This document shows positions 1 to 64,000 of a stretch of 64,000 nt of DNA, piece after piece. The notes beneath the pieces are model-generated. The model worked only from the letters and a program-made list of their open reading frames with translations, was not told the DNA's origin and searched no databases. Numbering within the stretch: position 1 is the first letter of the stretch; each line of letters starts with the position of its first letter. This DNA comes from Rhizobiales bacterium 62-17 (lineage in GTDB: Bacteria; Pseudomonadota; Alphaproteobacteria; Rhizobiales; Beijerinckiaceae): assembly GCA_001898965.1 (NCBI GenBank), contig MKVW01000006.1, positions 298,882-362,881 of the forward strand, in the 5' to 3' direction. The position numbers and the translations under genes are program-made.

Positions 1-855
1 GATCGCGCCGGCGTTCATCTGTTCGGCTTCGGCAAGGCCGGCTGAATGTTCGGCCGAGCAGGCGGTTTCGATGATGCGTTGTAGATCGGCCGGCAGCTTG
101 GCGAAGGCGGCGAGGGAGATCAGCGCTTCGCCCGCGCCATTCGGCTTATTGAAGCCTGGCATGTAGTAAAAGGGCGCGATGCGGTAGAGGCCGAGGGGCA
201 GATCGTTGGCGGGCGAGAGAATCTCCACCGCGTCGATGGCACCCTTTTCCAGTGCCGTATAAATGTCGCCCGGCGGAATGTTCTGCGGGGTCGCACCCAT
301 GGCGGCGTAGACGTCGCCGCCCATGCCGGAGACGCGGATGCGCATGCCTGAGACATCGCGAGGGCTTTCGATCGGTTTGCGGAACCAGCCGCCCATCGAG
401 GGGCCGGTATTGCCGGCGAGCAGGCCACGCACGCCGCGCGGCCGGTAAAGCTCGTCCCAAAGCTGCTGGCCGCCGCGATGTTCGATCCAGGTTTGATGGG
501 CGAGCGGCCCCAGGCCAAATGGCGCGGTGGTGAAGAAGGCGGCGCCGGGCAACGTGCCATCCCAGAAGAACGAAGCGGTATGGCCCATTTCGACGGCGCC
601 GGAAGCAACACCATCGAAAACGCCGAAGGCGGGAACGACGGCGCCGGCTGGAAAGACATCGACGCGCAGCCGGCCGCCGCTCATGGTCGTGATGCGCTCA
701 GCCAATCGATCGGCGGAAACGCCGGGGCCGGGCAGGCCCTTGGTCCAGGAGGTCGCCATGCGCCAGACAATCGGCGTTTGGGCACGGGCAACGGCTGGTG
801 CCGCCAGCGGCAGGACAGCGGTGCCGGCCAAGATACGCCGTCGTGTCGGGTTCAT
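1..855 (-). CDS. TRAP transporter substrate-binding protein, TakP/DctP type (3' end outside window)
   Basis: The frame runs from an ATG at 855 to the left edge without a stop, so 285 residues are visible of the roughly 360 usual for the family. The N-terminus carries a twin-arginine type signal (Arg5-Arg7 followed by a hydrophobic stretch, Ala-rich cleavage region near residue 25), so the protein is predicted to be exported by Tat. Residues 155-212 hold the family core: a GGWFRK segment, a conserved Arg after SGMR, and the GDIYTALEKG segment that lines the ligand pocket. The GGWFRK form resembles TakP, which binds alpha-keto acids, but ligand type is an inference. The DctQ/DctM membrane subunits would be expected nearby; none lies on the right side, so they are either beyond the left edge or elsewhere. 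Confidence 0.9.
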   Translation of the reverse strand, partial: MNPTRRRILAGTAVLPLAAPAVARAQTPIVWRMATSWTKGLPGPGVSADRLAERITTMSGGRLRVDVFPAGAVVPAFGVFDGVASGAVEMGHTASFFWDGTLPGAAFFTTAPFGLGPLAHQTWIEHRGGQQLWDELYRPRGVRGLLAGNTGPSMGGWFRKPIESPRDVSGMRIRVSGMGGDVYAAMGATPQNIPPGDIYTALEKGAIDAVEILSPANDLPLGLYRIAPFYYMPGFNKPNGAGEALISLAAFAKLPADLQRIIETACSAEHSAGLAEAEQMNAGAI

Positions 856-903
856 GAGCGCGATCTCCCTTTCGCCCGATGAGGCGTTCCAATCTTGATA
901 TCG

Positions 904-931
904 TGCATGCCCGGCCAGGGCCGGGCATGCA
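904..931. terminator. Perfect GC-rich hairpin between thiC and the TRAP receptor gene
   Basis: A 13-base arm (904-916) is exactly complementary to 919-931, giving a very stable hairpin in the 96-base gap between thiC and the downstream TRAP gene. A T-containing stretch follows only in the plus direction, and the minus direction lacks a clear T run. It may therefore attenuate rather than fully terminate thiC transcription. Confidence 0.55.
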
Positions 932-951
932 ATGGTTTTGTTGTGCGGGCT

Positions 952-2978
<2,027 letters not shown>

Positions 2979-3198
2979 AAAAGTTAGCGCGAAAGCGGTG
3001 GAACGGCAAGTTTGCTTTGAACCGTTCGAAAAACAGCAAAAGCCTTGGTTCGCATGTGATCGACCGGAGGCCGATGGAATTGTTGGACCAATGCGATGGC
3101 GGGATTGTGATTTGCCGCCGATTGCGCCGTTGCGATCACGATGTTTCCATGGCCGATACGACGGGCTGTGGCGCGAGGAAGATCCAAAGGTTCATTCC

Positions 3199-3776
3199 AT
3201 GAAGAGCATCTTGTTTTCCGGCATGGCGCTGTTTTTCACGGCTGCTTCAGCGATAGCACAGGCGCCGGGCACTTATAATGCGGTTGGAACGATCGAGCGC
3301 CTCGATTCGGCTTCGCTTGCGGTGAAGACCGACGCCAATACGGAGACCTTCGCGCTCGCGCCCAGTCTCGTCGTGTTGCAAAACAAAGTCGCGACGTTGA
3401 ATGATATCAAGCCGAACGATTTTGTCGCCTCGGCGGCCGTCGTGAAGGACGGCAAATTGCATTCGACTGAACTGCGTATTTTTCCGGAAGCGTTGCGTGG
3501 CCTTGGCGAAGGGCAGCGGCCGATGAGTGGAGCTTCCGCCGGCCAGACGATGACCAATGCCACGGTCACCGGCGCGGTTCTCGCCAATGGCAGTAACACG
3601 CTTAAAGTGCGCTTTCCCGGCGGCGATTCCGAACTCGTGCTTGATCCTGGTGTGCCGGTGACACGGATCGATCAGGTCGAGCGGTCGATGTTGAAACCGG
3701 TCTCAAGGTCCGCGTTCAGGCCGTGCGCAATGGCGACGGCATGGTGGCGAACCGCGTGACGCTGATATCGGATTAG
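3199..3776 (+). pseudogene. Secreted DUF5666-like protein gene with an apparent 1-base frameshift
   Basis: The ATG at 3199 opens a protein with a Sec signal peptide (short basic start, hydrophobic core, cleavage near AIA-QA at residue 17). Two repeated beta-rich segments follow, of the type seen in DUF5666/OB-fold secreted proteins (pattern 'V..I..LD..SL.VKTD' and later 'VP.TRID'). The reading frame as given stops at 3759, and its last 23 or so residues look unlike the rest. In another frame, from about 3688, the sequence continues naturally with 'DVETGLKVRVQAVRNGDG' and ends at a TAG at 3774-3776. One base missing near 3684-3690, at the GAGCGGTCG site, would restore a single frame. It could be a true mutation or an assembly error. 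Confidence 0.65.
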
Positions 3777-3780
3777 CGGT

Positions 3781-4530
3781 TCAAGGTTTCAGGCGTCCAT
3801 AGGGCGGCGCCGGGATGTTGAGATGCGCCTGCCGCAATGCTGTCGACCAGCGGTCACGTAAATCGTGGAAATAGGGATCGGTGTTGTCGATGCGAGCGTC
3901 GAGCGCCAGTTCGATGGCATCGCGCTTCAGCACCGCCATATCGATCGGCAGGCCGACGCTGAGATTGGAGCGCATGGTCGAATCCATCGAAATGAGGCTG
4001 AGCTTGAGGGCGTCGCTGACATTGGTTTCAAAGCTGACGGCGCGATCGAGCACCGGCTTGCCATATTTCAGCTCGCCGATTTGCAGGAAGGGCGTATCGG
4101 CGGTCGCCTCGATGAAGTTGCCGGCGGAATAGATCATGAAGAGGCGCAGGCGGCGGTCTTTCATCTGGCCGCCGAATAGGAACGTGGTGCTCGACGAGAC
4201 ATTTTCCTGTTCGAGCATTTCGCCGTTCACCGCGCGGACCCGGCGGACGGCTCGGCCGATCAATTCGGCGGCCGCGAACATGCTGGTGCAATCGAGCAAC
4301 CGCTCGATCTCTTTGGTTTCCGGATTTTCCATGCCTTCGGTGATGTAATTCACCACCGTCTGGGTCAGCGACAGATTGCCGGCCGTGGACAGCAACATCA
4401 CCTTTTCGCCGGGCTTCTGAAAAATATGGAGTTTGCGGAAAGTCGAAATGTTGTCGATGCCCGCGTTGGTGCGGGTGTCGGCAATCATCACGAGGCCTTC
4501 GCGCACGAGCACGCCGCAGCAATAGGTCAT
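3781..4530 (-). CDS. Anbu proteasome-like N-terminal nucleophile hydrolase
   Basis: This 249-residue protein belongs to Anbu, the bacterial relative of proteasome beta subunits and HslV. It begins Met-Thr-Tyr-Cys, placing the nucleophile candidate at Thr2 after Met removal. The proteasome-fold signatures follow: the ADTRTNAG segment with its Asp, and the Lys in the FQKPGEK region. The ATG at 4530 is chosen because it gives the family N-terminus and has GGAGG about eight bases upstream; the open frame extends 86 codons further without similarity. It is the last gene of a minus-strand run of ATP-grasp, alpha-E, transglutaminase-like protein and Anbu. This linkage is known from many proteobacteria and has been proposed to make or remove a peptide-like modification, but the substrate is not established. 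Confidence 0.92.
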   Translation of the reverse strand: MTYCCGVLVREGLVMIADTRTNAGIDNISTFRKLHIFQKPGEKVMLLSTAGNLSLTQTVVNYITEGMENPETKEIERLLDCTSMFAAAELIGRAVRRVRAVNGEMLEQENVSSSTTFLFGGQMKDRRLRLFMIYSAGNFIEATADTPFLQIGELKYGKPVLDRAVSFETNVSDALKLSLISMDSTMRSNLSVGLPIDMAVLKRDAIELALDARIDNTDPYFHDLRDRWSTALRQAHLNIPAPPYGRLKP

Positions 4531-4564
4531 GGGCGAAACCTCCGGTCCGCGAATGCGCCTGCAA

Positions 4565-5374
4565 TTACTGGTTTTGGCTATCGACGACGTTGATGCGTAC
4601 GTCAAGAGCCTCGCCGTCGCCGCCGGTCTGGGCACCACGCACCGGGGCGGCGCCCAGATGATCCAGGGCGCAGGCGACACGCACATGACTCTCTTCGGGA
4701 CATTTGCCCAGGGCTGGATCAAACCCGATCCAGCCATAATCCGGAATATAGGCCTCGGCCCAAGCATGGGCGGCGTGCCGCACGCCACTGTCCTCGGGCA
4801 AAGCGATATGGCCGCTGACGAAGCGCGCCGGGACGTTCATTTCCCGGGCGCAGGCGATGAAGATGTGGGCGAAATCGGCGGCTACGGCCGCACCGGCGGC
4901 ATAGGCGCGGGCAGCGGTGGTGACGCCGTGAGTCGGGTCGGTGTCGAAATCGAGCTTTTCATGCAGGGTGTCGAGGAGGGCGTGCAAGCGCGCGTGATCG
5001 CTGTCCCCTTCCATGGAGGTCGCCAGAGCCTTCAGGCGTTCGTCGGCGATCGCAAGGGGGGACTGGCGCAGATAGAGTTCCGGCGGAAACCGTTCGATGG
5101 CATTGCGGACGAACCCCGACGTGTCGAAGGTCTCCACCTCGCCCTCGGCGCTGACGATGAGCTGGGGGATGGGCCCCATGGCCGTAAACGTGTGAACGAG
5201 ATTGCCGAAGCCGTCCTCAGAAGCCTTGAGGATGCAGTTGGCATCGATATCGAGCCGCCAGTCGATGACGTGTTGCCCTTCATGATTGCGCGGCGTCATC
5301 CGCAGCACTTGAATCACCGAACGTGGCGGCGTTGCATAGGTGTAGACGGTTTCATATTGGATGCGGATGCGCAT
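4565..5374 (-). CDS. Transglutaminase-like protein of the Anbu cluster, catalytic Cys replaced by Ala
   Basis: The 269 residues comprise a bacterial transglutaminase N-terminal beta domain (about 1-100) and a papain-like transglutaminase core (about 130-225). The His (His203, in HAWAE) and Asp (Asp219, in GFDP) of the triad are present. Where relatives read V-C-Q-D-F-A-H, this protein has Val164-Ala165-Ala166-Asp167-Phe-Ala-His, so both the nucleophile Cys and the neighbouring Gln are changed to Ala. The codon at 4880-4882 is plainly GCC on the coding strand. The protein is thus predicted to be inactive as a thiol enzyme and may act as a binding or scaffold subunit. It is 6 bases from the upstream alpha-E gene and 34 from Anbu. 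An active paralogue might exist elsewhere in the genome. Confidence 0.9.
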   Translation of the reverse strand: MRIRIQYETVYTYATPPRSVIQVLRMTPRNHEGQHVIDWRLDIDANCILKASEDGFGNLVHTFTAMGPIPQLIVSAEGEVETFDTSGFVRNAIERFPPELYLRQSPLAIADERLKALATSMEGDSDHARLHALLDTLHEKLDFDTDPTHGVTTAARAYAAGAAVAADFAHIFIACAREMNVPARFVSGHIALPEDSGVRHAAHAWAEAYIPDYGWIGFDPALGKCPEESHVRVACALDHLGAAPVRGAQTGGDGEALDVRINVVDSQNQ

Positions 5375-5380
5375 GGCGGC

Positions 5381-6340
5381 TCAATGGTGAAGATATTGTT
5401 CGGCAATCAGAGCGCCGAGACGGTTGTTGTCTTCGATGAATTTGGTGACGAACTCATGCAGGCCTTGCTGGAAGATGCTTTCCATCGAGGCACTGTCGAT
5501 GCGACGCAAGATGTTGCGCGCATGGCGCTGGGCAAGGCCCTGCTTGCCATAGGCCTTGCCGAGACTGTCGAGGAAGCGCGTGAGCCCATCATAGCAATAG
5601 GCGAGTGAACGCGGCATTTCCTTGCGCAGAATGAGGAGGTCGGCGATGAGCCAAGGTTTGACGCTCTCGCGATAGACCCAGTGATAGGCGGTCTGGGCCG
5701 AAACGGCGCGCAGGATCGCCGTCCATTGAAAGTAATCGAGCGAACCGCCGACTTCCTCGGTCTTCGGCAGAAGCACGTTGTACTTCACGTCCATCAGACG
5801 CGCCGTGTTGTCGGCGCGCTCGCAATAAAGGCCGATGCGATTGAACCAGTAGGCGTCGTTGCGCAGCATGGTGCGGTAGGACGAGCCATCGAAATCGAGC
5901 GAGACGGCTTTGACGAATTCGAGGAAGGGCTGGATGCTGTCGGCGCCCGAATATTCGCCGCCGCGCCGTTTTTCCTCCATGGCCTTGAGTTCGAGCCAAC
6001 CGGCATTGATCGATTGCCACATTTCCGCTGTTAGCGCGGTGCGGATGGTGCGCGCGTTGATGCGGGCCTGTTCGAGACAACGGCGGATCGACGAGGGATT
6101 GGCTTCGTCGAAGGTCAGAAAAAAGACGACGTTGCTCTCCGTCGCCTCTGAGAAACTGGCCTTGAAGCTGTTGAGCGCGCCAACGGCGGCAAGCGCGCTT
6201 TCCCATTCGCCGCCCGAGCGGCGATAGTTCTGCGGCAGGGCGGCGAGGCGCGCCGTCACCTCAATGATGCGGGCGGTGAAATCGGCGCGTTCGATATAGC
6301 GCGCCAGCCAATAAAGATTTTCTGCGGTCCGAGCGAGCAA
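5381..6340 (-). CDS. Alpha-E domain protein (DUF403)
   Basis: The 319-residue, all-helical protein starts with the family hallmark LARTAENLYWLARYIERAD. The rest matches alpha-E proteins in length and pattern, including the later helical segment around YCERADNTARL. No enzyme has been shown for this family; it nearly always accompanies circularly permuted ATP-grasp proteins and is thought to support amide-bond formation. Here it lies 3 bases downstream of the ATP-grasp gene and 6 bases upstream of the transglutaminase-like gene, indicating one operon. Confidence 0.93.
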   Translation of the reverse strand: MLARTAENLYWLARYIERADFTARIIEVTARLAALPQNYRRSGGEWESALAAVGALNSFKASFSEATESNVVFFLTFDEANPSSIRRCLEQARINARTIRTALTAEMWQSINAGWLELKAMEEKRRGGEYSGADSIQPFLEFVKAVSLDFDGSSYRTMLRNDAYWFNRIGLYCERADNTARLMDVKYNVLLPKTEEVGGSLDYFQWTAILRAVSAQTAYHWVYRESVKPWLIADLLILRKEMPRSLAYCYDGLTRFLDSLGKAYGKQGLAQRHARNILRRIDSASMESIFQQGLHEFVTKFIEDNNRLGALIAEQYLHH

Positions 6341-6343
6341 AGA

Positions 6344-7789
6344 TCAGGCTCCCTCGTTCGAGTTCGTATCCTCGATGATCCAGGTGTCCTTGGTGCCACC
6401 GCCCTGGCTCGAGTTGACGACGAGCGAACCGGCACGCATCGCCACGCGGGTCAAGCCGCCCGGCACCACATGCACGCCATTGGCGCCCGTGAGCACGAAA
6501 GGCCTGAGGTCGACGTGACGGGGCGCGATGGAATCGTCGACGAAAGCCGGGCAGGTGGAGAGCGCCAAGGTCGGCTGGGCGATGTAATTGGCTGGATCGG
6601 CATCGAGCCGTTTGGCGAATTCATCAATATCGGCGCGCGTGGCGTGCGGGCCGACCAGCATGCCATAACCGCCAGAGCCGTTGACCTCCTTGACGACCAG
6701 TTCGTCGAGATGTTCGCGCACATATTTATAGGCGTCGGGCTCGCGGCAGCGCCAAGTCTGGACATTGCCGAGCTTCGCTTCCTGTCCCGTGTAAAATTTC
6801 ACGATCTCTGGCATGTAGGAATAGATCGCCTTGTCGTCGGCAACGCCGGTGCCGACCGCATTGGTGATGGTGACGTTGCCGGCATAATAAGCGTTCATCA
6901 GTCCAGGTACGCCGAGCGCCGAATCCGGATTGAACGAAAGCGGATCGATCCAGTCGTCATCGACCCGCCGATAGATGACGTCGACCCGTTTCGGGCCCTG
7001 GGTCGTTTTCATATAGACGACCTCCTCGCGCACCGAGAGATCATGGCCTTCGACCAGTTCGATGCCGAGGCGGTCGGCCAGGAAGGAATGTTCGTAATAG
7101 GCGGAATTGTACTGGCCGGGGGTCAGTAGAACCACGGTAGGTTCGCCGCGCGCGGCGGTGGGGGCGACAGAGCGAAGCGCCGCGAGCAAAGCGTCGGCAT
7201 AATTGTCGACGGGGGCGATGCGATAGGCGGAAAAGAGATCCGGCATCAGCCGCATCATCACTTCGCGGTTCTCCAGCATATAGGAGACGCCCGAGGGGGT
7301 GCGTGCATTGTCTTCCAGTACGAAGAATTCGCCCTCGCCGGTGCGCACCAGATCGATGCCGGCGATATGCACCCAGACGTCATGGGGCACGCGCCGTCCC
7401 GCCATTTCCGGGCGGAAGTAAGCGTTGCGATAGATGATGTCGGGAGGCAGCACGCCGGCCTTGAGGATTTCTCGGGCGCCATAAATGTCGGACAGGAACA
7501 TATTGAGCGCGTTGACGCGCTGGACGAGACCGATCTCGAGTGCCGACCATTCCGATTGGCTGACGATGCGCGGAATGATGTCGAAGGGGATGAGACGTTC
7601 GGTGTCGTCATTGCCGCCGTAAACGGCGAAGGTGATGCCGATGCGGCGGAACATCAATTCGGCCTGGGCTCGGCGGGTCGCCAGAATATCGGCGGGGGTT
7701 TTCTTCAGCCAGTCGGCGACGCCTGCATAAAGCGCGCGAGTCGTCTCGCCATATCCATTCATCTCGTCAAAAAATCTGGTCTTGCTCAT
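6344..7789 (-). CDS. Circularly permuted ATP-grasp protein (DUF404/DUF407 type)
   Basis: This 481-residue protein matches the circularly permuted type 2 ATP-grasp family, which is predicted to join a carboxylate to an amine using ATP. Visible signatures are the FDIIPRI segment near residue 70, the EDNARTPSGVSYMLENRE block, and the glycine-rich VKEVNGSGGYGM loop expected to hold ATP. The ATG at 7789 gives the usual start; the extra 38 codons upstream look non-coding. It is the first gene of the Anbu operon, so the promoter should be in the 154 bases between 7790 and 7943. The substrate is unknown. Confidence 0.93.
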   Translation of the reverse strand: MSKTRFFDEMNGYGETTRALYAGVADWLKKTPADILATRRAQAELMFRRIGITFAVYGGNDDTERLIPFDIIPRIVSQSEWSALEIGLVQRVNALNMFLSDIYGAREILKAGVLPPDIIYRNAYFRPEMAGRRVPHDVWVHIAGIDLVRTGEGEFFVLEDNARTPSGVSYMLENREVMMRLMPDLFSAYRIAPVDNYADALLAALRSVAPTAARGEPTVVLLTPGQYNSAYYEHSFLADRLGIELVEGHDLSVREEVVYMKTTQGPKRVDVIYRRVDDDWIDPLSFNPDSALGVPGLMNAYYAGNVTITNAVGTGVADDKAIYSYMPEIVKFYTGQEAKLGNVQTWRCREPDAYKYVREHLDELVVKEVNGSGGYGMLVGPHATRADIDEFAKRLDADPANYIAQPTLALSTCPAFVDDSIAPRHVDLRPFVLTGANGVHVVPGGLTRVAMRAGSLVVNSSQGGGTKDTWIIEDTNSNEGA

Positions 7790-7943
7790 GCGCGCTGGAG
7801 ACCCCCGTGGCCGGTTGGTTCGGCCGGAGCAATCATCGTACCAGCAGCGCGTGAGCGCAATATCCGCAATTTGACCAGTGCGCGGGCGCTCGTGCCCGCG
7901 CAATAGCCAGGTCGCCTAGACTAAGAGCAATAGTGCGGCGAGA

Positions 7944-8864
7944 TTATTCGGCGGCCGCGCCGGCCACTTCCGGGCGCCGCGTGCGCCGACGGCGGCGGAA
8001 TGTGCGCCGGCCCCAGATGATGAGGCCGGTGGTCAGCAGCAGCGCGAAGGCGAGCGACAGAATCAGATTCATGACGCCGCCCCAGATGCCGAAGAAGACG
8101 CCTTCGTGGAATGTGCGCGGCAAATTGAGGGGAGCTGGCTTCAATCCTTCCGGCGTCACCAGATAGGTGCGCTGGGTCGTACCGTCGTTGATGCGTGCCA
8201 TCTGTCGGCCGCCGCGCTCGCGAACGAATTCTAGCCCTGAGAGATCGTGTTGGGCGGCGAGCATGCGCACCGCTTCGCGGATCGGCACCGGCTTGCCGCG
8301 GGGCGCGGGATCGGAAAAGGTGACGCCGAGCGCCATGAACAATCCGGAAAGCGCGCTGAGGAAAAGCAACGGCAACAGAGTCCAGGCCGTCATTTTATGC
8401 CAGCCTGACATAGTGTTAGCCATGCGCGGCAGGCCCATGAAGATGCCCATGGCGATGATGAACAGCATCGCCACCGTCGACCAGGTCACGACCCAACGTA
8501 GGTCGAACAGAAAATGTTCGTGCAGGCTGCGGGAGGATCGGATGATCTGGCTGAGCGCGTTCTGATCGGCCGTTTCGGCGCCCGTTTGCGTATCGATCAC
8601 GGTGCCGCGCTCGCCCCGGCCGCCGCCCAGCGTGAAGGTGCCCGCATACGTGTCGACGGACAGGGCGCGGACCTTGTTCTCGGGATCGTACTTCTGGATC
8701 CAGCCCTCGATCTTCTCCTGGGTGAGCGAGGCGGGTTTGATGGAACCAGCCTGGAGGAGGGGCTGTAGCGACAGCAGCAGGCCGGTCACGATGATGATCG
8801 CCAGCGGAATGGCGAAAATCACCGCGATCCAGCGGTGCAGGCGCAACAACAGGGCTTTCGACAT
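7944..8864 (-). CDS. PepSY-associated TM helix protein
   Basis: The 306-residue inner-membrane protein begins with 'LLLRLHRWIAVIFAIPLAIIIVTG', the typical first helix of the PepSY_TM family. It has a periplasmic PepSY-like stretch (about 40-110), two or three central helices (about 120-185, with an H-x-H pair near 113-115), a second periplasmic part and a last helix near 270-290. The Arg/Lys-rich tail would be cytoplasmic. Relatives are often linked to ferric-siderophore reduction or to metal uptake, but no TonB receptor or reductase gene is next to it here, so the substrate is open. The upstream gap to prfC (8865-9110) must hold both divergent promoters. Confidence 0.85.
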   Translation of the reverse strand: MSKALLLRLHRWIAVIFAIPLAIIIVTGLLLSLQPLLQAGSIKPASLTQEKIEGWIQKYDPENKVRALSVDTYAGTFTLGGGRGERGTVIDTQTGAETADQNALSQIIRSSRSLHEHFLFDLRWVVTWSTVAMLFIIAMGIFMGLPRMANTMSGWHKMTAWTLLPLLFLSALSGLFMALGVTFSDPAPRGKPVPIREAVRMLAAQHDLSGLEFVRERGGRQMARINDGTTQRTYLVTPEGLKPAPLNLPRTFHEGVFFGIWGGVMNLILSLAFALLLTTGLIIWGRRTFRRRRRTRRPEVAGAAAE

Positions 8865-9110
8865 CTAAACCTCCAGCTCGATCTTCTTGGATGCCAGAGC
8901 GCGGAGGTCCGTGCAAATAACTTATCGGTAATTTTACGCCTGTGTTTCCAGAAGTTTAGAGCTATTCCAAAGTGAGATGCCGAATGCGGATTTCGTCCAC
9001 GGCGAGAGGCTCGCATCGTGGAAATTGGCTTTCGTTCGCGGATGCGATATGGCAAGCGCCTCCCAGGTCGCCGTCCGGCTCCTTTTCCCGTTCCCTTTCA
9101 AGCTTTTGTT

Positions 9111-10685
9111 ATGACCGATCCCGTCAGCCGCCGGCGCACCTTCGCCATCATTTCCCATCCCGACGCCGGTAAGACCACTCTGACCGAGAAATTGCTGCTG
9201 TTTGGCGGTGCCATTCAGCTTGCCGGCGAGGTGCGTGCCAAGGCGAACCGGCGGCAGACGCGCTCCGACTGGATGGGCATCGAGCGTGAGCGTGGCATCT
9301 CAGTCGTCACGTCGGTGATGACCTTTGAATATGGCGACTGCGTCTTCAACCTGCTTGATACGCCGGGCCATGAAGACTTTTCCGAAGATACCTACCGCAC
9401 GCTGACGGCCGTGGATTCGGCGGTCATGGTCATCGATGCCGCCAAGGGCATCGAGGATCGCACGCGCAAATTGTTCGAGGTCTGTCGCCTGCGGGACATT
9501 CCCATCGTCACCTTCATCAACAAGCTCGACCGCGAAACGCGCGATCCCTTCGATCTGCTCGATGAGATCGAGAAGACCCTGGCGCTCGACGTGGCGCCAA
9601 TGACCTGGCCGATCGGACGTGGCCGGTCCTTCGCCGGTACCTACGATATTCAGGCGAGCGCCGTGCGGCCGGTCGAAGGCGAGCAGGAACTGCGGCCGGT
9701 CAATGGACCGGAAGATCCCTCGATCGCGGAAATGCTGCCGGAACATGAGCGCGAAGCTTTCGCTGAAGAGTTGATGCTGGCGGTCGAAGGACTCAAACCG
9801 TTCGACAAGCAGGCTTTTCTCGAAGGGCATCTGACGCCGGTCTATTTCGGTTCGGCGCTGCGCACCTTCGGCGTCAAGGATCTAATCGATGCGATGGCGG
9901 CTTTCGCGCCGCCGCCGCGTGGCCAGGAATCGGCGACGCGCCTGGTCGCACCGCGCGAGCCGAAGATGAGCGGCTTCGTCTTCAAGATCCAGGCGAATAT
10001 GGATCCGAACCATCGCGACCGCATCGCTTTCATGCGGGTGTGTTCGGGCAAGCTGGCGCGTGGGATGAAGGCGAAGATCGTGCGCACCGGCAAACCGATG
10101 GCGCTGAATTCGCCGCAATTTTTCTTTGCCCAGGAGCGCGCCATTGCCGATGAGGCCTATGCCGGCGACGTGGTGGGCATTCCCAATCATGGCGTGCTGC
10201 GCATCGGCGATACGCTGACCGAGGGCGAGGACATCGTGTTTCGCGGCGTGCCGAGTTTCGCGCCGGAAATTTTGCGCCGCGTTAAAATTGGCGATGCGAT
10301 GAAGGCGCGCAAACTGCTCGAGGCCTTGCAGCAGATGGCCGAAGAGGGCGTGGTGCAGCTCTTCCTGCCGAACGACGGATCGGGTGCGCTTGTCGGCGTC
10401 GTCGGCGCGTTGCAGCTCGACGTGCTGAAAGAGCGGCTGGCTGCCGAATATGGCCTGCCGGTGAGTTTCGAGAACAGCCGGTTCGAATTGTGCCGTTGGA
10501 TTTCAAGCGACGACCGCGCCGAACTCGACAAATTCGTGCGTGCTTTTCCCTCGTCCATGGCCGCCGATCTCGATGGAGCGCCGGTGTTCATGGCGGCCTC
10601 TGCCTGGGCATTGAATTACGAACAGGAAAAATGGCCGAAGATCGCTTTTTCGGACATTAAGGACTATCAGAAGAAGGCTGCATAA
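9111..10685 (+). CDS. prfC: Peptide chain release factor 3
   Basis: RF3 is a translational GTPase that removes RF1/RF2 from the ribosome after peptide release. The 524-residue product has the G1 loop (HPDAGKTT, about residues 16-23), G3 (DTPGHEDF, 83-90) and G4 (NKLD, 137-140), followed by the RF3 domain II and the C-terminal domain. Length agrees with the E. coli protein (529). The ATG at 9111 fits the family start (MTDPVSRRRTFAIISHPD); 31 upstream in-frame codons are unlike the family. No strong Shine-Dalgarno site precedes this start. Confidence 0.96.
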   Translation: MTDPVSRRRTFAIISHPDAGKTTLTEKLLLFGGAIQLAGEVRAKANRRQTRSDWMGIERERGISVVTSVMTFEYGDCVFNLLDTPGHEDFSEDTYRTLTAVDSAVMVIDAAKGIEDRTRKLFEVCRLRDIPIVTFINKLDRETRDPFDLLDEIEKTLALDVAPMTWPIGRGRSFAGTYDIQASAVRPVEGEQELRPVNGPEDPSIAEMLPEHEREAFAEELMLAVEGLKPFDKQAFLEGHLTPVYFGSALRTFGVKDLIDAMAAFAPPPRGQESATRLVAPREPKMSGFVFKIQANMDPNHRDRIAFMRVCSGKLARGMKAKIVRTGKPMALNSPQFFFAQERAIADEAYAGDVVGIPNHGVLRIGDTLTEGEDIVFRGVPSFAPEILRRVKIGDAMKARKLLEALQQMAEEGVVQLFLPNDGSGALVGVVGALQLDVLKERLAAEYGLPVSFENSRFELCRWISSDDRAELDKFVRAFPSSMAADLDGAPVFMAASAWALNYEQEKWPKIAFSDIKDYQKKAA

Positions 10686-10702
10686 GACCGGACGGAGGGG
10701 GC

Positions 10703-12112
10703 ATGACTCAAATTTTACCCGTCGTCGTGTGTGGCGGTTCCGGCACGCGCATCTGGCCCCTGTCGCGCGAAAGCCTGCCCAAGCAGTTTCTGCCATTGGT
10801 CGGTTCGCAATCGACCTTCAAGACCCTACTGTCGATCCTGGCGTCCAATGCGGCTTTCGCGCCGCCGGTCGTCATCTCCAATCATGATTATCGTTTCCTG
10901 GTCGCCGAACAGATGGCCGAGGCAGGGGTAGACGGCGAGATCATTCTCGAAACCGCGCCGCGCGATACCGCCGCCAGCGTCGCGGTTGCTACCGAACTGG
11001 CGCTGCGCCGATCGCCGGACACGATCGTCGGCGTTTTCGCCGCCGATCACGCGATCGCCGACGCTGAGGCTTTCGAAACGCTGTGTCGGCGTGCGGCCGC
11101 GGCCGCATCGCAGGGCGAACTCGTGGGCCTGGCCGTGAAGCCCGCTTATCCGGCGACGGAATACGGCTACATGCAGCCAACCGGCTCGCTGGCTTCCGGC
11201 CTCTCGAAGGTCGGCGCTTTCGTCGAAAAGCCCGATGCGGCGACAGCCGTCCGGCTGATCGAAGAAGGCTATCTGTGGAATTCGGGCGATCTGTTTTTCC
11301 GTGCCGATGTGATGGCGCGCGAGATCGCCGCCCATGCGCCGGAACTTGCGGCGGCCGCGCGCGCTTCGCTCGATCAGGCAAAGCCCGATCTGCAGTTTCT
11401 GGTTTTGCCCGCCGCGCCGTTCGAGGCGACACTGGCTCAGTCGATCGACACCGCCGTGGTGCGCAAATCCGCACGGGCGGCGATGATTGTCGGCGATTTC
11501 GGCTGGGCGGATACGGGCAATTGGCCGGCCGTCCACGCCCTTTCGCCGCGCGATGAACGCGGCAATAGCGTGCGTGGCGATGGTATCGTGCTCGACGCAT
11601 CGAACGTCTTCATCCGTTCGGAAGAAGGGCTGACGGCGGTGATCGGCGTCGACAATGTTGTGGTGGTTTCAACCGGTGACGCGGTTCTCGTCGCGAATGC
11701 CGAACAAGCAGGCAAGATTCGCGATCTCGTCGAGCAGATGAAGCGGGCGGGCCGGCGCGAGCCGCTGGAACACAAGCGCATCTACCGTCCATGGGGCTAT
11801 TATCAGAGCGTCGACCACGGCGCGCGTCATCAGGTCAAGCGCATCAGCGTCAAACCGGGCGGCAAGCTGTCGTTGCAGAAACATTTCCACCGCGCCGAAC
11901 ATTGGGTGGTGGTCAAAGGTGTCGCCGAAGTGACGCTCGACGGCACGGTATCTCTGTTGAAAGAGAACGAGTCGATCTATCTGCCGATCGGTTGCATCCA
12001 CCGCCTTGCCAATCCCGGCGAGATCGATCTCGAAATCATCGAAGTGCAGACTGGCGGTTATCTCGGTGAAGACGACATCGTCCGCATCGAGGACATTTAT
12101 AACCGCAACTGA
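10703..12112 (+). CDS. manC: Mannose-1-phosphate guanylyltransferase / mannose-6-phosphate isomerase
   Basis: The 469-residue bifunctional enzyme makes GDP-mannose. The N-terminal nucleotidyltransferase domain carries the GGSGTRIWPLSRESLPKQF signature from residue 11. The C-terminal cupin-type isomerase domain (about 350-469) shows the PWG and HRAEHW metal-site pattern. It starts 17 bases after prfC with a good GGAGGGGG site. The gene is convergent with, and 14 bases from, a polyprenyl sugar-phosphate transferase gene, so it probably feeds surface polysaccharide synthesis, perhaps the large locus at 37-55 kb. Confidence 0.95.
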   Translation: MTQILPVVVCGGSGTRIWPLSRESLPKQFLPLVGSQSTFKTLLSILASNAAFAPPVVISNHDYRFLVAEQMAEAGVDGEIILETAPRDTAASVAVATELALRRSPDTIVGVFAADHAIADAEAFETLCRRAAAAASQGELVGLAVKPAYPATEYGYMQPTGSLASGLSKVGAFVEKPDAATAVRLIEEGYLWNSGDLFFRADVMAREIAAHAPELAAAARASLDQAKPDLQFLVLPAAPFEATLAQSIDTAVVRKSARAAMIVGDFGWADTGNWPAVHALSPRDERGNSVRGDGIVLDASNVFIRSEEGLTAVIGVDNVVVVSTGDAVLVANAEQAGKIRDLVEQMKRAGRREPLEHKRIYRPWGYYQSVDHGARHQVKRISVKPGGKLSLQKHFHRAEHWVVVKGVAEVTLDGTVSLLKENESIYLPIGCIHRLANPGEIDLEIIEVQTGGYLGEDDIVRIEDIYNRN

Positions 12113-12126
12113 TCGCCGTGATGGCT

Positions 12127-13587
12127 CTAGCCGGCGTTGGTATAGGCCTTACGCGAGAAGACGGTCAGCAGCATGATCTTGATGTCGAACCAGAGCGACC
12201 AATTGTCGATGTAAGTCAGGTCGTGCTCGACGCGCGCCTGCATTTTCTCTTCCGTGTCGGTTTCGCCGCGATAGCCGTTGACCTGCGCCCAGCCGGTGAT
12301 CCCAGGCTTGACGTTATGGCGGCGGGCATAAAGCGCGATGTTGTGCATGTAGTGCTGATCGTGCGCCATGGCATGCGGGCGCGGGCCGACGAGCGACATG
12401 TCGCCCCGCACGACATTGATCAGTTGCGGCAATTCATCGATGTTGCAGCGGCGCAGGATGCGGCCGAGGCGGGTGATCCGTTTGTCGTTGGCGGTCGCCT
12501 GCTGAATGGTGCGGCCATTGTCCATGGTCGTCATCGAGCGGAACTTGATGATGTTGAACGGTACCTGGTTGAAACCATAGCGGCGTTGCTGGAACAGGGC
12601 CGGGCCTTTTGAATCCAGACGGATCGCCAGGCCGGTAAGCAGTAGCAGCGGGCTCAGCAGAATCAGGGCCAGTGAACCGATGACAATGTCGAAGGCGCGC
12701 TTGGTGACGACTTCCAGGGTCGACAGCGGCCGGCGCACCAGATGCAGGGTCGAGATATTGCCGATCCGCTCGATATGAACGTCGCGGAAGCGGTCGAGCA
12801 CGCGTTCGGGGCCGAGGTGGATCGCAGCGGGCACGCGCAGGAAGGCGCCGATACAGGCTTCGATGGTTTCCTGGTTCGACCAGGGCACGAGGATGAACAC
12901 CTCTTCCGGGCGGAGCACGCGGGCCGAGGCAGCGGCGAGCGCCAGATCGTCGCGAAGGCTGTCAGGGCCGCGTAGAACCGAGGCGGCGACGACACGCATG
13001 CCGATGTCCCAGGGCTTGTAGGTATCGATGAAGCGCTGGATTTCTTCCTCGAAGCCGACGAGATAGATGCGCTTTTGCGCGACGCTGCCGCTGCCCGAGC
13101 GGTCGGCGACGATGCGCACCAGTGCCAGGCGCATCAGCAGCACCGAGCCGAGGCCGCCGACGTAGAAGAACAGCATGGCGCCGCGCGAGAATTCAGCGCT
13201 GGTTTTGGCCAGGAAGGCCAGCATGATCGTGCTGGCGAAGGCGACGTTCCACAGCACGACGGTGCGGCGCATGTGACTGCGGAAGGTCAGGTAGTTGGGG
13301 AACATATATTCGCGCCGCATCATGTTCGGCACGATGAACAGGACCGCCATCATATAGCCCTGGGCGCCGACCGGCTGGAACGCAGGGGCGTGGGGATAGG
13401 CGAGGTAGTGATAGACAAACCAGGTGATGATGGCGCTGGCTAGAATGGCCAGGGCATCGCAGGCGGCCGCGACGATCGAGAAAACGATTCGCACCACCGC
13501 CGGGGAAACGATGGGCGTGGCCGTGCCGCGCCAGCGGACGAGCGATCCCGCCTTTCGGGGATATGTCACATAATCCTGCGTGGCCAC
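12127..13587 (-). CDS. Undecaprenyl-phosphate sugar-1-phosphate transferase (exopolysaccharide initiation)
   Basis: The protein has the layout of the polyisoprenyl-phosphate hexose-1-phosphate transferase family (WcaJ/ExoY/PssY-like). There are four or five N-terminal membrane helices, a central Rossmann-like CoA-binding region, a helix at the start of the catalytic domain (KRAFDIVIGSLALILLSP), and the cytoplasmic transferase core. That core contains the KFRSM motif, a DELPQL..V..GDMSLVGPRP block and the PGITGWAQVNG segment. It would load the first sugar phosphate, probably glucose or galactose, onto undecaprenyl phosphate. The frame is open far upstream and would overlap the divergent gene at 13790. 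A GTG at 13587 with GAGG about ten bases upstream gives 486 residues and is preferred. Confidence 0.88.
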   Translation of the reverse strand: MATQDYVTYPRKAGSLVRWRGTATPIVSPAVVRIVFSIVAAACDALAILASAIITWFVYHYLAYPHAPAFQPVGAQGYMMAVLFIVPNMMRREYMFPNYLTFRSHMRRTVVLWNVAFASTIMLAFLAKTSAEFSRGAMLFFYVGGLGSVLLMRLALVRIVADRSGSGSVAQKRIYLVGFEEEIQRFIDTYKPWDIGMRVVAASVLRGPDSLRDDLALAAASARVLRPEEVFILVPWSNQETIEACIGAFLRVPAAIHLGPERVLDRFRDVHIERIGNISTLHLVRRPLSTLEVVTKRAFDIVIGSLALILLSPLLLLTGLAIRLDSKGPALFQQRRYGFNQVPFNIIKFRSMTTMDNGRTIQQATANDKRITRLGRILRRCNIDELPQLINVVRGDMSLVGPRPHAMAHDQHYMHNIALYARRHNVKPGITGWAQVNGYRGETDTEEKMQARVEHDLTYIDNWSLWFDIKIMLLTVFSRKAYTNAG

Positions 13588-13789
13588 CGATATCTGCCTC
13601 AAAATGGTACACCGGCGCCCCGTCCTGACACGATTGGACCTGCTTTCACCGGGTTTGTACGGGAGGCTGCAAAGGCCGCGCCCTGGAGGACTGTCTCGAG
13701 GTGAAAAACGGCCGTGTTTCTCTTGACCAGCCGCCGCCAGAAGCGGCATCGTCGGGCGCAATTTCAGCGGTTTGCGCAGGGGTTTCGTG

Positions 13790-14254
13790 ATGGCATCCAG
13801 AATCGGAAAATTGGCCGGAAAATTCGCGATCACGGGTGCGGCGCTGGCGCTTCTGGGCGCCGTTCAGCCGACCCTGGCGCGGCCGCAGATGCCGGCCGAA
13901 TACCGCTATCAGCCCTATACGGGCTCGCTGCCGGCGTGCTGGGACAACAGCGTGCTGGGCACAATCCAGAGCCGTTTCGCGTCCAAAGAATCGGAATACT
14001 GGAACTCGGCTTTGCAGATCGTGGCTTACGACCGTATCCACGAGACCGGCTTCCGCTCCAATGGCTCCGACTACATTCCGCGCCGTTACTGCACGGCACG
14101 CGCCTATATGAATGACGGGCGTTGGCGCCAAGTGACCTATTGGGTCGGCGAAAACCTGGGCTTCATCGGCTGGGGTTGGGGCGTTGAATGGTGCGTGGCC
14201 GGCGTCGACCGCAACTATGCCTATGGACCTGCCTGCCGGGCGGCGCGCCGCTGA
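13790..14254 (+). CDS. Small secreted four-cysteine protein upstream of RNase T2
   Basis: I do not recognise the family. The 154-residue product starts at the ATG at 13790 and has a Sec signal peptide (residues 1-30, cleavage near TLA-RP). Four Cys follow in the mature part (in ACWDN, YCTAR, EWCVAG and PACRA), enough for two disulfides, plus many Tyr/Trp residues. The gene ends 5 bases before the RNase T2 gene on the same strand, so the two are almost certainly co-transcribed and both products are exported. It could be a periplasmic partner of the nuclease, but the sequence alone does not prove this. Confidence 0.75.
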   Translation: MASRIGKLAGKFAITGAALALLGAVQPTLARPQMPAEYRYQPYTGSLPACWDNSVLGTIQSRFASKESEYWNSALQIVAYDRIHETGFRSNGSDYIPRRYCTARAYMNDGRWRQVTYWVGENLGFIGWGWGVEWCVAGVDRNYAYGPACRAARR

Positions 14255-14259
14255 CACCC

Positions 14260-15063
14260 ATGCCGATCCGATCCCTCCTGATCGTACTGCTGGCGGTCTT
14301 CAGTCTGCCGGCGGTGGCGCAATATCGTGGCGGTAACAACGATTGCGTTCTCGATCGCTGCGAGGATCGCCAGGGCAATAGCGATCGCAATCAGGATCGT
14401 CGGCAGCCTTCCACGCGCGATGATCGAAGCCAGGACAATAACCGGGGTGGCTGGTTTGGCGGTCCGCGTCGCGATCAGGCGACGACCGTCGCGCCCGGGC
14501 GGTTCGATTTCTACGTGCTGGCATTAAGTTGGTCGTCGAGCTTCTGCGCGTCGGGCAATAATGACGATCGCGATCAATGCCAGATCGGCTCGAACCATGG
14601 TTTCGTCGTTCACGGCTTATGGCCGCAGTACGAACGCGGCTTCCCATCGGATTGCCCGAGCCCGATCCGCAATCCGCCGGCCAGCGCCATGCGCGATGCG
14701 GAGGGCGTATTTCCCGATCTCGGCCTTGCCCGCTACGAATGGCGCAAGCATGGGACTTGCTCGGGCCGTTCGCCGAGCGAATATTTCGCTGACGTTCGGC
14801 GAGCCCGCAACAAGGTCGAGATTCCCTCAGAGTTGGAGCAGCCGCGCTCTGCCCAGCGTATGTCGCCGCTCGATATTCAACGCGCTTTCATCGACGCCAA
14901 TCGTGGCTTGCGGCCCGGCATGATGGCCGTGGCCTGCCAGCGTGGCATGTTGCAGGAAGTGCGCATTTGCCTGAGCAAGGATCTGCGCGATTTCAGGCCA
15001 TGTCCGGAAGTGACGCGTCAGGCTTGCCGCTCGCAGCAGATCAATGTGCCGCCGGTCCGTTAG
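14260..15063 (+). CDS. Secreted RNase T2 family ribonuclease
   Basis: RNase T2 enzymes cut single-stranded RNA to 3'-phosphates through 2',3'-cyclic intermediates. The 267-residue protein has a signal peptide (1-20) and both catalytic boxes: CAS1 HGLWPQ with His118, and CAS2 EWRKHGTC with Glu160, Lys163 and His164. Conserved Cys residues surround them. Between the signal and the enzyme domain lies an unusual linker of about 57 residues (22-78) rich in Asp, Arg, Asn and Gln. The ATG at 14260 opens with a good signal peptide; an earlier in-frame start would overlap the upstream gene. It is followed 9 bases later by rlmJ. Confidence 0.94.
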   Translation: MPIRSLLIVLLAVFSLPAVAQYRGGNNDCVLDRCEDRQGNSDRNQDRRQPSTRDDRSQDNNRGGWFGGPRRDQATTVAPGRFDFYVLALSWSSSFCASGNNDDRDQCQIGSNHGFVVHGLWPQYERGFPSDCPSPIRNPPASAMRDAEGVFPDLGLARYEWRKHGTCSGRSPSEYFADVRRARNKVEIPSELEQPRSAQRMSPLDIQRAFIDANRGLRPGMMAVACQRGMLQEVRICLSKDLRDFRPCPEVTRQACRSQQINVPPVR

Positions 15064-15072
15064 CTATCCGCT

Positions 15073-15927
15073 ATGAACTATCGCCACGCTTTCCATGCCG
15101 GCAATTTCGCCGATGTGTTCAAACACGCCATCGTCGCGCGCATCCTTCTGTATTTGATGCGCAAGGAAACGCCGCTGCGCTACATCGATACCCATGGTGG
15201 CACGGGTCTTTACGACCTGGGCGACGAGCGGGCTGTGCGCACGGGCGAATGGCGCGGTGGCATTGCACGTCTCCTCACAGCCTCGCGGCCGCCCGAAATC
15301 GAGGCTTTGCTGGCGGATTGGCTTGCGGTGGTCGGCGATGGTGACAAAGAGGGCCGTCCGGCTGTCTATCCAGGTTCGCCCGCCGTCGCGCAGCGGATGC
15401 TGCGCGCACAGGATCGGTTGACCGTTTGCGATCTGCACGATGAGGATGTCCGCACCCTGGCGCGCAAGCTTGGGCGCGATCGTCGGCTGAAGGTCATCGG
15501 CATCGACGGCTATACCGCCTTGAAGGCCTATGTCCCGCCGGTCGAACGACGAGGGCTGGTTCTGGTCGATCCGCCCTTCGAGGCCACTGACGAATTCATG
15601 CGCATGGGCGATGCCGTCGCCGCAGCTTGGCAGAAATGGCCGACGGGCACCTATGCGCTTTGGTATCCGGTGAAGGATGCCGATGTCGTCGATGATTTTT
15701 ACGAAGGTTTGGTGGAGGCGGGCGTGACACGCTTGTTGCGGACCGAACTCGATGTCGGTCGCCGCGACGAAACCTCAACGAAGCTGTCGGGGTGTGGCCT
15801 GGCGATCATCAATCCGCCGCACACCTTGCCGGCGGAGATCGAAGCTCTGGCGCCATGGTTCGCGCAGGTGATGGCGCAGGGGCGTTCCCGTTGGATATGT
15901 CGTTGGGCCGTGGCCGAGACGGCGTAA
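15073..15927 (+). CDS. rlmJ: 23S rRNA (adenine(2030)-N6)-methyltransferase
   Basis: RlmJ methylates A2030 of 23S rRNA using SAM. The 284-residue product starts with the family signature NYRHAFHAGNFADVFKH, has the SAM-binding DTHGGTGLY segment near residue 39, and the DPPF catalytic motif at 166-169. Length matches E. coli RlmJ (280). It starts 9 bases after the RNase T2 stop. A strong hairpin follows at 15934. Confidence 0.96.
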   Translation: MNYRHAFHAGNFADVFKHAIVARILLYLMRKETPLRYIDTHGGTGLYDLGDERAVRTGEWRGGIARLLTASRPPEIEALLADWLAVVGDGDKEGRPAVYPGSPAVAQRMLRAQDRLTVCDLHDEDVRTLARKLGRDRRLKVIGIDGYTALKAYVPPVERRGLVLVDPPFEATDEFMRMGDAVAAAWQKWPTGTYALWYPVKDADVVDDFYEGLVEAGVTRLLRTELDVGRRDETSTKLSGCGLAIINPPHTLPAEIEALAPWFAQVMAQGRSRWICRWAVAETA

Positions 15928-15933
15928 ACACAA

Positions 15934-15969
15934 AAGAACCGGCGAGTGCGGGTGCCGTCGCCGGTTCTT
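15934..15969. terminator. Bidirectional terminator between rlmJ and the outer-membrane barrel gene
   Basis: Twelve bases at 15934-15945 are perfectly complementary to 15958-15969, with A-rich sequence on the left and TTC on the right. It lies between two convergent genes and can serve both. Confidence 0.85.
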
Positions 15970-15986
15970 CGTCGGGCGTTCGCTTC

Positions 15987-16673
15987 CTAGAAGCGGTAGT
16001 TCAGGCCGGCGCGGATGATCGAGCCGCGATAGCCGGAATTGCTGACAATCGGGACCACGCCGCCATTATTGTTGTTGCCGACCTGGGTGTAGAGATATTC
16101 GGCTTTGGCGGAGATGTTGCGGTTGATCGCATATTCGACGCCACCGCCGATCACCCAGCCATTGCGCCAGGAGTTGGCCGAGTAGACGGCCGGAACAGTG
16201 GTATCGGTGATCGTCGAATTGATGTTGCCGCCCGCGTAACCGCCGGTGATGTAGAGCAGCGTGCGGTCGAAGGCGACGACGCCGGCGCGGGCGCGGATTG
16301 TCGCGAAACTGTTCATCTTAGCGCGCATGAAAATCGGCCCGGGCAGGGTGCGGTTGGCGGTCATGCCGGCCCAGCTCATGTCGCCTTCAAGACCGACGAC
16401 GAACATGTTGTTGACCTGATAGTTATAGCCGAGCGTGCCGCCGACCATACCGCCGCTGGCGGAGCCGAAATCATTCGAGCCGCGGCCGAGACGGCCGAAA
16501 GCGCCGCCGCCGGAAAGACCGACGTAGAAACCTGTCCAGGTGAACGCGGGTTGGGTGAAGATGGGGGCCGGCGGTGGGGCGGGTTCAACGCGGCGGGGCA
16601 GGTCGGCCGCCAGCGCAGCTCCGCTTATCATCACAAGCGCGACCGCAGCCGTCGCAACCGAATACTTTTTCAT
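15987..16673 (-). CDS. Outer-membrane beta-barrel protein, Omp25/Omp31 type
   Basis: The 228-residue protein has a signal peptide (MKKYSVATAAVALVMISGAALA), a short Pro-rich linker, then an eight-stranded barrel pattern. The barrel begins with FTWTGFYVGLSGGGAFG and ends with the C-terminal aromatic residue (GLNYRF) needed for outer-membrane insertion. This is the porin-like family abundant in Hyphomicrobiales (Omp25/31, RopB). The ATG at 16673 gives the signal peptide; a longer upstream open frame is ignored. A structural rather than enzymatic role is likely. Confidence 0.92.
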   Translation of the reverse strand: MKKYSVATAAVALVMISGAALAADLPRRVEPAPPPAPIFTQPAFTWTGFYVGLSGGGAFGRLGRGSNDFGSASGGMVGGTLGYNYQVNNMFVVGLEGDMSWAGMTANRTLPGPIFMRAKMNSFATIRARAGVVAFDRTLLYITGGYAGGNINSTITDTTVPAVYSANSWRNGWVIGGGVEYAINRNISAKAEYLYTQVGNNNNGGVVPIVSNSGYRGSIIRAGLNYRF

Positions 16674-16965
16674 TCCGTCTCTCCAATTCCGAATCCGCAT
16701 CAGGCCCGCTCGCGGCACCGGATGACGATCGTCACTTGGCCTGCGGAATGTGTCGCTGAATCGGTCGTAATCGTGCAGGTTCAGGGAGATTTCGTGCCGG
16801 CCCTGCCTCGGATGAGGCCGGCAGGCCTTACATGTGTGGCGCCTGCGGACGGGAAAAATCCCGCCATTGTGAAATCCCGCCCATCTTCGCTGTCGAATTC
16901 GCGGCACTTGCCGCTATTGTGGCCCGGTGATGGCAGAAAATGGGAAAGGCGCCGAAGGCGGCTAG

Positions 16966-17745
16966 ATGGTGACAGTGGAGCAGACGAAAGGGGCGGGCGT
17001 TGCGCTCGTGACAGGCGCGGCGCGGCGAATCGGCCGGGCTATTTCGAAGCGGCTGGCGCAGGAGGGTTATGCCTTGGCACTGCATGCCTCGGAGCGCTCC
17101 TATGCCGAGGCGGAGCTATTGGCTCGTGAGGTCACGCAGGCCGGCGGTCGCGCCCATGTCATCGTGGCCGATCTCATGGAGACGCAGGCGCCGCCTCTAG
17201 TCTTCGAGCAAGCGGCGCACACCTTTGGCGGCGTGACGCTGCTGGTGAACAATGCCTCTTTGTTCGAACAGGATACGCCGTCGACTTTCGATGTGGATTT
17301 TTTCGATCGGGCGATGGCGGTTAATTTGCGCGCGCCTTGCGCGCTGGCGGCGCTGATGGCGCAGGCTTTGCCTGAGGGCGCGACCGGCGCGATCGTCAAC
17401 ATCGCCGATCAGCGCGTCTGGCGCCTCAATCCGCATTTCTTCAGTTACACCCTGACGAAGGCCGCATTGTGGACGGCGACGCAGACCATGGCTCAAGCCT
17501 TCGCGCCGCGCCTGCGCGTCAATGCGGTGGGGCCGGGGCCAGTGTTTCCAAACGTCATGGACGGCACCGATGGTTTCGAGCGTGAGGCCGCCAACATTCC
17601 TCTTGAACAGGCGGTCGCCGCGGAAGACGTGGCGGATGCTGTGGCCTATCTGGCGCGGGCGCGCAGCGTGACCGGCCAGATGATCGCCGTTGACGGCGGG
17701 CAGCACATCGCCTGGAAAACGCCTGACGTGACCAACGATCTCTAA
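16966..17745 (+). CDS. SDR family oxidoreductase, pteridine-reductase (FolM) like
   Basis: The 259-residue short-chain dehydrogenase has the NADPH-binding TGAARRIG motif (residues 16-23), NNAS at 95-98 and the catalytic Tyr161-x3-Lys165. Where ordinary members have Ser, this one has Asp148, as in PTR1/FolM pteridine reductases, and the Arg-rich TGxxRRIG loop also fits them. Reduction of dihydrobiopterin- or dihydrofolate-like substrates is therefore likely, but a general role cannot be excluded. It overlaps the convergent TPR gene by 4 bases. Confidence 0.87.
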   Translation: MVTVEQTKGAGVALVTGAARRIGRAISKRLAQEGYALALHASERSYAEAELLAREVTQAGGRAHVIVADLMETQAPPLVFEQAAHTFGGVTLLVNNASLFEQDTPSTFDVDFFDRAMAVNLRAPCALAALMAQALPEGATGAIVNIADQRVWRLNPHFFSYTLTKAALWTATQTMAQAFAPRLRVNAVGPGPVFPNVMDGTDGFEREAANIPLEQAVAAEDVADAVAYLARARSVTGQMIAVDGGQHIAWKTPDVTNDL

Positions 17746-19088
17746 TGTGAGCGCGCGGCTTCCCGCCAGCCGATGCTGCGTTCGGGCGGCAGTGCGCGGC
17801 GGCCACGAATTCGTTCAAGGATCAGCGTTTGATCCGCAGCGGAGCCGGCGCTTTCGGCGAAGCTGAGAAACATCTGTTCCAGGAGGTCCTGCTGCGCGTG
17901 ACTGCCGCCGAGGCGGTGCATGGTGGCCAGCGCCGGGCGCATCAAGTCGACCGCTTCCATCGATCGTCCGTCGGCTCGGGCAAGAATGGCGTTGCACAGC
18001 GGCAACGCAACGGTGCGCACGAGCGGCGACAGGTCGCCGACGTTGCGCAACACGAAATCCTCCATCCCCTTGATGAAGTGTACCGCCTCGGCATGATGGC
18101 CGGCGCGTGCCAGTGCCAGCACCCAATGGGGCAGGGTGAAAGGATTGCGGCAATCGCCGATGCGCGGCTGCGCTTTCGCCGCGATTTCCTGCCAGCGTTC
18201 GCCGATGTCGACACCGTGCCGTTCCAAGCGCCAGAGCGCCGAGGCGGCATTCTGGATGTCGATATAAAGATCGGGCATGGCGGTGGTGGTGATCGAATTG
18301 AGATCGCGGAAGCGATCGTCGTAAAGGCTCAACGCCGCATCGAATTCTTCGCGTTCGATGTGATAGAGCGCGCGATGCCACCACAGATGATGCAGGAGAT
18401 TGTTGCCGCCTTCCCAATGTGGCTCCATCGCCGAGAGAAAGGCGATGCCTTCCGCGCGGCGGCCCTGCATTTCGAAGACATGGGCCAGTGCATGGGTGGC
18501 CCACACATCGCTTGCATCAATGGCAATCGCCTCGCGGGCGCAATTCTCGGCGATCAGATAGCTGCCGCATTCCTCATGGGCGAAGGCGCGGCAGGCGAGT
18601 ACGGTGCCATAGGCGGGAAGTTCGCGGCCGTAATGCGATAAGGTCGTTTCCGCTTGGGCGAACAACAGTTCCGGCCGACCGCACCAGAAGCCTAGCAAAT
18701 GGTGCATGCGGAAGGCGAGGATGTCGTGCGGCCATTGCGTCGCGATGGCGCTCCAGGCGGCGAGCGTGCGGTCATGCTCGCCTGATATCCAATGGCTGAG
18801 TGCCGCCACATGGGCCTGTTCGCGCGGGCTGGTGCGTGGCGCAAGTGTTTGCGCTTTCGCCAGCGACGTGCGGGCGAATTCCACATTGGCCTCGTTGAAC
18901 GACATCATCGAAAAGGCGCTGCGCAGGACATGCGCCATGCAGAAGTCGGGATCTTCGGCGAGGCAGGATTTCAGCCGTTGCGAGACATTGAAACGGTTGA
19001 GGAGATAGCCGTCGATGGTGTGATCGTAGGCGGCAGCGGCCGTGGCCGAAGCGCAGGTGAGTTCGAGACCTTGCGCGTCGCGGAACAT
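17742..19088 (-). CDS. Tetratricopeptide repeat protein of the TTC38 family
   Basis: The 448-residue, all-helical cytoplasmic protein matches the TTC38 family shared by bacteria and animals. Its visible features are the N-terminal 'AYDHTIDGYL' segment, the LGFWCGRPELL motif and the central 'WATHALAHVFEMQGR' and 'LWWHRALYHIE' helices. The biochemical function of this family is unknown. The ATG at 19088 is 4 bases from the end of the small upstream gene, with which it probably forms an operon. Confidence 0.88.
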   Translation of the reverse strand: MFRDAQGLELTCASATAAAAYDHTIDGYLLNRFNVSQRLKSCLAEDPDFCMAHVLRSAFSMMSFNEANVEFARTSLAKAQTLAPRTSPREQAHVAALSHWISGEHDRTLAAWSAIATQWPHDILAFRMHHLLGFWCGRPELLFAQAETTLSHYGRELPAYGTVLACRAFAHEECGSYLIAENCAREAIAIDASDVWATHALAHVFEMQGRRAEGIAFLSAMEPHWEGGNNLLHHLWWHRALYHIEREEFDAALSLYDDRFRDLNSITTTAMPDLYIDIQNAASALWRLERHGVDIGERWQEIAAKAQPRIGDCRNPFTLPHWVLALARAGHHAEAVHFIKGMEDFVLRNVGDLSPLVRTVALPLCNAILARADGRSMEAVDLMRPALATMHRLGGSHAQQDLLEQMFLSFAESAGSAADQTLILERIRGRRALPPERSIGWREAARSH

Positions 19089-19092
19089 CCGC

Positions 19093-19362
19093 TTAGTCCG
19101 CCGTCGGCAACCGCCGGATGGTGAATTCGATGCGGCCGTCCTCCAGCTCACGCCAGAATTCGATCTCGGTCATATAAGCGGCCTTGGGGAAACGGTCGAA
19201 CCATTCGCGCGCCTTGGCGCGCGCAGCGGGGCGCGGCATGGTGAAGGTCTCGCGGCGCCAGCCGCCAGCGCTTTTCGTCCGTTCGCCTAGCGCCTGGGCG
19301 ATTTCGCCCGGCGACTTTCGCTGCACCCGCATACTCAACTCCGCGTTCAACGTCGCAAACAT
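19093..19362 (-). CDS. Small conserved hypothetical protein
   Basis: The 89-residue soluble product is not recognised. It is rich in Arg and Glu and ends with 'IEFTIRRLPTAD'. The gene lies 4 bases upstream of the TTC38-like gene on the same strand, which supports it being real and co-expressed. No signal peptide or metal motif is visible. Confidence 0.6.
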   Translation of the reverse strand: MFATLNAELSMRVQRKSPGEIAQALGERTKSAGGWRRETFTMPRPAARAKAREWFDRFPKAAYMTEIEFWRELEDGRIEFTIRRLPTAD

Positions 19363-19433
19363 AGCGTGCCTCCGCGGTTGTTGCGAGTCGGGGGAAGCGT
19401 GCGAAATGGATACGACCGGGGCGTGACGGAGGT

Positions 19434-20711
19434 TCAGCGGCGCGAATCAGTGATCGATTCGTCGATCAAACGCGCCAAGGTCTCGGGATCCTGCGGAAAA
19501 CCCGCGCGAATCCAAAGGGCTTGCAGCCGCTTCAATGTGGCGCCGATGGCTGGTCCTGCGTCGATACCGCGCGCCAGAATATCGGCGCCGGTGACCGGCA
19601 GGCGGATTTCCGGCGTGTCGCGCAGGAAATGGAAGGCCGATCGCCAAGCTGGATCGTCGGGCGGCGCGGTGCTGGCCGCCTGTGTCAGCAGGAGGCCATC
19701 GAGCGCGGCGCGTCGTCCGTGGACATAGAGAAAGGCGCTCAGCTCACCGTGTGGCGGCGGGGCATTGCGTCCGTGCAGGGCGGTGGTCGCAGCGGCCGCC
19801 TGAATCAAGCGCAGCTCGTGCTGATTCGACAGTCGGAGCCGTTCGCGCAGGCGTGCTCCGTCCTCCTCCACCAGAACGCAGGCGGCGGCGAGGCGCAGAA
19901 TGGCGTCTCCCGGCAGGCCATGCGCCTGTTCGATGGTGATGAAGCGCCCCAGCGGTGCCGCATTGACGACACCGGCGACGAGCGGGCCGAGAAGCCCGGC
20001 CTGGGTCATATCGGCGACGACATCTGCCGCGCGCCGGGTGAGCAGCAGTTTCAACACTTCGGCTTGGATGCGTTCGCGCGACAAACGTTCCAGGCCATGG
20101 CGCTCGGCGATGGCGGCTTCGACAGCCTCCCGGTCCGGCGCCCCTTCGCCATAGGCGGCGTGAAAGCGGAACAGGCGCAAGATGCGCAGATAATCCTCGC
20201 GAATGCGCTGACGCGCTTCGCCGATGAAGCGCACATGGCGGGCTGCGATATCCTTCACGCCATCGGTATAGTCGTAGAGTTTGCCTGCGGCATCGACGGA
20301 TAAAGCATTGATGGTGAAGTCGCGGCGCAGCGCATCGGCGCGGAAATCGCGGCCGAAACGCACCACGGCGTGGCGCCCGTCGGTGGCTATGTCCTCGCGC
20401 AGGCTCGTCACCTCGAACGTCGTGCCCTCGATGAGCACGGTGATCGTGCCGTGCTCGATGCCAGTCGGGATCGTGCGCAATCGCGCCGCTTGGCACAGCT
20501 CCTGCGTGACGGCCGGCAAGGCGGTCGTCGCGAGATCGACTTCATGCACCGGCTGACCGAGCAGGGCGTTGCGGACCGCACCACCGACAACGCGCGTTTC
20601 CTCGCCGTCGCCGTTTAAGGTGTCGAGCAGGAGCCGCAGTTTCGGATCGTTGAGGAAGGCGGCGCCTTCGATCCGACCGTTGACGATCCGCGTGGCGGAG
20701 GACGCATTCAC
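19434..20711 (-). CDS. cca: CCA tRNA nucleotidyltransferase
   Basis: This class II nucleotidyltransferase repairs or adds the 3' CCA of tRNA; it is needed here because the tRNA-Thr in this window does not encode CCA. The 425-residue protein has the VGGAVRNALLG motif (residues 42-52), the metal-binding segment as Glu57-Val58-Asp59 (Asp-x-Asp in many relatives), the RRDFTINAL motif and the RILRLFRF helix. The start is GTG at 20711, overlapping the upstream NudL-like stop by four bases (GTGA), a sign of translational coupling. Confidence 0.93.
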   Translation of the reverse strand: MNASSATRIVNGRIEGAAFLNDPKLRLLLDTLNGDGEETRVVGGAVRNALLGQPVHEVDLATTALPAVTQELCQAARLRTIPTGIEHGTITVLIEGTTFEVTSLREDIATDGRHAVVRFGRDFRADALRRDFTINALSVDAAGKLYDYTDGVKDIAARHVRFIGEARQRIREDYLRILRLFRFHAAYGEGAPDREAVEAAIAERHGLERLSRERIQAEVLKLLLTRRAADVVADMTQAGLLGPLVAGVVNAAPLGRFITIEQAHGLPGDAILRLAAACVLVEEDGARLRERLRLSNQHELRLIQAAAATTALHGRNAPPPHGELSAFLYVHGRRAALDGLLLTQAASTAPPDDPAWRSAFHFLRDTPEIRLPVTGADILARGIDAGPAIGATLKRLQALWIRAGFPQDPETLARLIDESITDSRR

Positions 20712-21391
20712 GCGTAAAGCCTTTCGTAGAAATTGTAGAGAATGCCGGCCGTGGCGCCCCAGATGTAATGATCGCCGAAGGGGATGGCGTAGAAGGAGCG
20801 CATGATGCCTTCGAATTCGCGATGATGCAGATGGCGATTGCCAGGCTCCATCAGGAAGGCGAGGGGCACTTCGAAGGCGGCATCCACTTCATCGGGATTA
20901 AGAGTGTAGACGAGGTCTGGCTTGATGATGGCGACCACGGGGATGATGCGATAGCCGGTGCCGGTCTGATAGGGATCGAGATAGCCGACCGGCGAAGCAT
21001 CGGCCGGTTGCAAGCCGACCTCTTCATAGGCTTCGCGCAGGGCCGTATCGATGGGGGTCGCATCCTCCGGGTCCATGCGCCCGCCCGGAAAGGCTACTTG
21101 GCCCGCATGGGCGCGCAGCTTGCTCGTGCGTTGGGTGAGCAGCATGGTCGCGCCCTGGGGATGGGCGACCACGGGCACGAGGACGGCAGCCGGCTTGCCC
21201 AGGCCGTCATAGGAAAAGCGTTCGCGGTTGAGATTGTGATCGCCGCGCCGGGGCAAGACGCGGGTGAAGGCGTCCTGCGGCAGTTCGAGACTGAGCTTGT
21301 CACGCCCGCGCGTCTCGACCTCCGTCGCTGTAAAGGCGGCGGCCAACGGCTGCGCCTTGTCGATGCGGTCGTCCATCCAGCCTTCGCTCAC
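20708..21391 (-). CDS. CoA pyrophosphatase, Nudix family (NudL-like)
   Basis: The 227-residue protein carries a Nudix-like box at about 103-127 (GGRMDPEDA to REAYEEVGL), preceded by the LRAHAGQVAFPGG segment typical of coenzyme-A pyrophosphatases of the NudL/YeaB group. It would split CoA into phosphopantetheine and adenosine 3',5'-bisphosphate. Its start is GTG at 21391, sharing a GTGA overlap with the DUF1285 gene upstream, and it overlaps cca downstream in the same way. Confidence 0.92.
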   Translation of the reverse strand: MSEGWMDDRIDKAQPLAAAFTATEVETRGRDKLSLELPQDAFTRVLPRRGDHNLNRERFSYDGLGKPAAVLVPVVAHPQGATMLLTQRTSKLRAHAGQVAFPGGRMDPEDATPIDTALREAYEEVGLQPADASPVGYLDPYQTGTGYRIIPVVAIIKPDLVYTLNPDEVDAAFEVPLAFLMEPGNRHLHHREFEGIMRSFYAIPFGDHYIWGATAGILYNFYERLYA

Positions 21392-21981
21392 ACCAAACCC
21401 TCGATCTCGTCAGCCGGCGCCATGGGAAAGAAGGAACCGGCGGAGGCGATGCCGAACATGGCCCGACCATCGATATCGCGGGTCTCGCCGCGTTCGACAA
21501 GATCATAGAAAATCGGCCGGGTGACCAGCGCCCAGAGGTCGCCGCGCACGAGGACATAGGGCTTGATGCCCTCCGAAGGCCCCGGTTCGAAGCGCAGCGG
21601 ATGGTCCGCGTCGGCGCTGACATGGTCGTCGACATTGGTACGGAAGGTCAGCGCGCCGTCTTTCTCGAGACATTCGACCGCCAGGAAGGGGGCGTCCTCG
21701 ACCGCGACGGAGACTTTTTCGACCGGCGTGACCAGCATGTGGCCCTCCGGGTCCTTGCGCAGGATCGACGCGAAGAGTTTCACGAGGGGCAGGCGGCCGA
21801 TCGGCGAATTCTGGTAGAACCAGGTGCCGTCGCGGGCGATGCGCAGGCCGATATCGCCGCAATAGGGCGGGTTCCACAGGTGGACGGGCGGCAGACCGCG
21901 TTCGCCGGCCGCGCGGGCTGCCGAGGCCAGATTGTTCAATTCCGCCGCCGTTTCGCCGCCTGTTGTCGCCTTTGCCGCCAT
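21388..21981 (-). CDS. DUF1285 domain protein
   Basis: The 197-residue product matches DUF1285: LWNPPYCGDIGLRIARDGTW near residue 35, the 'GRLPLVKLFASIL' segment and 'KPYVLVRGDLWALVTRPIFYDLV'. It is a soluble beta-rich protein without known activity. It heads a minus-strand operon with NudL and cca, divergent from the moxR operon, an arrangement widespread in Hyphomicrobiales. Confidence 0.92.
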   Translation of the reverse strand: MAAKATTGGETAAELNNLASAARAAGERGLPPVHLWNPPYCGDIGLRIARDGTWFYQNSPIGRLPLVKLFASILRKDPEGHMLVTPVEKVSVAVEDAPFLAVECLEKDGALTFRTNVDDHVSADADHPLRFEPGPSEGIKPYVLVRGDLWALVTRPIFYDLVERGETRDIDGRAMFGIASAGSFFPMAPADEIEGLV

Positions 21982-22242
21982 ATTCCCGCGCGCTTTCAGT
22001 GAACACTGCCGAGTGAATCACGGATGATTTGGGTTGTGGATGCCCGATTGGGAGCCAATCTTGCTAGCAGAATATGCCGGGAATTCGATCCGGCGCATTT
22101 TCCTGTGGCAAAGGTGGCTGGGCGCCCAAACTGCCGGGATTGTGAAGACCCGGTCATCGACAACCGGCAACGGGCCTCTAAACTGGCCTAAATCTCGTAT
22201 CCGGCGGACCAGGAACGGTTCGCGCTGCCTGAAGGAGGCACA

Positions 22243-23253
22243 ATGAGTGCGGTGACGGAACAGCAGCCGGTCTCCATCGAGGAGGCAGCGGTTCGGCAGG
22301 CTGAGCAGGCGCTGGAGAAGGTTGCCGCCGCCCGCGCCGCCATCGGGACGGTCATTTTCGGTCAGACCCAGGTGGTCGAGGAAACCTTGGTGACCTTGAT
22401 CGCCGGTGGCCACGGCCTGCTGGTCGGCGTGCCAGGTCTTGCCAAGACCAAATTGGTGGAAACGCTGGGCACGGTTCTCGGCCTCGACGCGCGCCGGGTG
22501 CAGTTCACGCCCGATCTGATGCCAGCCGACATTCTGGGCTCCGAAATCATGGAAGAGGCGGCTGACGGCAAGCGTGCCTTCCGCTTCGTGCGCGGACCGA
22601 TCTTCGCGCAATTGCTGATGGCTGACGAAATCAATCGCGCCAGCCCACGCACCCAGTCGGCGCTTTTGCAGTCGATGCAGGAATATCATGTGACGGTGGC
22701 CGGCGAGCGGCATGATCTGCCACGGCCCTTTCATGTGCTGGCGACACAGAACCCGCTGGAACAGGAAGGTACTTATCCTCTGCCGGAAGCGCAGCTCGAC
22801 CGCTTCTTGATGCAGATCGACGTATCTTATCCCGATCGCGCCGCCGAGCGCCGCATTTTGATCGAGACCACCGGCGAGGCGGAAGCAACACCTCGCGCGG
22901 CGATGACCGCCGAGGACCTGATGGCGACGCAGCGCCTGGTGCGCCGTCTGCCGGTTGGCGATCGGGTTGTCGAAGCCATTCTCGATGTCGTGCGCACGGC
23001 GCGTCCGGGTGAAGGCGACAAAGAGATCACGCAGCATATCGCCTGGGGGCCTGGCCCGCGTGCTGCTCAGGCGCTGATGCTGGCCTCGCGCGCCCGCGCT
23101 TTGGTCGGCGGCCGTTTGGCGCCGTCGCTTGACGATATCAAGGCGCTGGCCGAGCCGGTGCTGAAGCATCGCATGGCGTTGACTTTCGCCGCGCGCGCGG
23201 AAGGCGAGACGGTGGCGGGGGTGATCCAGCGTCTCGTGGAAAGGATTGGCTGA
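22243..23253 (+). CDS. MoxR family AAA+ ATPase
   Basis: The 336-residue cytoplasmic ATPase has Walker A GVPGLAKT (62-69), Walker B LLMADEI (Asp128, Glu129), a sensor 'ATQNPLEQEGTYPLPEAQLDRF' segment and the C-terminal lid. MoxR proteins act as chaperones for von Willebrand-type partners. GGAGG lies seven bases before the ATG. The next three genes follow without gaps and encode the DUF58, DUF4159 and vWA-like proteins it is expected to work with. Confidence 0.95.
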   Translation: MSAVTEQQPVSIEEAAVRQAEQALEKVAAARAAIGTVIFGQTQVVEETLVTLIAGGHGLLVGVPGLAKTKLVETLGTVLGLDARRVQFTPDLMPADILGSEIMEEAADGKRAFRFVRGPIFAQLLMADEINRASPRTQSALLQSMQEYHVTVAGERHDLPRPFHVLATQNPLEQEGTYPLPEAQLDRFLMQIDVSYPDRAAERRILIETTGEAEATPRAAMTAEDLMATQRLVRRLPVGDRVVEAILDVVRTARPGEGDKEITQHIAWGPGPRAAQALMLASRARALVGGRLAPSLDDIKALAEPVLKHRMALTFAARAEGETVAGVIQRLVERIG

Positions 23254-23256
23254 CGG

Positions 23257-24180
23257 ATGGTCGATGCCCGTCTCCTCGACAAGCAGGAGAGCGCGCTCGG
23301 TGCTACGCACAGCCACGACGCGCTATCCCTGGCGCGGCGTCTGCCCAGTCTTGTCGTGGCTGCCAAACAGGTGGCCGCCACGGTCATGCACGGCGTCCAT
23401 GGGCGCCGTCGGGCCGGTATCGGTGAGACGTTCTGGCAATTCCGTCCCTTCGTCTGGGGTGAATCGACCACGCGGATCGACTGGCGCCGTTCGGCGCGGG
23501 ACGATCGGATCTATGTGCGCGAACGTGAGTGGGAAGCCGCTCATACGGTGTGGATCTGGATCGATCGTTCGCCATCCATGGCCTATGTCTCGACGCTGGC
23601 GGCGCAATCGAAGATCGATCGCGCCGTGGTGCTCGGTCTCGCTGCCGCCGATCTTCTGGTGCGCGGTGGCGAGCGCGTCGGCATTCCAGGCCTCATGCGG
23701 CCGGTTGCAGCTCGCAACGTGGTCGATCGGTTCGCCGAAGTGCTGATCGAGGAAGAAAAGCGCGCGAGCTTCGTGCCCACCGAACTGCCGCCGCGCGAAG
23801 CGCTGGCGCCGCGTTCGCAGGCCATCGTGATCAGCGATATGCTGTCGGATCCGGCCGAGATCGAAACGACGATCCACGGCATGGCGGCCCGTGGCGCCAC
23901 GGGCCATGTGGTGATGATCGCCGATCCGGTGGAGGAAACTTTTCCGTTTGCCGGTCATGTCGAATTTCTCGATGTCGACAGTTCCGCGCGATTGCGCGTC
24001 GGCGAGGCGCAATCGTTCAAAGCCGATTATGTGGCGCGTCTGGCCGCCCATCGCGATCGGGTGCGGGCCATCTGCACGTCGCGGGGCTGGAGTTTCGCCA
24101 TCCACCGCACCGATGTGCCGGCGTCGCAGGCGTTGCTCGCGCTGCGGCTGTGTGTTGAAGCAGCGCAGGGAGGCGCTTGA
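23257..24180 (+). CDS. DUF58 domain protein
   Basis: The 307-residue protein has the DUF58 core: the 'FRPFVWGESTTRIDWRRSARDD' segment at about residues 65-86, 'VREREWEAAHTVWIWIDRSPSM' after it, and a vWA-like fold to the end. The Asp-x-Ser-x-Ser metal site appears as DRSPS. It starts 3 bases after moxR and its stop overlaps the next start by one base. It is a predicted partner of the MoxR ATPase. Confidence 0.93.
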   Translation: MVDARLLDKQESALGATHSHDALSLARRLPSLVVAAKQVAATVMHGVHGRRRAGIGETFWQFRPFVWGESTTRIDWRRSARDDRIYVREREWEAAHTVWIWIDRSPSMAYVSTLAAQSKIDRAVVLGLAAADLLVRGGERVGIPGLMRPVAARNVVDRFAEVLIEEEKRASFVPTELPPREALAPRSQAIVISDMLSDPAEIETTIHGMAARGATGHVVMIADPVEETFPFAGHVEFLDVDSSARLRVGEAQSFKADYVARLAAHRDRVRAICTSRGWSFAIHRTDVPASQALLALRLCVEAAQGGA

Positions 24181-27071
24181 TGTTCGGCCTTCCGCTTGCT
24201 TTCACCGCGCCGCTGGTTCTGGCTTCGCTCGCGCTGCTGCCGCTGCTCTGGTATTTGCTGCGCATCACGCCGCCACGGCCGAAGCCGATCGCCTTTCCGC
24301 CGTTGAAGCTGATCCTCGATCTGCAACCGAAGGAAGACACGCCGGCGCGCACGCCCTGGTGGCTCCTGCTGATGCGTTTGCTGCTGGCCGCCGCCATCAT
24401 TCTGGCGATGGCGGGGCCGGTGTGGAACCCACGTCCCGTGACCGAGACCGGCAAGGGACCGCTGCTGGTGATCGTCGATGATGGCTGGCCGGCGGCGGTA
24501 CAATGGAATTTGCGTGTGTCGGCGGCGAGCGAGGCGATTGCCTCGGCCGCGCGCCAGGGTCGCGCGAGCGCCGTTGCCGCCGTTTCGGAAGGGGTGCGCG
24601 ACATCGCCATCAGCGATCCGGCCAAGGCGACGGAACGGCTGCGCGCGATGAAGCCTGTTCCTTATACGCCGGAGCGGCCGGCGGCTCTCACGGCGGTTCG
24701 CAAGTTCCTGACCGCCAATCCGCAGAGTGATGTGCTCTGGATCGCCGATGGCGTTGCTGCCGGCAATGCGCGTGGCTTCGCCGAAGGGCTGATTGATGCG
24801 GCCGGCGATACTGCCAGCGTGCGCGTGCTCACCGCTTCGCAAACGCCACTGGCGTTGGGCGGAGCGCAGAACGCGGCGGGGGCGCTTGACGTGCGGATAT
24901 TGCGCGCCGGCCCCGGCGGCATGGCGCAAGGGCAATTGCGCGCTTACGACCTTAAAGGACTGCCGATCGGTGACACGCGCTTTGCCTTTACCAGCGGCAA
25001 CAACGAGACCAGCGCGCGCTTCGAACTGCCGGTCGAACTGCGCAATGAAATCGCGCGGATCGAAATCGATCAGGAGCATTCGGCTGGCGCCGTGACCTTG
25101 CTCGACTCGCGCGCCAAGCGGCGGCGTGTCGCCATTGTCACGGGTGTCACGGCCGATGTGGCGCAACCGCTGTTGTCGCCCTCTTATTACGTGACGCGGG
25201 CACTCGGCCCCTATGCGGACGTGCGCGAGCCGCGTGCGGGCACGCGCGATCCGGTGAGCGCTGCGCTGGAAGATCGTCCGTCGGTGCTGGTCTTGGCCGA
25301 TGTCGGTGTGGTGAGCGGTCCGGCGCAGGAGAAGCTACGCCAGTTTATCGACGAGGGTGGCGTGCTGCTGCGTTTCGCCGGCAGCCGGCTCGCCGCGTCG
25401 ACCGATGAATTCGTGCCGGTGCGTTTGCGCCGTGGTGGCCGTGTCCTGGGCGGTTCTCTGTCTTGGGATACGCCGCGCCGGCTGGCGCCGTTCGATCGCG
25501 AGTCGCCGTTCTACGGTCTGCCGGTCAGCGAGGAAGTGGCGGTGACGCGGCAAGTGCTGGCCGAACCGGAGGCCGGCCTGCCGGGCAAGACCTGGGCCGC
25601 GCTGGAAGACGGTACGCCGATGGTGACGGCGATGCGCAGTGGCAAAGGCATGATGGTTTTGGTGCATGTGACCGCCGACACCACGTGGTCGAACCTGCCG
25701 TTGTCGGGTCTCTTCGTCGACATGCTGCGCCGGATCGTCGCCATGTCGGGTGAAAGCGCGACAGGCAGTGAAAGCGGAACGGCTTCAGGAGAAGGACAGG
25801 TGAACCGTACCGAGACGGCAGCTCCCACGCGCACGCTCGATGGTTTTGGTGTGCTCGGCACGCCGCCCGTGACGGCCAAGCCCATTCAATTGGATCATGA
25901 TGGCATTGGCAGTGCCGATCATCCGCCGGGCTTTTACGGCCCCCTGACGGCTTTGATCGCGGTGAATACCCTGTCGCCGCAGGACAAGTTGGAGGCCGCC
26001 AATTTCAGCGGCCTGCGGCTTGAGAGCCAGGCCTTGCGGCCGGCCGATCCGATCGATCTGCGGCCGTGGCTGATTGCTTTGGCCTTTGCTCTTTATCTGG
26101 CCGATGCTCTGGCTTCGATCTGGCTTGGCGGTGGTATGGCCGCCTGGCGGCGTGGCCGCAAGGTCGGCGGTGCCGCGGTCGCCGGCGGCCTGTTGCTGAT
26201 GGCTTTCGCCGTGGGGCAGATCGTGCAGAGCCTGCCGGCCTCGGCGCAGGCGCAGTACAGCCCGTCGCCATTTCCGCGCCAGCCCGATTTCCGGTTCCCA
26301 GGGCGGGTGCAGGCACCGGCTACCTTGGGTGACATTCATCCCGCTTTGGTCACGCGTCTGGCTTACGCGGTTACGGGCGATGCACGCGTGGATGAGGCGA
26401 GCCGCGTTGGTTTGTTGGCTCTGTCGCGTGCCTTGGCGGCACGCACGGCTTTGACGCCGGGCGATCCGATGGCCGTCAATCCGGCCAAGGATGAACTGAC
26501 CTTCTTCCCGTTGATCTATTGGCCTATCGTCGCTTCGGCGCCGCAGCCCTCGCCCGATGCGGTGGCGCGCATTTCCAACTTCATGAAACAGGGCGGCACG
26601 ATCGTTTTCGACACGCGTGATGCGATGACGAGCCGGCCGGGCGAGGCGCCGTCGCCGGAGACGCGATGGCTGCGCACGCTGCTCGCCGGCGTCGATGTGC
26701 CGGAGCTGGAAGTGGTGCCGCGCGATCACGTGGTGACAAAGACATTTTATCTGCTCGACAATTTCGTCGGCCGCACGACCGTGGGGCAGACATGGATCGA
26801 AGCCCTGCCGCCGCCGACGGAAGATCCGGCGCAGCGCCCGGCGCGTGCCGGCGACAGCGTGTCGCCCATCATCATCACGTCGAACGATCTGGCGGCGGCC
26901 TGGGCGATCGATACCAGCGGTCAGCCGCTGTATCCGCTCATTCCGGGCACCAATCGGCAGCGGGAAATGGCGATCCGTGGCGGCGTCAATCTCGTCATGT
27001 ACACGCTGACCGGCAATTATAAATCCGATCAGGTGCATGTGCGCGACCTGCTCGAGCGGCTGGGACACTAA
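24180..27071 (+). CDS. DUF4159 / BatA-type membrane protein
   Basis: The 963-residue inner-membrane protein begins with two helices typical of Aerotolerance-BatA N-termini (residues about 5-25 and 58-80). A long extracytoplasmic region with a vWA-like fold follows, then helices near 620-640 and 670-690. The C-terminal DUF4159 domain starts around 'FPRQPDFRFPGR' and contains 'LTFFPLIYWP' and 'GGTIVFDTRD'. The start is the ATG at 24180, directly behind a TTG. Function is unknown, although the operon pattern suggests a cell-envelope assembly or stress role. Confidence 0.92.
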   Translation: MFGLPLAFTAPLVLASLALLPLLWYLLRITPPRPKPIAFPPLKLILDLQPKEDTPARTPWWLLLMRLLLAAAIILAMAGPVWNPRPVTETGKGPLLVIVDDGWPAAVQWNLRVSAASEAIASAARQGRASAVAAVSEGVRDIAISDPAKATERLRAMKPVPYTPERPAALTAVRKFLTANPQSDVLWIADGVAAGNARGFAEGLIDAAGDTASVRVLTASQTPLALGGAQNAAGALDVRILRAGPGGMAQGQLRAYDLKGLPIGDTRFAFTSGNNETSARFELPVELRNEIARIEIDQEHSAGAVTLLDSRAKRRRVAIVTGVTADVAQPLLSPSYYVTRALGPYADVREPRAGTRDPVSAALEDRPSVLVLADVGVVSGPAQEKLRQFIDEGGVLLRFAGSRLAASTDEFVPVRLRRGGRVLGGSLSWDTPRRLAPFDRESPFYGLPVSEEVAVTRQVLAEPEAGLPGKTWAALEDGTPMVTAMRSGKGMMVLVHVTADTTWSNLPLSGLFVDMLRRIVAMSGESATGSESGTASGEGQVNRTETAAPTRTLDGFGVLGTPPVTAKPIQLDHDGIGSADHPPGFYGPLTALIAVNTLSPQDKLEAANFSGLRLESQALRPADPIDLRPWLIALAFALYLADALASIWLGGGMAAWRRGRKVGGAAVAGGLLLMAFAVGQIVQSLPASAQAQYSPSPFPRQPDFRFPGRVQAPATLGDIHPALVTRLAYAVTGDARVDEASRVGLLALSRALAARTALTPGDPMAVNPAKDELTFFPLIYWPIVASAPQPSPDAVARISNFMKQGGTIVFDTRDAMTSRPGEAPSPETRWLRTLLAGVDVPELEVVPRDHVVTKTFYLLDNFVGRTTVGQTWIEALPPPTEDPAQRPARAGDSVSPIIITSNDLAAAWAIDTSGQPLYPLIPGTNRQREMAIRGGVNLVMYTLTGNYKSDQVHVRDLLERLGH

Positions 27072-27073
27072 CC

Positions 27074-29170
27074 ATGACCCAGTTCAACATCGCCCTTTCG
27101 CCTCTCGTGCCGAGCCTCGTTCTGGCATTTCTGGCGCTGGGCGCGATCATCGTCATCGCTTTGAGCTTCTGGGCACGACGCAAGGGCGCGTGGCTGCGTG
27201 CGCTCGGCCTTGGATTGATTCTGTTCTCGCTGGCTGATCCGTCGCTCGTGCGCGAGGATCGCGATCCCTTGAAGGATGTGGTTGCGGTCGTTCTCGATCG
27301 CAGCGCGAGCCAGTCGATCGGTGAGCGTACGGCGCAGACCGATCAGGCCAAGGAACAGATCGAGAAATCGCTCGCCGCGCTCGGCAATGTCGAAACCCGT
27401 GTCGTTGAAGCGGGCGGCGGCGATGCGGATGCCGATGGCACGCGCCTGTTCTCGGCTTTGTCCTCGGCCTTGGCTGATGTGCCACCGGAGCGGGTGGGGG
27501 GCGCCTTCATCGTCACCGATGGCGTCGTTCACGATATTCCAGCGCACCCCGATCTGCTCGGCTTCAAGGCGCCAGTGCATGCTTTGATCACCGGCCATGA
27601 AGGTGAGCGTGATCGGCGCATCGAACTGGTCGAAGCGCCGCGCTTCGGTCTCGTCGGCAAGGATCAGACGATCACCGCACGCATTCTCGATTCCGCCGAT
27701 CGCGGCGAGCCGGTCGAACTCGTGGTGCGTCGCGACGGCGCCGAAATTTCGCGGCAGCGCGTACGTACAGGCGCGACCGTGCGCGTCAATGTGCGGGTCG
27801 AGCACGGCGGTCCCAATGTGGTCGAGCTGGAAGTGGCCGCTTTGGACGATGAGCTGACGGCTCTCAACAACAAGGCTGTCGTCCTCATCGAAGGCGTGCG
27901 CGACAAGCTGAAAGTGCTGCTGGTTTCGGGTGAACCGCATGCGGGCGAGCGCACATGGCGTAATCTCTTGAAGTCGGACGCCAATGTCGATCTCGTCCAT
28001 TTCACCATTCTGCGGCCGCCGGAAAAGTCGGGCCTTGATGGCACGCCGATTTCGGAACTGTCGCTCATCGCCTTTCCGACAGCCGATCTGTTCGGCCGCA
28101 AGATACGCGAATTCGATCTGATCATTTTCGATCGCTATTCGAACCAGACGGTGCTGCCGCCCGTCTATTTCGAGAATATCGTGCGCTTCGTGCGCGAGGG
28201 TGGCGCGCTGCTGATCGCCGCCGGGCCGGATTATTCGGGGCGTGACGGTCTGTTCTTCTCGCCATTGGGCAAGATCGCGCCGGCGCGACCGAGCGGCGAC
28301 GTGATCGAGAAGGCCTTCCGCGCGCAGATCACCACCATGGGGAACCGGCATCCGGTGACGCGCGGCCTGCCGGGCGCCGATCAGACGCCGCCGGCCTGGA
28401 GCGAATGGTTCCGTCAGGTCGATGCCGAACCTCTGCGGGGCACGCCGGTGATGTCGGGCATCGACAACAAGCCGTTGCTGCTGCTGTCGCGCGAGGAGAA
28501 GGGGCGTGTCGGCCTGTTGCTGAGCGACCAGATCTGGCTGTGGGCGCGTAACTATCAGAACGGCGGGCCGCATCTCGAATTGCTGCGCCGGCTGGCGCAC
28601 TGGTTGATGAAGGAGCCGGAGCTTGAGGAAGAGGCTTTGCGCGCGACGGCGCGCGGGCGCGAGATCTCCATCGAGCGCCAGAGCCTGAAAGACGCGATCG
28701 ATCCGGTGACGGTGACGTCTCCATCAGGCAATTCGCAGATCGTCACTTTGAAGGAAGCCGACCCCGGCATCTCGCGCGCGCAGGTGCGCGTCACCGAGCC
28801 CGGCCTTTACCGGCTGACGGATGGGGAACTCACGGCGCTGGTCAATGTCGGCGCGGAAAATCCGGTCGAATTCCGCGAAGTGGTTTCGACCTTGGACAAG
28901 CTGCGGCCGCTGGTCGAGGCGACGGGCGGCACGGTGCGGCGCATCTCGGCCGGCAGCGGCGATGCGATCAGCCTGCCGCGCTTCACGTCCATGCGTGACA
29001 GCCCTCTCTATGGCGGTTCGGATTACGTGGCGATCCGGCGCACGGGCGCCAGCGTCGTCACAGGCATCGGCGTCGCACCGCTCGCCATCGGCTTCCTCGG
29101 CCTCCTGGCGCTGCTGGGTAGCGTGCTGGTTGGCTGGCTGTGGGAAAGCCGTCGGCGCGGCGAGGCCTGA
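27074..29170 (+). CDS. Membrane protein with vWA-like and glutamine-amidotransferase-like domains
   Basis: The 698-residue protein starts with two membrane helices (about 10-35 and 38-58) and a vWA-like site (VLDRSAS, Asp-x-Ser-x-Ser form, near residues 75-80). The middle (about 270-450) resembles a class I amidotransferase fold with 'VLLVSGEPHAGERTWRNLL' and 'FVREGGALLIAAGPDYSG', but no catalytic Cys nucleophile elbow is evident. A last helix lies near 660-685. It starts 2 bases after the DUF4159 gene and ends the moxR operon. Confidence 0.9.
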   Translation: MTQFNIALSPLVPSLVLAFLALGAIIVIALSFWARRKGAWLRALGLGLILFSLADPSLVREDRDPLKDVVAVVLDRSASQSIGERTAQTDQAKEQIEKSLAALGNVETRVVEAGGGDADADGTRLFSALSSALADVPPERVGGAFIVTDGVVHDIPAHPDLLGFKAPVHALITGHEGERDRRIELVEAPRFGLVGKDQTITARILDSADRGEPVELVVRRDGAEISRQRVRTGATVRVNVRVEHGGPNVVELEVAALDDELTALNNKAVVLIEGVRDKLKVLLVSGEPHAGERTWRNLLKSDANVDLVHFTILRPPEKSGLDGTPISELSLIAFPTADLFGRKIREFDLIIFDRYSNQTVLPPVYFENIVRFVREGGALLIAAGPDYSGRDGLFFSPLGKIAPARPSGDVIEKAFRAQITTMGNRHPVTRGLPGADQTPPAWSEWFRQVDAEPLRGTPVMSGIDNKPLLLLSREEKGRVGLLLSDQIWLWARNYQNGGPHLELLRRLAHWLMKEPELEEEALRATARGREISIERQSLKDAIDPVTVTSPSGNSQIVTLKEADPGISRAQVRVTEPGLYRLTDGELTALVNVGAENPVEFREVVSTLDKLRPLVEATGGTVRRISAGSGDAISLPRFTSMRDSPLYGGSDYVAIRRTGASVVTGIGVAPLAIGFLGLLALLGSVLVGWLWESRRRGEA

Positions 29171-29233
29171 TCGCCGTAGGTTTCCCCAATTTCAGAGCGA
29201 TGCCCTTGATCGCGCGGCCGGCGGGCGAAAGTC

Positions 29234-29770
29234 TTAGAACGCCCGTCTGATCCGGCCACTTAGAGCTTCGAAGGCCCCTGGCCGCAATTCGCAATGGAGC
29301 AGGCGAGCCGGATCGACAGGGCCGGGCAGGGTGAGCTTGCCCATGGGCACGGGCTTGAAGCCAAGCCGAGCATAATAGGGCAGGTCGCCGACCAGGATGA
29401 CGACGCCATGGCCGGCGGCACGGGATGCCTCGATCGAGGCCAAGGCCAGGGCCTCGCCGATGCCGCGCGAGCGATAGGCGGGCTCGACCGTCAGTGGGCC
29501 GAGCAGAACCAGCTCCTGTTCGCCGCAGCGCGCCAAGGTCATCAGGTTGGCCCCGATAAGAAGGGAGCCGACATAGGCGACCCGCGAAAGGTTGAAATCG
29601 GGCGCCACGCCCTCACGCAGGCGATAGGCGGAGCGCGAGAACCGGCCGGGGCCGAAGACGCGCTCATCGAGCCGTTCGATCAGCGGCAGATCGGCAGGGC
29701 GCATGGGCCGCAGATCGAGGGCAGCGAGATCAGGGGGCGGAACGGAGGAGGTAGAGCCGGGGTCGGACAT
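29234..29770 (-). CDS. GNAT N-acetyltransferase (YhbS-like)
   Basis: The 178-residue protein shows the GNAT acetyl-CoA site 'LLGPLTVEPAYRSRGIGEALALASIE' with the R/Q-x-x-G-x-G/A loop as RSRGIG, and the later 'GDLPYYARLGFKPV' beta-bulge region. The pattern fits COG3153 (YhbS). The acceptor is unknown. Confidence 0.88.
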   Translation of the reverse strand: MSDPGSTSSVPPPDLAALDLRPMRPADLPLIERLDERVFGPGRFSRSAYRLREGVAPDFNLSRVAYVGSLLIGANLMTLARCGEQELVLLGPLTVEPAYRSRGIGEALALASIEASRAAGHGVVILVGDLPYYARLGFKPVPMGKLTLPGPVDPARLLHCELRPGAFEALSGRIRRAF

Positions 29771-29809
29771 GCGGTTCCCATAGACTATTTCGGTAGGGAT
29801 CGGAAACCG

Positions 29810-30283
29810 TCACCAATGCGCGGCCGGTGGCTTGCTTTGGAAAATCTCGTCCAGACGCTCGCGGGTGCCACGGGTGGTTGTTTCGGGCAAGTTGTCGAGC
29901 GCGAAAAAGCGCGCTTCGAGGATTTCCGCATCGGCCAGGCGAGGGCCGGTTACGGTGAAATCGCGCACGATATAGAGCAGCACGTGATCCCGGCGTGAGG
30001 CGCGGTGGTTGAAGAAAATGCCGTGCAGGGCGGGGGCGCGGTGGATCTGGATATGGCCTTCCTCCAGCAGTTCGCGGCCAAGAGCCTCCAGGGCCGTTTC
30101 GCCCGCTTCGACGCCGCCGCCGGGCATGTGCCAGCCGGGAACATAGGAGTGGCGTACCAGGAAAATGCGGCCCTCTCTGTCGATCACCGCGCCACGCACG
30201 CCCAAGGTGATCGGGCGGGCGAGCCGAAAATAAAGATGAAAGAGCCGATTTCTCAGGCCGTTAAGGCGATTCTTCAAGAACAT
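29810..30283 (-). CDS. Nudix hydrolase
   Basis: The 157-residue protein contains a complete Nudix box (GGGVEAGETALEALGRELLEEGHI) at about residues 55-78, preceded by 'YVPGWHMPGG'. It hydrolyses a nucleoside diphosphate linked to another moiety, but the substrate cannot be told. The short basic N-terminus is amphipathic. Confidence 0.9.
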   Translation of the reverse strand: MFLKNRLNGLRNRLFHLYFRLARPITLGVRGAVIDREGRIFLVRHSYVPGWHMPGGGVEAGETALEALGRELLEEGHIQIHRAPALHGIFFNHRASRRDHVLLYIVRDFTVTGPRLADAEILEARFFALDNLPETTTRGTRERLDEIFQSKPPAAHW

Positions 30284-30418
30284 GATTCAGGTTTGCCGGG
30301 CGAGTTTGTCTCCTCATCCGCCTGAGATTTGCGGCGAGAGCAAGCCCTTGCTTCAGTTTTGAATCAAGGGAGCCCGCCATGTAGCTGCAAAAGCTGTGGC
30401 ATTGGTCTTATCTTTAAA

Positions 30419-30433
30419 TTAGAATTATTCTAA
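30419..30433 (+). promoter_or_regulatory. Irr-type iron control element (ICE) upstream of mbfA
   Basis: A 15-base palindrome, TTAGAATTATTCTAA, lies about 65 bases upstream of the mbfA start in an AT-rich stretch that also has a TATATAA-like -10 sequence just downstream. It agrees with the TTAGAA...TTCTAA core of iron control elements bound by Irr in rhizobia. In Bradyrhizobium and Agrobacterium, Irr represses mbfA when iron is low, so the same control is inferred here. Confidence 0.8.
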
Positions 30434-30495
30434 ACTATATAAGTGCGACGGCGTGACGATGTTTCGTCCGGACGGTTGTGGGTTGGAGATTGATT

Positions 30496-31467
30496 TTGAA
30501 ATCCTTTGCCGAATTGAGCGAGCGCGAATTGCTTGCGGTGGCGATTTCCTCCGAAGAGGAGGACAGCCGAATCTACATGTCTTTTGCCGAGGATTTACAG
30601 GGCCGCTATCCGGCGACGGCTCAGGTTTTCGTCGACATGGCGGAGGAGGAGAATCAGCATCGCCGTCAGCTCCTCGACATCTACGAAAACCGTTTCGGCC
30701 AGCACTTGCCGCCGATCCGGCGCGAGGACGTAAAGGGTTTTCTCAAGCGCCGGCCGGTCTGGTTCAGCAAGAACCTGCCGATCGAGACCGTGCGCAAGGA
30801 AGCCGAAACGATGGAAGTGCAGGCGTCGCGCTTCTACATGCGCGCCGCCGAGCAGACGACCGACGTTGGCATTCGTAAATTGCTCGGCGATCTGGCGCAG
30901 GTCGAGAAGGAGCATCGTCAGACGGCCAGCCGGCTCGAGCGGGCGCATCTCACCGAAGCGGCGGTCGCCAAGGAGGACAATACCAAGCGCCGGATGTTCG
31001 TTCTGCAATATGTCCAGCCGGGCCTTGCCGGCCTGATGGACGGATCGGTCTCGACATTGGCGCCGCTGTTCGCGGCCGCCTTCGCGACGCACAGCAATTG
31101 GCAGACTTTTCTTGTCGGTCTGGCGGCCTCCATCGGCGCCGGTATCAGCATGGGCTTTGCCGAGGCGCTTTCGGACGATGGCTCGATCACCGGGCGCGGG
31201 TCGCCTTGGCTGCGCGGTGGCATTTGCGGCTTGATGACCGCATTGGGCGGTCTCGGCCATACCCTGCCTTATCTGGTGCCCGACAGTTGGCCGAACGCGT
31301 TTTGGATCGCCACCGGCATCGCCAGTTTCATCGTCCTGATCGAACTCTGGGTGATCGCCTGGATCAGATCACGGTTCATGGACACGCATTTCCTGCAGGC
31401 CGCTTTCCAGGTGGTGCTCGGCGGCGTCATCGTGCTGCTGGTCGGCATATTGATCGGCGGCGCCTGA
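30496..31467 (+). CDS. mbfA: Rubrerythrin-VIT1 iron exporter MbfA
   Basis: MbfA is an inner-membrane iron exporter with an N-terminal ferritin-like domain and a C-terminal VIT1-like membrane domain. The ferritin-like part (1-140) shows the diiron pattern: Glu residues in SSEEEDSR, ExxH as Glu52-His55, and a second ExxH in VEKEHR. The membrane part (about 175-323) has five helices. A TTG at 30496, with GGAGAT seven bases upstream, gives the family start (MKSFAELSERE); the longer GTG start at 30478 would include the ribosome binding site. The Irr-type box upstream supports the assignment. It protects against iron and peroxide stress in relatives. Confidence 0.93.
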   Translation: MKSFAELSERELLAVAISSEEEDSRIYMSFAEDLQGRYPATAQVFVDMAEEENQHRRQLLDIYENRFGQHLPPIRREDVKGFLKRRPVWFSKNLPIETVRKEAETMEVQASRFYMRAAEQTTDVGIRKLLGDLAQVEKEHRQTASRLERAHLTEAAVAKEDNTKRRMFVLQYVQPGLAGLMDGSVSTLAPLFAAAFATHSNWQTFLVGLAASIGAGISMGFAEALSDDGSITGRGSPWLRGGICGLMTALGGLGHTLPYLVPDSWPNAFWIATGIASFIVLIELWVIAWIRSRFMDTHFLQAAFQVVLGGVIVLLVGILIGGA

Positions 31468-31520
31468 ATTTTCGTTTTGCGAGAATCGGAACGGGGCTTT
31501 TGTTCAAGCGGCAAACGAAA

Positions 31521-31543
31521 ACGCCGGCGCGAAGCGCCGGCGT
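31521..31543. terminator. Hairpin between convergent mbfA and the Pro-rich secreted protein gene
   Basis: A perfect 10-base stem (31521-31530 with 31534-31543) and a GAA loop lie between the two gene ends. An A-rich stretch on its left provides T residues for the minus-strand transcript. Confidence 0.75.
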
Positions 31544-31567
31544 CGTGAATGTCAGCTTCCGATCGCG

Positions 31568-31954
31568 TCAGTAGCAGACGCGAACCGGGCGGCGGACCGG
31601 CCCATAGGGCGACCGCACGATGCGATATTGAACCACGCAGTGCGGGCGCGGGCGCACCATCGGCGGGCGATAGTGCGGCGGACGATGGCCCCAATGCCCG
31701 CCGTGCGGCGGCCGCTGCCAGCCCGGGGGACGGCCCGGGAAGCCAGGATTGGTGATCGGCGGCCGGGCAACCGGCGGGCGAACACCAGGGGGGCGAACAC
31801 CCGGGGGCCGTGCGCCGGGGTGACCCAGGGGCCGCGTGGTGGGGAAACTCTGAGTCGTGGGGCCGCCCTGGGCGAGGGCATCGCCAGCCACGGCAAAACC
31901 GCCCGCCAGGAGGGCGGCGCCTACCAGAGCCAGTTTGCGCAATCCGATACCCAT
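31568..31954 (-). CDS. Secreted Pro/Arg/His-rich protein ending in RRPVRVCY
   Basis: The 128-residue protein has a signal peptide (residues 1-29, cleavage near ALA-QG). The mature part is dominated by RPPGV-type repeats and a GHWGHRPPHYRPP segment, and it ends with a Cys pair framing 'HCVVQYRIV...RRPVRVCY'. The ATG at 31954 gives the signal. The last eight residues and 25 of 27 end bases match the unrelated-looking secreted protein at 32733. Function is unknown; the His/Pro content suggests surface or metal binding, which is inference only. Confidence 0.78.
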   Translation of the reverse strand: MGIGLRKLALVGAALLAGGFAVAGDALAQGGPTTQSFPTTRPLGHPGARPPGVRPPGVRPPVARPPITNPGFPGRPPGWQRPPHGGHWGHRPPHYRPPMVRPRPHCVVQYRIVRSPYGPVRRPVRVCY

Positions 31955-32097
31955 TCTGACAACTCCTTGATTCTGCGTCCGGTATACATACCGTACAGAA
32001 AGAATGTCGGTCGTCGACTGAATAAGGGTTGAATTCCCCATTCAACTCCGGTTCATATATGTTAATCAGGCGTTTAGAAGATTTCCGCCAGGACGCT

Positions 32098-32122
32098 GGA
32101 ACTCCTTCATTCTTCACGCGTT
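32098..32122 (+). promoter_or_regulatory. EcfG-type general stress response promoter
   Basis: GGAAC at 32098-32102 and CGTT at 32119-32122 are separated by exactly 16 bases, matching the GGAAC-N16-CGTT consensus of alphaproteobacterial sigma-EcfG (PhyR/NepR pathway). It lies about 95 bases upstream of a small membrane protein gene on the same strand, in otherwise gene-free DNA. Confidence 0.75.
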
Positions 32123-32216
32123 TTGTCTTTTGAACAGGGGCTCACGGGCGATCACGGATCGCCTCACGAAACAAGAGCGCGCACAAGCAGCTTTGGCTGG
32201 CAGACAGGAGACGAAG

Positions 32217-32396
32217 ATGACGATAGCAGGATTGGCTGCTGTTCTCCCTCAACGTCGAACCCGGGCGTTGTCGCAAAAGGCGACGGCCGAACCGGCGGTA
32301 CCACACCACGATTTGGCCACCGCATATGTGATGCGGTTCCTGGGAGCCATGACCGTGGCCATAGTTATCCTGGGTGTTGCCGCGTTCCTGGTTTGA
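32217..32396 (+). CDS. Small membrane protein under an EcfG-type promoter
   Basis: The ATG at 32217 has CAGGAG at 32205-32210, six bases upstream. The 59-residue product is basic in its first half and ends with one hydrophobic segment (about 40-58), so it is predicted to be a single-pass inner-membrane protein with a cytoplasmic N-terminus. The family is not recognised. The promoter match upstream suggests production in stationary phase or under general stress. An earlier start at 32130 is possible but lacks a good ribosome binding site. Confidence 0.6.
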   Translation: MTIAGLAAVLPQRRTRALSQKATAEPAVPHHDLATAYVMRFLGAMTVAIVILGVAAFLV

Positions 32397-32496
32397 AGAC
32401 CAGGCGGAAAACAGGGCAGCTCTCACAATCGACGCGCGCTTCGCTTCCGGCGGAGGGCGCGTTGTTTTTTCTGGCAGGAAGAAAGGATCTGACCGG

Positions 32497-32568
32497 TGCC
32501 GGATGAGGGGATTGAACCCCCGACCTTCGGTTTACAAAACCGCTGCTCTACCGCTGAGCTAATCCGGC
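32497..32568 (-). tRNA. tRNA-Thr (anticodon TGT)
   Basis: Read on the minus strand the sequence folds as a 72-base cloverleaf: acceptor GCCGGAT/ATCCGGC with discriminator A, D arm GCTC/GAGC, anticodon loop TTTGTAA with anticodon TGT, and T loop TTCAATC. The 3' CCA is not encoded, so it must be added by the cca product. The bottom pair of the anticodon stem is a G-A mismatch. Confidence 0.95.
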
Positions 32569-32655
32569 TGCCGGTGCCGATCAGCTAGCAGCGTGAGGGC
32601 GCCGGTGCAATCGGGCCAAGGCAATTTTTCAGGCCAATTCCATCGACCAAATGTG

Positions 32656-32684
32656 AAACCCTCCGGCTGGTAGCAGCCGGAGGG
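32656..32684 (-). terminator. Rho-independent terminator of the secreted-protein gene at 32733
   Basis: A 10-base perfect stem (32659-32668 with 32675-32684) with a six-base loop lies downstream of the minus-strand gene. On that strand it is followed by TTT. Confidence 0.8.
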
Positions 32685-32732
32685 TCCTTCGCTAAGCGGG
32701 CGGAGAGGGCAGTCTAGCCCGCCGGTGCGAAA

Positions 32733-33023
32733 TCAGTAGCAGACACGCACCGGGCGGCGGTAACCGACCACATCACCCCAAGCGTTGTAGATCGGGCGCT
32801 GACGCAGTTCGCAGCCATAGCCATAGGCCGGAGCGGCGTAGCTGGATTGCGAGGCAGCGATGGCGCCACCGACGATGGCCGCGCCGAGCAGGCCGACGGC
32901 GAGGCCGCCATGGTGATGATGCTTCCAGCCGGCCGAAGCGGGCGTGGAGGAAATGGCGAAGGTCGCGGCCAAAGCGAGGGCGCCAAGGGTGGCGGCGAAG
33001 GTCTTCTTCGAAATCGTGTTCAT
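32733..33023 (-). CDS. Small secreted protein ending in RRPVRVCY
   Basis: The 96-residue protein has a signal peptide (1-33, cleavage near ASA-GW), a His run (WKHHHHGG), a Gly/Ala-rich hydrophobic segment (about 44-58) and a C-terminal module with two Cys, 'YGCELRQRPIYNAWGDVV...RRPVRVCY'. This resembles the small 'WGxV...RPVRVCY' secreted proteins of Hyphomicrobiales. The ATG at 33023 starts the signal peptide. Its function is unknown. It shares its last eight residues with the protein at 31568. Confidence 0.8.
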   Translation of the reverse strand: MNTISKKTFAATLGALALAATFAISSTPASAGWKHHHHGGLAVGLLGAAIVGGAIAASQSSYAAPAYGYGCELRQRPIYNAWGDVVGYRRPVRVCY

Positions 33024-33140
33024 GATGCTCTCCCACAAATCTTGGCGTTGAGATCATTCCCGAGCGCCGATGATTGCAGGATAGGCGGTGTGCGCGAGGG
33101 CGGCTGTGCGGCTGCGCACGAGACGAAGGGCGACAAAAAA

Positions 33141-33164
33141 AGCCCCGCGGTTTCCCGCGGGGCT
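33141..33164 (-). terminator. Rho-independent terminator of the MHS transporter gene
   Basis: A 10-base GC-rich stem (33141-33150 with 33155-33164) has a TTTC loop and, on the minus strand, is followed by seven T residues. It lies 24 bases beyond the transporter stop. Confidence 0.92.
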
Positions 33165-33187
33165 TCTGTCTTAATATCTCGCGAAGA

Positions 33188-34852
33188 CTATCTGCTGTCG
33201 TCGGCGTAGATGTCGCGGTTCTTCGTCTCCGGCAGCAGAAGCAGGCCGATCACGAAAGTCATCAACGCGACGATGATCGGATACCAGAGGCCGGCGAAGA
33301 TATTGCCGCTGGCTGCCACGATGGCGAAGGCGGTGGGCGGCAGGAAGCCACCGAACCAGCCGTTGCCGATGTGATAGGGCAGCGACATGCCGGAGTAGCG
33401 GATGCGGGTCGGGAAGAGTTCGACCAGCAAGGCCGCGATCGGCCCGTAGACCATCGTCACAAAGATGACGAGGATAAACAGAATGCCGATGGCTGTGAGC
33501 GAGCGGCTATTGCTGAGTACCTCGCCGACGGACGGTGTCTTGAGGATGGTTGCGTCATTGGGCGCCGGGTAGCCGGCCTTGATGGCCGCGCCGACCAGTT
33601 CAGCCGGGACCGACGGTGCATCGGCACCATTGATCGTGGCCTTCAGCGGTGAGCCGGCGGGACCGGGCACAAGATCATAATGGATCGAGCTTGTGGCCAG
33701 TGTCCGACGGATCACGTCACACGGCTTGGTGAAGGTGCGCACGCCCACCGGGTCGAAGAGCACACTACACTCGGCCGGATCGGCGGTAAGGGTGAGTTTG
33801 ACCGTCTCCGTCGCGTTGATCAGCTTGGGATTGGCCGTCTTGGCCAACATGGTGAACAGCGGGAAGTAGGTTAGCGCTGCGATGAGGCAGCCTGCCAGCA
33901 GAATCGACTTGCGGCCGATCTTGTCCGACAGCCAGCCGAAGAAGATGAAGAACGGCGTACCGATCAACAGGGAAACCGCGATCAGTAGATTGGCTGTCGT
34001 GCCGTCGACCTTCAACGTTTGTGTGAGGAAGAACAGGGCGTAGAACTGGCCCGTGTACCAGACCACGGCCTGACCGGCAGTGCCACCGAGCAGCGCGATG
34101 AGCGCGATCTTGGCGTTGTCCCAGCGACCGAAAGCTTCCGTCAGCGGCGCCTTGGAGGCGGTGCCTTCGGCTTTCATCTTCTGGAAGGCCGGCGATTCAG
34201 CAAGCTGCAACCGGATCCAGATCGACACGGCGAGCAGCAGGATCGAGACCAGGAACGGAATGCGCCAGCCCCAAGCGTTGAACGCTTCCGGCGACATGCT
34301 GAGACGCAGCGTCAGAATAACGATCAGCGACAGGAACAGGCCGACGGTGGCCGTTGTCTGAATCCACGATGTGTAGAAGCCACGGCGATCTTGCGGGGCA
34401 TGTTCGGCGACGTAAGTAGCCGCGCCGCCATATTCGCCACCAAGGGCCAGACCCTGCAGCAGGCGACAGATGATGAAGGCTGCGGGCGCCAGATAACCGA
34501 TCGTATCAAAGCCAGGCAGCAGGCCGATGATGAAAGTGGCAATACCCATGATCGTCATGGTGACGAGGAAGGTATATTTGCGGCCGATCAAGTCACCGAG
34601 ACGGCCGAAGAACAGAGCGCCGAAGGGGCGAACGGCGAAGCCCGCCGCGAAGCCGAACAGCACGAAGATGAATTTCGCGGTGTCGTTGGTGCCGGGCACG
34701 AAGGTCGCCGCGATATTCGCCGCAAGCGAACCTGCCAGATAGAAGTCATACCATTCAAAGACCGTACCGGCGGAGGAGGCGACGATGACCTTGCGCTCCT
34801 CCTTGGTCATCGGCCGCGCCTTTCCATCGGCCGCGATGCTCGCTGTGCTCAT
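33188..34852 (-). CDS. MFS transporter, metabolite:H+ symporter (MHS/ProP-like) family with a long extra loop
   Basis: The 554-residue protein has the MHS hallmarks: 'GTVFEWYDFYLAG' in helix 1, 'RPFGALFFGRLGDLIGRK' between helices 2 and 3, and 'GGEYGGAATYVAEHAP' after helix 4. It probably moves an organic acid or betaine-like solute with protons across the inner membrane. Ordinary members have about 430-450 residues. Here roughly 110 residues (about 350-460), without membrane helices and with two Cys, are inserted before helix 10 or 11, likely on the periplasmic side. The ATG at 34852 has GGAG upstream. Confidence 0.93.
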   Translation of the reverse strand: MSTASIAADGKARPMTKEERKVIVASSAGTVFEWYDFYLAGSLAANIAATFVPGTNDTAKFIFVLFGFAAGFAVRPFGALFFGRLGDLIGRKYTFLVTMTIMGIATFIIGLLPGFDTIGYLAPAAFIICRLLQGLALGGEYGGAATYVAEHAPQDRRGFYTSWIQTTATVGLFLSLIVILTLRLSMSPEAFNAWGWRIPFLVSILLLAVSIWIRLQLAESPAFQKMKAEGTASKAPLTEAFGRWDNAKIALIALLGGTAGQAVVWYTGQFYALFFLTQTLKVDGTTANLLIAVSLLIGTPFFIFFGWLSDKIGRKSILLAGCLIAALTYFPLFTMLAKTANPKLINATETVKLTLTADPAECSVLFDPVGVRTFTKPCDVIRRTLATSSIHYDLVPGPAGSPLKATINGADAPSVPAELVGAAIKAGYPAPNDATILKTPSVGEVLSNSRSLTAIGILFILVIFVTMVYGPIAALLVELFPTRIRYSGMSLPYHIGNGWFGGFLPPTAFAIVAASGNIFAGLWYPIIVALMTFVIGLLLLPETKNRDIYADDSR

Positions 34853-35381
34853 TTTCAGCTCCACTTTTTCGCAGGCGATACTGGCTCGGGTTTCGGCGCA
34901 GGTGTCGCGTGCGGGCCCTCCGTTTGAATTTGGTCGCCGGCACGAGCCATGCGGCCTGAAGCGAAGCCGGGACGGCATTGGCGCCCCGGAGCTTCGATTC
35001 AATCCGGCCTTATGGTGCCGAACGTCATCTGCTTTACGACTGGGCTGTTGGGAGTCCATGCATCAAGGTTAAATACTTCGTCTAATGCGCGTATATGCGG
35101 CCGTGCGGAAAGAGATATTTGTGCCTGCGGCGCAGGGCTTTTTCTTGCTTACTCGACTTTTGTCGAGTGTCGATGGAAGCAGGCCCTATTATTGGGGATG
35201 AAAGTAGAGCCTTAGTCTTTGATCGTTCGCCTAAAGTCTAAGGCTCAAGACAACTATCAGTAGTTCGACGGTGGTGTGATCGCGCGATCGTATGGCGTGG
35301 ATGGCAAAGATTGTTTGGCTTTGTGATGGCCGATCGCGTTAAGATGGCGGTGAGGAGGCCACCTCGCGTCGGAGTTTTTCA
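34853..35381. other. 529-base gene-free region between divergent genes, with two hairpins
   Basis: No convincing gene is seen. It must hold the promoters of the MHS transporter and of the secreted protein at 35382. Two inverted repeats stand out: 35151-35168 (7-base arms, TTTT loop) and 35207-35246 (14-base arms with one mismatch, 12-base loop). Confidence 0.6.
35207..35246. repeat. Inverted repeat upstream of the secreted protein gene
   Basis: GAGCCTTAGTCTTT at 35207-35220 pairs with 35233-35246 at 13 of 14 positions across a 12-base loop. There is no T run after it, so an operator or an RNA leader structure is as likely as a terminator. Confidence 0.6.
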
Positions 35382-35948
35382 ATGCGATCCTCTTCTCTCA
35401 AGATGGTCCTTGCGGTGGGCGCCTGCGCGACCGCTCTTACGGGCGCCTATCCCATCGCAGTGACGTCGGGAGCCATGGCGGCGCCGGCCCTTGTCGTCGG
35501 CCGGCCTGCGCCGGCACCTGTCGTTCAACGACCGATGACGCCTCGACCTAGTCTGCCTGGGCCAGTCACGCGGCCGGGACACCCGCCGCCAGGGATGCAG
35601 GGGCAAATTCGCCCACCCCATCATCATCCGGGTTGGTCTGGGCGCCGATTCAGGAACGTGGTTTCCGGCGTGCCGTTTTCCGCCTATGCGATGGGATGGG
35701 CGGAGCCGTCGCCGACACAATCCTCTGAGCCGCTCAATGCCATCTATGACGCGCCCTATGGCGGCTATTATCGTCCGCCAACGCCTTGCGTGCCGCCGAG
35801 CATCATTATCATTGGCAGCGGCATGAAGGGCGCGGTGACACCGCCGACTGGAAAAGGTGGCTGCACCACGCCGCAGGTGATCTATCAGAAGCGTGCGGAT
35901 CTGCGACCGGCGGAGCCGCGTCGTAACAAGAAGCGGACCCGTTACTGA
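35382..35948 (+). CDS. Secreted Pro-rich hypothetical protein
   Basis: The 188-residue product has a signal peptide (1-34, cleavage near AMA-AP), a Pro/Arg/His-rich stretch (about 35-85), a Tyr-rich middle (about 110-135), two Cys and a very basic end. It is not recognised. The start ATG at 35382 is the first codon of the clear signal peptide. Its stop overlaps the convergent rlmB end by seven bases. Confidence 0.75.
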   Translation: MRSSSLKMVLAVGACATALTGAYPIAVTSGAMAAPALVVGRPAPAPVVQRPMTPRPSLPGPVTRPGHPPPGMQGQIRPPHHHPGWSGRRFRNVVSGVPFSAYAMGWAEPSPTQSSEPLNAIYDAPYGGYYRPPTPCVPPSIIIIGSGMKGAVTPPTGKGGCTTPQVIYQKRADLRPAEPRRNKKRTRY

Positions 35949-36808
35949 CGGGCGAGGCTGGCGCGCACCAGGGTGAGCGCCACGGCGCAGGCATTGGAGA
36001 CATTCAGGCTGCGGATCGCCCCTGGCATGTCGAGCCGCGCGAGGACATCGCAATTCTCGCGCGTGAGGCGGCGAAGCCCTTTGCCTTCGGCACCCAGCGC
36101 CAGGGCGAGCGGCGTATGCAGGGGCGTCGCTTCGAGCGAGGCCGGTCCATCGGAATCCAGGCCGACCCGCAAAAACCCTTCGCGGCCGAGATGTTCCATC
36201 GCCCGTGCCAGATTGACCACGCTGATGATGGGCACATGTTCGAGGCCGCCGGAAGCCGCCTTCGCGAGAATGCCCGTCATGGCCGGTGAGTGCCGTTCGG
36301 TGGTGATCAGCGCTTTGACGCCGAAGGCGGCGGCGGTGCGCAGGATGGCGCCGACATTGTGCGGATCGGTAACCTGATCGAGCACGAGCACGACGCCTTC
36401 CGGCACCAGATCGGTGATGTCGAGGGTTTCGAGCGGACGCGCCTCGACCAATATGCCTTGATGCACGGCATCGGGCGGCAGGCGCTGGGCGATCTCCTCA
36501 GCCTCGACGACGAGGGGGGAGATTTTGCGGGCCGCCAGTTCCTGTTCGAGGCGCTGGGCCGCGGCCGCTGTGGCATAAACACGGACGATCTTGCGCCGTT
36601 CGGCCTTCAGGGTCTCGGCCGCGGCGTGAAATCCGAAAATCTGGACGATGTCGGGATCCGGCCGGTGGCTTGGCTGGTGCGACCGGCTGCCGCGCTCGGC
36701 ATGGAATCGGCCGGGCCGAGAGGAGTGGGGCCGGCCGTCGGATTGCTGACCGCGCCGGTTTTCCCCGCCCTTTTGCCCACCTTTATTGCCGCTGAAATGT
36801 CTAGCCAA
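35942..36808 (-). CDS. rlmB: TrmH/RlmB family 23S rRNA 2'-O-ribose methyltransferase
   Basis: This SPOUT-class enzyme uses SAM to methylate a ribose 2'-OH, most likely G2251 of 23S rRNA. The substrate-binding domain starts at 'IFGFHAAAETLKAERR', and the knotted domain has the three SPOUT motifs: LDQVTDPHNVGAILRTAAAFG, 'LALGAEGKGLR' and 'IRSLNVSNACAVAL'. The N-terminal 65 residues are basic and Gly/Arg-rich. The open frame begins at 36910; a TTG at 36808 with GGTGAG upstream is my choice, giving 288 residues, but the true start is uncertain. Confidence 0.9.
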   Translation of the reverse strand: MARHFSGNKGGQKGGENRRGQQSDGRPHSSRPGRFHAERGSRSHQPSHRPDPDIVQIFGFHAAAETLKAERRKIVRVYATAAAAQRLEQELAARKISPLVVEAEEIAQRLPPDAVHQGILVEARPLETLDITDLVPEGVVLVLDQVTDPHNVGAILRTAAAFGVKALITTERHSPAMTGILAKAASGGLEHVPIISVVNLARAMEHLGREGFLRVGLDSDGPASLEATPLHTPLALALGAEGKGLRRLTRENCDVLARLDMPGAIRSLNVSNACAVALTLVRASLARQ

Positions 36809-36999
36809 AACGCTCTCACCCCGTGAATTCGGTGGGTCTCTTCTCACGGGTGGCTCGGATAGGCAAATGGAGGCGCGCAAGGGGTTGACAGGGGCGGAGC
36901 GGCTTTCCATAAGCGGCGCTCACGGAGACGCCCCGTTCGCGGGGCCCGTCCAGCCGGCCCCAAAGCCGGCGCGCCAGTCCCCCGGGACAGGATGGCTCC

Positions 37000-37084
37000 G
37001 GGGGAATGTCCCGAGCGGCAAAGGGGGCGGACTGTAAATCCGCTGGCTATGCCTTCGCAGGTTCGAGTCCTGCTTCCCCCACCA
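37000..37084 (+). tRNA. tRNA-Tyr (anticodon GTA)
   Basis: The 85-base sequence has acceptor GGGGGAA/TTCCCCC, anticodon stem GCGGA/TCCGC with loop CTGTAAA (anticodon GTA), a long class II variable arm, T loop TTCGAGT, and an encoded CCA at 37082-37084. Confidence 0.97.
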
Positions 37085-37143
37085 TCATCCTTTTCGAGAG
37101 CCTGAAAACCACTCTCCAGCTTCGCGTCCTGCGGATCGAAGCG

Positions 37144-38055
37144 CTATTTCGAATATCTCAGAATGACGTAGAGCCCGAGAGGGTTCGTCAGCGCGTAACG
37201 CCAGAAGAGGCGGCGTGGCTCCATGAGCATGCGCCAGAACCATTCGAAGCCGGCCTTCTGCATCCACAGCGGCGCGCGCAAGGTTTTGCCGGCCAGGTGA
37301 TCGAAAAGTCCGCCCGAGGTTTTGATGAGACCGACATTCGTGAGCTGCGAGGCGAAGTTGTGCACGAAAACCTGCTCTCTTGGAACACCGAGTCCGAGCC
37401 ATAGGATATCGGGCGCAAGCGCGTCGATTTCCGCGAGTTTAGCTTTCAGCGTGTCGCCGATGAGGTAGCCGTGGCAGTGGCCGGCAATGCGGAGGCCCGG
37501 ATAACGAGCTCTGACCGTCTCGACGGCCTTCTTGCTTTCCGTTTCGGTCGCTCCAAGAAAATAGAAGCTGACGCCCTCGCTTTCGGCCAGGCTCGCGACA
37601 TCATGAAAAAGATCCGTCGTCGCGACGCGTTCCGGCAGAGACATGCTGCACAGCCAGCGCGAGGCGATGACGAGCGGTTGCCCGTCCGCCAAAATCTGAT
37701 CGGCGTCTTGAAAGAGCGCGGCGATTTCCTTGCTCGTATGTGCTCGCGCGATCACCTCGCCGTTGGCTGAGGTGGAATAATAGGGCAGACGACCGGAGCG
37801 AGGTCTTCGTCCCATGTCGATCATAAAAGATGCCGCATGCTTGCGATCCATCACCGCGATCGGCATGCCACCCAGCAAGATCGTGGGGAACGAGCCAGCA
37901 GAGTCGAGGTCCGCTTGGTCTCGTTGTGCAAATGCATCGGTTGCCACGAATGCCAAAGAGGCCGAGCTTTGCCTGGGGCAAAGCTCGTTAGGTCCGCTGA
38001 CAACCAGATCCCGTCCGCCAATCTTACGTTGAAAAAGCCGTATGAAATTAACCAT
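37144..38055 (-). CDS. WecG/TagA/CpsF family glycosyltransferase
   Basis: The 303-residue cytoplasmic enzyme matches the GT26 family that adds a sugar (often ManNAc, ManNAcA or glucose) to a lipid-linked intermediate. Signatures are 'LLGGMPIAVMDRKHAASFMI', 'TSANGEVIARA', 'ILADGQPLVIASR', 'FYFLGATETESKKAVE' and 'APDILWLGLGVPREQVFVH'. It is the first gene of the polysaccharide locus and faces away from the flippase, so both promoters should be in 38056-38420. Confidence 0.93.
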   Translation of the reverse strand: MVNFIRLFQRKIGGRDLVVSGPNELCPRQSSASLAFVATDAFAQRDQADLDSAGSFPTILLGGMPIAVMDRKHAASFMIDMGRRPRSGRLPYYSTSANGEVIARAHTSKEIAALFQDADQILADGQPLVIASRWLCSMSLPERVATTDLFHDVASLAESEGVSFYFLGATETESKKAVETVRARYPGLRIAGHCHGYLIGDTLKAKLAEIDALAPDILWLGLGVPREQVFVHNFASQLTNVGLIKTSGGLFDHLAGKTLRAPLWMQKAGFEWFWRMLMEPRRLFWRYALTNPLGLYVILRYSK

Positions 38056-38420
38056 TTCAAACGTCCCGCCATATCCAACCTGATTGGTATCATTATCTTT
38101 TTTGGCGGAGAGCGGGTGCTCTATCTGTCCGGGTAGTAAACAGTCATGATTACCGGCTTGCTACCGAACTTGCTCAAGAGTGTTTTAAATAACTGGTATC
38201 TGGCTCGTTTAAGCATATCAGCCGTAGAGACTTCTGAAGCGCACTTGAAGCGCACAGTAGAGATGCAACAACGCGCTTTGGTGCGATCGTCGCGCGCTGA
38301 AGTAACCATGCGAAAGGCTCGCGCTGGTTAATCCGTACATTTGTATCTATCAATTGCGCCAGGAATAGAGCCCCTTCGAACGTGTGCGGTAACCGCGTTC
38401 TTTGCCGAAGGATTATTCCA
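38056..38420. other. 365-base AT-rich gene-free region between divergent polysaccharide genes
   Basis: No gene is seen. The stretch is clearly poorer in GC than its surroundings and contains the divergent promoters of the GT26 gene and of the flippase operon. No certain -35/-10 pair could be chosen by eye. Confidence 0.5.
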
Positions 38421-39827
38421 TTGGCTGACGATGCAAGTAAGCGAGAAGCTTCGATCGATACGCACGCTGCTGCCAGCCGCGTGCGTGCGTCGCTCATTGC
38501 GCTTGCCAAGGACGGTGCATCCGCCACTGTAATCAAACTCGCCAGCGCGGCGCTGTCGTTTGTCTTGTTCGTCGCTGTCGCGATGGTGACAAACGAGCGC
38601 CAATTCGGGCTTTATAGCGCCGCGTACGCGGGCGCCAGCCTGGTTTCATTCTTTGCTTCGGTGGGACAGCAGGGGACCGTGCTGCGGTTCTGGCCGCAAT
38701 ATGCCGGAAACAACGATTTGGTTTCCGCCCATGGCATTATGCGACGGGCGATCACCGTTGCCCTGTTCGGTTTGATACTGTTCAGCCTGCTCATTCTGGT
38801 GATCGGCCTTCTGCCCATCGCGAGAGATGTTCCCGAGTGGCGCGCGCTTTGTACGGCGACGGCATTTCTTTCCTTTGCTCTTGGCTGGTCGGAATTCACA
38901 TGCGGTGCTTTCAGGGCGAAAGGCCTTCTCCTTTTTGGCCTCCTGCCGCGCGATGTCATATGGCGCGTCATCTCCATCGTGGCTTTTGGCGCGATCTACC
39001 TTTTACATTCCAAGATTGATGCGGTTGCGGCTGTTTATGTCACCGCCGCCTTGCTGATCGTGGCGGTCATTCCCCAGACCTTTCTTCTGCTGCGCGATAC
39101 CTGGCGCGCCGCTCCAGCCCCGCTTACGATCCAGCAAAAGGCGGATTTCCAACGCGTCACCCTTGGCATTTGGGGCGTGACATCGATTCCGCCGGCCCTG
39201 GCGCAAGTGAGCACCTTGCTCGTCGCGGCGATCCTGGGACCGGAAATGGCCGGTGCCGTTTTCGTTGCCGACAGAACCACGCGTCTGGTCGTGCTGGCGC
39301 TGAACGGGATCAATCAAGCGCTGGCGCCGCAGATTTCGGGAGCTTTCTACACGGGCGACGTGCCTCACGTGCAGCGCATCACCAGTCTCGCCGCGCTCGG
39401 TGGCTTTGTCATCGCCCTTTTCGTGCTCGCCGTCTTCTGGATCTTTGGCGAAGCCATTTTCGCGATCTTCAATCCGGCCTATGCGACGCCAACCATGCAT
39501 ACGACGCTCGTCATCTTTTGCATCGGCGCGACGATTGGCACGGCTTGCGGGCCCACCGAGATTCTATTGCAAATGACTGGCTTGCAGCAGGCGTTGTTCA
39601 AATTGCTGGTGACCGTCAATGTCGTGGGACTGTGTGTGACGGCTGCCGCGACCTATGCCTTAGGGCCCGTGGGTGCCGCGATGGGGATTGCCGGCACAGT
39701 CATCGTCTGGTGCTTGATCGCCGTATCGATCGCCAAACGGAAGCTCGGCGTCGATCCCTCCATTCTCGGCCTGTTCGGGCTTAAGGATGGATTTTCCGCT
39801 CGTCTGTTTTCCAGGGCGCGCACGTGA
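38421..39827 (+). CDS. Polysaccharide flippase (Wzx-like, MOP superfamily)
   Basis: The roughly 468-residue protein has about 12-14 membrane helices and the layout of Wzx/O-antigen flippases, with 'RQFGLYSAAYAGASLVSFFASVG' near the N-terminus. It would move undecaprenyl-linked repeat units to the periplasmic side. The TTG at 38421 with AAGGA eight bases upstream is preferred over the longer open frame from 38382. The stop overlaps the next start in a GTGA, so translation is coupled to the GT4 gene. Confidence 0.88.
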   Translation: MADDASKREASIDTHAAASRVRASLIALAKDGASATVIKLASAALSFVLFVAVAMVTNERQFGLYSAAYAGASLVSFFASVGQQGTVLRFWPQYAGNNDLVSAHGIMRRAITVALFGLILFSLLILVIGLLPIARDVPEWRALCTATAFLSFALGWSEFTCGAFRAKGLLLFGLLPRDVIWRVISIVAFGAIYLLHSKIDAVAAVYVTAALLIVAVIPQTFLLLRDTWRAAPAPLTIQQKADFQRVTLGIWGVTSIPPALAQVSTLLVAAILGPEMAGAVFVADRTTRLVVLALNGINQALAPQISGAFYTGDVPHVQRITSLAALGGFVIALFVLAVFWIFGEAIFAIFNPAYATPTMHTTLVIFCIGATIGTACGPTEILLQMTGLQQALFKLLVTVNVVGLCVTAAATYALGPVGAAMGIAGTVIVWCLIAVSIAKRKLGVDPSILGLFGLKDGFSARLFSRART

Positions 39828-40909
39828 AAATCGTTCAAGTCCAAACGCAAGCGGAAGCGGCTGGCGCCCAGCGTATCTCCGATATGGTCGGCCATGGCCT
39901 GCGGGAACGCGGGCACGACGTCAGAACGGTCTTCATGTATCGGAAGACCCACGCCTTCGATCTCGATCCCTATGCGGACTTCATCTTGCGAGAGGAGCCG
40001 CGTGGATCGTTGGGACGCGCACGCGCTGCCTTCGGGCTTGCTCGATATCTCAGTCGATCGCGTCCCGATGCAGTCATTACGTTTCAGCATTATGGCAACA
40101 TCGTCGGCGCTGTCGCTGCGCGTTGGGCTGGGATCCGAACAGTTGTGGCCAATCAAAGCGGCGCACCGCAGACTATGGGGATATTGGCGTCGATCGACAA
40201 AATCCTCGGCTCCGCTGGTTTCTATCAAGCCAATGTTGTCAATTCGGAATGGACCAAGGCGCAGTTCGACAACTATCCTCGGGGTTATCAAAAAATCATC
40301 TCGCATATCGATCACGGTGTTCCGGTTTCATCGACCTGCTTCGATAGAGCGACCGCAAGAGCCAAGTTCGGATTGCCACAGGATGCCTGGTTGGTGGTGA
40401 CGTCGGGTAGGATCGTAAAGTCGAAGAACCATCTCGTTCTGGTGGCGGCTCTCGCATTTCTTCCCGATGTTCATATGGCGCTGGCTGGTGTCGGACCGGA
40501 ACAAGAGGCGCTTATGGATTTCGCTGGACGACACGGCGTTCTGGACCGGGTGCATCTGGTGGGGGAGGTGCCGCCGGAGCAGATGTTCGAATTTCTGGCG
40601 ACGGGAGATGCTTATGCCTTTCCATCTCTGACCGAGACGTTCGGTCTCGCCGCTGTGGAAGCCGCGATGGCCGGATTGCCGATCGTGGCCAACAATCTTG
40701 ACGTGCTTCACGAGGTTCTGACGACCGAAAACGGGCAATCGGCTGCCATATTCGTGGAGGCTAATGCACAAGACATGGCGCGAGGGCTTGCCGAACTGAT
40801 GGCGAAGCCGCAATTGGCTGCTGCCCTTTCATCGGCGGGTTTGCAACTCAAGCAAAAATATTCGGTCTCGCGGATGTGTGCCGGCTATGAAGCGCTACTT
40901 CGAGCCTGA
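39824..40909 (+). CDS. Glycosyltransferase family 4
   Basis: The 361-residue enzyme has the GT-B fold. The N-terminal domain has 'TQAEAAGAQRISDMVGHGL', a Gly-poor version of the usual GG loop. The C-terminal donor domain has 'SGRIVKSKNHLVLVAAL' and 'PSLTETFGLAAVEAAMAGLPIVA', which contains the E-x7-E motif. It starts with GTG, overlapping the flippase by four bases, and its end overlaps the convergent propeller gene by 15 bases. Retaining transfer onto a lipid-linked glycan is likely. Confidence 0.92.
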   Translation: MKIVQVQTQAEAAGAQRISDMVGHGLRERGHDVRTVFMYRKTHAFDLDPYADFILREEPRGSLGRARAAFGLARYLSRSRPDAVITFQHYGNIVGAVAARWAGIRTVVANQSGAPQTMGILASIDKILGSAGFYQANVVNSEWTKAQFDNYPRGYQKIISHIDHGVPVSSTCFDRATARAKFGLPQDAWLVVTSGRIVKSKNHLVLVAALAFLPDVHMALAGVGPEQEALMDFAGRHGVLDRVHLVGEVPPEQMFEFLATGDAYAFPSLTETFGLAAVEAAMAGLPIVANNLDVLHEVLTTENGQSAAIFVEANAQDMARGLAELMAKPQLAAALSSAGLQLKQKYSVSRMCAGYEALLRA

Positions 40910-42373
40910 ACTTTTGCGCATAGCGCCGATCCCGTCGATGACCTCCAGCCGTCCACTCCGATTCAGGGTGTGGATCTGCGGATAGGGCCAATCGCCTTCC
41001 GTCATGATCGGTTGCGGTAGAGACAGGCGCACTTTCTCTTGGTCGAGATGCGTGAGTTCAGCCAGGCCAAGGCCGCTGCCATAGCCAAGCGACCCGTCTT
41101 GCAGGGGGAGAATGAGACGCCCGGATCGCGTGCGTACAAAGGCCCCGCCAGGGCGCGCCGTGCGATGATCGATGACGATCGGATTGCGGGGATGTGGTTT
41201 CCACGGGCCCTTCAGCTGAGGCGCGTGGAACACAGCAAGCGTATCCGACGTGCTGCCATATCCATCGCGCAGGGTGGCAAACAGCCAGAGGAGACCATTG
41301 TGATCGAGCAGGGTGGCGTCGGAGATTTCGCCTTCCAGCAGGATCGTGTCCGGTGTCCAACGATATGGAAATTCAGCGGCCCGGTAGAGCGTCAGCCGTC
41401 CGCTGGCGCTGGCCTCCGGCAGCATCCAGATCACACCGTCGCGTTCGAAGACCTGCGGATAGGAGAGATGATGGGGCTCTTCCAGGACGATTTGAGTTTG
41501 TTGCGGTGTTCCCAGGGAGTTGAACGGAATGACGGAGATGACTGCCTTGCCTGTCGCGTGCGGATAATCCTCGACGAAGAGGAAGTCCTGGCCCTGCCAC
41601 TGAAAGGCGAAGGGGTCGGCATAGAAATGATCGGCAGGGCTAGGCAGGATTGACCATCCCGTTCCAAGCTTACTGTCCTCCGCGACATCGGTGGTTACAT
41701 CGAAACGATAGCCGACGTGCCAGTGCGCATGACGATAGGTGAGACGACGGATGGCTTCCCGTGCCAGCCGGGGTAAGGCATGGGTCATATAAGAGCGTAG
41801 GAATGGCGAGGCTTCGCTACGGTCAAAGCCTTCGCCCAGTTGAGCCTGGGCGCTTATCCGATCGTCAAAGAAGTTCTGAACGACGGAGACGGCGAGCGTG
41901 ACCACGCGCGCGAAGACATCTTCCGCAGCCAGGGCGCTCGATTCCCGTTTGTCGATCATCGGCCGCGCGCGGCCGATGATGCTTGTTCGATCCAGACGGG
42001 CCTCGATGATGGGCATGGTTCCTGCCGCAGCCGCCGCAGCGACGGAGCTATCCAGGTCGTGTCCGTTGAACTTGAAAGAGATGGTTGGCGTCTCGGTGGG
42101 AGCCACCGATCCCGTGAGATCGAGCCGCAGCTGAGGGCGGCGAGCCCGCAGGGCTTGCTGGATTGGCGCTATCGGCGCAGCCAGGCTGAAGGCTCTTCGG
42201 CGGAAGAGGCGCCGTTCCAAGGCTAGGATGGAGGTCGTGGTGACGGGCCAATGTGCGGCCTCGGTCTGATGCTGGACAGCGACATCATGCCCTTCCGCCT
42301 GCAGGCGCTCGATGAGAAGCTTTTGCCAGCCACGAGGGGCAATCGGCGGAACGATGACATCAATGGCCGGCAT
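40895..42373 (-). CDS. GINT1-like / GH43-type five-bladed propeller protein
   Basis: The 492-residue protein has two parts. Residues 1-180 have a formyltransferase-like alpha/beta pattern ('VPPIAPRGWQKLLIERLQ'). Residues about 200-492 form a propeller of the kind found in the N-terminal part of plant glucosamine inositolphosphorylceramide transferases (GINT1), with 'HFYADPFAFQWQGQDFLFVEDYPH', 'PHHLSYPQVFERDGVIWMLPE' and 'HPRNPIVID'. No signal peptide is seen. It may act on, or bind, a sugar in polymer assembly. The catalytic role in bacteria is unknown to me. Confidence 0.78.
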   Translation of the reverse strand: MPAIDVIVPPIAPRGWQKLLIERLQAEGHDVAVQHQTEAAHWPVTTTSILALERRLFRRRAFSLAAPIAPIQQALRARRPQLRLDLTGSVAPTETPTISFKFNGHDLDSSVAAAAAAGTMPIIEARLDRTSIIGRARPMIDKRESSALAAEDVFARVVTLAVSVVQNFFDDRISAQAQLGEGFDRSEASPFLRSYMTHALPRLAREAIRRLTYRHAHWHVGYRFDVTTDVAEDSKLGTGWSILPSPADHFYADPFAFQWQGQDFLFVEDYPHATGKAVISVIPFNSLGTPQQTQIVLEEPHHLSYPQVFERDGVIWMLPEASASGRLTLYRAAEFPYRWTPDTILLEGEISDATLLDHNGLLWLFATLRDGYGSTSDTLAVFHAPQLKGPWKPHPRNPIVIDHRTARPGGAFVRTRSGRLILPLQDGSLGYGSGLGLAELTHLDQEKVRLSLPQPIMTEGDWPYPQIHTLNRSGRLEVIDGIGAMRKSSGSK

Positions 42374-42543
42374 AGCTCCGTCCGCAGCTTGGTGGCCAGG
42401 ACCCGCGTCGCGGCAAAGTCTACTCTAGGATTGTTTTACCAATGGCTAATGTTCCATCGGTCGGTTCTCGACGGCAAGAATTCGTTAGACAGCAAACTGT
42501 ATCATGATCAGTCACCAAGGAACGTGTCGCTCCAGAGGTGACC

Positions 42544-43428
42544 ATGGCAGTGCTTGGCAAGATACCGGTTGGTCTGAATTGCCGCTCGATCGCTGAAGCC
42601 GATTGGGAGGAAGTCATTAGCTGTCTGTGCCGGGGCTTTCCCCAGCGCGATCGCGTCTACTGGACGCAGGCGCTGTCCCGACAGTCGCAGATGCCGGCGG
42701 TGGCCGACTTTCCCCGCTACGGTTTCATCTTGGAGATCGAGGGCAAGGTCGTTGGTGTGGTTCTAACGATCTATGTTCTGCACCAGGGGCCGGAAGGCGA
42801 GCACGTTCGCTGCAATCTTTCGAGCTGGTATGTGGACGTCGACTATCGTCCTTACGCCAGCAAAATGATCGCGGTGCTTTTGCGGCAGAGGACCGTGACC
42901 TTCATCAATGTTTCGCCGGCGCCCGATACGAGAAAGGTCAACGAAGCGCTCGGCTTTCGTCTCTTTTCCAAAGGGCAATTCGCCTTCCTTCCGGTCCTGA
43001 GCTCGATGCGCTCGTCCTATCGCGTTTTGGAGGTCAAGCCTGACTTGCCGGAACTGGCGATGCTGCCTGAGAGCGAGAGGCACATGTTGGCCGAACATGC
43101 CGCTTTGGGATGCTGGTCCTTGCTTTGCGTCGACCAGCAAGCGGCCTATCCGTTCGTGTTGATGCCGCGCAAAAGTTGGGGTGGTCTGGTGCCGACGTGC
43201 CAGGTCATCTATTGCCGCGATATGGCGGCGCTGAGCCGTTGTGCCGGTACGCTGGGGCGGTTTCTCCTGCGAAAAGGGATATTCATCTCTCTTGTCGATG
43301 CCACGGCGGCGGTCCCCAATCTCGTCGGGCGCTATTTTGACGATCGCGGCGTTAAGTATGTCAAAGGCCCAAATCCGCCACCTTTGGGCGATTTGACGTT
43401 TACCGAGCTCGTTTTGTTTGGTCCTTGA
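42544..43428 (+). CDS. GNAT-like acyltransferase of the polysaccharide locus
   Basis: The 294-residue protein has a weak GNAT N-terminal domain (about 10-135, with 'EGKVVGVVLTIYV', 'SSWYVDVDYRPYASKM' and 'NEALGFRLF') and a second beta-rich domain that may be a degenerate repeat of the same fold. It resembles acyl-CoA acyltransferases common in exopolysaccharide loci, which could modify sugars. The ATG at 42544 is preceded by GAGGTG; a GTG two codons earlier is possible. Confidence 0.72.
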   Translation: MAVLGKIPVGLNCRSIAEADWEEVISCLCRGFPQRDRVYWTQALSRQSQMPAVADFPRYGFILEIEGKVVGVVLTIYVLHQGPEGEHVRCNLSSWYVDVDYRPYASKMIAVLLRQRTVTFINVSPAPDTRKVNEALGFRLFSKGQFAFLPVLSSMRSSYRVLEVKPDLPELAMLPESERHMLAEHAALGCWSLLCVDQQAAYPFVLMPRKSWGGLVPTCQVIYCRDMAALSRCAGTLGRFLLRKGIFISLVDATAAVPNLVGRYFDDRGVKYVKGPNPPPLGDLTFTELVLFGP

Positions 43429-43611
43429 CGGAATACCGAGGTATTCAATCGTAGCCCATGTATCTGAAAACTCTACAATACTTGACCCCTCGCGGGGTTC
43501 CATGCTTCAAACCTGTGCGGCTCGTCTCAAGCCACCCGTTATTGCAATAGTTTGGTCAGATTCTTCGGCTAGCGGGACACAGGGCAATTCCACGTTTTGC
43601 AGATCGTTTCG

Positions 43612-43959
43612 ATGTCCGTCTTCAAACACCTATTCTCTTACATCCTTCCTCATGGCGTCGGTATTCAATCGAATATTCGTCATTGGTTCTTGAGGCTCCG
43701 CGCGCGCCAGACGGTGGCTGTTCCGTTGCGCGCCACGCTGGACTACGACGTCATGACCTTCGTCGCCGAGCGGCAAAAGGTTGCGACGCACGATTTTCTC
43801 GGTGCGCTCGCCCGTTCCGAAGGCCTCGCGCATGTCTGGTTTTTGGATGAGGCCGACGCTCTGCTCTTCAAGCAGGAATTCGCCAAATACGATTTGAGCA
43901 CTGCTGCGGACTATGTGCCTCAGACGGGCAAGCCGATCGACAAGCCGGTGGCTTTCTAA
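43612..43959 (+). CDS. Hypothetical protein in the polysaccharide locus
   Basis: The 115-residue product is not recognised. The N-terminus is basic with His/Phe residues, the centre reads like a small alpha/beta domain ('AHVWFLDEADALLFKQEFAKYD'), and there is no signal peptide. Flanking gaps (43429-43611 and 43960-44185) are gene-free, so it is transcribed alone or with the downstream gene. Confidence 0.55.
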   Translation: MSVFKHLFSYILPHGVGIQSNIRHWFLRLRARQTVAVPLRATLDYDVMTFVAERQKVATHDFLGALARSEGLAHVWFLDEADALLFKQEFAKYDLSTAADYVPQTGKPIDKPVAF

Positions 43960-44185
43960 GTCGTTCTGGCCATCCCGTTTTATTTGCCGAAAAACGGGCT
44001 ATCCTCATATTCAATCATTTAACGTCCTGCATCTACCGTGCAGGCGGACGTCTATCGTCGCGGTGGCAGTTGGGGCGCAGCCTCTGGCCGTAACGGCGCC
44101 TTTCCCGTCTAAAATCTCTTCTTAATCCTAGAGAAGTCTGTCGGCCGTCGTATCTAACAATAGCTCTCGCAGCGGTTTAGATCAC

Positions 44186-45301
44186 ATGTTCGAGGTCACG
44201 ATCGAGAATTCGTTCGATTTCCGATCGCAGGACTATGCGCGCCTTTTCGCGAATTCGGCGGCGACGGCGTTTCAGCATCCCATATGGCTCGCCAATCTTT
44301 ACGATAAGCTCATTGCGCTGAACGATGTCGAGCCGCTCGTCATCGTCGTGCGGATGGGCGCCGATGGTCGTCTCGCCATGGTGCTGCCTCTGGTGAAGCG
44401 CCGATACGCCATGCTGAAAATTGTCGGTTTCGCCGACATGGACGTTTCCGACTACATCTCGCCCGTTGTCGATCATGCGACTTTTCAGCGTATCATCGAC
44501 GATCCGGCTGCGATCGCCGCGATCGGCAATTGCATCAGGCCTTACGATATTCTGCGCATTGGCAAGATCGTCGATCCGCTTCTGCCATTGGAACGTCTGT
44601 TTAACGTCAGCGCGCGCGCCAGCATGAATGTGAGCGCCTATGCGAGTAAATTGGAGCCCAACTTCGCGGCCTGGCGAGAGATGCGTCTCAGCCGATCCTA
44701 TCGGAAGCGATTGGACAAGAAATCGCGACAGCTTCACCGGATGGGCGGCGTATCGTTTTCTTGCGTCGAGACGCCGACCGCCATCCAAACGGTATTCGAT
44801 GCTTTGAGAATCTATCGAGGGAAGCGTTTCGACGGAAGGCGGGGGCCTGCGGACCTTCTTCAGCTGCCGTCCTATTGCACGTTCTATGCGGCGGTTGCGA
44901 CGGAAGGGCAGGGCCGTTTCGCGCGCACCTATGCCATTTGGCGGGATGGCCGGCCGATTGCCGGTGCGCTCGGGCTGGCGCATCGAAACGTCTTCCTGGT
45001 CATCCTGGTCGGTTTCGATGCAGCGAACTATGCCAGGCAATCGATCGGCAGTTTGCTGTTCGAGAAGATCGCGGAAGATTGCATCAGGCGTGGCGAGGAC
45101 TATCTCGATTTCACGATCGGCGACGAGCCCTATAAGCGCAAGTTTGGCGGTCGGGCATCGCCGATGTGGCAGGTTCATCAGATCGGCAGTTTCCTGGGTG
45201 GCGCGACGCAACTGGTGATCGACAAGCTGCCGATGAGCCGGGCTGTCGCCGGACGCCTGATCCGAAACCGTTCAAAAAGCCGATCAGAGACCGTTTCGTA
45301 G
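44186..45301 (+). CDS. BcsL/CelD-like GNAT (FemAB-type) acyltransferase
   Basis: The 371-residue protein has the double-GNAT layout of CelD/BcsL and FemAB-like proteins. The first half has 'ATAFQHPIWLANLYDKLI' and 'MVLPLVKRRY'. The C-terminal acetyltransferase part has 'RTYAIWRDGRPIAGALGLAHRNVFLVILVGFDAANYARQSIGSLLFEKIAEDC' and ends the domain with 'YLDFTIGDEPYKRKFG'. Members add acyl or aminoacyl groups during cellulose and exopolysaccharide synthesis. It is the second acyltransferase candidate of the locus. Confidence 0.82.
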   Translation: MFEVTIENSFDFRSQDYARLFANSAATAFQHPIWLANLYDKLIALNDVEPLVIVVRMGADGRLAMVLPLVKRRYAMLKIVGFADMDVSDYISPVVDHATFQRIIDDPAAIAAIGNCIRPYDILRIGKIVDPLLPLERLFNVSARASMNVSAYASKLEPNFAAWREMRLSRSYRKRLDKKSRQLHRMGGVSFSCVETPTAIQTVFDALRIYRGKRFDGRRGPADLLQLPSYCTFYAAVATEGQGRFARTYAIWRDGRPIAGALGLAHRNVFLVILVGFDAANYARQSIGSLLFEKIAEDCIRRGEDYLDFTIGDEPYKRKFGGRASPMWQVHQIGSFLGGATQLVIDKLPMSRAVAGRLIRNRSKSRSETVS

Positions 45302-45501
45302 GCCATCCTGCTCTCCGGGAGGACTGCGATCCATCTTGTCATGTTAAAGCTTTTGCGCTGGCCCGCGCTCCGCCATTCATTTGATAACGCGTCCGTTTTT
45401 CCCTCTTGGGCAGGCGGGTAACCTTAACGAACGGCTAATCTTAGCTCGGTATACTGCGGTAGCCTGAAATCGGGAGTTTGCGCGCGCGTCGGGGAAAACG
45501 G

Positions 45502-46854
45502 ATGACATCGGCCAATTCGGACGAGCACGCGCTGCCGCCGCTGTTCGACTTCCATGCGACCTGGCATACCCTCTGGGCGCGCCGCAGGGCCGTGTTGGCG
45601 ACGATGGGCGTCGTCTTGCTCGCAGCCCTTCTCTATCTCGCCGTGACCAAGCCTCGATATACGGCGACGGCCTCCGTCCTGATCGATCCACGGGATTCAC
45701 GAGCCACCAACCTGAGCAGTGTCCTGCCGGGGATTGGCGCGGATAGCGCTGCCATCGCCAGCCAGGTTTTCGTCATTGAATCGAGAAACCTGCTGATTGA
45801 CGTTTTCAAGACCCAAGGCATGGACAGGGACTCCGAATTTGCCGATCGGGGCCTCCTGGCACGCCTGTTCTCGCTCTTCAGCTCCGAGGATAGTTCAGAG
45901 GCGGCCTTTAAGCGCTTTCAGGACAAAGTCTCGGTCGAGCGGAAAGGGCTGACCTATGTCGTCAACGTCAACTTTGCATCTGAATCGTCCGACAAAGCGG
46001 CCCGGATCGCTAATGCCATCGTCAATCATTACAAGGCGAGCCTGTCGAAGGAGAGAGAGCTTGCCAATAACGATGCGAATACGCTTCTCACAGAAAGAAT
46101 AGGCAGCCTGCAGAAAAGCGTCAGCGATGCCGATCGTGCGATCGAAGACTTTAAGGTCGAGCATAATATTCTGACCGGCACGGCCGGTGGCACTTTGCAG
46201 TCCCAGATCGATCAATTGACGACGCAGCTCATCACCGCGCAGAACGATGTCGACCAGGCGCAGGATAAATACAATCTGGCGCAAGCGGCGGGCACTTCGG
46301 TCAACGGTTTGGCGCGGCTCTCGCGGGTCGTTTCGAGCGGCGCCATCGATCGTCTGCGCGACGATTACAACCAGCGCGCGACGGCGCTGGCCAATTCGGC
46401 GATGGTCTATGGCCCACGTCATCCTGTCATCGAACGTCAGCAATCCGAATTGGAGCGGGTGAAATGGCTGATGGCCGCCGAGGCTGGAAGAATACAGCAG
46501 GAGCGAAAGTCCGAATATAATCTTGCGGTGCAGAACGCCAAGAAACTGCAATCGAAGCTCGATGATTTGCGCAATCAGTCCAAGAGTTCCGACATCGCGC
46601 AGGTGCAGCTTCGACAATTGGAAGCCCGGGCACAGGCTGCTCGCGTGGTCTTGGATGATTTTCTGAAGCGGGCGCAGGAGACTTTGCAGATGCAGGGGCT
46701 GCAACCTTCCGAGGCGCGGGTCATCGCGACCGCTACGGCGCCGGCGCGTCCGACTTGGCCGAGGCCCTCTTTGATTTTGCCGGCCAGCGCGTTGCTCGGT
46801 CTCATTTTTGGGTCTGGGTTCGCCCTGATGCTCGGGCCTCTAAAAAAGAAATGA
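45502..46854 (+). CDS. GumC/Wzz-type polysaccharide co-polymerase
   Basis: The 450-residue inner-membrane protein has a helix near residues 32-50, the Wzz domain after it ('TKPRYTATASVLIDPRDSR'), a long coiled-coil periplasmic region (about 170-370), and a second helix near 425-443. It regulates chain length and export with Wzy. No cytoplasmic tyrosine kinase domain follows. The ATG at 45502 is eight codons inside a longer open frame and gives the family start. Confidence 0.9.
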   Translation: MTSANSDEHALPPLFDFHATWHTLWARRRAVLATMGVVLLAALLYLAVTKPRYTATASVLIDPRDSRATNLSSVLPGIGADSAAIASQVFVIESRNLLIDVFKTQGMDRDSEFADRGLLARLFSLFSSEDSSEAAFKRFQDKVSVERKGLTYVVNVNFASESSDKAARIANAIVNHYKASLSKERELANNDANTLLTERIGSLQKSVSDADRAIEDFKVEHNILTGTAGGTLQSQIDQLTTQLITAQNDVDQAQDKYNLAQAAGTSVNGLARLSRVVSSGAIDRLRDDYNQRATALANSAMVYGPRHPVIERQQSELERVKWLMAAEAGRIQQERKSEYNLAVQNAKKLQSKLDDLRNQSKSSDIAQVQLRQLEARAQAARVVLDDFLKRAQETLQMQGLQPSEARVIATATAPARPTWPRPSLILPASALLGLIFGSGFALMLGPLKKK

Positions 46855-46873
46855 GGAATTGGAGCGGGCGCCG

Positions 46874-48007
46874 ATGACAGCGAAAGGGCGATCCGCCGGC
46901 CAGCCTGTGAATGCTTCTGAGCGAAGGATGTTCTTATCGCGGCGAGACACCTTGCTTGGTGCGTTGGCTCTTTCTGCTTCCGGGCCTGCCGGTGCTGCGT
47001 CGGCGCGTCCGATGCCATCGCGCGGGTTCAATCTTCCTGGCTGGGTCGACAAGGCAGACGGGCTTGCACCAGGGCGTGATGTTTTGGAGAAGCTCCGTCA
47101 AACCGGCTTTGAGACCATCAGGCTTCCCGTGGATGGCGACCTTATTGTCGCTGACAGCAAGACTTTTCCTCGTCGTCTCCACGAAGCGATTGCCGAGCTG
47201 ACGAAGCTCGGTTTCGCCGTGATGGTCGATATGCATCCATCCGCCGATCTCCATGGGGCCTTTCAGAAAGACGCAACGGCGGCTGCCGTCAGAGTCGAAC
47301 AGGCATGGACAATTCTTCGCACCGTTATCGCCGATCTGCCGACAGCGACCGTTTATCCCGAATTGCTGAACGAGCCTCCCATGGAACGGTCGGTTTGGCT
47401 GGGATTGCGCGACAGGCTGGCCGAAAACGTGCGGGCGAGATGCCCGCTTCATACGCTGATTTGGGGGCCGGCGCGCTTTCAAGGAACTTGGGAAATTGAA
47501 GATACGCCGCCGCTGGCGGATCAAAATCAAATCGCCGCCATTCACTATTACGCGCCTCTGGCGTTCACGCATCAATGCCAGACCTGGGAGAGGTCGCCCT
47601 TGGCGCGCGTCTCCAATCTCCCTTTTCCGGCGACGAAGACGCTTCCCCATATTCAACAGCTCATTACCGCGCGCCGCGCGGCGGGAGATCCAGAGGTTGC
47701 GGATCTGATTGAAAAAGAGCTGGCGGTTCCCTGGACGACGGAGCGGATTTCTTCGGACTTCAAGGCGCTTCAGCGCTGGTCTGAAAAGGCCGGATGCCCG
47801 GTAATGGTGAACGAGTTTGGCGTGCTCAACTTCTGTGTCGATGCCAAAAGTCGAACAACTTGGGTGCGGGCGGTCCGCCAGGCCGCCGAGGCCAACCGGA
47901 TCGGTTGGACTTACTGGGAGCTCGATCAGGGATTTGGTTTCATTCGCAGCCGCCAGAGCACGGCGGCATTCGATCCATCGATGATCACGGCGCTTTTAGG
48001 CAGGTAG
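46874..48007 (+). CDS. Tat-exported GH5 family glycanase
   Basis: The 377-residue protein has a twin-arginine signal (Ser22-Arg23-Arg24-Asp25 followed by LLGALALSAS). The TIM-barrel glycosidase carries the GH5 residues: 'ELLNEP' with acid/base Glu167 and 'VNEFGV' with nucleophile Glu314. It also has 'HYYAPLAFTHQ' and 'TYWELDQGFGF'. In relatives, a glycanase beside the polymerase trims or edits the polymer. The ATG at 46874 is 19 bases after the co-polymerase stop. Confidence 0.92.
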   Translation: MTAKGRSAGQPVNASERRMFLSRRDTLLGALALSASGPAGAASARPMPSRGFNLPGWVDKADGLAPGRDVLEKLRQTGFETIRLPVDGDLIVADSKTFPRRLHEAIAELTKLGFAVMVDMHPSADLHGAFQKDATAAAVRVEQAWTILRTVIADLPTATVYPELLNEPPMERSVWLGLRDRLAENVRARCPLHTLIWGPARFQGTWEIEDTPPLADQNQIAAIHYYAPLAFTHQCQTWERSPLARVSNLPFPATKTLPHIQQLITARRAAGDPEVADLIEKELAVPWTTERISSDFKALQRWSEKAGCPVMVNEFGVLNFCVDAKSRTTWVRAVRQAAEANRIGWTYWELDQGFGFIRSRQSTAAFDPSMITALLGR

Positions 48008-48033
48008 AAGCAGCGAGCTAAGGCAGTTCGGCA

Positions 48034-49572
48034 ATGAGCAGCTCAAGTGCAACATCTTCGATTGTGCCAGGTCGGCGCCGCTTGAGTTCGTCTCAAGTTG
48101 AAGCGATCGTCGACATATGTATCGCGGTTATCGTCACAACGGCATCGATCGTGACCATCGCGATCTGGCCGCCGTTCGGCATTTTGGCGACATTCGTCCT
48201 GACCTTAGTGGTCGTGGTCGTGATGCCGACGAGCGTTCCGGTCATCGTTATTTGCGCTTTTCTCTACCAAAATCTCATCGTTGCCTGGCTGACACCCTAT
48301 GTCACCAACAACGAGACATTCGATGCCCTCAGGGGCTCCAATTTCGTCATCCTGATGACGGCGTTCGCGCTGTTCTTTTTTGCTTCATTGCAACAGCGGG
48401 CTCGCGCGCTCGTCGAATTAAGACCATGGTTTTTTCTCAGCGTCGCGCTTGGTGGTGTGATCTGCTTTTATCTTTTGTTGGGTGCTGTGCGCGGTGATCC
48501 GAGAGACGCGGTTGTCTACTTCCGCAATACGATCATTCCGCTCGCATGCTTTTATATCGCTCTGATCGTCGCTGGTCTCTATCGCATCGATCTCAGGAAG
48601 AGCTTGCATTGGCTGGCCGCCTTTGCGATCGTTTACGGCTATGCCGAACTGACGTTCACGATGAATTTCCTCGGCCTCTTCCATGGCGACCTTTACATCG
48701 AGCGCGGTATCACGCGGCAAATCGAGACGGGCGTATGGGAAAAGGCGCTCAGGGATACGGGCTACGTCTTTCTCGGCCTGCAAGACGTGATGACTGCGAA
48801 TTTCTTCAACACATCGTTCTTCGGCGATGCCTTGCCGAAAGTCTTTCGCATCGGCGGTCCGAACTTCCATCCGATCAGTTTTGCCTATGCTCTCAGCATC
48901 ATGTCGGCGTGGCTCCTTTTCCGTGGTCACTGGCTCCTGCCTCTCGCGGCTTTACCGTTGCTGCTCGTCATCGGCTCGAAAGGAGCAATGTTCATGTTGC
49001 TCGTGGCGTTGGGCGCGCGTCTCATTTATCGACCGGGCTTGGCCAATTTCACGCTTGCTTCCGTCGTTCTCATCTCCATGGCCTGGTCCTTAGCCGCGGT
49101 GCTCTATGGCATGACTTATGGCGACTATCACGTCTTGGGGCTTATCGCGGGCATCCGAGCATTTCTCGCCAATCCCTTCGGACAGGGACTGGGGTTGGGC
49201 GGTAATTTGTCGACCACGAGTTTCAATCTGAGCTGGGATCAGGCTCAAGCAGCTGGTGCTGCGTCGCTGCCTGTCGAAAGCGCCGTCGGCGTGATGCTGT
49301 ATCAGATGGGGATCGGCAGTTTCGTTTTCTTCGGCTTCCTTGCGGCCATAGCTTTCGCTGCGCGGCGGCTATTGCTGACGACAGGAAATCCTGAATTTCT
49401 CTTCGTATTTGCCGGCGTGATCACGCTTTCGGCCAATGCGCTTCTGCAAGAAGAAGCATTCTATTCGCCCTTGGCGCTCGGATTCTGTCTCTTGCTCGCG
49501 GGTCTGTCGCTGGGGACGTATTACCGTGAAGCTCTGACACGGAGAAGCACTTCGGAGTCCGCGAAAACGTAA
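48034..49572 (+). CDS. Polysaccharide polymerase (Wzy/O-antigen ligase-like)
   Basis: The 512-residue integral membrane protein has about 11-12 hydrophobic segments and a large periplasmic loop in the centre (about 215-270), the topology of Wzy polymerases and O-antigen ligases. Sequence similarity in this family is low, so the assignment rests on topology and location. It starts 26 bases after the GH5 stop and ends the co-directional run. Confidence 0.78.
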   Translation: MSSSSATSSIVPGRRRLSSSQVEAIVDICIAVIVTTASIVTIAIWPPFGILATFVLTLVVVVVMPTSVPVIVICAFLYQNLIVAWLTPYVTNNETFDALRGSNFVILMTAFALFFFASLQQRARALVELRPWFFLSVALGGVICFYLLLGAVRGDPRDAVVYFRNTIIPLACFYIALIVAGLYRIDLRKSLHWLAAFAIVYGYAELTFTMNFLGLFHGDLYIERGITRQIETGVWEKALRDTGYVFLGLQDVMTANFFNTSFFGDALPKVFRIGGPNFHPISFAYALSIMSAWLLFRGHWLLPLAALPLLLVIGSKGAMFMLLVALGARLIYRPGLANFTLASVVLISMAWSLAAVLYGMTYGDYHVLGLIAGIRAFLANPFGQGLGLGGNLSTTSFNLSWDQAQAAGAASLPVESAVGVMLYQMGIGSFVFFGFLAAIAFAARRLLLTTGNPEFLFVFAGVITLSANALLQEEAFYSPLALGFCLLLAGLSLGTYYREALTRRSTSESAKT

Positions 49573-49652
49573 GGTCAATGGAGCGCGGGATTTCTCCCGG
49601 AGAAGATCCATCGCCTTCTCTTTGCGTGCGGACGCGTTGCTTGCTCGCTCGG

Positions 49653-50885
49653 CTAAGATGCGTCCGGCGCCCGTCGACTGCTGGAAAGCGTCGGCATGGT
49701 GATGGAGGGTAATGTGGGGGCTGCCGTCGCGACGGCCGACTTCTCCGCCGCGCCCATCAGATCGAACCGGCGTTGCAGCCCGACCTGCACTTGGCCGGAC
49801 CAGAAACTCGGCTGGCCCTGATATTTGGTGTGGCGGGCCGCGACCGTCAGGCTGCCGACCAAATCCATCGGCAGGCGGTAGCCATATTCGACACCGAAGA
49901 GATAAGCGGTGGTGACGGCGTCCAGTCCCAGATAGTCGTCCTGCTTCCAGCGGGCGAAGGCGCCGATCGCGCTGGTGGGCGAAAGTTTGTAGGTGCCGCG
50001 CAGATCGTAAGCCGTCGACATCACAAGCGCCGAGAAAGGCAGTGTGGTGTCGAGCATGGTGCGCGAGGCGACGGCCTCGAATGAGAAGTCGCCAATCGGC
50101 AGTTTGGCCCGACCGGTGTAGAGCACCTTCTGGATGTTGGCGAAATCCCAGGTCGAGGCGAAGCGCGCGTTGAAGTAAGACAGTGATCCTTCCAGGTTCA
50201 ACGGCCCGAGCTGGCTGTTGAAGAAGAAATTCGGTTGGATGCGATTATGGTTGCGTTGCAGGCCGATATAGTCGAGCCGCGCGTAACGAACATGCGATAG
50301 CAGAAGCGAAAGGCCGAACTCGCCGAACTTGGTTTTGACGGCGCCGCCGGTCAGCGAGCTGAAGGTTGCGAACACTTCCGGGTCCGGCAAAAAGCCGCCG
50401 AGCGCGAATATGTTTCTTTCGTTCAGCGACGAAATCTTGGTCTCTATGCTGGAGAAGGCCCGGAAATCCTTGGTGTCGTAGTCAGCCCGCAGGCGCGCGA
50501 GTGCATTGGTGGATTGGCGAGAGAAACCTGTTTCCGTGTTGGCGCTCATCGTGCCGCGAAGCCCGAAATCGTCCTTGAGCGCGACACGGCCTTCCACCGT
50601 CATACTGTGTGCGGACTGCGGCGGGGAAACGGTGGTCGAATAAACATTCGCTCCGGAATCCGCCTTGATCGAAAGCGTTGAATCCGAAGTCGCGCGCAGC
50701 ATTTCAAAGGACAGTGTCTGACCAGCGAATGGGCTCGCCTGTCCATCCAGGATGTCGATGGGGTTCGTATCGAAGCCGCCGCGCAATCCGATTGTTGCCG
50801 CCGCTGTGATATCGGCGCTGTTTTTCTTTTCCTCGGCATTTGCTGGAACGGCTGCGATGACGGCCAAGATTATCAGCCTACGCAT
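49653..50885 (-). CDS. Outer-membrane beta-barrel protein (BBP2-like) of the polysaccharide locus
   Basis: The 410-residue protein has a signal peptide (1-17, cleavage near ANA-EE) and repeated amphipathic strands throughout ('ATIGLRGGFDTNPID', 'GRVALKDDFGLRG', 'LRADYDTKDF', 'YGYRLPMDLVGSLTVAARHTKY'), consistent with a barrel. It resembles beta-barrel porin 2-type proteins found beside exopolysaccharide genes in Hyphomicrobiales. It could be the outer-membrane exit of the polymer, but no lipoprotein of the Wza type is present here. It is convergent with the polymerase. Confidence 0.75.
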   Translation of the reverse strand: MRRLIILAVIAAVPANAEEKKNSADITAAATIGLRGGFDTNPIDILDGQASPFAGQTLSFEMLRATSDSTLSIKADSGANVYSTTVSPPQSAHSMTVEGRVALKDDFGLRGTMSANTETGFSRQSTNALARLRADYDTKDFRAFSSIETKISSLNERNIFALGGFLPDPEVFATFSSLTGGAVKTKFGEFGLSLLLSHVRYARLDYIGLQRNHNRIQPNFFFNSQLGPLNLEGSLSYFNARFASTWDFANIQKVLYTGRAKLPIGDFSFEAVASRTMLDTTLPFSALVMSTAYDLRGTYKLSPTSAIGAFARWKQDDYLGLDAVTTAYLFGVEYGYRLPMDLVGSLTVAARHTKYQGQPSFWSGQVQVGLQRRFDLMGAAEKSAVATAAPTLPSITMPTLSSSRRAPDAS

Positions 50886-51044
50886 GCTTTCCCCAAGCCA
50901 GTTATTTCAAATGTTCGCGACCTAAATACTAGTCCTTTAAGGTTAATGATTTATTATTAAAGAGTGTTCCGTTTGAAATTAAAATATAGATCGTATTTAA
51001 AATAAAACGCCTCACGAGATGGGGTAATTTGTGGGAGAAATGTT

Positions 51045-51362
51045 ATGAAGATTATAGCATTCGCGACTGCCACTGCTCTTCTCGCTGCGTCTCCGGCTCT
51101 GGCTGGCGGTCGAGGTGGTGGTGGGTTGCTCACCGGTGTCATCGGTGGCGTTACCGGCGTTGTTGGTGGCGTTACTTCGGTGGTGTCGGTGGCCAACGTG
51201 TCCAACACGCTCAACGGTGTTCGCGTGTTGAACAACTCCCCTATCCTCAATGGTACGACCGTGGCCGTGCCGATCTCGGTCAATCTGTCCAGGAATAACA
51301 TCCTGACGCGGGGTCTTCTGTCCGGCGGCGGCGGTCACGGTCACGGTTGCGGTTGCAACTGA
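51045..51362 (+). CDS. Small secreted Gly/Val-rich protein with an HGHGCGCN tail
   Basis: The 105-residue product has a signal peptide (1-20, cleavage near ALA-GG), a Gly-rich and Val/Asn-rich mature part, and a C-terminus 'GGHGHGCGCN' with two His and two Cys. It is not recognised. The start ATG has GGAG a few bases upstream (TGGGAGAAATGTTATG) in an AT-rich leader. The tail could bind a metal or be part of a surface polymer. Confidence 0.7.
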   Translation: MKIIAFATATALLAASPALAGGRGGGGLLTGVIGGVTGVVGGVTSVVSVANVSNTLNGVRVLNNSPILNGTTVAVPISVNLSRNNILTRGLLSGGGGHGHGCGCN

Positions 51363-51395
51363 GTATCTGATTGCCAATGCTTGATAAAAAGGTGT

Positions 51396-51422
51396 GGGGG
51401 GACAACGGGGACGCTGCCCCCC
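51396..51422. terminator. Possible terminator after the small Gly-rich protein gene
   Basis: Six G residues (51396-51401) face six C residues (51417-51422) around a 15-base loop. No T run follows, so this is a weak call. Confidence 0.35.
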
Positions 51423-51512
51423 TGCACAAGGAATAACTGAAGTATTAAACGGCGACGAAGAATGCCGAGAAGGCGTTCTCACTGCATCTATACTTATTTT
51501 TATTTTGGCCGC

Positions 51513-52451
51513 TCAGAAGCGGTCAGCCGCCACGACGCTTGGATCTGTCTCACGGTCAGCATCGTCTCGGATCCAGCCGCTGAGAGCGGTGCGCAATTCG
51601 CCAGCTTCATAGGTGCGCGTAAATCGATCGAGAGTGCCGACGCGTCGACATGCTTCATGGAAAAATGAGCCTGCCGGCGCACAAGCGTCTTTGTCGTAGT
51701 TCGAGCGGCGAAAGAACTCATGCCAGAGGTGCAGGAAAGTCGCGTCTTGCGTGGCTTTGTCGACAGCGTGCCGATAATCGGGCAGCAGAGGCTTCCAGAA
51801 ATGGTCGAAGACGATTGGGTAAAAATGCCTCACGTCGCGAGCCCGTGCGTCGAGACCATGGATCTTAATCATTTCCGTCAGCAAAGTCGGTCCAATGACA
51901 CCCCAGAGCTGATCGAGGTCAACGACTGCTTTGGCACGATCGACGAGATCGGCAACGATCCGATGATCTTTCGGAAGTTTCAAAACCGCATTGTTGATCG
52001 ATGAAGCATCGGATGGTTCGAGTTGCCGACCGAAGACAAAGGCCTCGTCGGAAAAGTCCGGCCTACGGAGACACATGATATCCGTATCGACCCAACAGGA
52101 TCCGGTTTGTCGGATCATCTCGTAGCGAAACAGATTGGAAAATTTCGCATAGGAGACGCGTCCGTCGGCGATATAGCGGCCGACGAGCGTTTCATCTCGG
52201 CAAATCGAGCGCGCGTCTGCGATCTCCACGCCGTGCGGCACGTCGATGTCGGGCGCGTAGCTATAGAGCCGCAGGCGCGCACCGTAATATGGAAAAGAGG
52301 CCAGGCAGCTATAGGTCAGGGAGTCGAGCGGCCCGTTCCAGAAAGTCGCAAAATCAGGTGGCCGTAGCCGGGGGAGCCCACGGCTGAAGCTGCGCCAAAA
52401 GTGCTTGGCACGTTGAAGGCCATTCGCCCGCGGCGATTGTTGGGACGTCAT
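51513..52451 (-). CDS. Glycosyltransferase with DxD motif (GT32/alpha-1,4-glycosyltransferase like)
   Basis: The 312-residue enzyme shows a GT-A type pattern: 'CLASFPYYGARLRLYSY' near the start, the SNLFRYEMIRQTGSCWVDTDIMCLR block with Asp122-x-Asp124 for sugar nucleotide and metal binding, and a C-terminal 'LLTEMIKIHGL'-'FYPIVFDHFWK' region as in alpha-1,4-glycosyltransferases. It probably adds one sugar to the repeat unit. Signal peptide and membrane segments are absent. Confidence 0.87.
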   Translation of the reverse strand: MTSQQSPRANGLQRAKHFWRSFSRGLPRLRPPDFATFWNGPLDSLTYSCLASFPYYGARLRLYSYAPDIDVPHGVEIADARSICRDETLVGRYIADGRVSYAKFSNLFRYEMIRQTGSCWVDTDIMCLRRPDFSDEAFVFGRQLEPSDASSINNAVLKLPKDHRIVADLVDRAKAVVDLDQLWGVIGPTLLTEMIKIHGLDARARDVRHFYPIVFDHFWKPLLPDYRHAVDKATQDATFLHLWHEFFRRSNYDKDACAPAGSFFHEACRRVGTLDRFTRTYEAGELRTALSGWIRDDADRETDPSVVAADRF

Positions 52452-52510
52452 GATGTGTCGTTTTCCGGCTATTCTGCGCGATGTTTAAAGGCCAGAGGCC
52501 TGGTCCGAGC

Positions 52511-53062
52511 TCAGCCACCCGTGCTCGGCTGGAAGATGGTCAGATGATTGACTTTCAAACTTGGCTGGCCATTGCAGAGGAGGCGGACCTCGACGCCCGA
52601 CGTTAGCTGATCCAGCTTAAGGTTGAGCGTTAAAAGGGCGGGAATGCCAAGGATCAAATCTGGATCGCGAATGGTTCGCGTTGCGAGAATGATGCGTCCG
52701 CGCTGGGCGGCTATCTCGAGCTTTGCAGTCGCGGAGCCACTGAATGTGGCCAGTTTCTCGAGTTCGAAGCCCGCGAAATAGCGGCCGGCCTGTAAATTGA
52801 TGTAGGGGCCGTAACTCAAAAAGCCATTCTGTCCGAGGCCGATCCGCGAACCGTCGGCCTGGTTTTCACCGATCTCGTGCGGCAACGTACTGGCTGGTTG
52901 GTGGTGGTAAAACATTGGCTGTTGAACAAGCATGCGCGAGATGAGCCTGGCGTTGTCCCGCTGAAATCGGGCGTATAGAATCGATCCAAAGAATTTAGGC
53001 TTTTTCCCATCAGGCGTATCAACGATTCCGGTTTTACGCTCTTTCGCTGGGCACAAGGGCAT
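52511..53062 (-). CDS. Hypothetical beta-sandwich protein
   Basis: The 183-residue product is not a known enzyme. Its second half has 'GFLSYGPYINLQAGRYFAGFELE', a segment that recurs in carbohydrate-binding-like domains attached to alphaproteobacterial glycosyltransferases. The start may be the ATG at 53062, which lies only 9 bases from the divergent coiled-coil gene, or a later ATG at 52933. A binding domain for the polymer is possible. Confidence 0.5.
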   Translation of the reverse strand: MPLCPAKERKTGIVDTPDGKKPKFFGSILYARFQRDNARLISRMLVQQPMFYHHQPASTLPHEIGENQADGSRIGLGQNGFLSYGPYINLQAGRYFAGFELEKLATFSGSATAKLEIAAQRGRIILATRTIRDPDLILGIPALLTLNLKLDQLTSGVEVRLLCNGQPSLKVNHLTIFQPSTGG

Positions 53063-53071
53063 TCGCGTCCC

Positions 53072-53467
53072 ATGAATTTCTTACAAAGCCTTTTGGGTGG
53101 GCAGCACAGCGCCGATCTTTTGATTGCCCAGGCGCACATTTCGACACGAGTGAATAGTCTTACGGCTGGGTTCAACGCCGAGATTGCTCTTCTCAAGGAA
53201 GAAGTCCGCGCATTACGCGAGCAAGTCGCGCGGTCTCAGGCGCTTGCTGCCGAAGCCGAGGCGGTCATTCAAAATCTGAAGGGCGAAATCAGTGCGCTTC
53301 AAGCGCCTATGCCGCAATTGCTCAATGCCGCGGCGACGGTGCCTGCCTTGGCCGAACAATTGCTCCGGTTGGACGGTGGCTCAGTCGTGAAATCGACAAA
53401 GCCGGCTGCGATCGTCGAAACGGTTTCGGAGCACCTGCGCTCCGCTCAACCTTCGAACGAGAGATAA
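53072..53467 (+). CDS. Coiled-coil hypothetical protein upstream of the GT2 protein
   Basis: The 131-residue protein is mostly one predicted coiled coil (about residues 25-80, Glu/Arg/Ala rich). It is not recognised. It ends 7 bases before the GT2 gene and is likely co-translated with it. No signal peptide is seen, so it may bring the glycosyltransferase into a complex. Confidence 0.6.
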   Translation: MNFLQSLLGGQHSADLLIAQAHISTRVNSLTAGFNAEIALLKEEVRALREQVARSQALAAEAEAVIQNLKGEISALQAPMPQLLNAAATVPALAEQLLRLDGGSVVKSTKPAAIVETVSEHLRSAQPSNER

Positions 53468-53474
53468 GCGCTCC

Positions 53475-55136
53475 GTGCCCCGTCATCGATCGTTCTCCGT
53501 CGTGATCTCCACCGATGGTCGCCGAGAGAGTCTTGCGCAGACCTTGGAGAGCCTGCGGCATCTCGACTATCCCAATTTCGAGGTTTGCGTGGTCGCGGGG
53601 CCTACGCCCGATGGCACCATGGAGCTTTTGGAGACGTGGCGGGACAAGATAAAAATCTTGTCGTGTCCGGTTCGCAATATCTCGATCTCCCGCAATCTGG
53701 GCATAGGTCTTGCCGCCGGTGAGATCGTGGCCTTCATCGACGATGATGCCATTCCAGAAAGTGACTGGCTGACGCGCCTCAACGAAGCCTATCGGGAAGA
53801 TCATGTGGTGGCTGCCGGTGGATTTGCCTACAATCCGGATGGCATCAGCTACCAATGGCGATTTGGTACGGTCGATCGTCTTGGCCGAGCCGATGCTACG
53901 TGGCAAGGCGCGACGCCCGAATTCAACTTCCCGTTCAGTGCCAGCTTCCCGTCTCTTCTCGGGGCCAATAGCTCCGCCCGTCGCGCCGCCGTCATCGAGA
54001 TTGGCGGGTTCGATGAGACTTACGAATACTATCTTGATGAAACCGATTTATGCTGCCGCTTGGTCGATCGTGGAGGACATGTCGCACAATTGGACGGAGC
54101 TTGCGTCCATCACAAATTCCGGCCGAGCCATATACGGAATGAAGCGCGGATCATTAGAGACTGGTATCCGATCATCAAGAGCAAGATTTACTATTCCCTG
54201 GTCAACAACCGCGGTCATCATCCGCTCTCGGTCGTTTTCGAGGACGCTCTTTCGTTCATTCGACAGTTTGTCGCTCAGATTGATGGGGCAATCTCGGCAG
54301 GGCTGGTCAATGAAGCCGAACGCGTCCGTCTCAATGAACATGTCGAGCGCGCTTGGCGTGATGGCTTGTCAGCCGGTTTGGCCGGACATCGGAGACTGTG
54401 GTCGCGCGCCGAGTTCGAAAAGCTTCAAAAGCCATTCTTGTCCTTCAAGACTTTCGAACCCGTTGGTTCTCGTCGCGTGTATTGTTTCGTGTCTGCGGCT
54501 GCGGAAAGCGGGCGGGCGGATCGATGGTTCGCTGAGATCGCCTCGGTGCTGTCGAAGCTGGGGCATGAAACGCATATTTTCATCGCTGGTGAAACCACAA
54601 CGGTGGATTTCGAAAGCGGCGTTTGGGTCCATCGCATCGCTCAGCTTGCAGAGGCGCCTGGCATAGAGCTTCCGGATTTCATTCGAAGCCGTGTGTCAAG
54701 CTTGGCGGAAGCTGTGCGTCAGTTGTCGGCACGCAAATCGATCGACGCTGTTTTCGTGCCGCTATGGGGATGGGAAGCTCCAGTGTTGCGTGAGGAAGGT
54801 TTTTCCATCGTTGCATTGGCGGACGAGTCCCTTCGTTCCCATGCGGATACTCTTCCGGCGCAAGGTTTTGAAAGCCAAGCCCTGTTCAATGCTCGGCTTC
54901 TGGCGCGAGAAGCGAAATGCATTCTGGCGCGACGTCCATCTGTTGCCAATGATCAGGAGTGGCAATCCTTTTCCATCGATCCTGATCGTGTGATCTTTGT
55001 TCCAGACGGTATGGCGGGCTGGGATCCTTCGGAAGATTCCAAGTCAATGATCGAAGATGTCGATGCATTCATTCGACAACTCCAAGCCGCGCTGGAAGGA
55101 CAGGAGATCGCCCGGCCCGCTGCCGTCGCTGTTTGA
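53475..55136 (+). CDS. GT2 glycosyltransferase fused to the first half of a GT4-like domain
   Basis: The 553-residue protein starts with GTG at 53475. Residues 1-270 form a GT2 domain (FSVVISTDGRRESLAQTLESL, catalytic Asp89-Asp90-Asp91 in FIDDD, and 'GGFDETYEYYLDETDLCCRL'). Residues about 330-530 look like the N-terminal Rossmann half of a GT4 enzyme, with 'FVPLWGWEAPVL' and ending at 'DRVIFVPDGMAGWDP'. A normal GT4 continues from there into its donor-binding half, which is missing. Transfer by the GT2 part remains likely. Confidence 0.85.
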   Translation: MPRHRSFSVVISTDGRRESLAQTLESLRHLDYPNFEVCVVAGPTPDGTMELLETWRDKIKILSCPVRNISISRNLGIGLAAGEIVAFIDDDAIPESDWLTRLNEAYREDHVVAAGGFAYNPDGISYQWRFGTVDRLGRADATWQGATPEFNFPFSASFPSLLGANSSARRAAVIEIGGFDETYEYYLDETDLCCRLVDRGGHVAQLDGACVHHKFRPSHIRNEARIIRDWYPIIKSKIYYSLVNNRGHHPLSVVFEDALSFIRQFVAQIDGAISAGLVNEAERVRLNEHVERAWRDGLSAGLAGHRRLWSRAEFEKLQKPFLSFKTFEPVGSRRVYCFVSAAAESGRADRWFAEIASVLSKLGHETHIFIAGETTTVDFESGVWVHRIAQLAEAPGIELPDFIRSRVSSLAEAVRQLSARKSIDAVFVPLWGWEAPVLREEGFSIVALADESLRSHADTLPAQGFESQALFNARLLAREAKCILARRPSVANDQEWQSFSIDPDRVIFVPDGMAGWDPSEDSKSMIEDVDAFIRQLQAALEGQEIARPAAVAV

Positions 55137-55484
55137 TCTCTAGCGTGGGTAGCAGGCACCGACGGCATGTCATGCATTGGATATGACTAAAGTCACGGGA
55201 CAGCCCGGGCGTCATGTAATGTTCATGTCAGGTTGCGCTGCCAAGACATCACTCAGGCAAGATTCTGGCGCAAATTGAGTTACTTCGTGAGTGGCGCGGT
55301 GCGCGGTTCGATACTTGTCATCGTCAACTTGTACGCGGAGCGGGGATTTTCGCAGATATACAGCGTCGAAAGTACCGTCGTGATTGGCCCCTGATCGGGA
55401 TTTTCACTTTCGGTTAAAGTGCTGGCTCTATATCTCGCGATGATGATGCTTCACGTGCTCGTCCTAGTGTGATGAGGATCAGCC
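55137..55484. other. 348-base gene-free region before a micro-ORF
   Basis: No gene is seen. It contains a small palindrome (TGACTAAAGTCA at about 55186) and presumably the promoter of the micro-ORF at 55485. Confidence 0.4.
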
Positions 55485-55589
55485 ATGAGAAATCTGAGCG
55501 ACCAGAAATTGATGTGGCTCTCGGTCGTTGTGATGGGCGGCTTTGCGCTGACCTTTATCTCCATTCTCTACATCTATCCGCTTCAATAA
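55485..55589 (+). CDS. Micro-ORF for a 34-residue single-span membrane protein
   Basis: ATG at 55485 has AGGA at 55475-55478, six bases upstream, and the frame ends at TAA 55587-55589. The product starts MRNLSDQKLMWLS and continues as a hydrophobic helix (about 10-30) ending YIYPLQ. It has the size and pattern of small regulatory or subunit membrane proteins, but no family was recognised. Confidence 0.5.
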   Translation: MRNLSDQKLMWLSVVVMGGFALTFISILYIYPLQ

Positions 55590-55626
55590 CGACCGGCCTT
55601 GTCGAGTATTTGAAAGACGTTCGCCG

Positions 55627-56603
55627 TCAGCGCTTTTCGATCTGTCGCTGCTCGGCTGTCCTGGTCCACAAGGCAATTTCCTGCTCGATCTGCAGCCGCA
55701 TTTCCTCCGGTGTCGAAGGATCGGGCATCACGCCCAGGCGATTAAGCTGCGCTTCGATCTCGGGCATGGCGAGGACAGCCCGGGTCTCGCGGTTGACGCG
55801 ATCGACGATCGCGCGTGAGGTTCCCGGCGACATGGTGAAGCCGAGCCACGACATGGCTTCGACGCCAGGCAGCGTCTCGCTCATGGTCGGGATGTCCGGC
55901 GCCAGGCCATAGCGCTTGGGCGAGGAGACGGCCAGCGCGCGCATTTCGCCGGAGCGAATGCGTTCGAACGAGGACGTCGCCGTGTCGAACATGGCGTCGA
56001 TCCGACCGCCCATCAAATCGAGGATCGATGGCGGACTGCCTGGATAGGGGACGGAAACGATCGATATGCCTGCTTCGTGGCTGATCAATTGCGCCAGCAG
56101 ATAGTGAATGCTGCCGACGGTGTTGGTGCCCCAGGATAGTTTGTCGGGCGCCGCTTTGGCGCGTGCGATAAGATCGGCGAGTCCGGCTTGGTCAGCAGCA
56201 CCATCGGATAGGCGACGACCTTGGTGACCATCGCGAAGTCCTTCACCGGATCGTAGGGTAGGGACTTGCGCGTGGCGACGGTGCCGGGATGAGAGGCGGT
56301 CAGCATCAGCAGCATGTGGCTATTGGCCGGCGCCTTGGCGACCATGTCGTTGGCGACGGTGCCGCCGCCGGCTGGCACGGATTCAACGACAATGCGTTGG
56401 CCGAGACGAGGCCCCAGCTTGTCGGCGACGATGCGGCCGACGATATCGGGGCTGGTGCCGGGAATGAAGCCGATGATCATGCGGATGGGCTGGCTTGGCC
56501 AATCCTGCGCCAGGGCAGCGTTGCCCTGGGCGATCGATGCGAATGCGAGGCCAATCATTGTGGTTCGCAACAGGCGGAATGCCGAGTGGCGATCGAATGT
56601 CAT
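55627..56603 (-). pseudogene. Bug/TctC family periplasmic receptor gene with an apparent frameshift
   Basis: Two frames together make one Bug (tripartite tricarboxylate transporter) receptor. The first (start ATG 56603) has the signal peptide and the family N-terminal block 'WPSQPIRMIIGFIPGTSPDIVGRIVADKL', up to 'VVAYPMVLL'. The second, in another frame, resumes with 'GLADLIARAKAAPDKLSWGTN' and runs to the stop at 55627. The switch lies at about 56178-56205. One base lost or two gained would explain it, and both halves otherwise look intact. It could be a recent mutation or a sequence error. The acyl-CoA synthetase gene lies upstream on the same strand. Confidence 0.8.
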
Positions 56604-56627
56604 GTTTCCCTCCCCGTATGATGCATT

Positions 56628-58172
56628 CTATGTCAGATGCGCTTGCCTTAGGGCGCGTTTGTCCGGCTTGCCGAGAGGCGTCAGCGGAATCTGGTCGACG
56701 AAGGCCAGCGACTTGGGTGCATGCACCGGCCCTTTATGTTGGCGCACCAGCGCGATCAGATCGGCCGTCGAGACGGTGGCGCCGGCGTGCAGCCGGACGC
56801 AGGCGGTGACCGCTTCCCCCCACTTTGGATCGGGAATGCCATAAACGGCCGCGGCAGCGACATCGGGATGCTGGGTCAGCACGTCCTCGATCTCGCGCGG
56901 ATAGACGTTAAAACCGCCGGAAATGATCATGTCCTTCTTGCGGTCGACGATGAAGTAGTAGCCCTCGCTGTCGCGGTAGCCGACATCGCCGGTGTGCAGC
57001 CAGTCGCCCTTGAGCGTTTCGGCTGTTTGTTCGGGTTGCTGCCAATAGCCGCTCATCACCAGCGGTCCACGCACGCAGATTTCGCCGGAATCGCCGGGGG
57101 CCACGGGTTGGCCGTCATCACCGAGCAAAGCGACCTGGACGCCAGGATAGGGGCGTCCAGCCGAGCTGAGCCGCGTGTCGTTGCCGCCGACGTGATCGCT
57201 TTGGTTGAGCATTAGCACTGTATTGGGGGCTTCGGTCTGGCCGTAAGACTGAATTAAAACCGGCCCAAGCATGTCGATGGCCTCGCGCAGGCGCGCGGGC
57301 GCGGCAGGCGCGCCGCTGTAGACCAGTGCGCGAAGGCTGGCGAGATCGCGGGCGCGATGTTTCGCTTTGTCGAGCAGGTCGTAGATCATGGTCGGCACCA
57401 GCCAGGTCAGCTCCGCTTGGTACTTTTGGGCGGCACCGACAAAGCTCTCGACGTTGAAGCCCCGCAGCAGGATGGCGCAGCCGCCACGCGCCAGCGTCGG
57501 AAACATCAGGGATGCGGCGCCATGGGAAATCGGCGCGGGACAAAGGTAACGCACGCCATCAGGCAAGGGGATGCCGGCGAGCCAGGCCATCGTATTGGTC
57601 ATCAAGGCGCGATCCGACAGCATCACGCCTTTGGCCCGGCCTGTCGTGCCGCCCGTATAGGCCAGACGGATAATATCTTCGCAGGATGTGCGGGCAGCCA
57701 AAGGTTCGATCGCGCACTGGGAGGCTTCCTGCCAGAAACCCGGCACCGCGTCGTCTTCGTCATGCGAATACCAATGCGGAATCTGCGGGCTTTGTGCCCG
57801 CAGATCGCTCACGCGTTCGGTATGGTATTTCTCGCCGACAAACAGTTTCGGGCTGCAATCGGCGAGGACGTGTACGTGATCGCTCAGACCGGCGGTGGCA
57901 TGCAGAGTGACCGAACGCAGCCCGAAGATGTAGGCGGCGGCGATGATAGTGAAAACTTCGGGCCGATTGCCGGAGAGCTGCGCTACGGCGTCACCCGGTT
58001 GCAGGCCGCGCTGGCGGAACAGCCCAATGGCTTGGGCGATCTGAGTACCCATGGCGCGATAGGTGATCGAGCGCTCATCCTGAATGAAGGCGATGCGCTC
58101 GGGATAGCGCTCGATGCTGTTGACGATGAGTTCGCCCAATGTTCCGGCGCTGCGGATCGTGCCCCAATTCAT
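56628..58172 (-). CDS. AMP-binding acyl-CoA synthetase
   Basis: The 514-residue ANL-family ligase has the ATP loop YTGGTTGRAKG (172-182), the 'SYGQTEAPN' motif, 'GDWLHTGDVGYRDSEGYYFIVDRKKDMIISGGFNVYPREIE' and the C-terminal Lys motif 'LTPLGKPDKRAL'. It activates a carboxylic acid to its CoA thioester. Start at ATG 58172; the 43 codons upstream overlap the thiolase end and do not match the family. It lies 10 bases after the thiolase gene and is likely in one operon with it and the Bug receptor. Confidence 0.94.
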   Translation of the reverse strand: MNWGTIRSAGTLGELIVNSIERYPERIAFIQDERSITYRAMGTQIAQAIGLFRQRGLQPGDAVAQLSGNRPEVFTIIAAAYIFGLRSVTLHATAGLSDHVHVLADCSPKLFVGEKYHTERVSDLRAQSPQIPHWYSHDEDDAVPGFWQEASQCAIEPLAARTSCEDIIRLAYTGGTTGRAKGVMLSDRALMTNTMAWLAGIPLPDGVRYLCPAPISHGAASLMFPTLARGGCAILLRGFNVESFVGAAQKYQAELTWLVPTMIYDLLDKAKHRARDLASLRALVYSGAPAAPARLREAIDMLGPVLIQSYGQTEAPNTVLMLNQSDHVGGNDTRLSSAGRPYPGVQVALLGDDGQPVAPGDSGEICVRGPLVMSGYWQQPEQTAETLKGDWLHTGDVGYRDSEGYYFIVDRKKDMIISGGFNVYPREIEDVLTQHPDVAAAAVYGIPDPKWGEAVTACVRLHAGATVSTADLIALVRQHKGPVHAPKSLAFVDQIPLTPLGKPDKRALRQAHLT

Positions 58173-58182
58173 CGTGTGGCCC

Positions 58183-59424
58183 TCACGCGCGCGCCAGAAT
58201 GGTGACGGCGGCGACCGCTTCCTCACCGTCGTAGAAGCCGCCACCGTTTTCGGCGATGGCGATGCGAGCGTTGGGGACTTGGCGTTTGTCCGCCTCGCCA
58301 CGCAATTGCGTCACCAATTCGTGCAGTTGGATAGCGCCGGTGGCGCCGATCGGATGGCCCTTGCAGATCAGCCCGCCTGAAGTGTTGACGGGCACGCGGC
58401 CGCCCAAGCGGGTCTCGCCGCGTTCGGCACATTTGGCGCCATCGCCGATCTCGCACAGGCCTAGATTTTCCACGTGGCGGATTTCGGCAAAGGATGTCGC
58501 GTCATGAACTTCCGCGACCGAGATATCGGCAGGCCCGATGCCGGCCTGTTCGTAGGCTTTGCGGGCGGCGATGCGCCCGACATGGTTTTCATAGTCCTCG
58601 GGTGCGCGTTTGCGGCCGCTGGCGAGTTGGGTTGCCAGGACCTCGATGGCGCGCGTGCGATCGAACCGATCGAGGGCACTCTCGGCGCAGAGAATGATGG
58701 CGCCAGAGCCATCGGAAATCGGCGCGCACATGGCGCGGGTCAGGGGCCAACTCACCATCCGATCGGCGAGCACTTCGTCCGGCGTCATCGGATGGCGATA
58801 TTGTGCGAGCGGATTGAACTGGGAGACCCAGTGGTTCTTGGCGGCGACAGCCGCGATTTGCTCCGGGCTGGTGCCATAGAGCTTCATGTGATGGCGCGCC
58901 ATAGCGGCGTAGCTGTCCATGAAGACGCTGTGATCGCCCGTATTGGCCAAAGGCGGCGGCGCGCCGGGCAAATCGGAAGACAGAGCCAGAAGCTGTTTGA
59001 TCTGGTCGCCGGCAATCTCGCGGTCCATGCCGCCCAGAAATGCCTCGAACATCAATTCGCGCTTTTCCGGATAGTTCATTTTCTCCGTGCCAACCACGAG
59101 CGCCACCTCGTAGAGACCGGCGCGGATGGCTGCGTAAGCCTGATTGACGCCGGTGGACGAGCTCGCGCAGGCGTTGTCGCAATTGACGATGGGTATTTCC
59201 TCAAAACCCATGGCGCGCAGCGCGCATTGGCCGCGAATACCGTGCTGCCCTTCCATGACGCCCTGGCGTGTATTGGAAAACCAGGCCGCTTCGATCTGAT
59301 CCTGTCGGGCGCCGGCATCGGCAAGGGCGGCATTCACGGCCAGGGCGGTGAGCTGTTTGACCGATTTGTCGAGATGCTTGCTGAGAGGCGTCATGCCGAC
59401 GCCGACGATATAAACACGGGTCAT
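58183..59424 (-). CDS. SCP2-type thiolase family protein
   Basis: The 413-residue protein has the thiolase Cys86 in NACASSSTG and a C-terminal 'CKGHPIGATG' His motif, with the N-terminal 'MTRVYIVGVGMTPLSKH' of the SCP2/lipid-transfer group. It could cleave 3-oxoacyl-CoA or related esters. The operon with an acyl-CoA synthetase suggests breakdown of an organic acid or steroid-like side chain, which remains an inference. Confidence 0.92.
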   Translation of the reverse strand: MTRVYIVGVGMTPLSKHLDKSVKQLTALAVNAALADAGARQDQIEAAWFSNTRQGVMEGQHGIRGQCALRAMGFEEIPIVNCDNACASSSTGVNQAYAAIRAGLYEVALVVGTEKMNYPEKRELMFEAFLGGMDREIAGDQIKQLLALSSDLPGAPPPLANTGDHSVFMDSYAAMARHHMKLYGTSPEQIAAVAAKNHWVSQFNPLAQYRHPMTPDEVLADRMVSWPLTRAMCAPISDGSGAIILCAESALDRFDRTRAIEVLATQLASGRKRAPEDYENHVGRIAARKAYEQAGIGPADISVAEVHDATSFAEIRHVENLGLCEIGDGAKCAERGETRLGGRVPVNTSGGLICKGHPIGATGAIQLHELVTQLRGEADKRQVPNARIAIAENGGGFYDGEEAVAAVTILARA

Positions 59425-59576
59425 GGTTCTATCTGGCCCTCCCAGGCTATCAAAGCCATGTTCCCGTCTCTCGGCGACTTTGGCAACCTGTGCAAGGATC
59501 GTTCTTTTTGCGCTGGGGCGGAATTTCCGCTTAATTGCCAGATGTCATCTGTGAAGCGAGTTGGTCGGGGCATAGC

Positions 59577-61001
59577 GTGTTGGGAATTATTGAGATTTTC
59601 ACCCGCCGGTTGGTTTTGATTTTAGCCCTTGGACTGAACTGCACGCCGGCGTTCGCGACCGAATCGCAGCTTGATGGCCGGGCTCTGGGCGCCATTTGGG
59701 TCCTACCTTTCGCCGGCATGCTGCTGTCGATTGCCCTGATGCCTCTGCTGCTCCCCGTTTTTTGGCATCGTCACTACGGCAAGGTGTCCGCTTTCTGGGC
59801 GCTCGCCTTTCTTCTGCCGGCGACTTTTCTGTTTGGAGCGCTCTCGACCGGCCATGAGCTGCTTCATGTGCTGGCGCTCGAATATATTCCGTTCCTCATC
59901 CTCGTTGGGGCGCTCTATTGCGTCACGGGGCACATTTACATTCGCGGCAATCTGCACGGATCGCCCGGGTTGAACACCGGCATTCTGGCGCTGGGAACGG
60001 GGCTGGCGAGCATCATGGGCACGACGGGAGCGGCCATGCTGCTGATCCGCCCGCTGATCCGCGCCAATGACGATCGCCGCTACAACGTGCATGTGATCAT
60101 CTTCTTCATTTTCCTCGTCGCCAATATCGGGGGATCGTTGACGCCGCTGGGCGATCCGCCCCTGTTTCTTGGGTTCCTTCAAGGCGTCAGCTTTTCCTGG
60201 ACGTTCGGTCATCTCCTGGCACCGATGCTGCTGACATCGGCCATTCTGCTGGCGATCTTCTTCGCGCTCGATTTCCATCTGTATCGGAAAGAAGGCCGGC
60301 GGCGGCCGGATCCGACGCCTGATGGCAAAGTGTCAATCGAAGGCGCTCGCAATCTGTTGCTGATCCCCGCCATCCTTGTGGTCGTTCTGGCCAGCGGCAG
60401 TTTCAAATTGGGCGAGATTCATGTTCTGTCGTTGACTCTGGAGGTTCAAAACATCCTGCGCGATCTGCTGCTGCTGTTGATCGCCTATGTTTCCTTCTCG
60501 ACCACGCCCCATGGAACGCGTCTGGCCAACGATTTCAATTTCGAACCGGTGATCGAAGTGGCGAAACTGTTCGCCGCCATTTTCATCACCATCGTGCCGG
60601 TGATCGCCATGTTGAAAGCCGGCCGGGACGGGGCTCTGGCGTCCGTTATCGCCTTGGTCACGACGCCCGAAGGCCAGCCGATCAACAGCATGTATTTCTG
60701 GCTGACGGGGGGCTTGTCGAGCTTTCTCGACAATGCGCCGACCTATCTTGTGTTCTTCAATGCTGCTGGTGGCGACGCGCAGCAGCTCATGGGGCCGTTG
60801 GCTTCGACACTCGCGGCGATTTCAGCCGGCGCCGTGTTCATGGGCGCCAATAGTTACATTGGCAACGCCCCCAATTTTCTCGTCAAATCCATCGCCGAAA
60901 GCCGCGGCATATCGATGCCGAGTTTCTTCGGCTATATGCTATGGTCGGGCTGCCTGCTGTTGCCGATCTTCGCCCTGTTGACGGTGATCTTCTTTCGTTA
61001 G
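59577..61001 (+). CDS. NhaD/CitMHS-like sodium:proton antiporter or organic-anion carrier
   Basis: The protein, about 474 residues if the GTG at 59577 is used, has an N-terminal hydrophobic signal (LVLILALGLNCTPAFA) and about 12 helices. It carries the ion transporter motifs 'ANIGGSLTPLGDPPLFLGFL' and 'GGLSSFLDNAPTYLVFFN'. Relatives include NhaD and the CitMHS_2 group. The open frame begins at a TTG at 59535; the later start gives a cleaner signal. It is divergent from the thiolase gene. Confidence 0.85.
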   Translation: MLGIIEIFTRRLVLILALGLNCTPAFATESQLDGRALGAIWVLPFAGMLLSIALMPLLLPVFWHRHYGKVSAFWALAFLLPATFLFGALSTGHELLHVLALEYIPFLILVGALYCVTGHIYIRGNLHGSPGLNTGILALGTGLASIMGTTGAAMLLIRPLIRANDDRRYNVHVIIFFIFLVANIGGSLTPLGDPPLFLGFLQGVSFSWTFGHLLAPMLLTSAILLAIFFALDFHLYRKEGRRRPDPTPDGKVSIEGARNLLLIPAILVVVLASGSFKLGEIHVLSLTLEVQNILRDLLLLLIAYVSFSTTPHGTRLANDFNFEPVIEVAKLFAAIFITIVPVIAMLKAGRDGALASVIALVTTPEGQPINSMYFWLTGGLSSFLDNAPTYLVFFNAAGGDAQQLMGPLASTLAAISAGAVFMGANSYIGNAPNFLVKSIAESRGISMPSFFGYMLWSGCLLLPIFALLTVIFFR

Positions 61002-61009
61002 CGACCAGA

Positions 61010-61978
61010 TCACTGCGCCGCGATGCCGGCGGCCTTGATCACGTTGTCCCACTTATCGATTTCACTGTTCCAGAATTTCTGCGCCTCGGCTTCGTTGTAG
61101 AAGGTGGCGTCCATGCCCTGCTGATTGACCAGCCGCTGGAAGTCTGGATTTTCCGAAATCGTCTTGAAGCTCTTGTTCAATGTTTCAATGACGTTCTGTG
61201 GCGTCTTGGCCGGCGCCATGATGCCGAACCACGAGATGACTTCCGCGTCCTTGACGCCGAGTTCGCCCAAAGTCGGCACGTCGGGGAGGGACCTGTGCCG
61301 GGTCGGCGCGGCGACCGCGAGGGGGCGGAGTTTGCCGGCGGCGATATTGGGCAGGGCGGTCGAGAGATTGTCGAACATCATGTCGACCTCGCCATTGACG
61401 GTTCCCGCGACACAATCGGCCCAGCCGCGATAGGCGATATGGATGATCGACGTGCCGGTGCGCAGTTTGAACAGTTCGCCCGACAAATGCAGCGTCGTGC
61501 CTGTGCCGTTCGAGCCGATGTTCAGCTTGCCGGGATTGGCTTTCGCCTCGGCGATAACTTCGGCAACGCTGTTGGCCTTCAGACGCGGGCCGGCCACCAG
61601 CATGTTGGGAACGCTGGCGAAGATGGCGACGGGAATAAGATCTGTGCGTGGGTTGTAGCTCGGTTTTTTCTGCAACGTGGCGGTGATGGTGACGAAAGCG
61701 CCGCCAAGCAGCAGCGTGTAGCCATCGGGAGCGGCGCGCGAGACATATTCCGAACCGAGATAGCCACCGGCCCCACCGCGCGATTCTACGATGACCGTCT
61801 GTTTGAGCGTTTCCTGCAATCCGGGCTGGATCAGGCGCGCGACGATATCGGTGCTGCCGCCGGGCGGTGCGGGCGAGACGATTTTGATGATCTGATTGGG
61901 ATATTGAGCCGTGGCCGCCGTTATAGTCGCGGTCAGAACCGTCAGGGCGCAGGCGAAGCGGGATATCGATCGATGCAT
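61010..61978 (-). CDS. Bug/TctC family periplasmic substrate-binding protein
   Basis: The 322-residue protein has a signal peptide (1-24, cleavage near ATA-QY) and the Bug pattern: 'IIKIVSPAPPGGSTDIVARLI', 'VESRGGAGGYLGSEYVSRAAPDGYTLLLG', 'KLNIGSNGTGTTLHLSGELFK' and 'IAYRGWADCVAGTVNGEVDMMFDNL'. It binds a carboxylate or similar ligand in the periplasm. The TctA/TctB membrane subunits are not in the window. Confidence 0.94.
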   Translation of the reverse strand: MHRSISRFACALTVLTATITAATAQYPNQIIKIVSPAPPGGSTDIVARLIQPGLQETLKQTVIVESRGGAGGYLGSEYVSRAAPDGYTLLLGGAFVTITATLQKKPSYNPRTDLIPVAIFASVPNMLVAGPRLKANSVAEVIAEAKANPGKLNIGSNGTGTTLHLSGELFKLRTGTSIIHIAYRGWADCVAGTVNGEVDMMFDNLSTALPNIAAGKLRPLAVAAPTRHRSLPDVPTLGELGVKDAEVISWFGIMAPAKTPQNVIETLNKSFKTISENPDFQRLVNQQGMDATFYNEAEAQKFWNSEIDKWDNVIKAAGIAAQ

Positions 61979-62007
61979 ATATCCGTCCCTCCCAGATGTC
62001 GTCAGCT

Positions 62008-63063
62008 CTACTGGCCGGCGATCTCCAATGCTGTTTTATGGTCTTGCAGAATGGCGGGGATTTCAGCGGGCGCGATGCGTCCGAAGCCGCAATAGGCCGC
62101 GATGCCGAAGTCGGGCAGGAATTTGCGGGCTGCTTGGAGGCGCTGGGAGAAGCTGTCCATGCTGTGGATGAGACCGAGGTAAACACGGGCGTCGCCGATA
62201 TCGAGATCGGCAAGCGGCGCGTAGAACGCATCGTCCGTTCGGTCGAGAGCGGGGATATGAACCCAATCGACGCGCTGGCCTGTGGCTTTGACAGCCGCGT
62301 TGACGAGTTCGACCGCGCAACCAAGATCGTCAGGCGCAAAGCGCGGCCAGCCGCCAAACGTGCCGAAGCAGAAGTGAAAGCCGAGTGCCACCGCCTCCGG
62401 CAGCCGCTGCGATAGCCGGCCGATCGGTGCCGTATGCGTTTCGATATCGCCTTCGCCAGGATAGCCATCCGGAGGATTGTAGACGGCGGAGACTTCCCAG
62501 GCGCAGTCCCATTGGATGGCGAGATCGTCATGGGGAATGGCGGAGAGAATGGCATCGAGCTCGGCGGCGATGGCTTCCTCGTAGCCTGGCCGGATGCGAG
62601 CGAGATCGGCGGCTTCGGGAAAAGTCAGCGGCCTGATGACGCTGTTGACCATCGGCATGGAGATTTGAAAACGCACGCCTTGAGGAATGATCCCCTTCTC
62701 GCGCAGGGTTTTGAAGACGAAGTAGGAATTCACCGCATCCTTGGCATAGCCGAGGCGATAGCCAGGATTGCCGAAGCGAACCATGTCGACACCCGGCTTG
62801 ACGCGAAACAGCCATACGTCCTCGCGGCTGCGCGGCATCAATTGTTCGACGCCATTGACCCGTTCGGGACGTTTGATGGTTTCGAGATCGATATGACCGT
62901 TGAAGACTTGATAGGAGAGCCGCAGCACCCACGAGCGACGTTCGCCGACCTCACCATCCGGGAGAGCTGCAAGATGTGATCCAAGTGCGCTGCTGCAGTT
63001 GCGCATCACATCTTCGACGGTGTCGAACGGAACGCTGCCCACGAGAAGGACATCATGGCCCAT
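62008..63063 (-). CDS. MetE/UROD-like barrel protein
   Basis: The 351-residue protein matches hypothetical proteins related to cobalamin-independent methionine synthase: 'LLVGSVPFDTVEDVMRNCSSALGSHLAALPDGEVGERRSWVLRL' at the start and a barrel pattern to the end ('IQWDCAWEVSA', 'HIPALDR', 'YLGLIHSMDSFSQRLQAA'). The Zn-binding Cys/His set of true MetE is not clearly present, and it lacks the MetE N-terminal half. Substrate unknown. It is 29 bases upstream of the Bug gene in the same direction. Confidence 0.75.
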   Translation of the reverse strand: MGHDVLLVGSVPFDTVEDVMRNCSSALGSHLAALPDGEVGERRSWVLRLSYQVFNGHIDLETIKRPERVNGVEQLMPRSREDVWLFRVKPGVDMVRFGNPGYRLGYAKDAVNSYFVFKTLREKGIIPQGVRFQISMPMVNSVIRPLTFPEAADLARIRPGYEEAIAAELDAILSAIPHDDLAIQWDCAWEVSAVYNPPDGYPGEGDIETHTAPIGRLSQRLPEAVALGFHFCFGTFGGWPRFAPDDLGCAVELVNAAVKATGQRVDWVHIPALDRTDDAFYAPLADLDIGDARVYLGLIHSMDSFSQRLQAARKFLPDFGIAAYCGFGRIAPAEIPAILQDHKTALEIAGQ

Positions 63064-63254
63064 CGGCGCTTACTCCCTATGATGTGCCGACTATGTTTGT
63101 CAGCCTCTGCTTGCGCGGGAGCCTAGCAGGTTATGTCATGCGCACAATTGGCGGTGGCCCACGCGAGCATGCTTGCGTCGGAGGAATACGCACGCTGCAT
63201 CAACATGCGTGATGCTGATGGAAGGAACGCTGCTAATGAAAATGCAGCTTCAAT

Positions 63255-63485
63255 TCACTTCTTGCCGGATCGCTTGATCGATTTGATGACGCGCGGCGGC
63301 TGGCCGGATTGGACGGCGATGTCGCGGTCCTGCGCCTCGATGATCGCCTTGGCCGGAGCATCGCCATCAAGGCCGCCCACGGCGGAGGCGGGCACGCGCC
63401 GGTTGGAACGAATGGCGCCATCTTCGTAGACGACGTCAAACAACACGAATTCGCTCTCGCTCGATTTTTTGTTTTTGCTGGCCAA
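63255..63485 (-). CDS. Small conserved hypothetical protein
   Basis: The 76-residue product starts with TTG at 63485 (GGAAG about eight bases upstream). It has a Lys-rich N-terminus (MASKNKKSSESE), a beta-hairpin-like centre ('FVLFDVVYEDGAIRSNRRV') and a basic tail ending GKK. Similar small proteins occur in Hyphomicrobiales, without known function. Confidence 0.7.
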   Translation of the reverse strand: MASKNKKSSESEFVLFDVVYEDGAIRSNRRVPASAVGGLDGDAPAKAIIEAQDRDIAVQSGQPPRVIKSIKRSGKK

Positions 63486-63806
63486 GGTTGAGCTTCCGAA
63501 AACGACGGCTGCGGGAGTTGTGCCGTGCTGGGTCTAAAGGAAGGCGCTCGCGCCGCCCGGCGGTGGTGTAGGCCTCTCCCAGCCCGGGGGCAAGGTGATC
63601 CGGTATTCTGTTGTGCGGTTGCGAGAGCTCGTTCGCCGATCTGTGATCGGCTCCAGCGCGAACGGTGAAGCGATGCGCAGCGCACGGGAGGATAAATATT
63701 CATATATTTCAGTATCTTGTTTTCTTTTGTGCGCTGCCGTTGTGGATGGCGGAGTTGGCTGGATTGGGACTTGCTGAATCGGCTGGGCAGGCGCATGTAT
63801 AGGACC
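63486..63806. other. 321-base gene-free region between divergent small genes
   Basis: Nothing certain is visible. The right half is AT-rich and probably carries the promoter of the gene at 63807. Confidence 0.4.
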
Positions 63807-64000
63807 ATGAGCAATCTCCCTGAACTGAAACTGATCGAGGCGCTGAAACAGGTCGATGCGCACGGTGACGTTGCGCCTCCCCATGTTCAGGACCCGACCA
63901 CGATGGTGATCCGTCAGCTTGCCGTACAGAACGACCTGATGCGCTGGGACGGCGATCGGGGCCGCTTCGTGCTGACCAGCACGGGCCGCAGCCGGATCAG
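63807..64000 (+). CDS. Hypothetical protein, cut by the right edge
   Basis: The ATG at 63807 opens a frame with no stop before the window ends; 64 complete codons are visible. The sequence starts MSNLPELKLIEALKQVDAHG and reads like a small winged-helix or helix-rich domain ('LAVQNDLMRWDGDRGRFVLTSTGRSRI'). An ATG at 63795 in the same frame is an alternative start. Not recognised. Confidence 0.55.
   Translation, partial: MSNLPELKLIEALKQVDAHGDVAPPHVQDPTTMVIRQLAVQNDLMRWDGDRGRFVLTSTGRSRI

Follow-up and report, generated by a model that had tools for sequence, protein, structure and literature searches.

A transglutaminase-like protein lacking its catalytic cysteine in an alphaproteobacterial Anbu operon: a probable recurrent pseudoenzyme

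The Anbu operon and its missing nucleophile

The window, the whole stretch of 64,000 nucleotides of Rhizobiales bacterium 62-17 that was analyzed, contains four genes on the minus strand in the order ATP-grasp, alpha-E, transglutaminase-like, and Anbu, with thiC beyond Anbu, as read from the frames of the window and their Pfam matches. The features are as follows.

3781..4530, minus strand: Anbu, proteasome beta-like subunit, 249 aa, start ATG at 4530
4565..5374, minus strand: transglutaminase-like protein lacking the catalytic Cys, 269 aa, with the domains Bact_transglu_N and Transglut_core
4718..4720, minus strand: codon 219, Asp of the former triad, retained (position computed from the gene start)
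4766..4768, minus strand: codon 203, His of the former Cys-His-Asp triad, retained (position likewise computed from the gene start)
4880..4882, minus strand: codon 165, GCC (Ala), in the place of the catalytic Cys (from the alignment to 3isr and the codon reading)
5381..6340, minus strand: alpha-E protein, start codon listed as TTG (PF04168, 2.1e-88)
6344..7789, minus strand: circularly permuted ATP-grasp protein, 481 aa, start ATG at 7789 (PF14403, 1.7e-166; PF04174, 2.8e-149)

The Pfam score of the Anbu frame was 21.5 bits, slightly below the gathering score of 22.4; we take it to be Anbu from its N-terminal active-site motif and its place, and Thr1, Asp17, and Lys of the Anbu Ntn active site are present. 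The transglutaminase-like protein has the transglutaminase/papain-like fold and scored 68.8 bits with PF01841 against a gathering cutoff of 23. No NCBIfam family was matched by the transglutaminase-like, alpha-E, or ATP-grasp protein. PADLOC gave no match for any of the four operon proteins, and a role of the operon in antiphage defense was set aside on this ground. Between thiC and Anbu, a 253-aa frame without a Pfam match lies on the opposite strand (2998-3759, plus strand).

The four genes, their identical order, and their location on one strand are those of the published Anbu operon, i.e., ATP-grasp, alpha-E, transglutaminase, and Anbu (Iyer 2009; Valas and Bourne 2008, as cited in the available parts of PMC5666114 and PMC6376114). 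The difference lies in the third gene, which the accessible text of these two Anbu structure papers calls transglutaminase or transglutaminase-like and treats as encoding one of two amide-bond-forming proteins, whereas the window copy has no nucleophile. Residues 164 to 167 are V-A-A-D, followed by FAHIF, whereas V-C-R-D occupies the nucleophile position in the solved relative 3isr, a putative cysteine protease of Cytophaga hutchinsonii. The alignment places V-C-R-D-F-A-H of 3isr opposite V164-A165-A166-D167 without a gap, and the window model aligns to 3isr over residues 1 to 269. In the AlphaFold2 model (mean pLDDT, 93.6), a helix begins at residue 165 and His203 and Asp219 lie on strands that follow it. 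The gap-free alignment and this helix start identify residue 165 as the canonical nucleophile position. The plus-strand bases at 4880 to 4882 are GGC, i.e., codon GCC (Ala). The original prediction, that the catalytic Cys has given way to V164-A165-A166-D167 with His203 and Asp219 kept, is thereby confirmed on both counts: of the residues expected in an active member of the transglutaminase-like superfamily, the nucleophile Cys is missing (Ala165), and the other two remain.

An artefact, whether a sequencing error or a misalignment at codon 165, has a negligible probability and was rejected. Codon 165 is also GCC (Ala) in two other genomes of the genus, in an 88% identical gene (VAAD) and a 73% identical gene (VAQD), which makes a sequencing error very unlikely; the alignment to 3isr is free of gaps at this codon, and 94 further homologues lack Cys165. 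Pseudogene status was also rejected, as the frame is open and its dN/dS is 0.08 to 0.13. A Cys displaced to another position in the fold, the case named beforehand as contradicting the original prediction, was examined by alignment and rejected as unlikely. The remaining cysteines of the window protein are at 47, 175, 225, and 235, and these columns hold Cys in 24, 26, 54, and 7, respectively, of 97 rows that bear Cys165. They are not specific to Cys-less rows, and none of the cysteines therefore looks relocated.

Distribution and number of cysteine losses

Homologues were sampled outward from the window. Named records gave 70 loci, found by their likeness to the window protein, so that the Cys-less share among them is biased. 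In the genus, 51 genomes were searched, of which 35 had a match and 34 of these were examined; in the family, 195 of 248 genomes had a match, and 56 places were examined, hand-chosen across genera among the matches listed. In the class, 289 genomes were searched and 92 had Anbu, with 90 of 99 places examined (30 loci plus 60); in the phylum, Anbu was found in 140 of 348 genomes, with 60 places examined. A first alignment of 193 distinct homologues scoring at least 180 bits was enlarged by 35 rows scoring at least 170 bits to give 228. Identical rows and weaker paralogues (L002 to L004, L101 to L104, L113, L138, L140, L155, L159, and L169) were dropped before counting, and L322 to L324 stand outside the counts.

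Scoring residue 165 across an alignment of alphaproteobacterial Anbu clusters had been proposed as a check, together with the suggestion that the loss may be widespread. Cys165 is present in 133 of the 228 distinct aligned homologues and absent in 95, one of the 95 being a gap. By kinship to the window, it occurs in 0/1 in the same genome, 11/33 in the genus, 33/55 in the family, 10/10 in the order, 46/49 in the class, and 21/21 in the phylum. The last count becomes 16/16 when L301, L303, L304, L305, and L309 are excluded; these adjoin a fused ATP-grasp/alpha-E frame and look like another system. The suggestion thus holds inside the family, where Cys165 is missing from 23 of 34 rows of the genus (window included) and 22 of 55 elsewhere, but not across alphaproteobacterial Anbu clusters at large, as the order and class counts indicate. 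Cys-less named loci comprise every Bosea row, 2/4 Methylocystaceae, 2/2 Xanthobacteraceae, the sole Chelatococcus, and 3/5 Sphingomonas-type rows (Sphingomonadaceae plus Rhizorhabdaceae), so that the state is not strictly limited to the family of the window. In the first 193 rows, residue 165 is Cys in 98, Ala in 50, Pro in 25, Gly in 6, Ser in 5, Tyr in 4, Val in 2, Thr in 1, Arg in 1, and a gap in 1; all 35 rows added later have Cys.

The number of losses was estimated on a tree of ATP-grasp plus alpha-E, from which the transglutaminase-like protein itself is excluded. With 178 rows, the Cys-less label must change state at least 20 times, and well-supported branches force 19 of these changes. 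If Cys may be lost but never regained, the Cys-less rows fall into 28 maximal subtrees, of which about 22 lie within the family of the window or next to it; nothing but the gene remnant L319 keeps two of the 28 (L251 and L252) apart. A previous tree, with 173 rows, required 18 changes, 16 of which were forced, and gave 25 subtrees. The trees were made with FastTree only and the counts depend on sampling and on some long rows; the 178-row tree retains six Bosea rows after thinning and omits rows with <300 aligned residues (e.g., L317, L126, and L131). One or a few ancient losses of Cys do not fit these counts.

The Bosea clade departs from the other Cys-less rows at residue 143. All 36 of its rows (e.g., L050, L056, L058, L077, and L088) lack Cys165 and have Cys143 amid neighboring residues that vary; Cys143 also occurs in the Cys-less rows L030 and L089 and in no row bearing Cys165. 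The model of the window protein has a two-residue strand at 142-143 and another at 162-163, and if these pair, residue 143 may adjoin the nucleophile loop. The Bosea Cys143 is possibly a relocated nucleophile, or else a structural change. A Cys close to the lost one, at 164 or 166, is seen in five Cys-less rows (L018, L089, L090, L091, and L254). Such features, with the retained His and Asp, would be expected if the proteins were still enzymes, the His-Asp pair working with water or another side chain and Cys143 serving near the loop in Bosea. We regard this as improbable. Cys143 offers no explanation for the window protein, in which residue 143 is Phe, residue 165 is Ala, and no other Cys is well placed. 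Furthermore, Pro and Gly are among the residues that replace Cys165, some rows show further degeneration of Asp167 and the loop, and the nearest Cys-less neighbors of the Bosea clade, L074 and L207, lack Cys143.

Constraint on the gene and its absence

Residues around the former active site are retained in the 95 Cys-less rows: Trp205, Glu207, and Asp219 occur in 95 and His203 in 92, the exceptions being L090 and L091 (Arg, with His one residue later) and L240 (Tyr). The weighted frequency is also 1.0 at, among others, Pro28, Gln34, Trp39, Asp54, Asn58, His131, Arg177, Arg184, and Gly188. Relaxed positions are those of the nucleophile loop, 163 to 166 (V164 and Q166), with others such as A201 and A204, and within the family also F143 and Q199. 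This pattern is one of erosion centered on the thiol site more than of general decay. Conservation of His203 and Asp219 might be purely structural.

Selection was assessed by dN/dS (Nei-Gojobori) in 39 hand-picked pairs, some with dS of >1. In Cys-less pairs (n = 20), the median was 0.126 (0.07 to 0.31) for the transglutaminase-like gene, 0.047 for ATP-grasp, 0.040 for alpha-E, and 0.068 for Anbu (14 pairs); in Cys-bearing pairs (n = 19), the medians were 0.150, 0.088 (15 pairs), 0.083 (18 pairs), and 0.088 (16 pairs), respectively. The transglutaminase-like gene is thus clearly constrained in both groups alike. Some relaxation accompanies this constraint in the Cys-less genes: by median dN/dS they evolve ∼2.7 times faster than ATP-grasp, and among the operon genes measured, the transglutaminase-like gene has the highest dN/dS in every Cys-less pair, which does not hold for every Cys-bearing pair. 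The median ratio of its dN/dS to that of ATP-grasp is 3.2 in Cys-less pairs (20 pairs) versus 2.1 in Cys-bearing pairs (15 pairs) (Mann-Whitney P = 0.0016, on rounded values). The two window pairs gave 0.079 and 0.134 for the transglutaminase-like gene, which in both exceeded the other three operon genes in dN and in dN/dS. The expectation that the rest of the protein is conserved therefore stands for the fold, His, and Asp but has to be qualified for the sequence as a whole. With an essential catalytic residue lost, the predicted fold kept, and purifying selection acting, the window protein has the properties of a pseudoenzyme.

An intact transglutaminase-like gene is missing from 17 other alpha-E-Anbu loci, where absence means no match of 100 bits on the same strand beside alpha-E (with the rest of the genome checked for the genus only); in some lineages, dispensability at the operon therefore extends from the chemistry to the protein itself. 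Four of the 17 (L317 to L320) belong to the genus of the window and adjoin thiC as the window operon does, and their genomes (G003, G043, G050, and G026) gave no match elsewhere at an E value of 1e-30. In L318 and L320, the gap between the alpha-E and Anbu frames is 53 and 33 bases, respectively. In L319, a piece matching residues 2 to 49 and a rearranged C-terminal piece are left between alpha-E and thiC (L319:1770-2837) and Anbu is split by a stop; this remnant could be decay or a misassembly.

These absences are what plain relaxation toward loss would produce, i.e., a subunit dispensable in the family whose catalytic loop decays first and whose gene is later deleted, with no positive noncatalytic role at any stage. 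In the 178-row tree (fork support not given), L318 and L320 lie beside the Cys-less L017, L025, and L029, and L319 lies beside the Cys-less L251 and L252, as such a sequence of events predicts; the raised ratio to ATP-grasp in Cys-less pairs would also arise from slow decay. We nevertheless consider this explanation unlikely, if less so than continued catalysis. The dN/dS of the gene is far below 1 in all 20 Cys-less pairs, and His203, Trp205, Glu207, and Asp219 are nearly invariant while the nucleophile-loop residues are not. In the earlier tree, 10 gene-less rows, none from the family of the window, share their region with 28 Cys rows and 1 Cys-less row, so that loss of Cys is not a needed first step toward loss of the gene. 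Retention is also complete in a Bosea-like genus, g226, inferred to be Bosea from near-identical rows in the tree: the transglutaminase-like gene occurs in 65/65 genomes, with no stop inside the matches, and Anbu in 63/65, and all 30 loci examined lack Cys165 and have His203 and Asp219. Such genus-wide retention argues for a noncatalytic job.

A proposed noncatalytic role

The possibility of an active V-C-Q-D paralogue elsewhere in the genome had been raised, and Cys-bearing paralogues, putatively active, were found. The genome of the window has three other transglutaminase-like genes with the Cys: L002 (VCQDFAHL), L003 (VCRDFAHL), and L004 (SCRDSAWL). L002 and L004 flank a fused ATP-grasp/alpha-E frame on contig C4, with which they belong to a second system; at L315:7917-14633, this second system of the same genome comprises a Cys-bearing transglutaminase-like protein, the 840-aa fusion, and an 1,108-aa transglutaminase-like protein. 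The L002-type paralogue shares both Pfam domains with the window protein and differs in context, since ATP-grasp and alpha-E are fused and there is no Anbu match in the surrounding 19-kb stretch. It is present in 43/51 genomes of the genus at an E value of 1e-60 (45/51 at 1e-10, weak cross-matches included). GVCQD occurs in all 30 genomes examined of the 43; 16 of the 30 have a Cys-less Anbu-operon copy, 4 have a Cys-bearing copy, and 10 have none among those examined.

Loss of the nucleophile leaves Anbu unaltered at its active site. All 65 Cys-less operons retain Thr1, Asp17, and Lys, as do 107 Cys-bearing operons (except for one Ser at Thr1) and 16 of the 17 loci without an intact transglutaminase-like gene; the remaining locus is gapped there because of a split Anbu. 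A link between loss of Cys and absence of Anbu was not supported (Fisher P = 0.068; independent pairs, median P = 0.5), the family counts being 32 Cys rows with and 9 without adjacent Anbu and 26 Cys-less rows with and 18 without. In eight genomes of the genus, several of them incomplete (G002, G004, G005, G020, G028, G030, G031, and G047), the transglutaminase-like gene occurs with no Anbu match at an E value of 1e-20, and the remainder of the operon may occur there without Anbu. At two loci of the phylum, L293 and L299, Anbu is on the strand opposite to the ATP-grasp/alpha-E pair and no transglutaminase-like match is present.

The reading that we consider probable is that the window protein is a recurrent pseudoenzyme kept as a noncovalent binding or adaptor subunit. 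It comprises the following. (i) The nucleophile was lost many times, mostly in one family; the losses affect the Anbu-operon copy and spare the paralogue checked. The predicted fold and the His203/Trp205/Glu207/Asp219 frame were kept, the gene stays under selection, and the Anbu active site is intact. (ii) The ATP-grasp/alpha-E/Anbu pathway of the family may have ceased to need thiol chemistry, which would hydrolyze or transamidate a product of ATP-grasp (an isopeptide or a peptide); this chemistry would be either unnecessary or provided in trans by the second ATP-grasp/alpha-E system through its Cys-bearing paralogue. (iii) The protein would act by noncovalent binding or as an adaptor, either retaining the tag or product or bringing alpha-E/ATP-grasp or Anbu into place, the retained His203/Trp205/Glu207/Asp219 cleft being the presumed binding surface. 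(iv) Some lineages would drop even this binder role, whereupon the gene is lost. More tentatively, the transglutaminase-like subunit in general might be a reader or carrier of the ATP-grasp product for which thiol chemistry is optional, the nucleophile having been discarded ∼20 to 28 times (∼22 of the 28 subtrees belonging to the family of the window or lying next to it) with the His-Asp cleft kept, and perhaps rebuilt at 143 in Bosea.

Transglutaminase folds without activity are found in other settings. Chains of protein 4.2, which we take to be EPB42, are among the fold matches of the window protein model. In the portions available of the respective papers, EPB42 is described as catalytically inactive (PMC10318531), and peptide binding is proposed for the inactive transglutaminase domains found in polymorphic toxin proteins (PMC3482391). 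Both are transglutaminase folds that have lost triad residues, as has the window protein, but they occur in other contexts and in proteins larger than it. A nearer parallel in gene content is RloB of the Pseudomonas aeruginosa rlo operon, whose inactive transglutaminase domain is encoded alongside an ATP-grasp protein and an aspartic protease and for which the accessible part of PMC12239564 gives genetic evidence of function. RloB is, however, fused to seven transmembrane helices, whereas the window protein has a single fold (269 aa, two Pfam domains only, aligned to 3isr over its length), has no such fusion, and lies beside Anbu. Inactive transglutaminases are thus already known, and we found no report of Cys-less transglutaminases of Anbu operons among the matches listed in the literature searched, as far as its available text extends and with most subscription papers outside its scope; their recurrent loss of Cys appears to be unreported.

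In the available text of both structure papers, no activity of Anbu was seen on standard substrates, and one reports binding of proteasome inhibitors (PMC5666114, PMC6376114). Upregulation of Anbu in Pseudomonas putida under nitrogen limitation is also reported (PMC5666114). When the Yersinia bercovieri operon was coexpressed, no specific interactions were detected among its proteins, according to the part of PMC6376114 at hand, a result that would count against the binding or adaptor reading. One proposal for the operon, in the same portion of that paper, leans on two amide-bond enzymes (PMC6376114). The 65 operons with an intact Anbu active site and no transglutaminase nucleophile, together with the 17 gene-less loci, suggest that the selected function of Anbu needs no such chemistry from this subunit. 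Cys-bearing, Cys-less, and absent states form a natural series for testing the core of the pathway, and the series suggests that ATP-grasp, alpha-E, and Anbu form the minimal unit. In two genomes of the genus, two different Anbu genes lie in tandem (G010:C131:4063-5592 and G027:C146:5073-6646).
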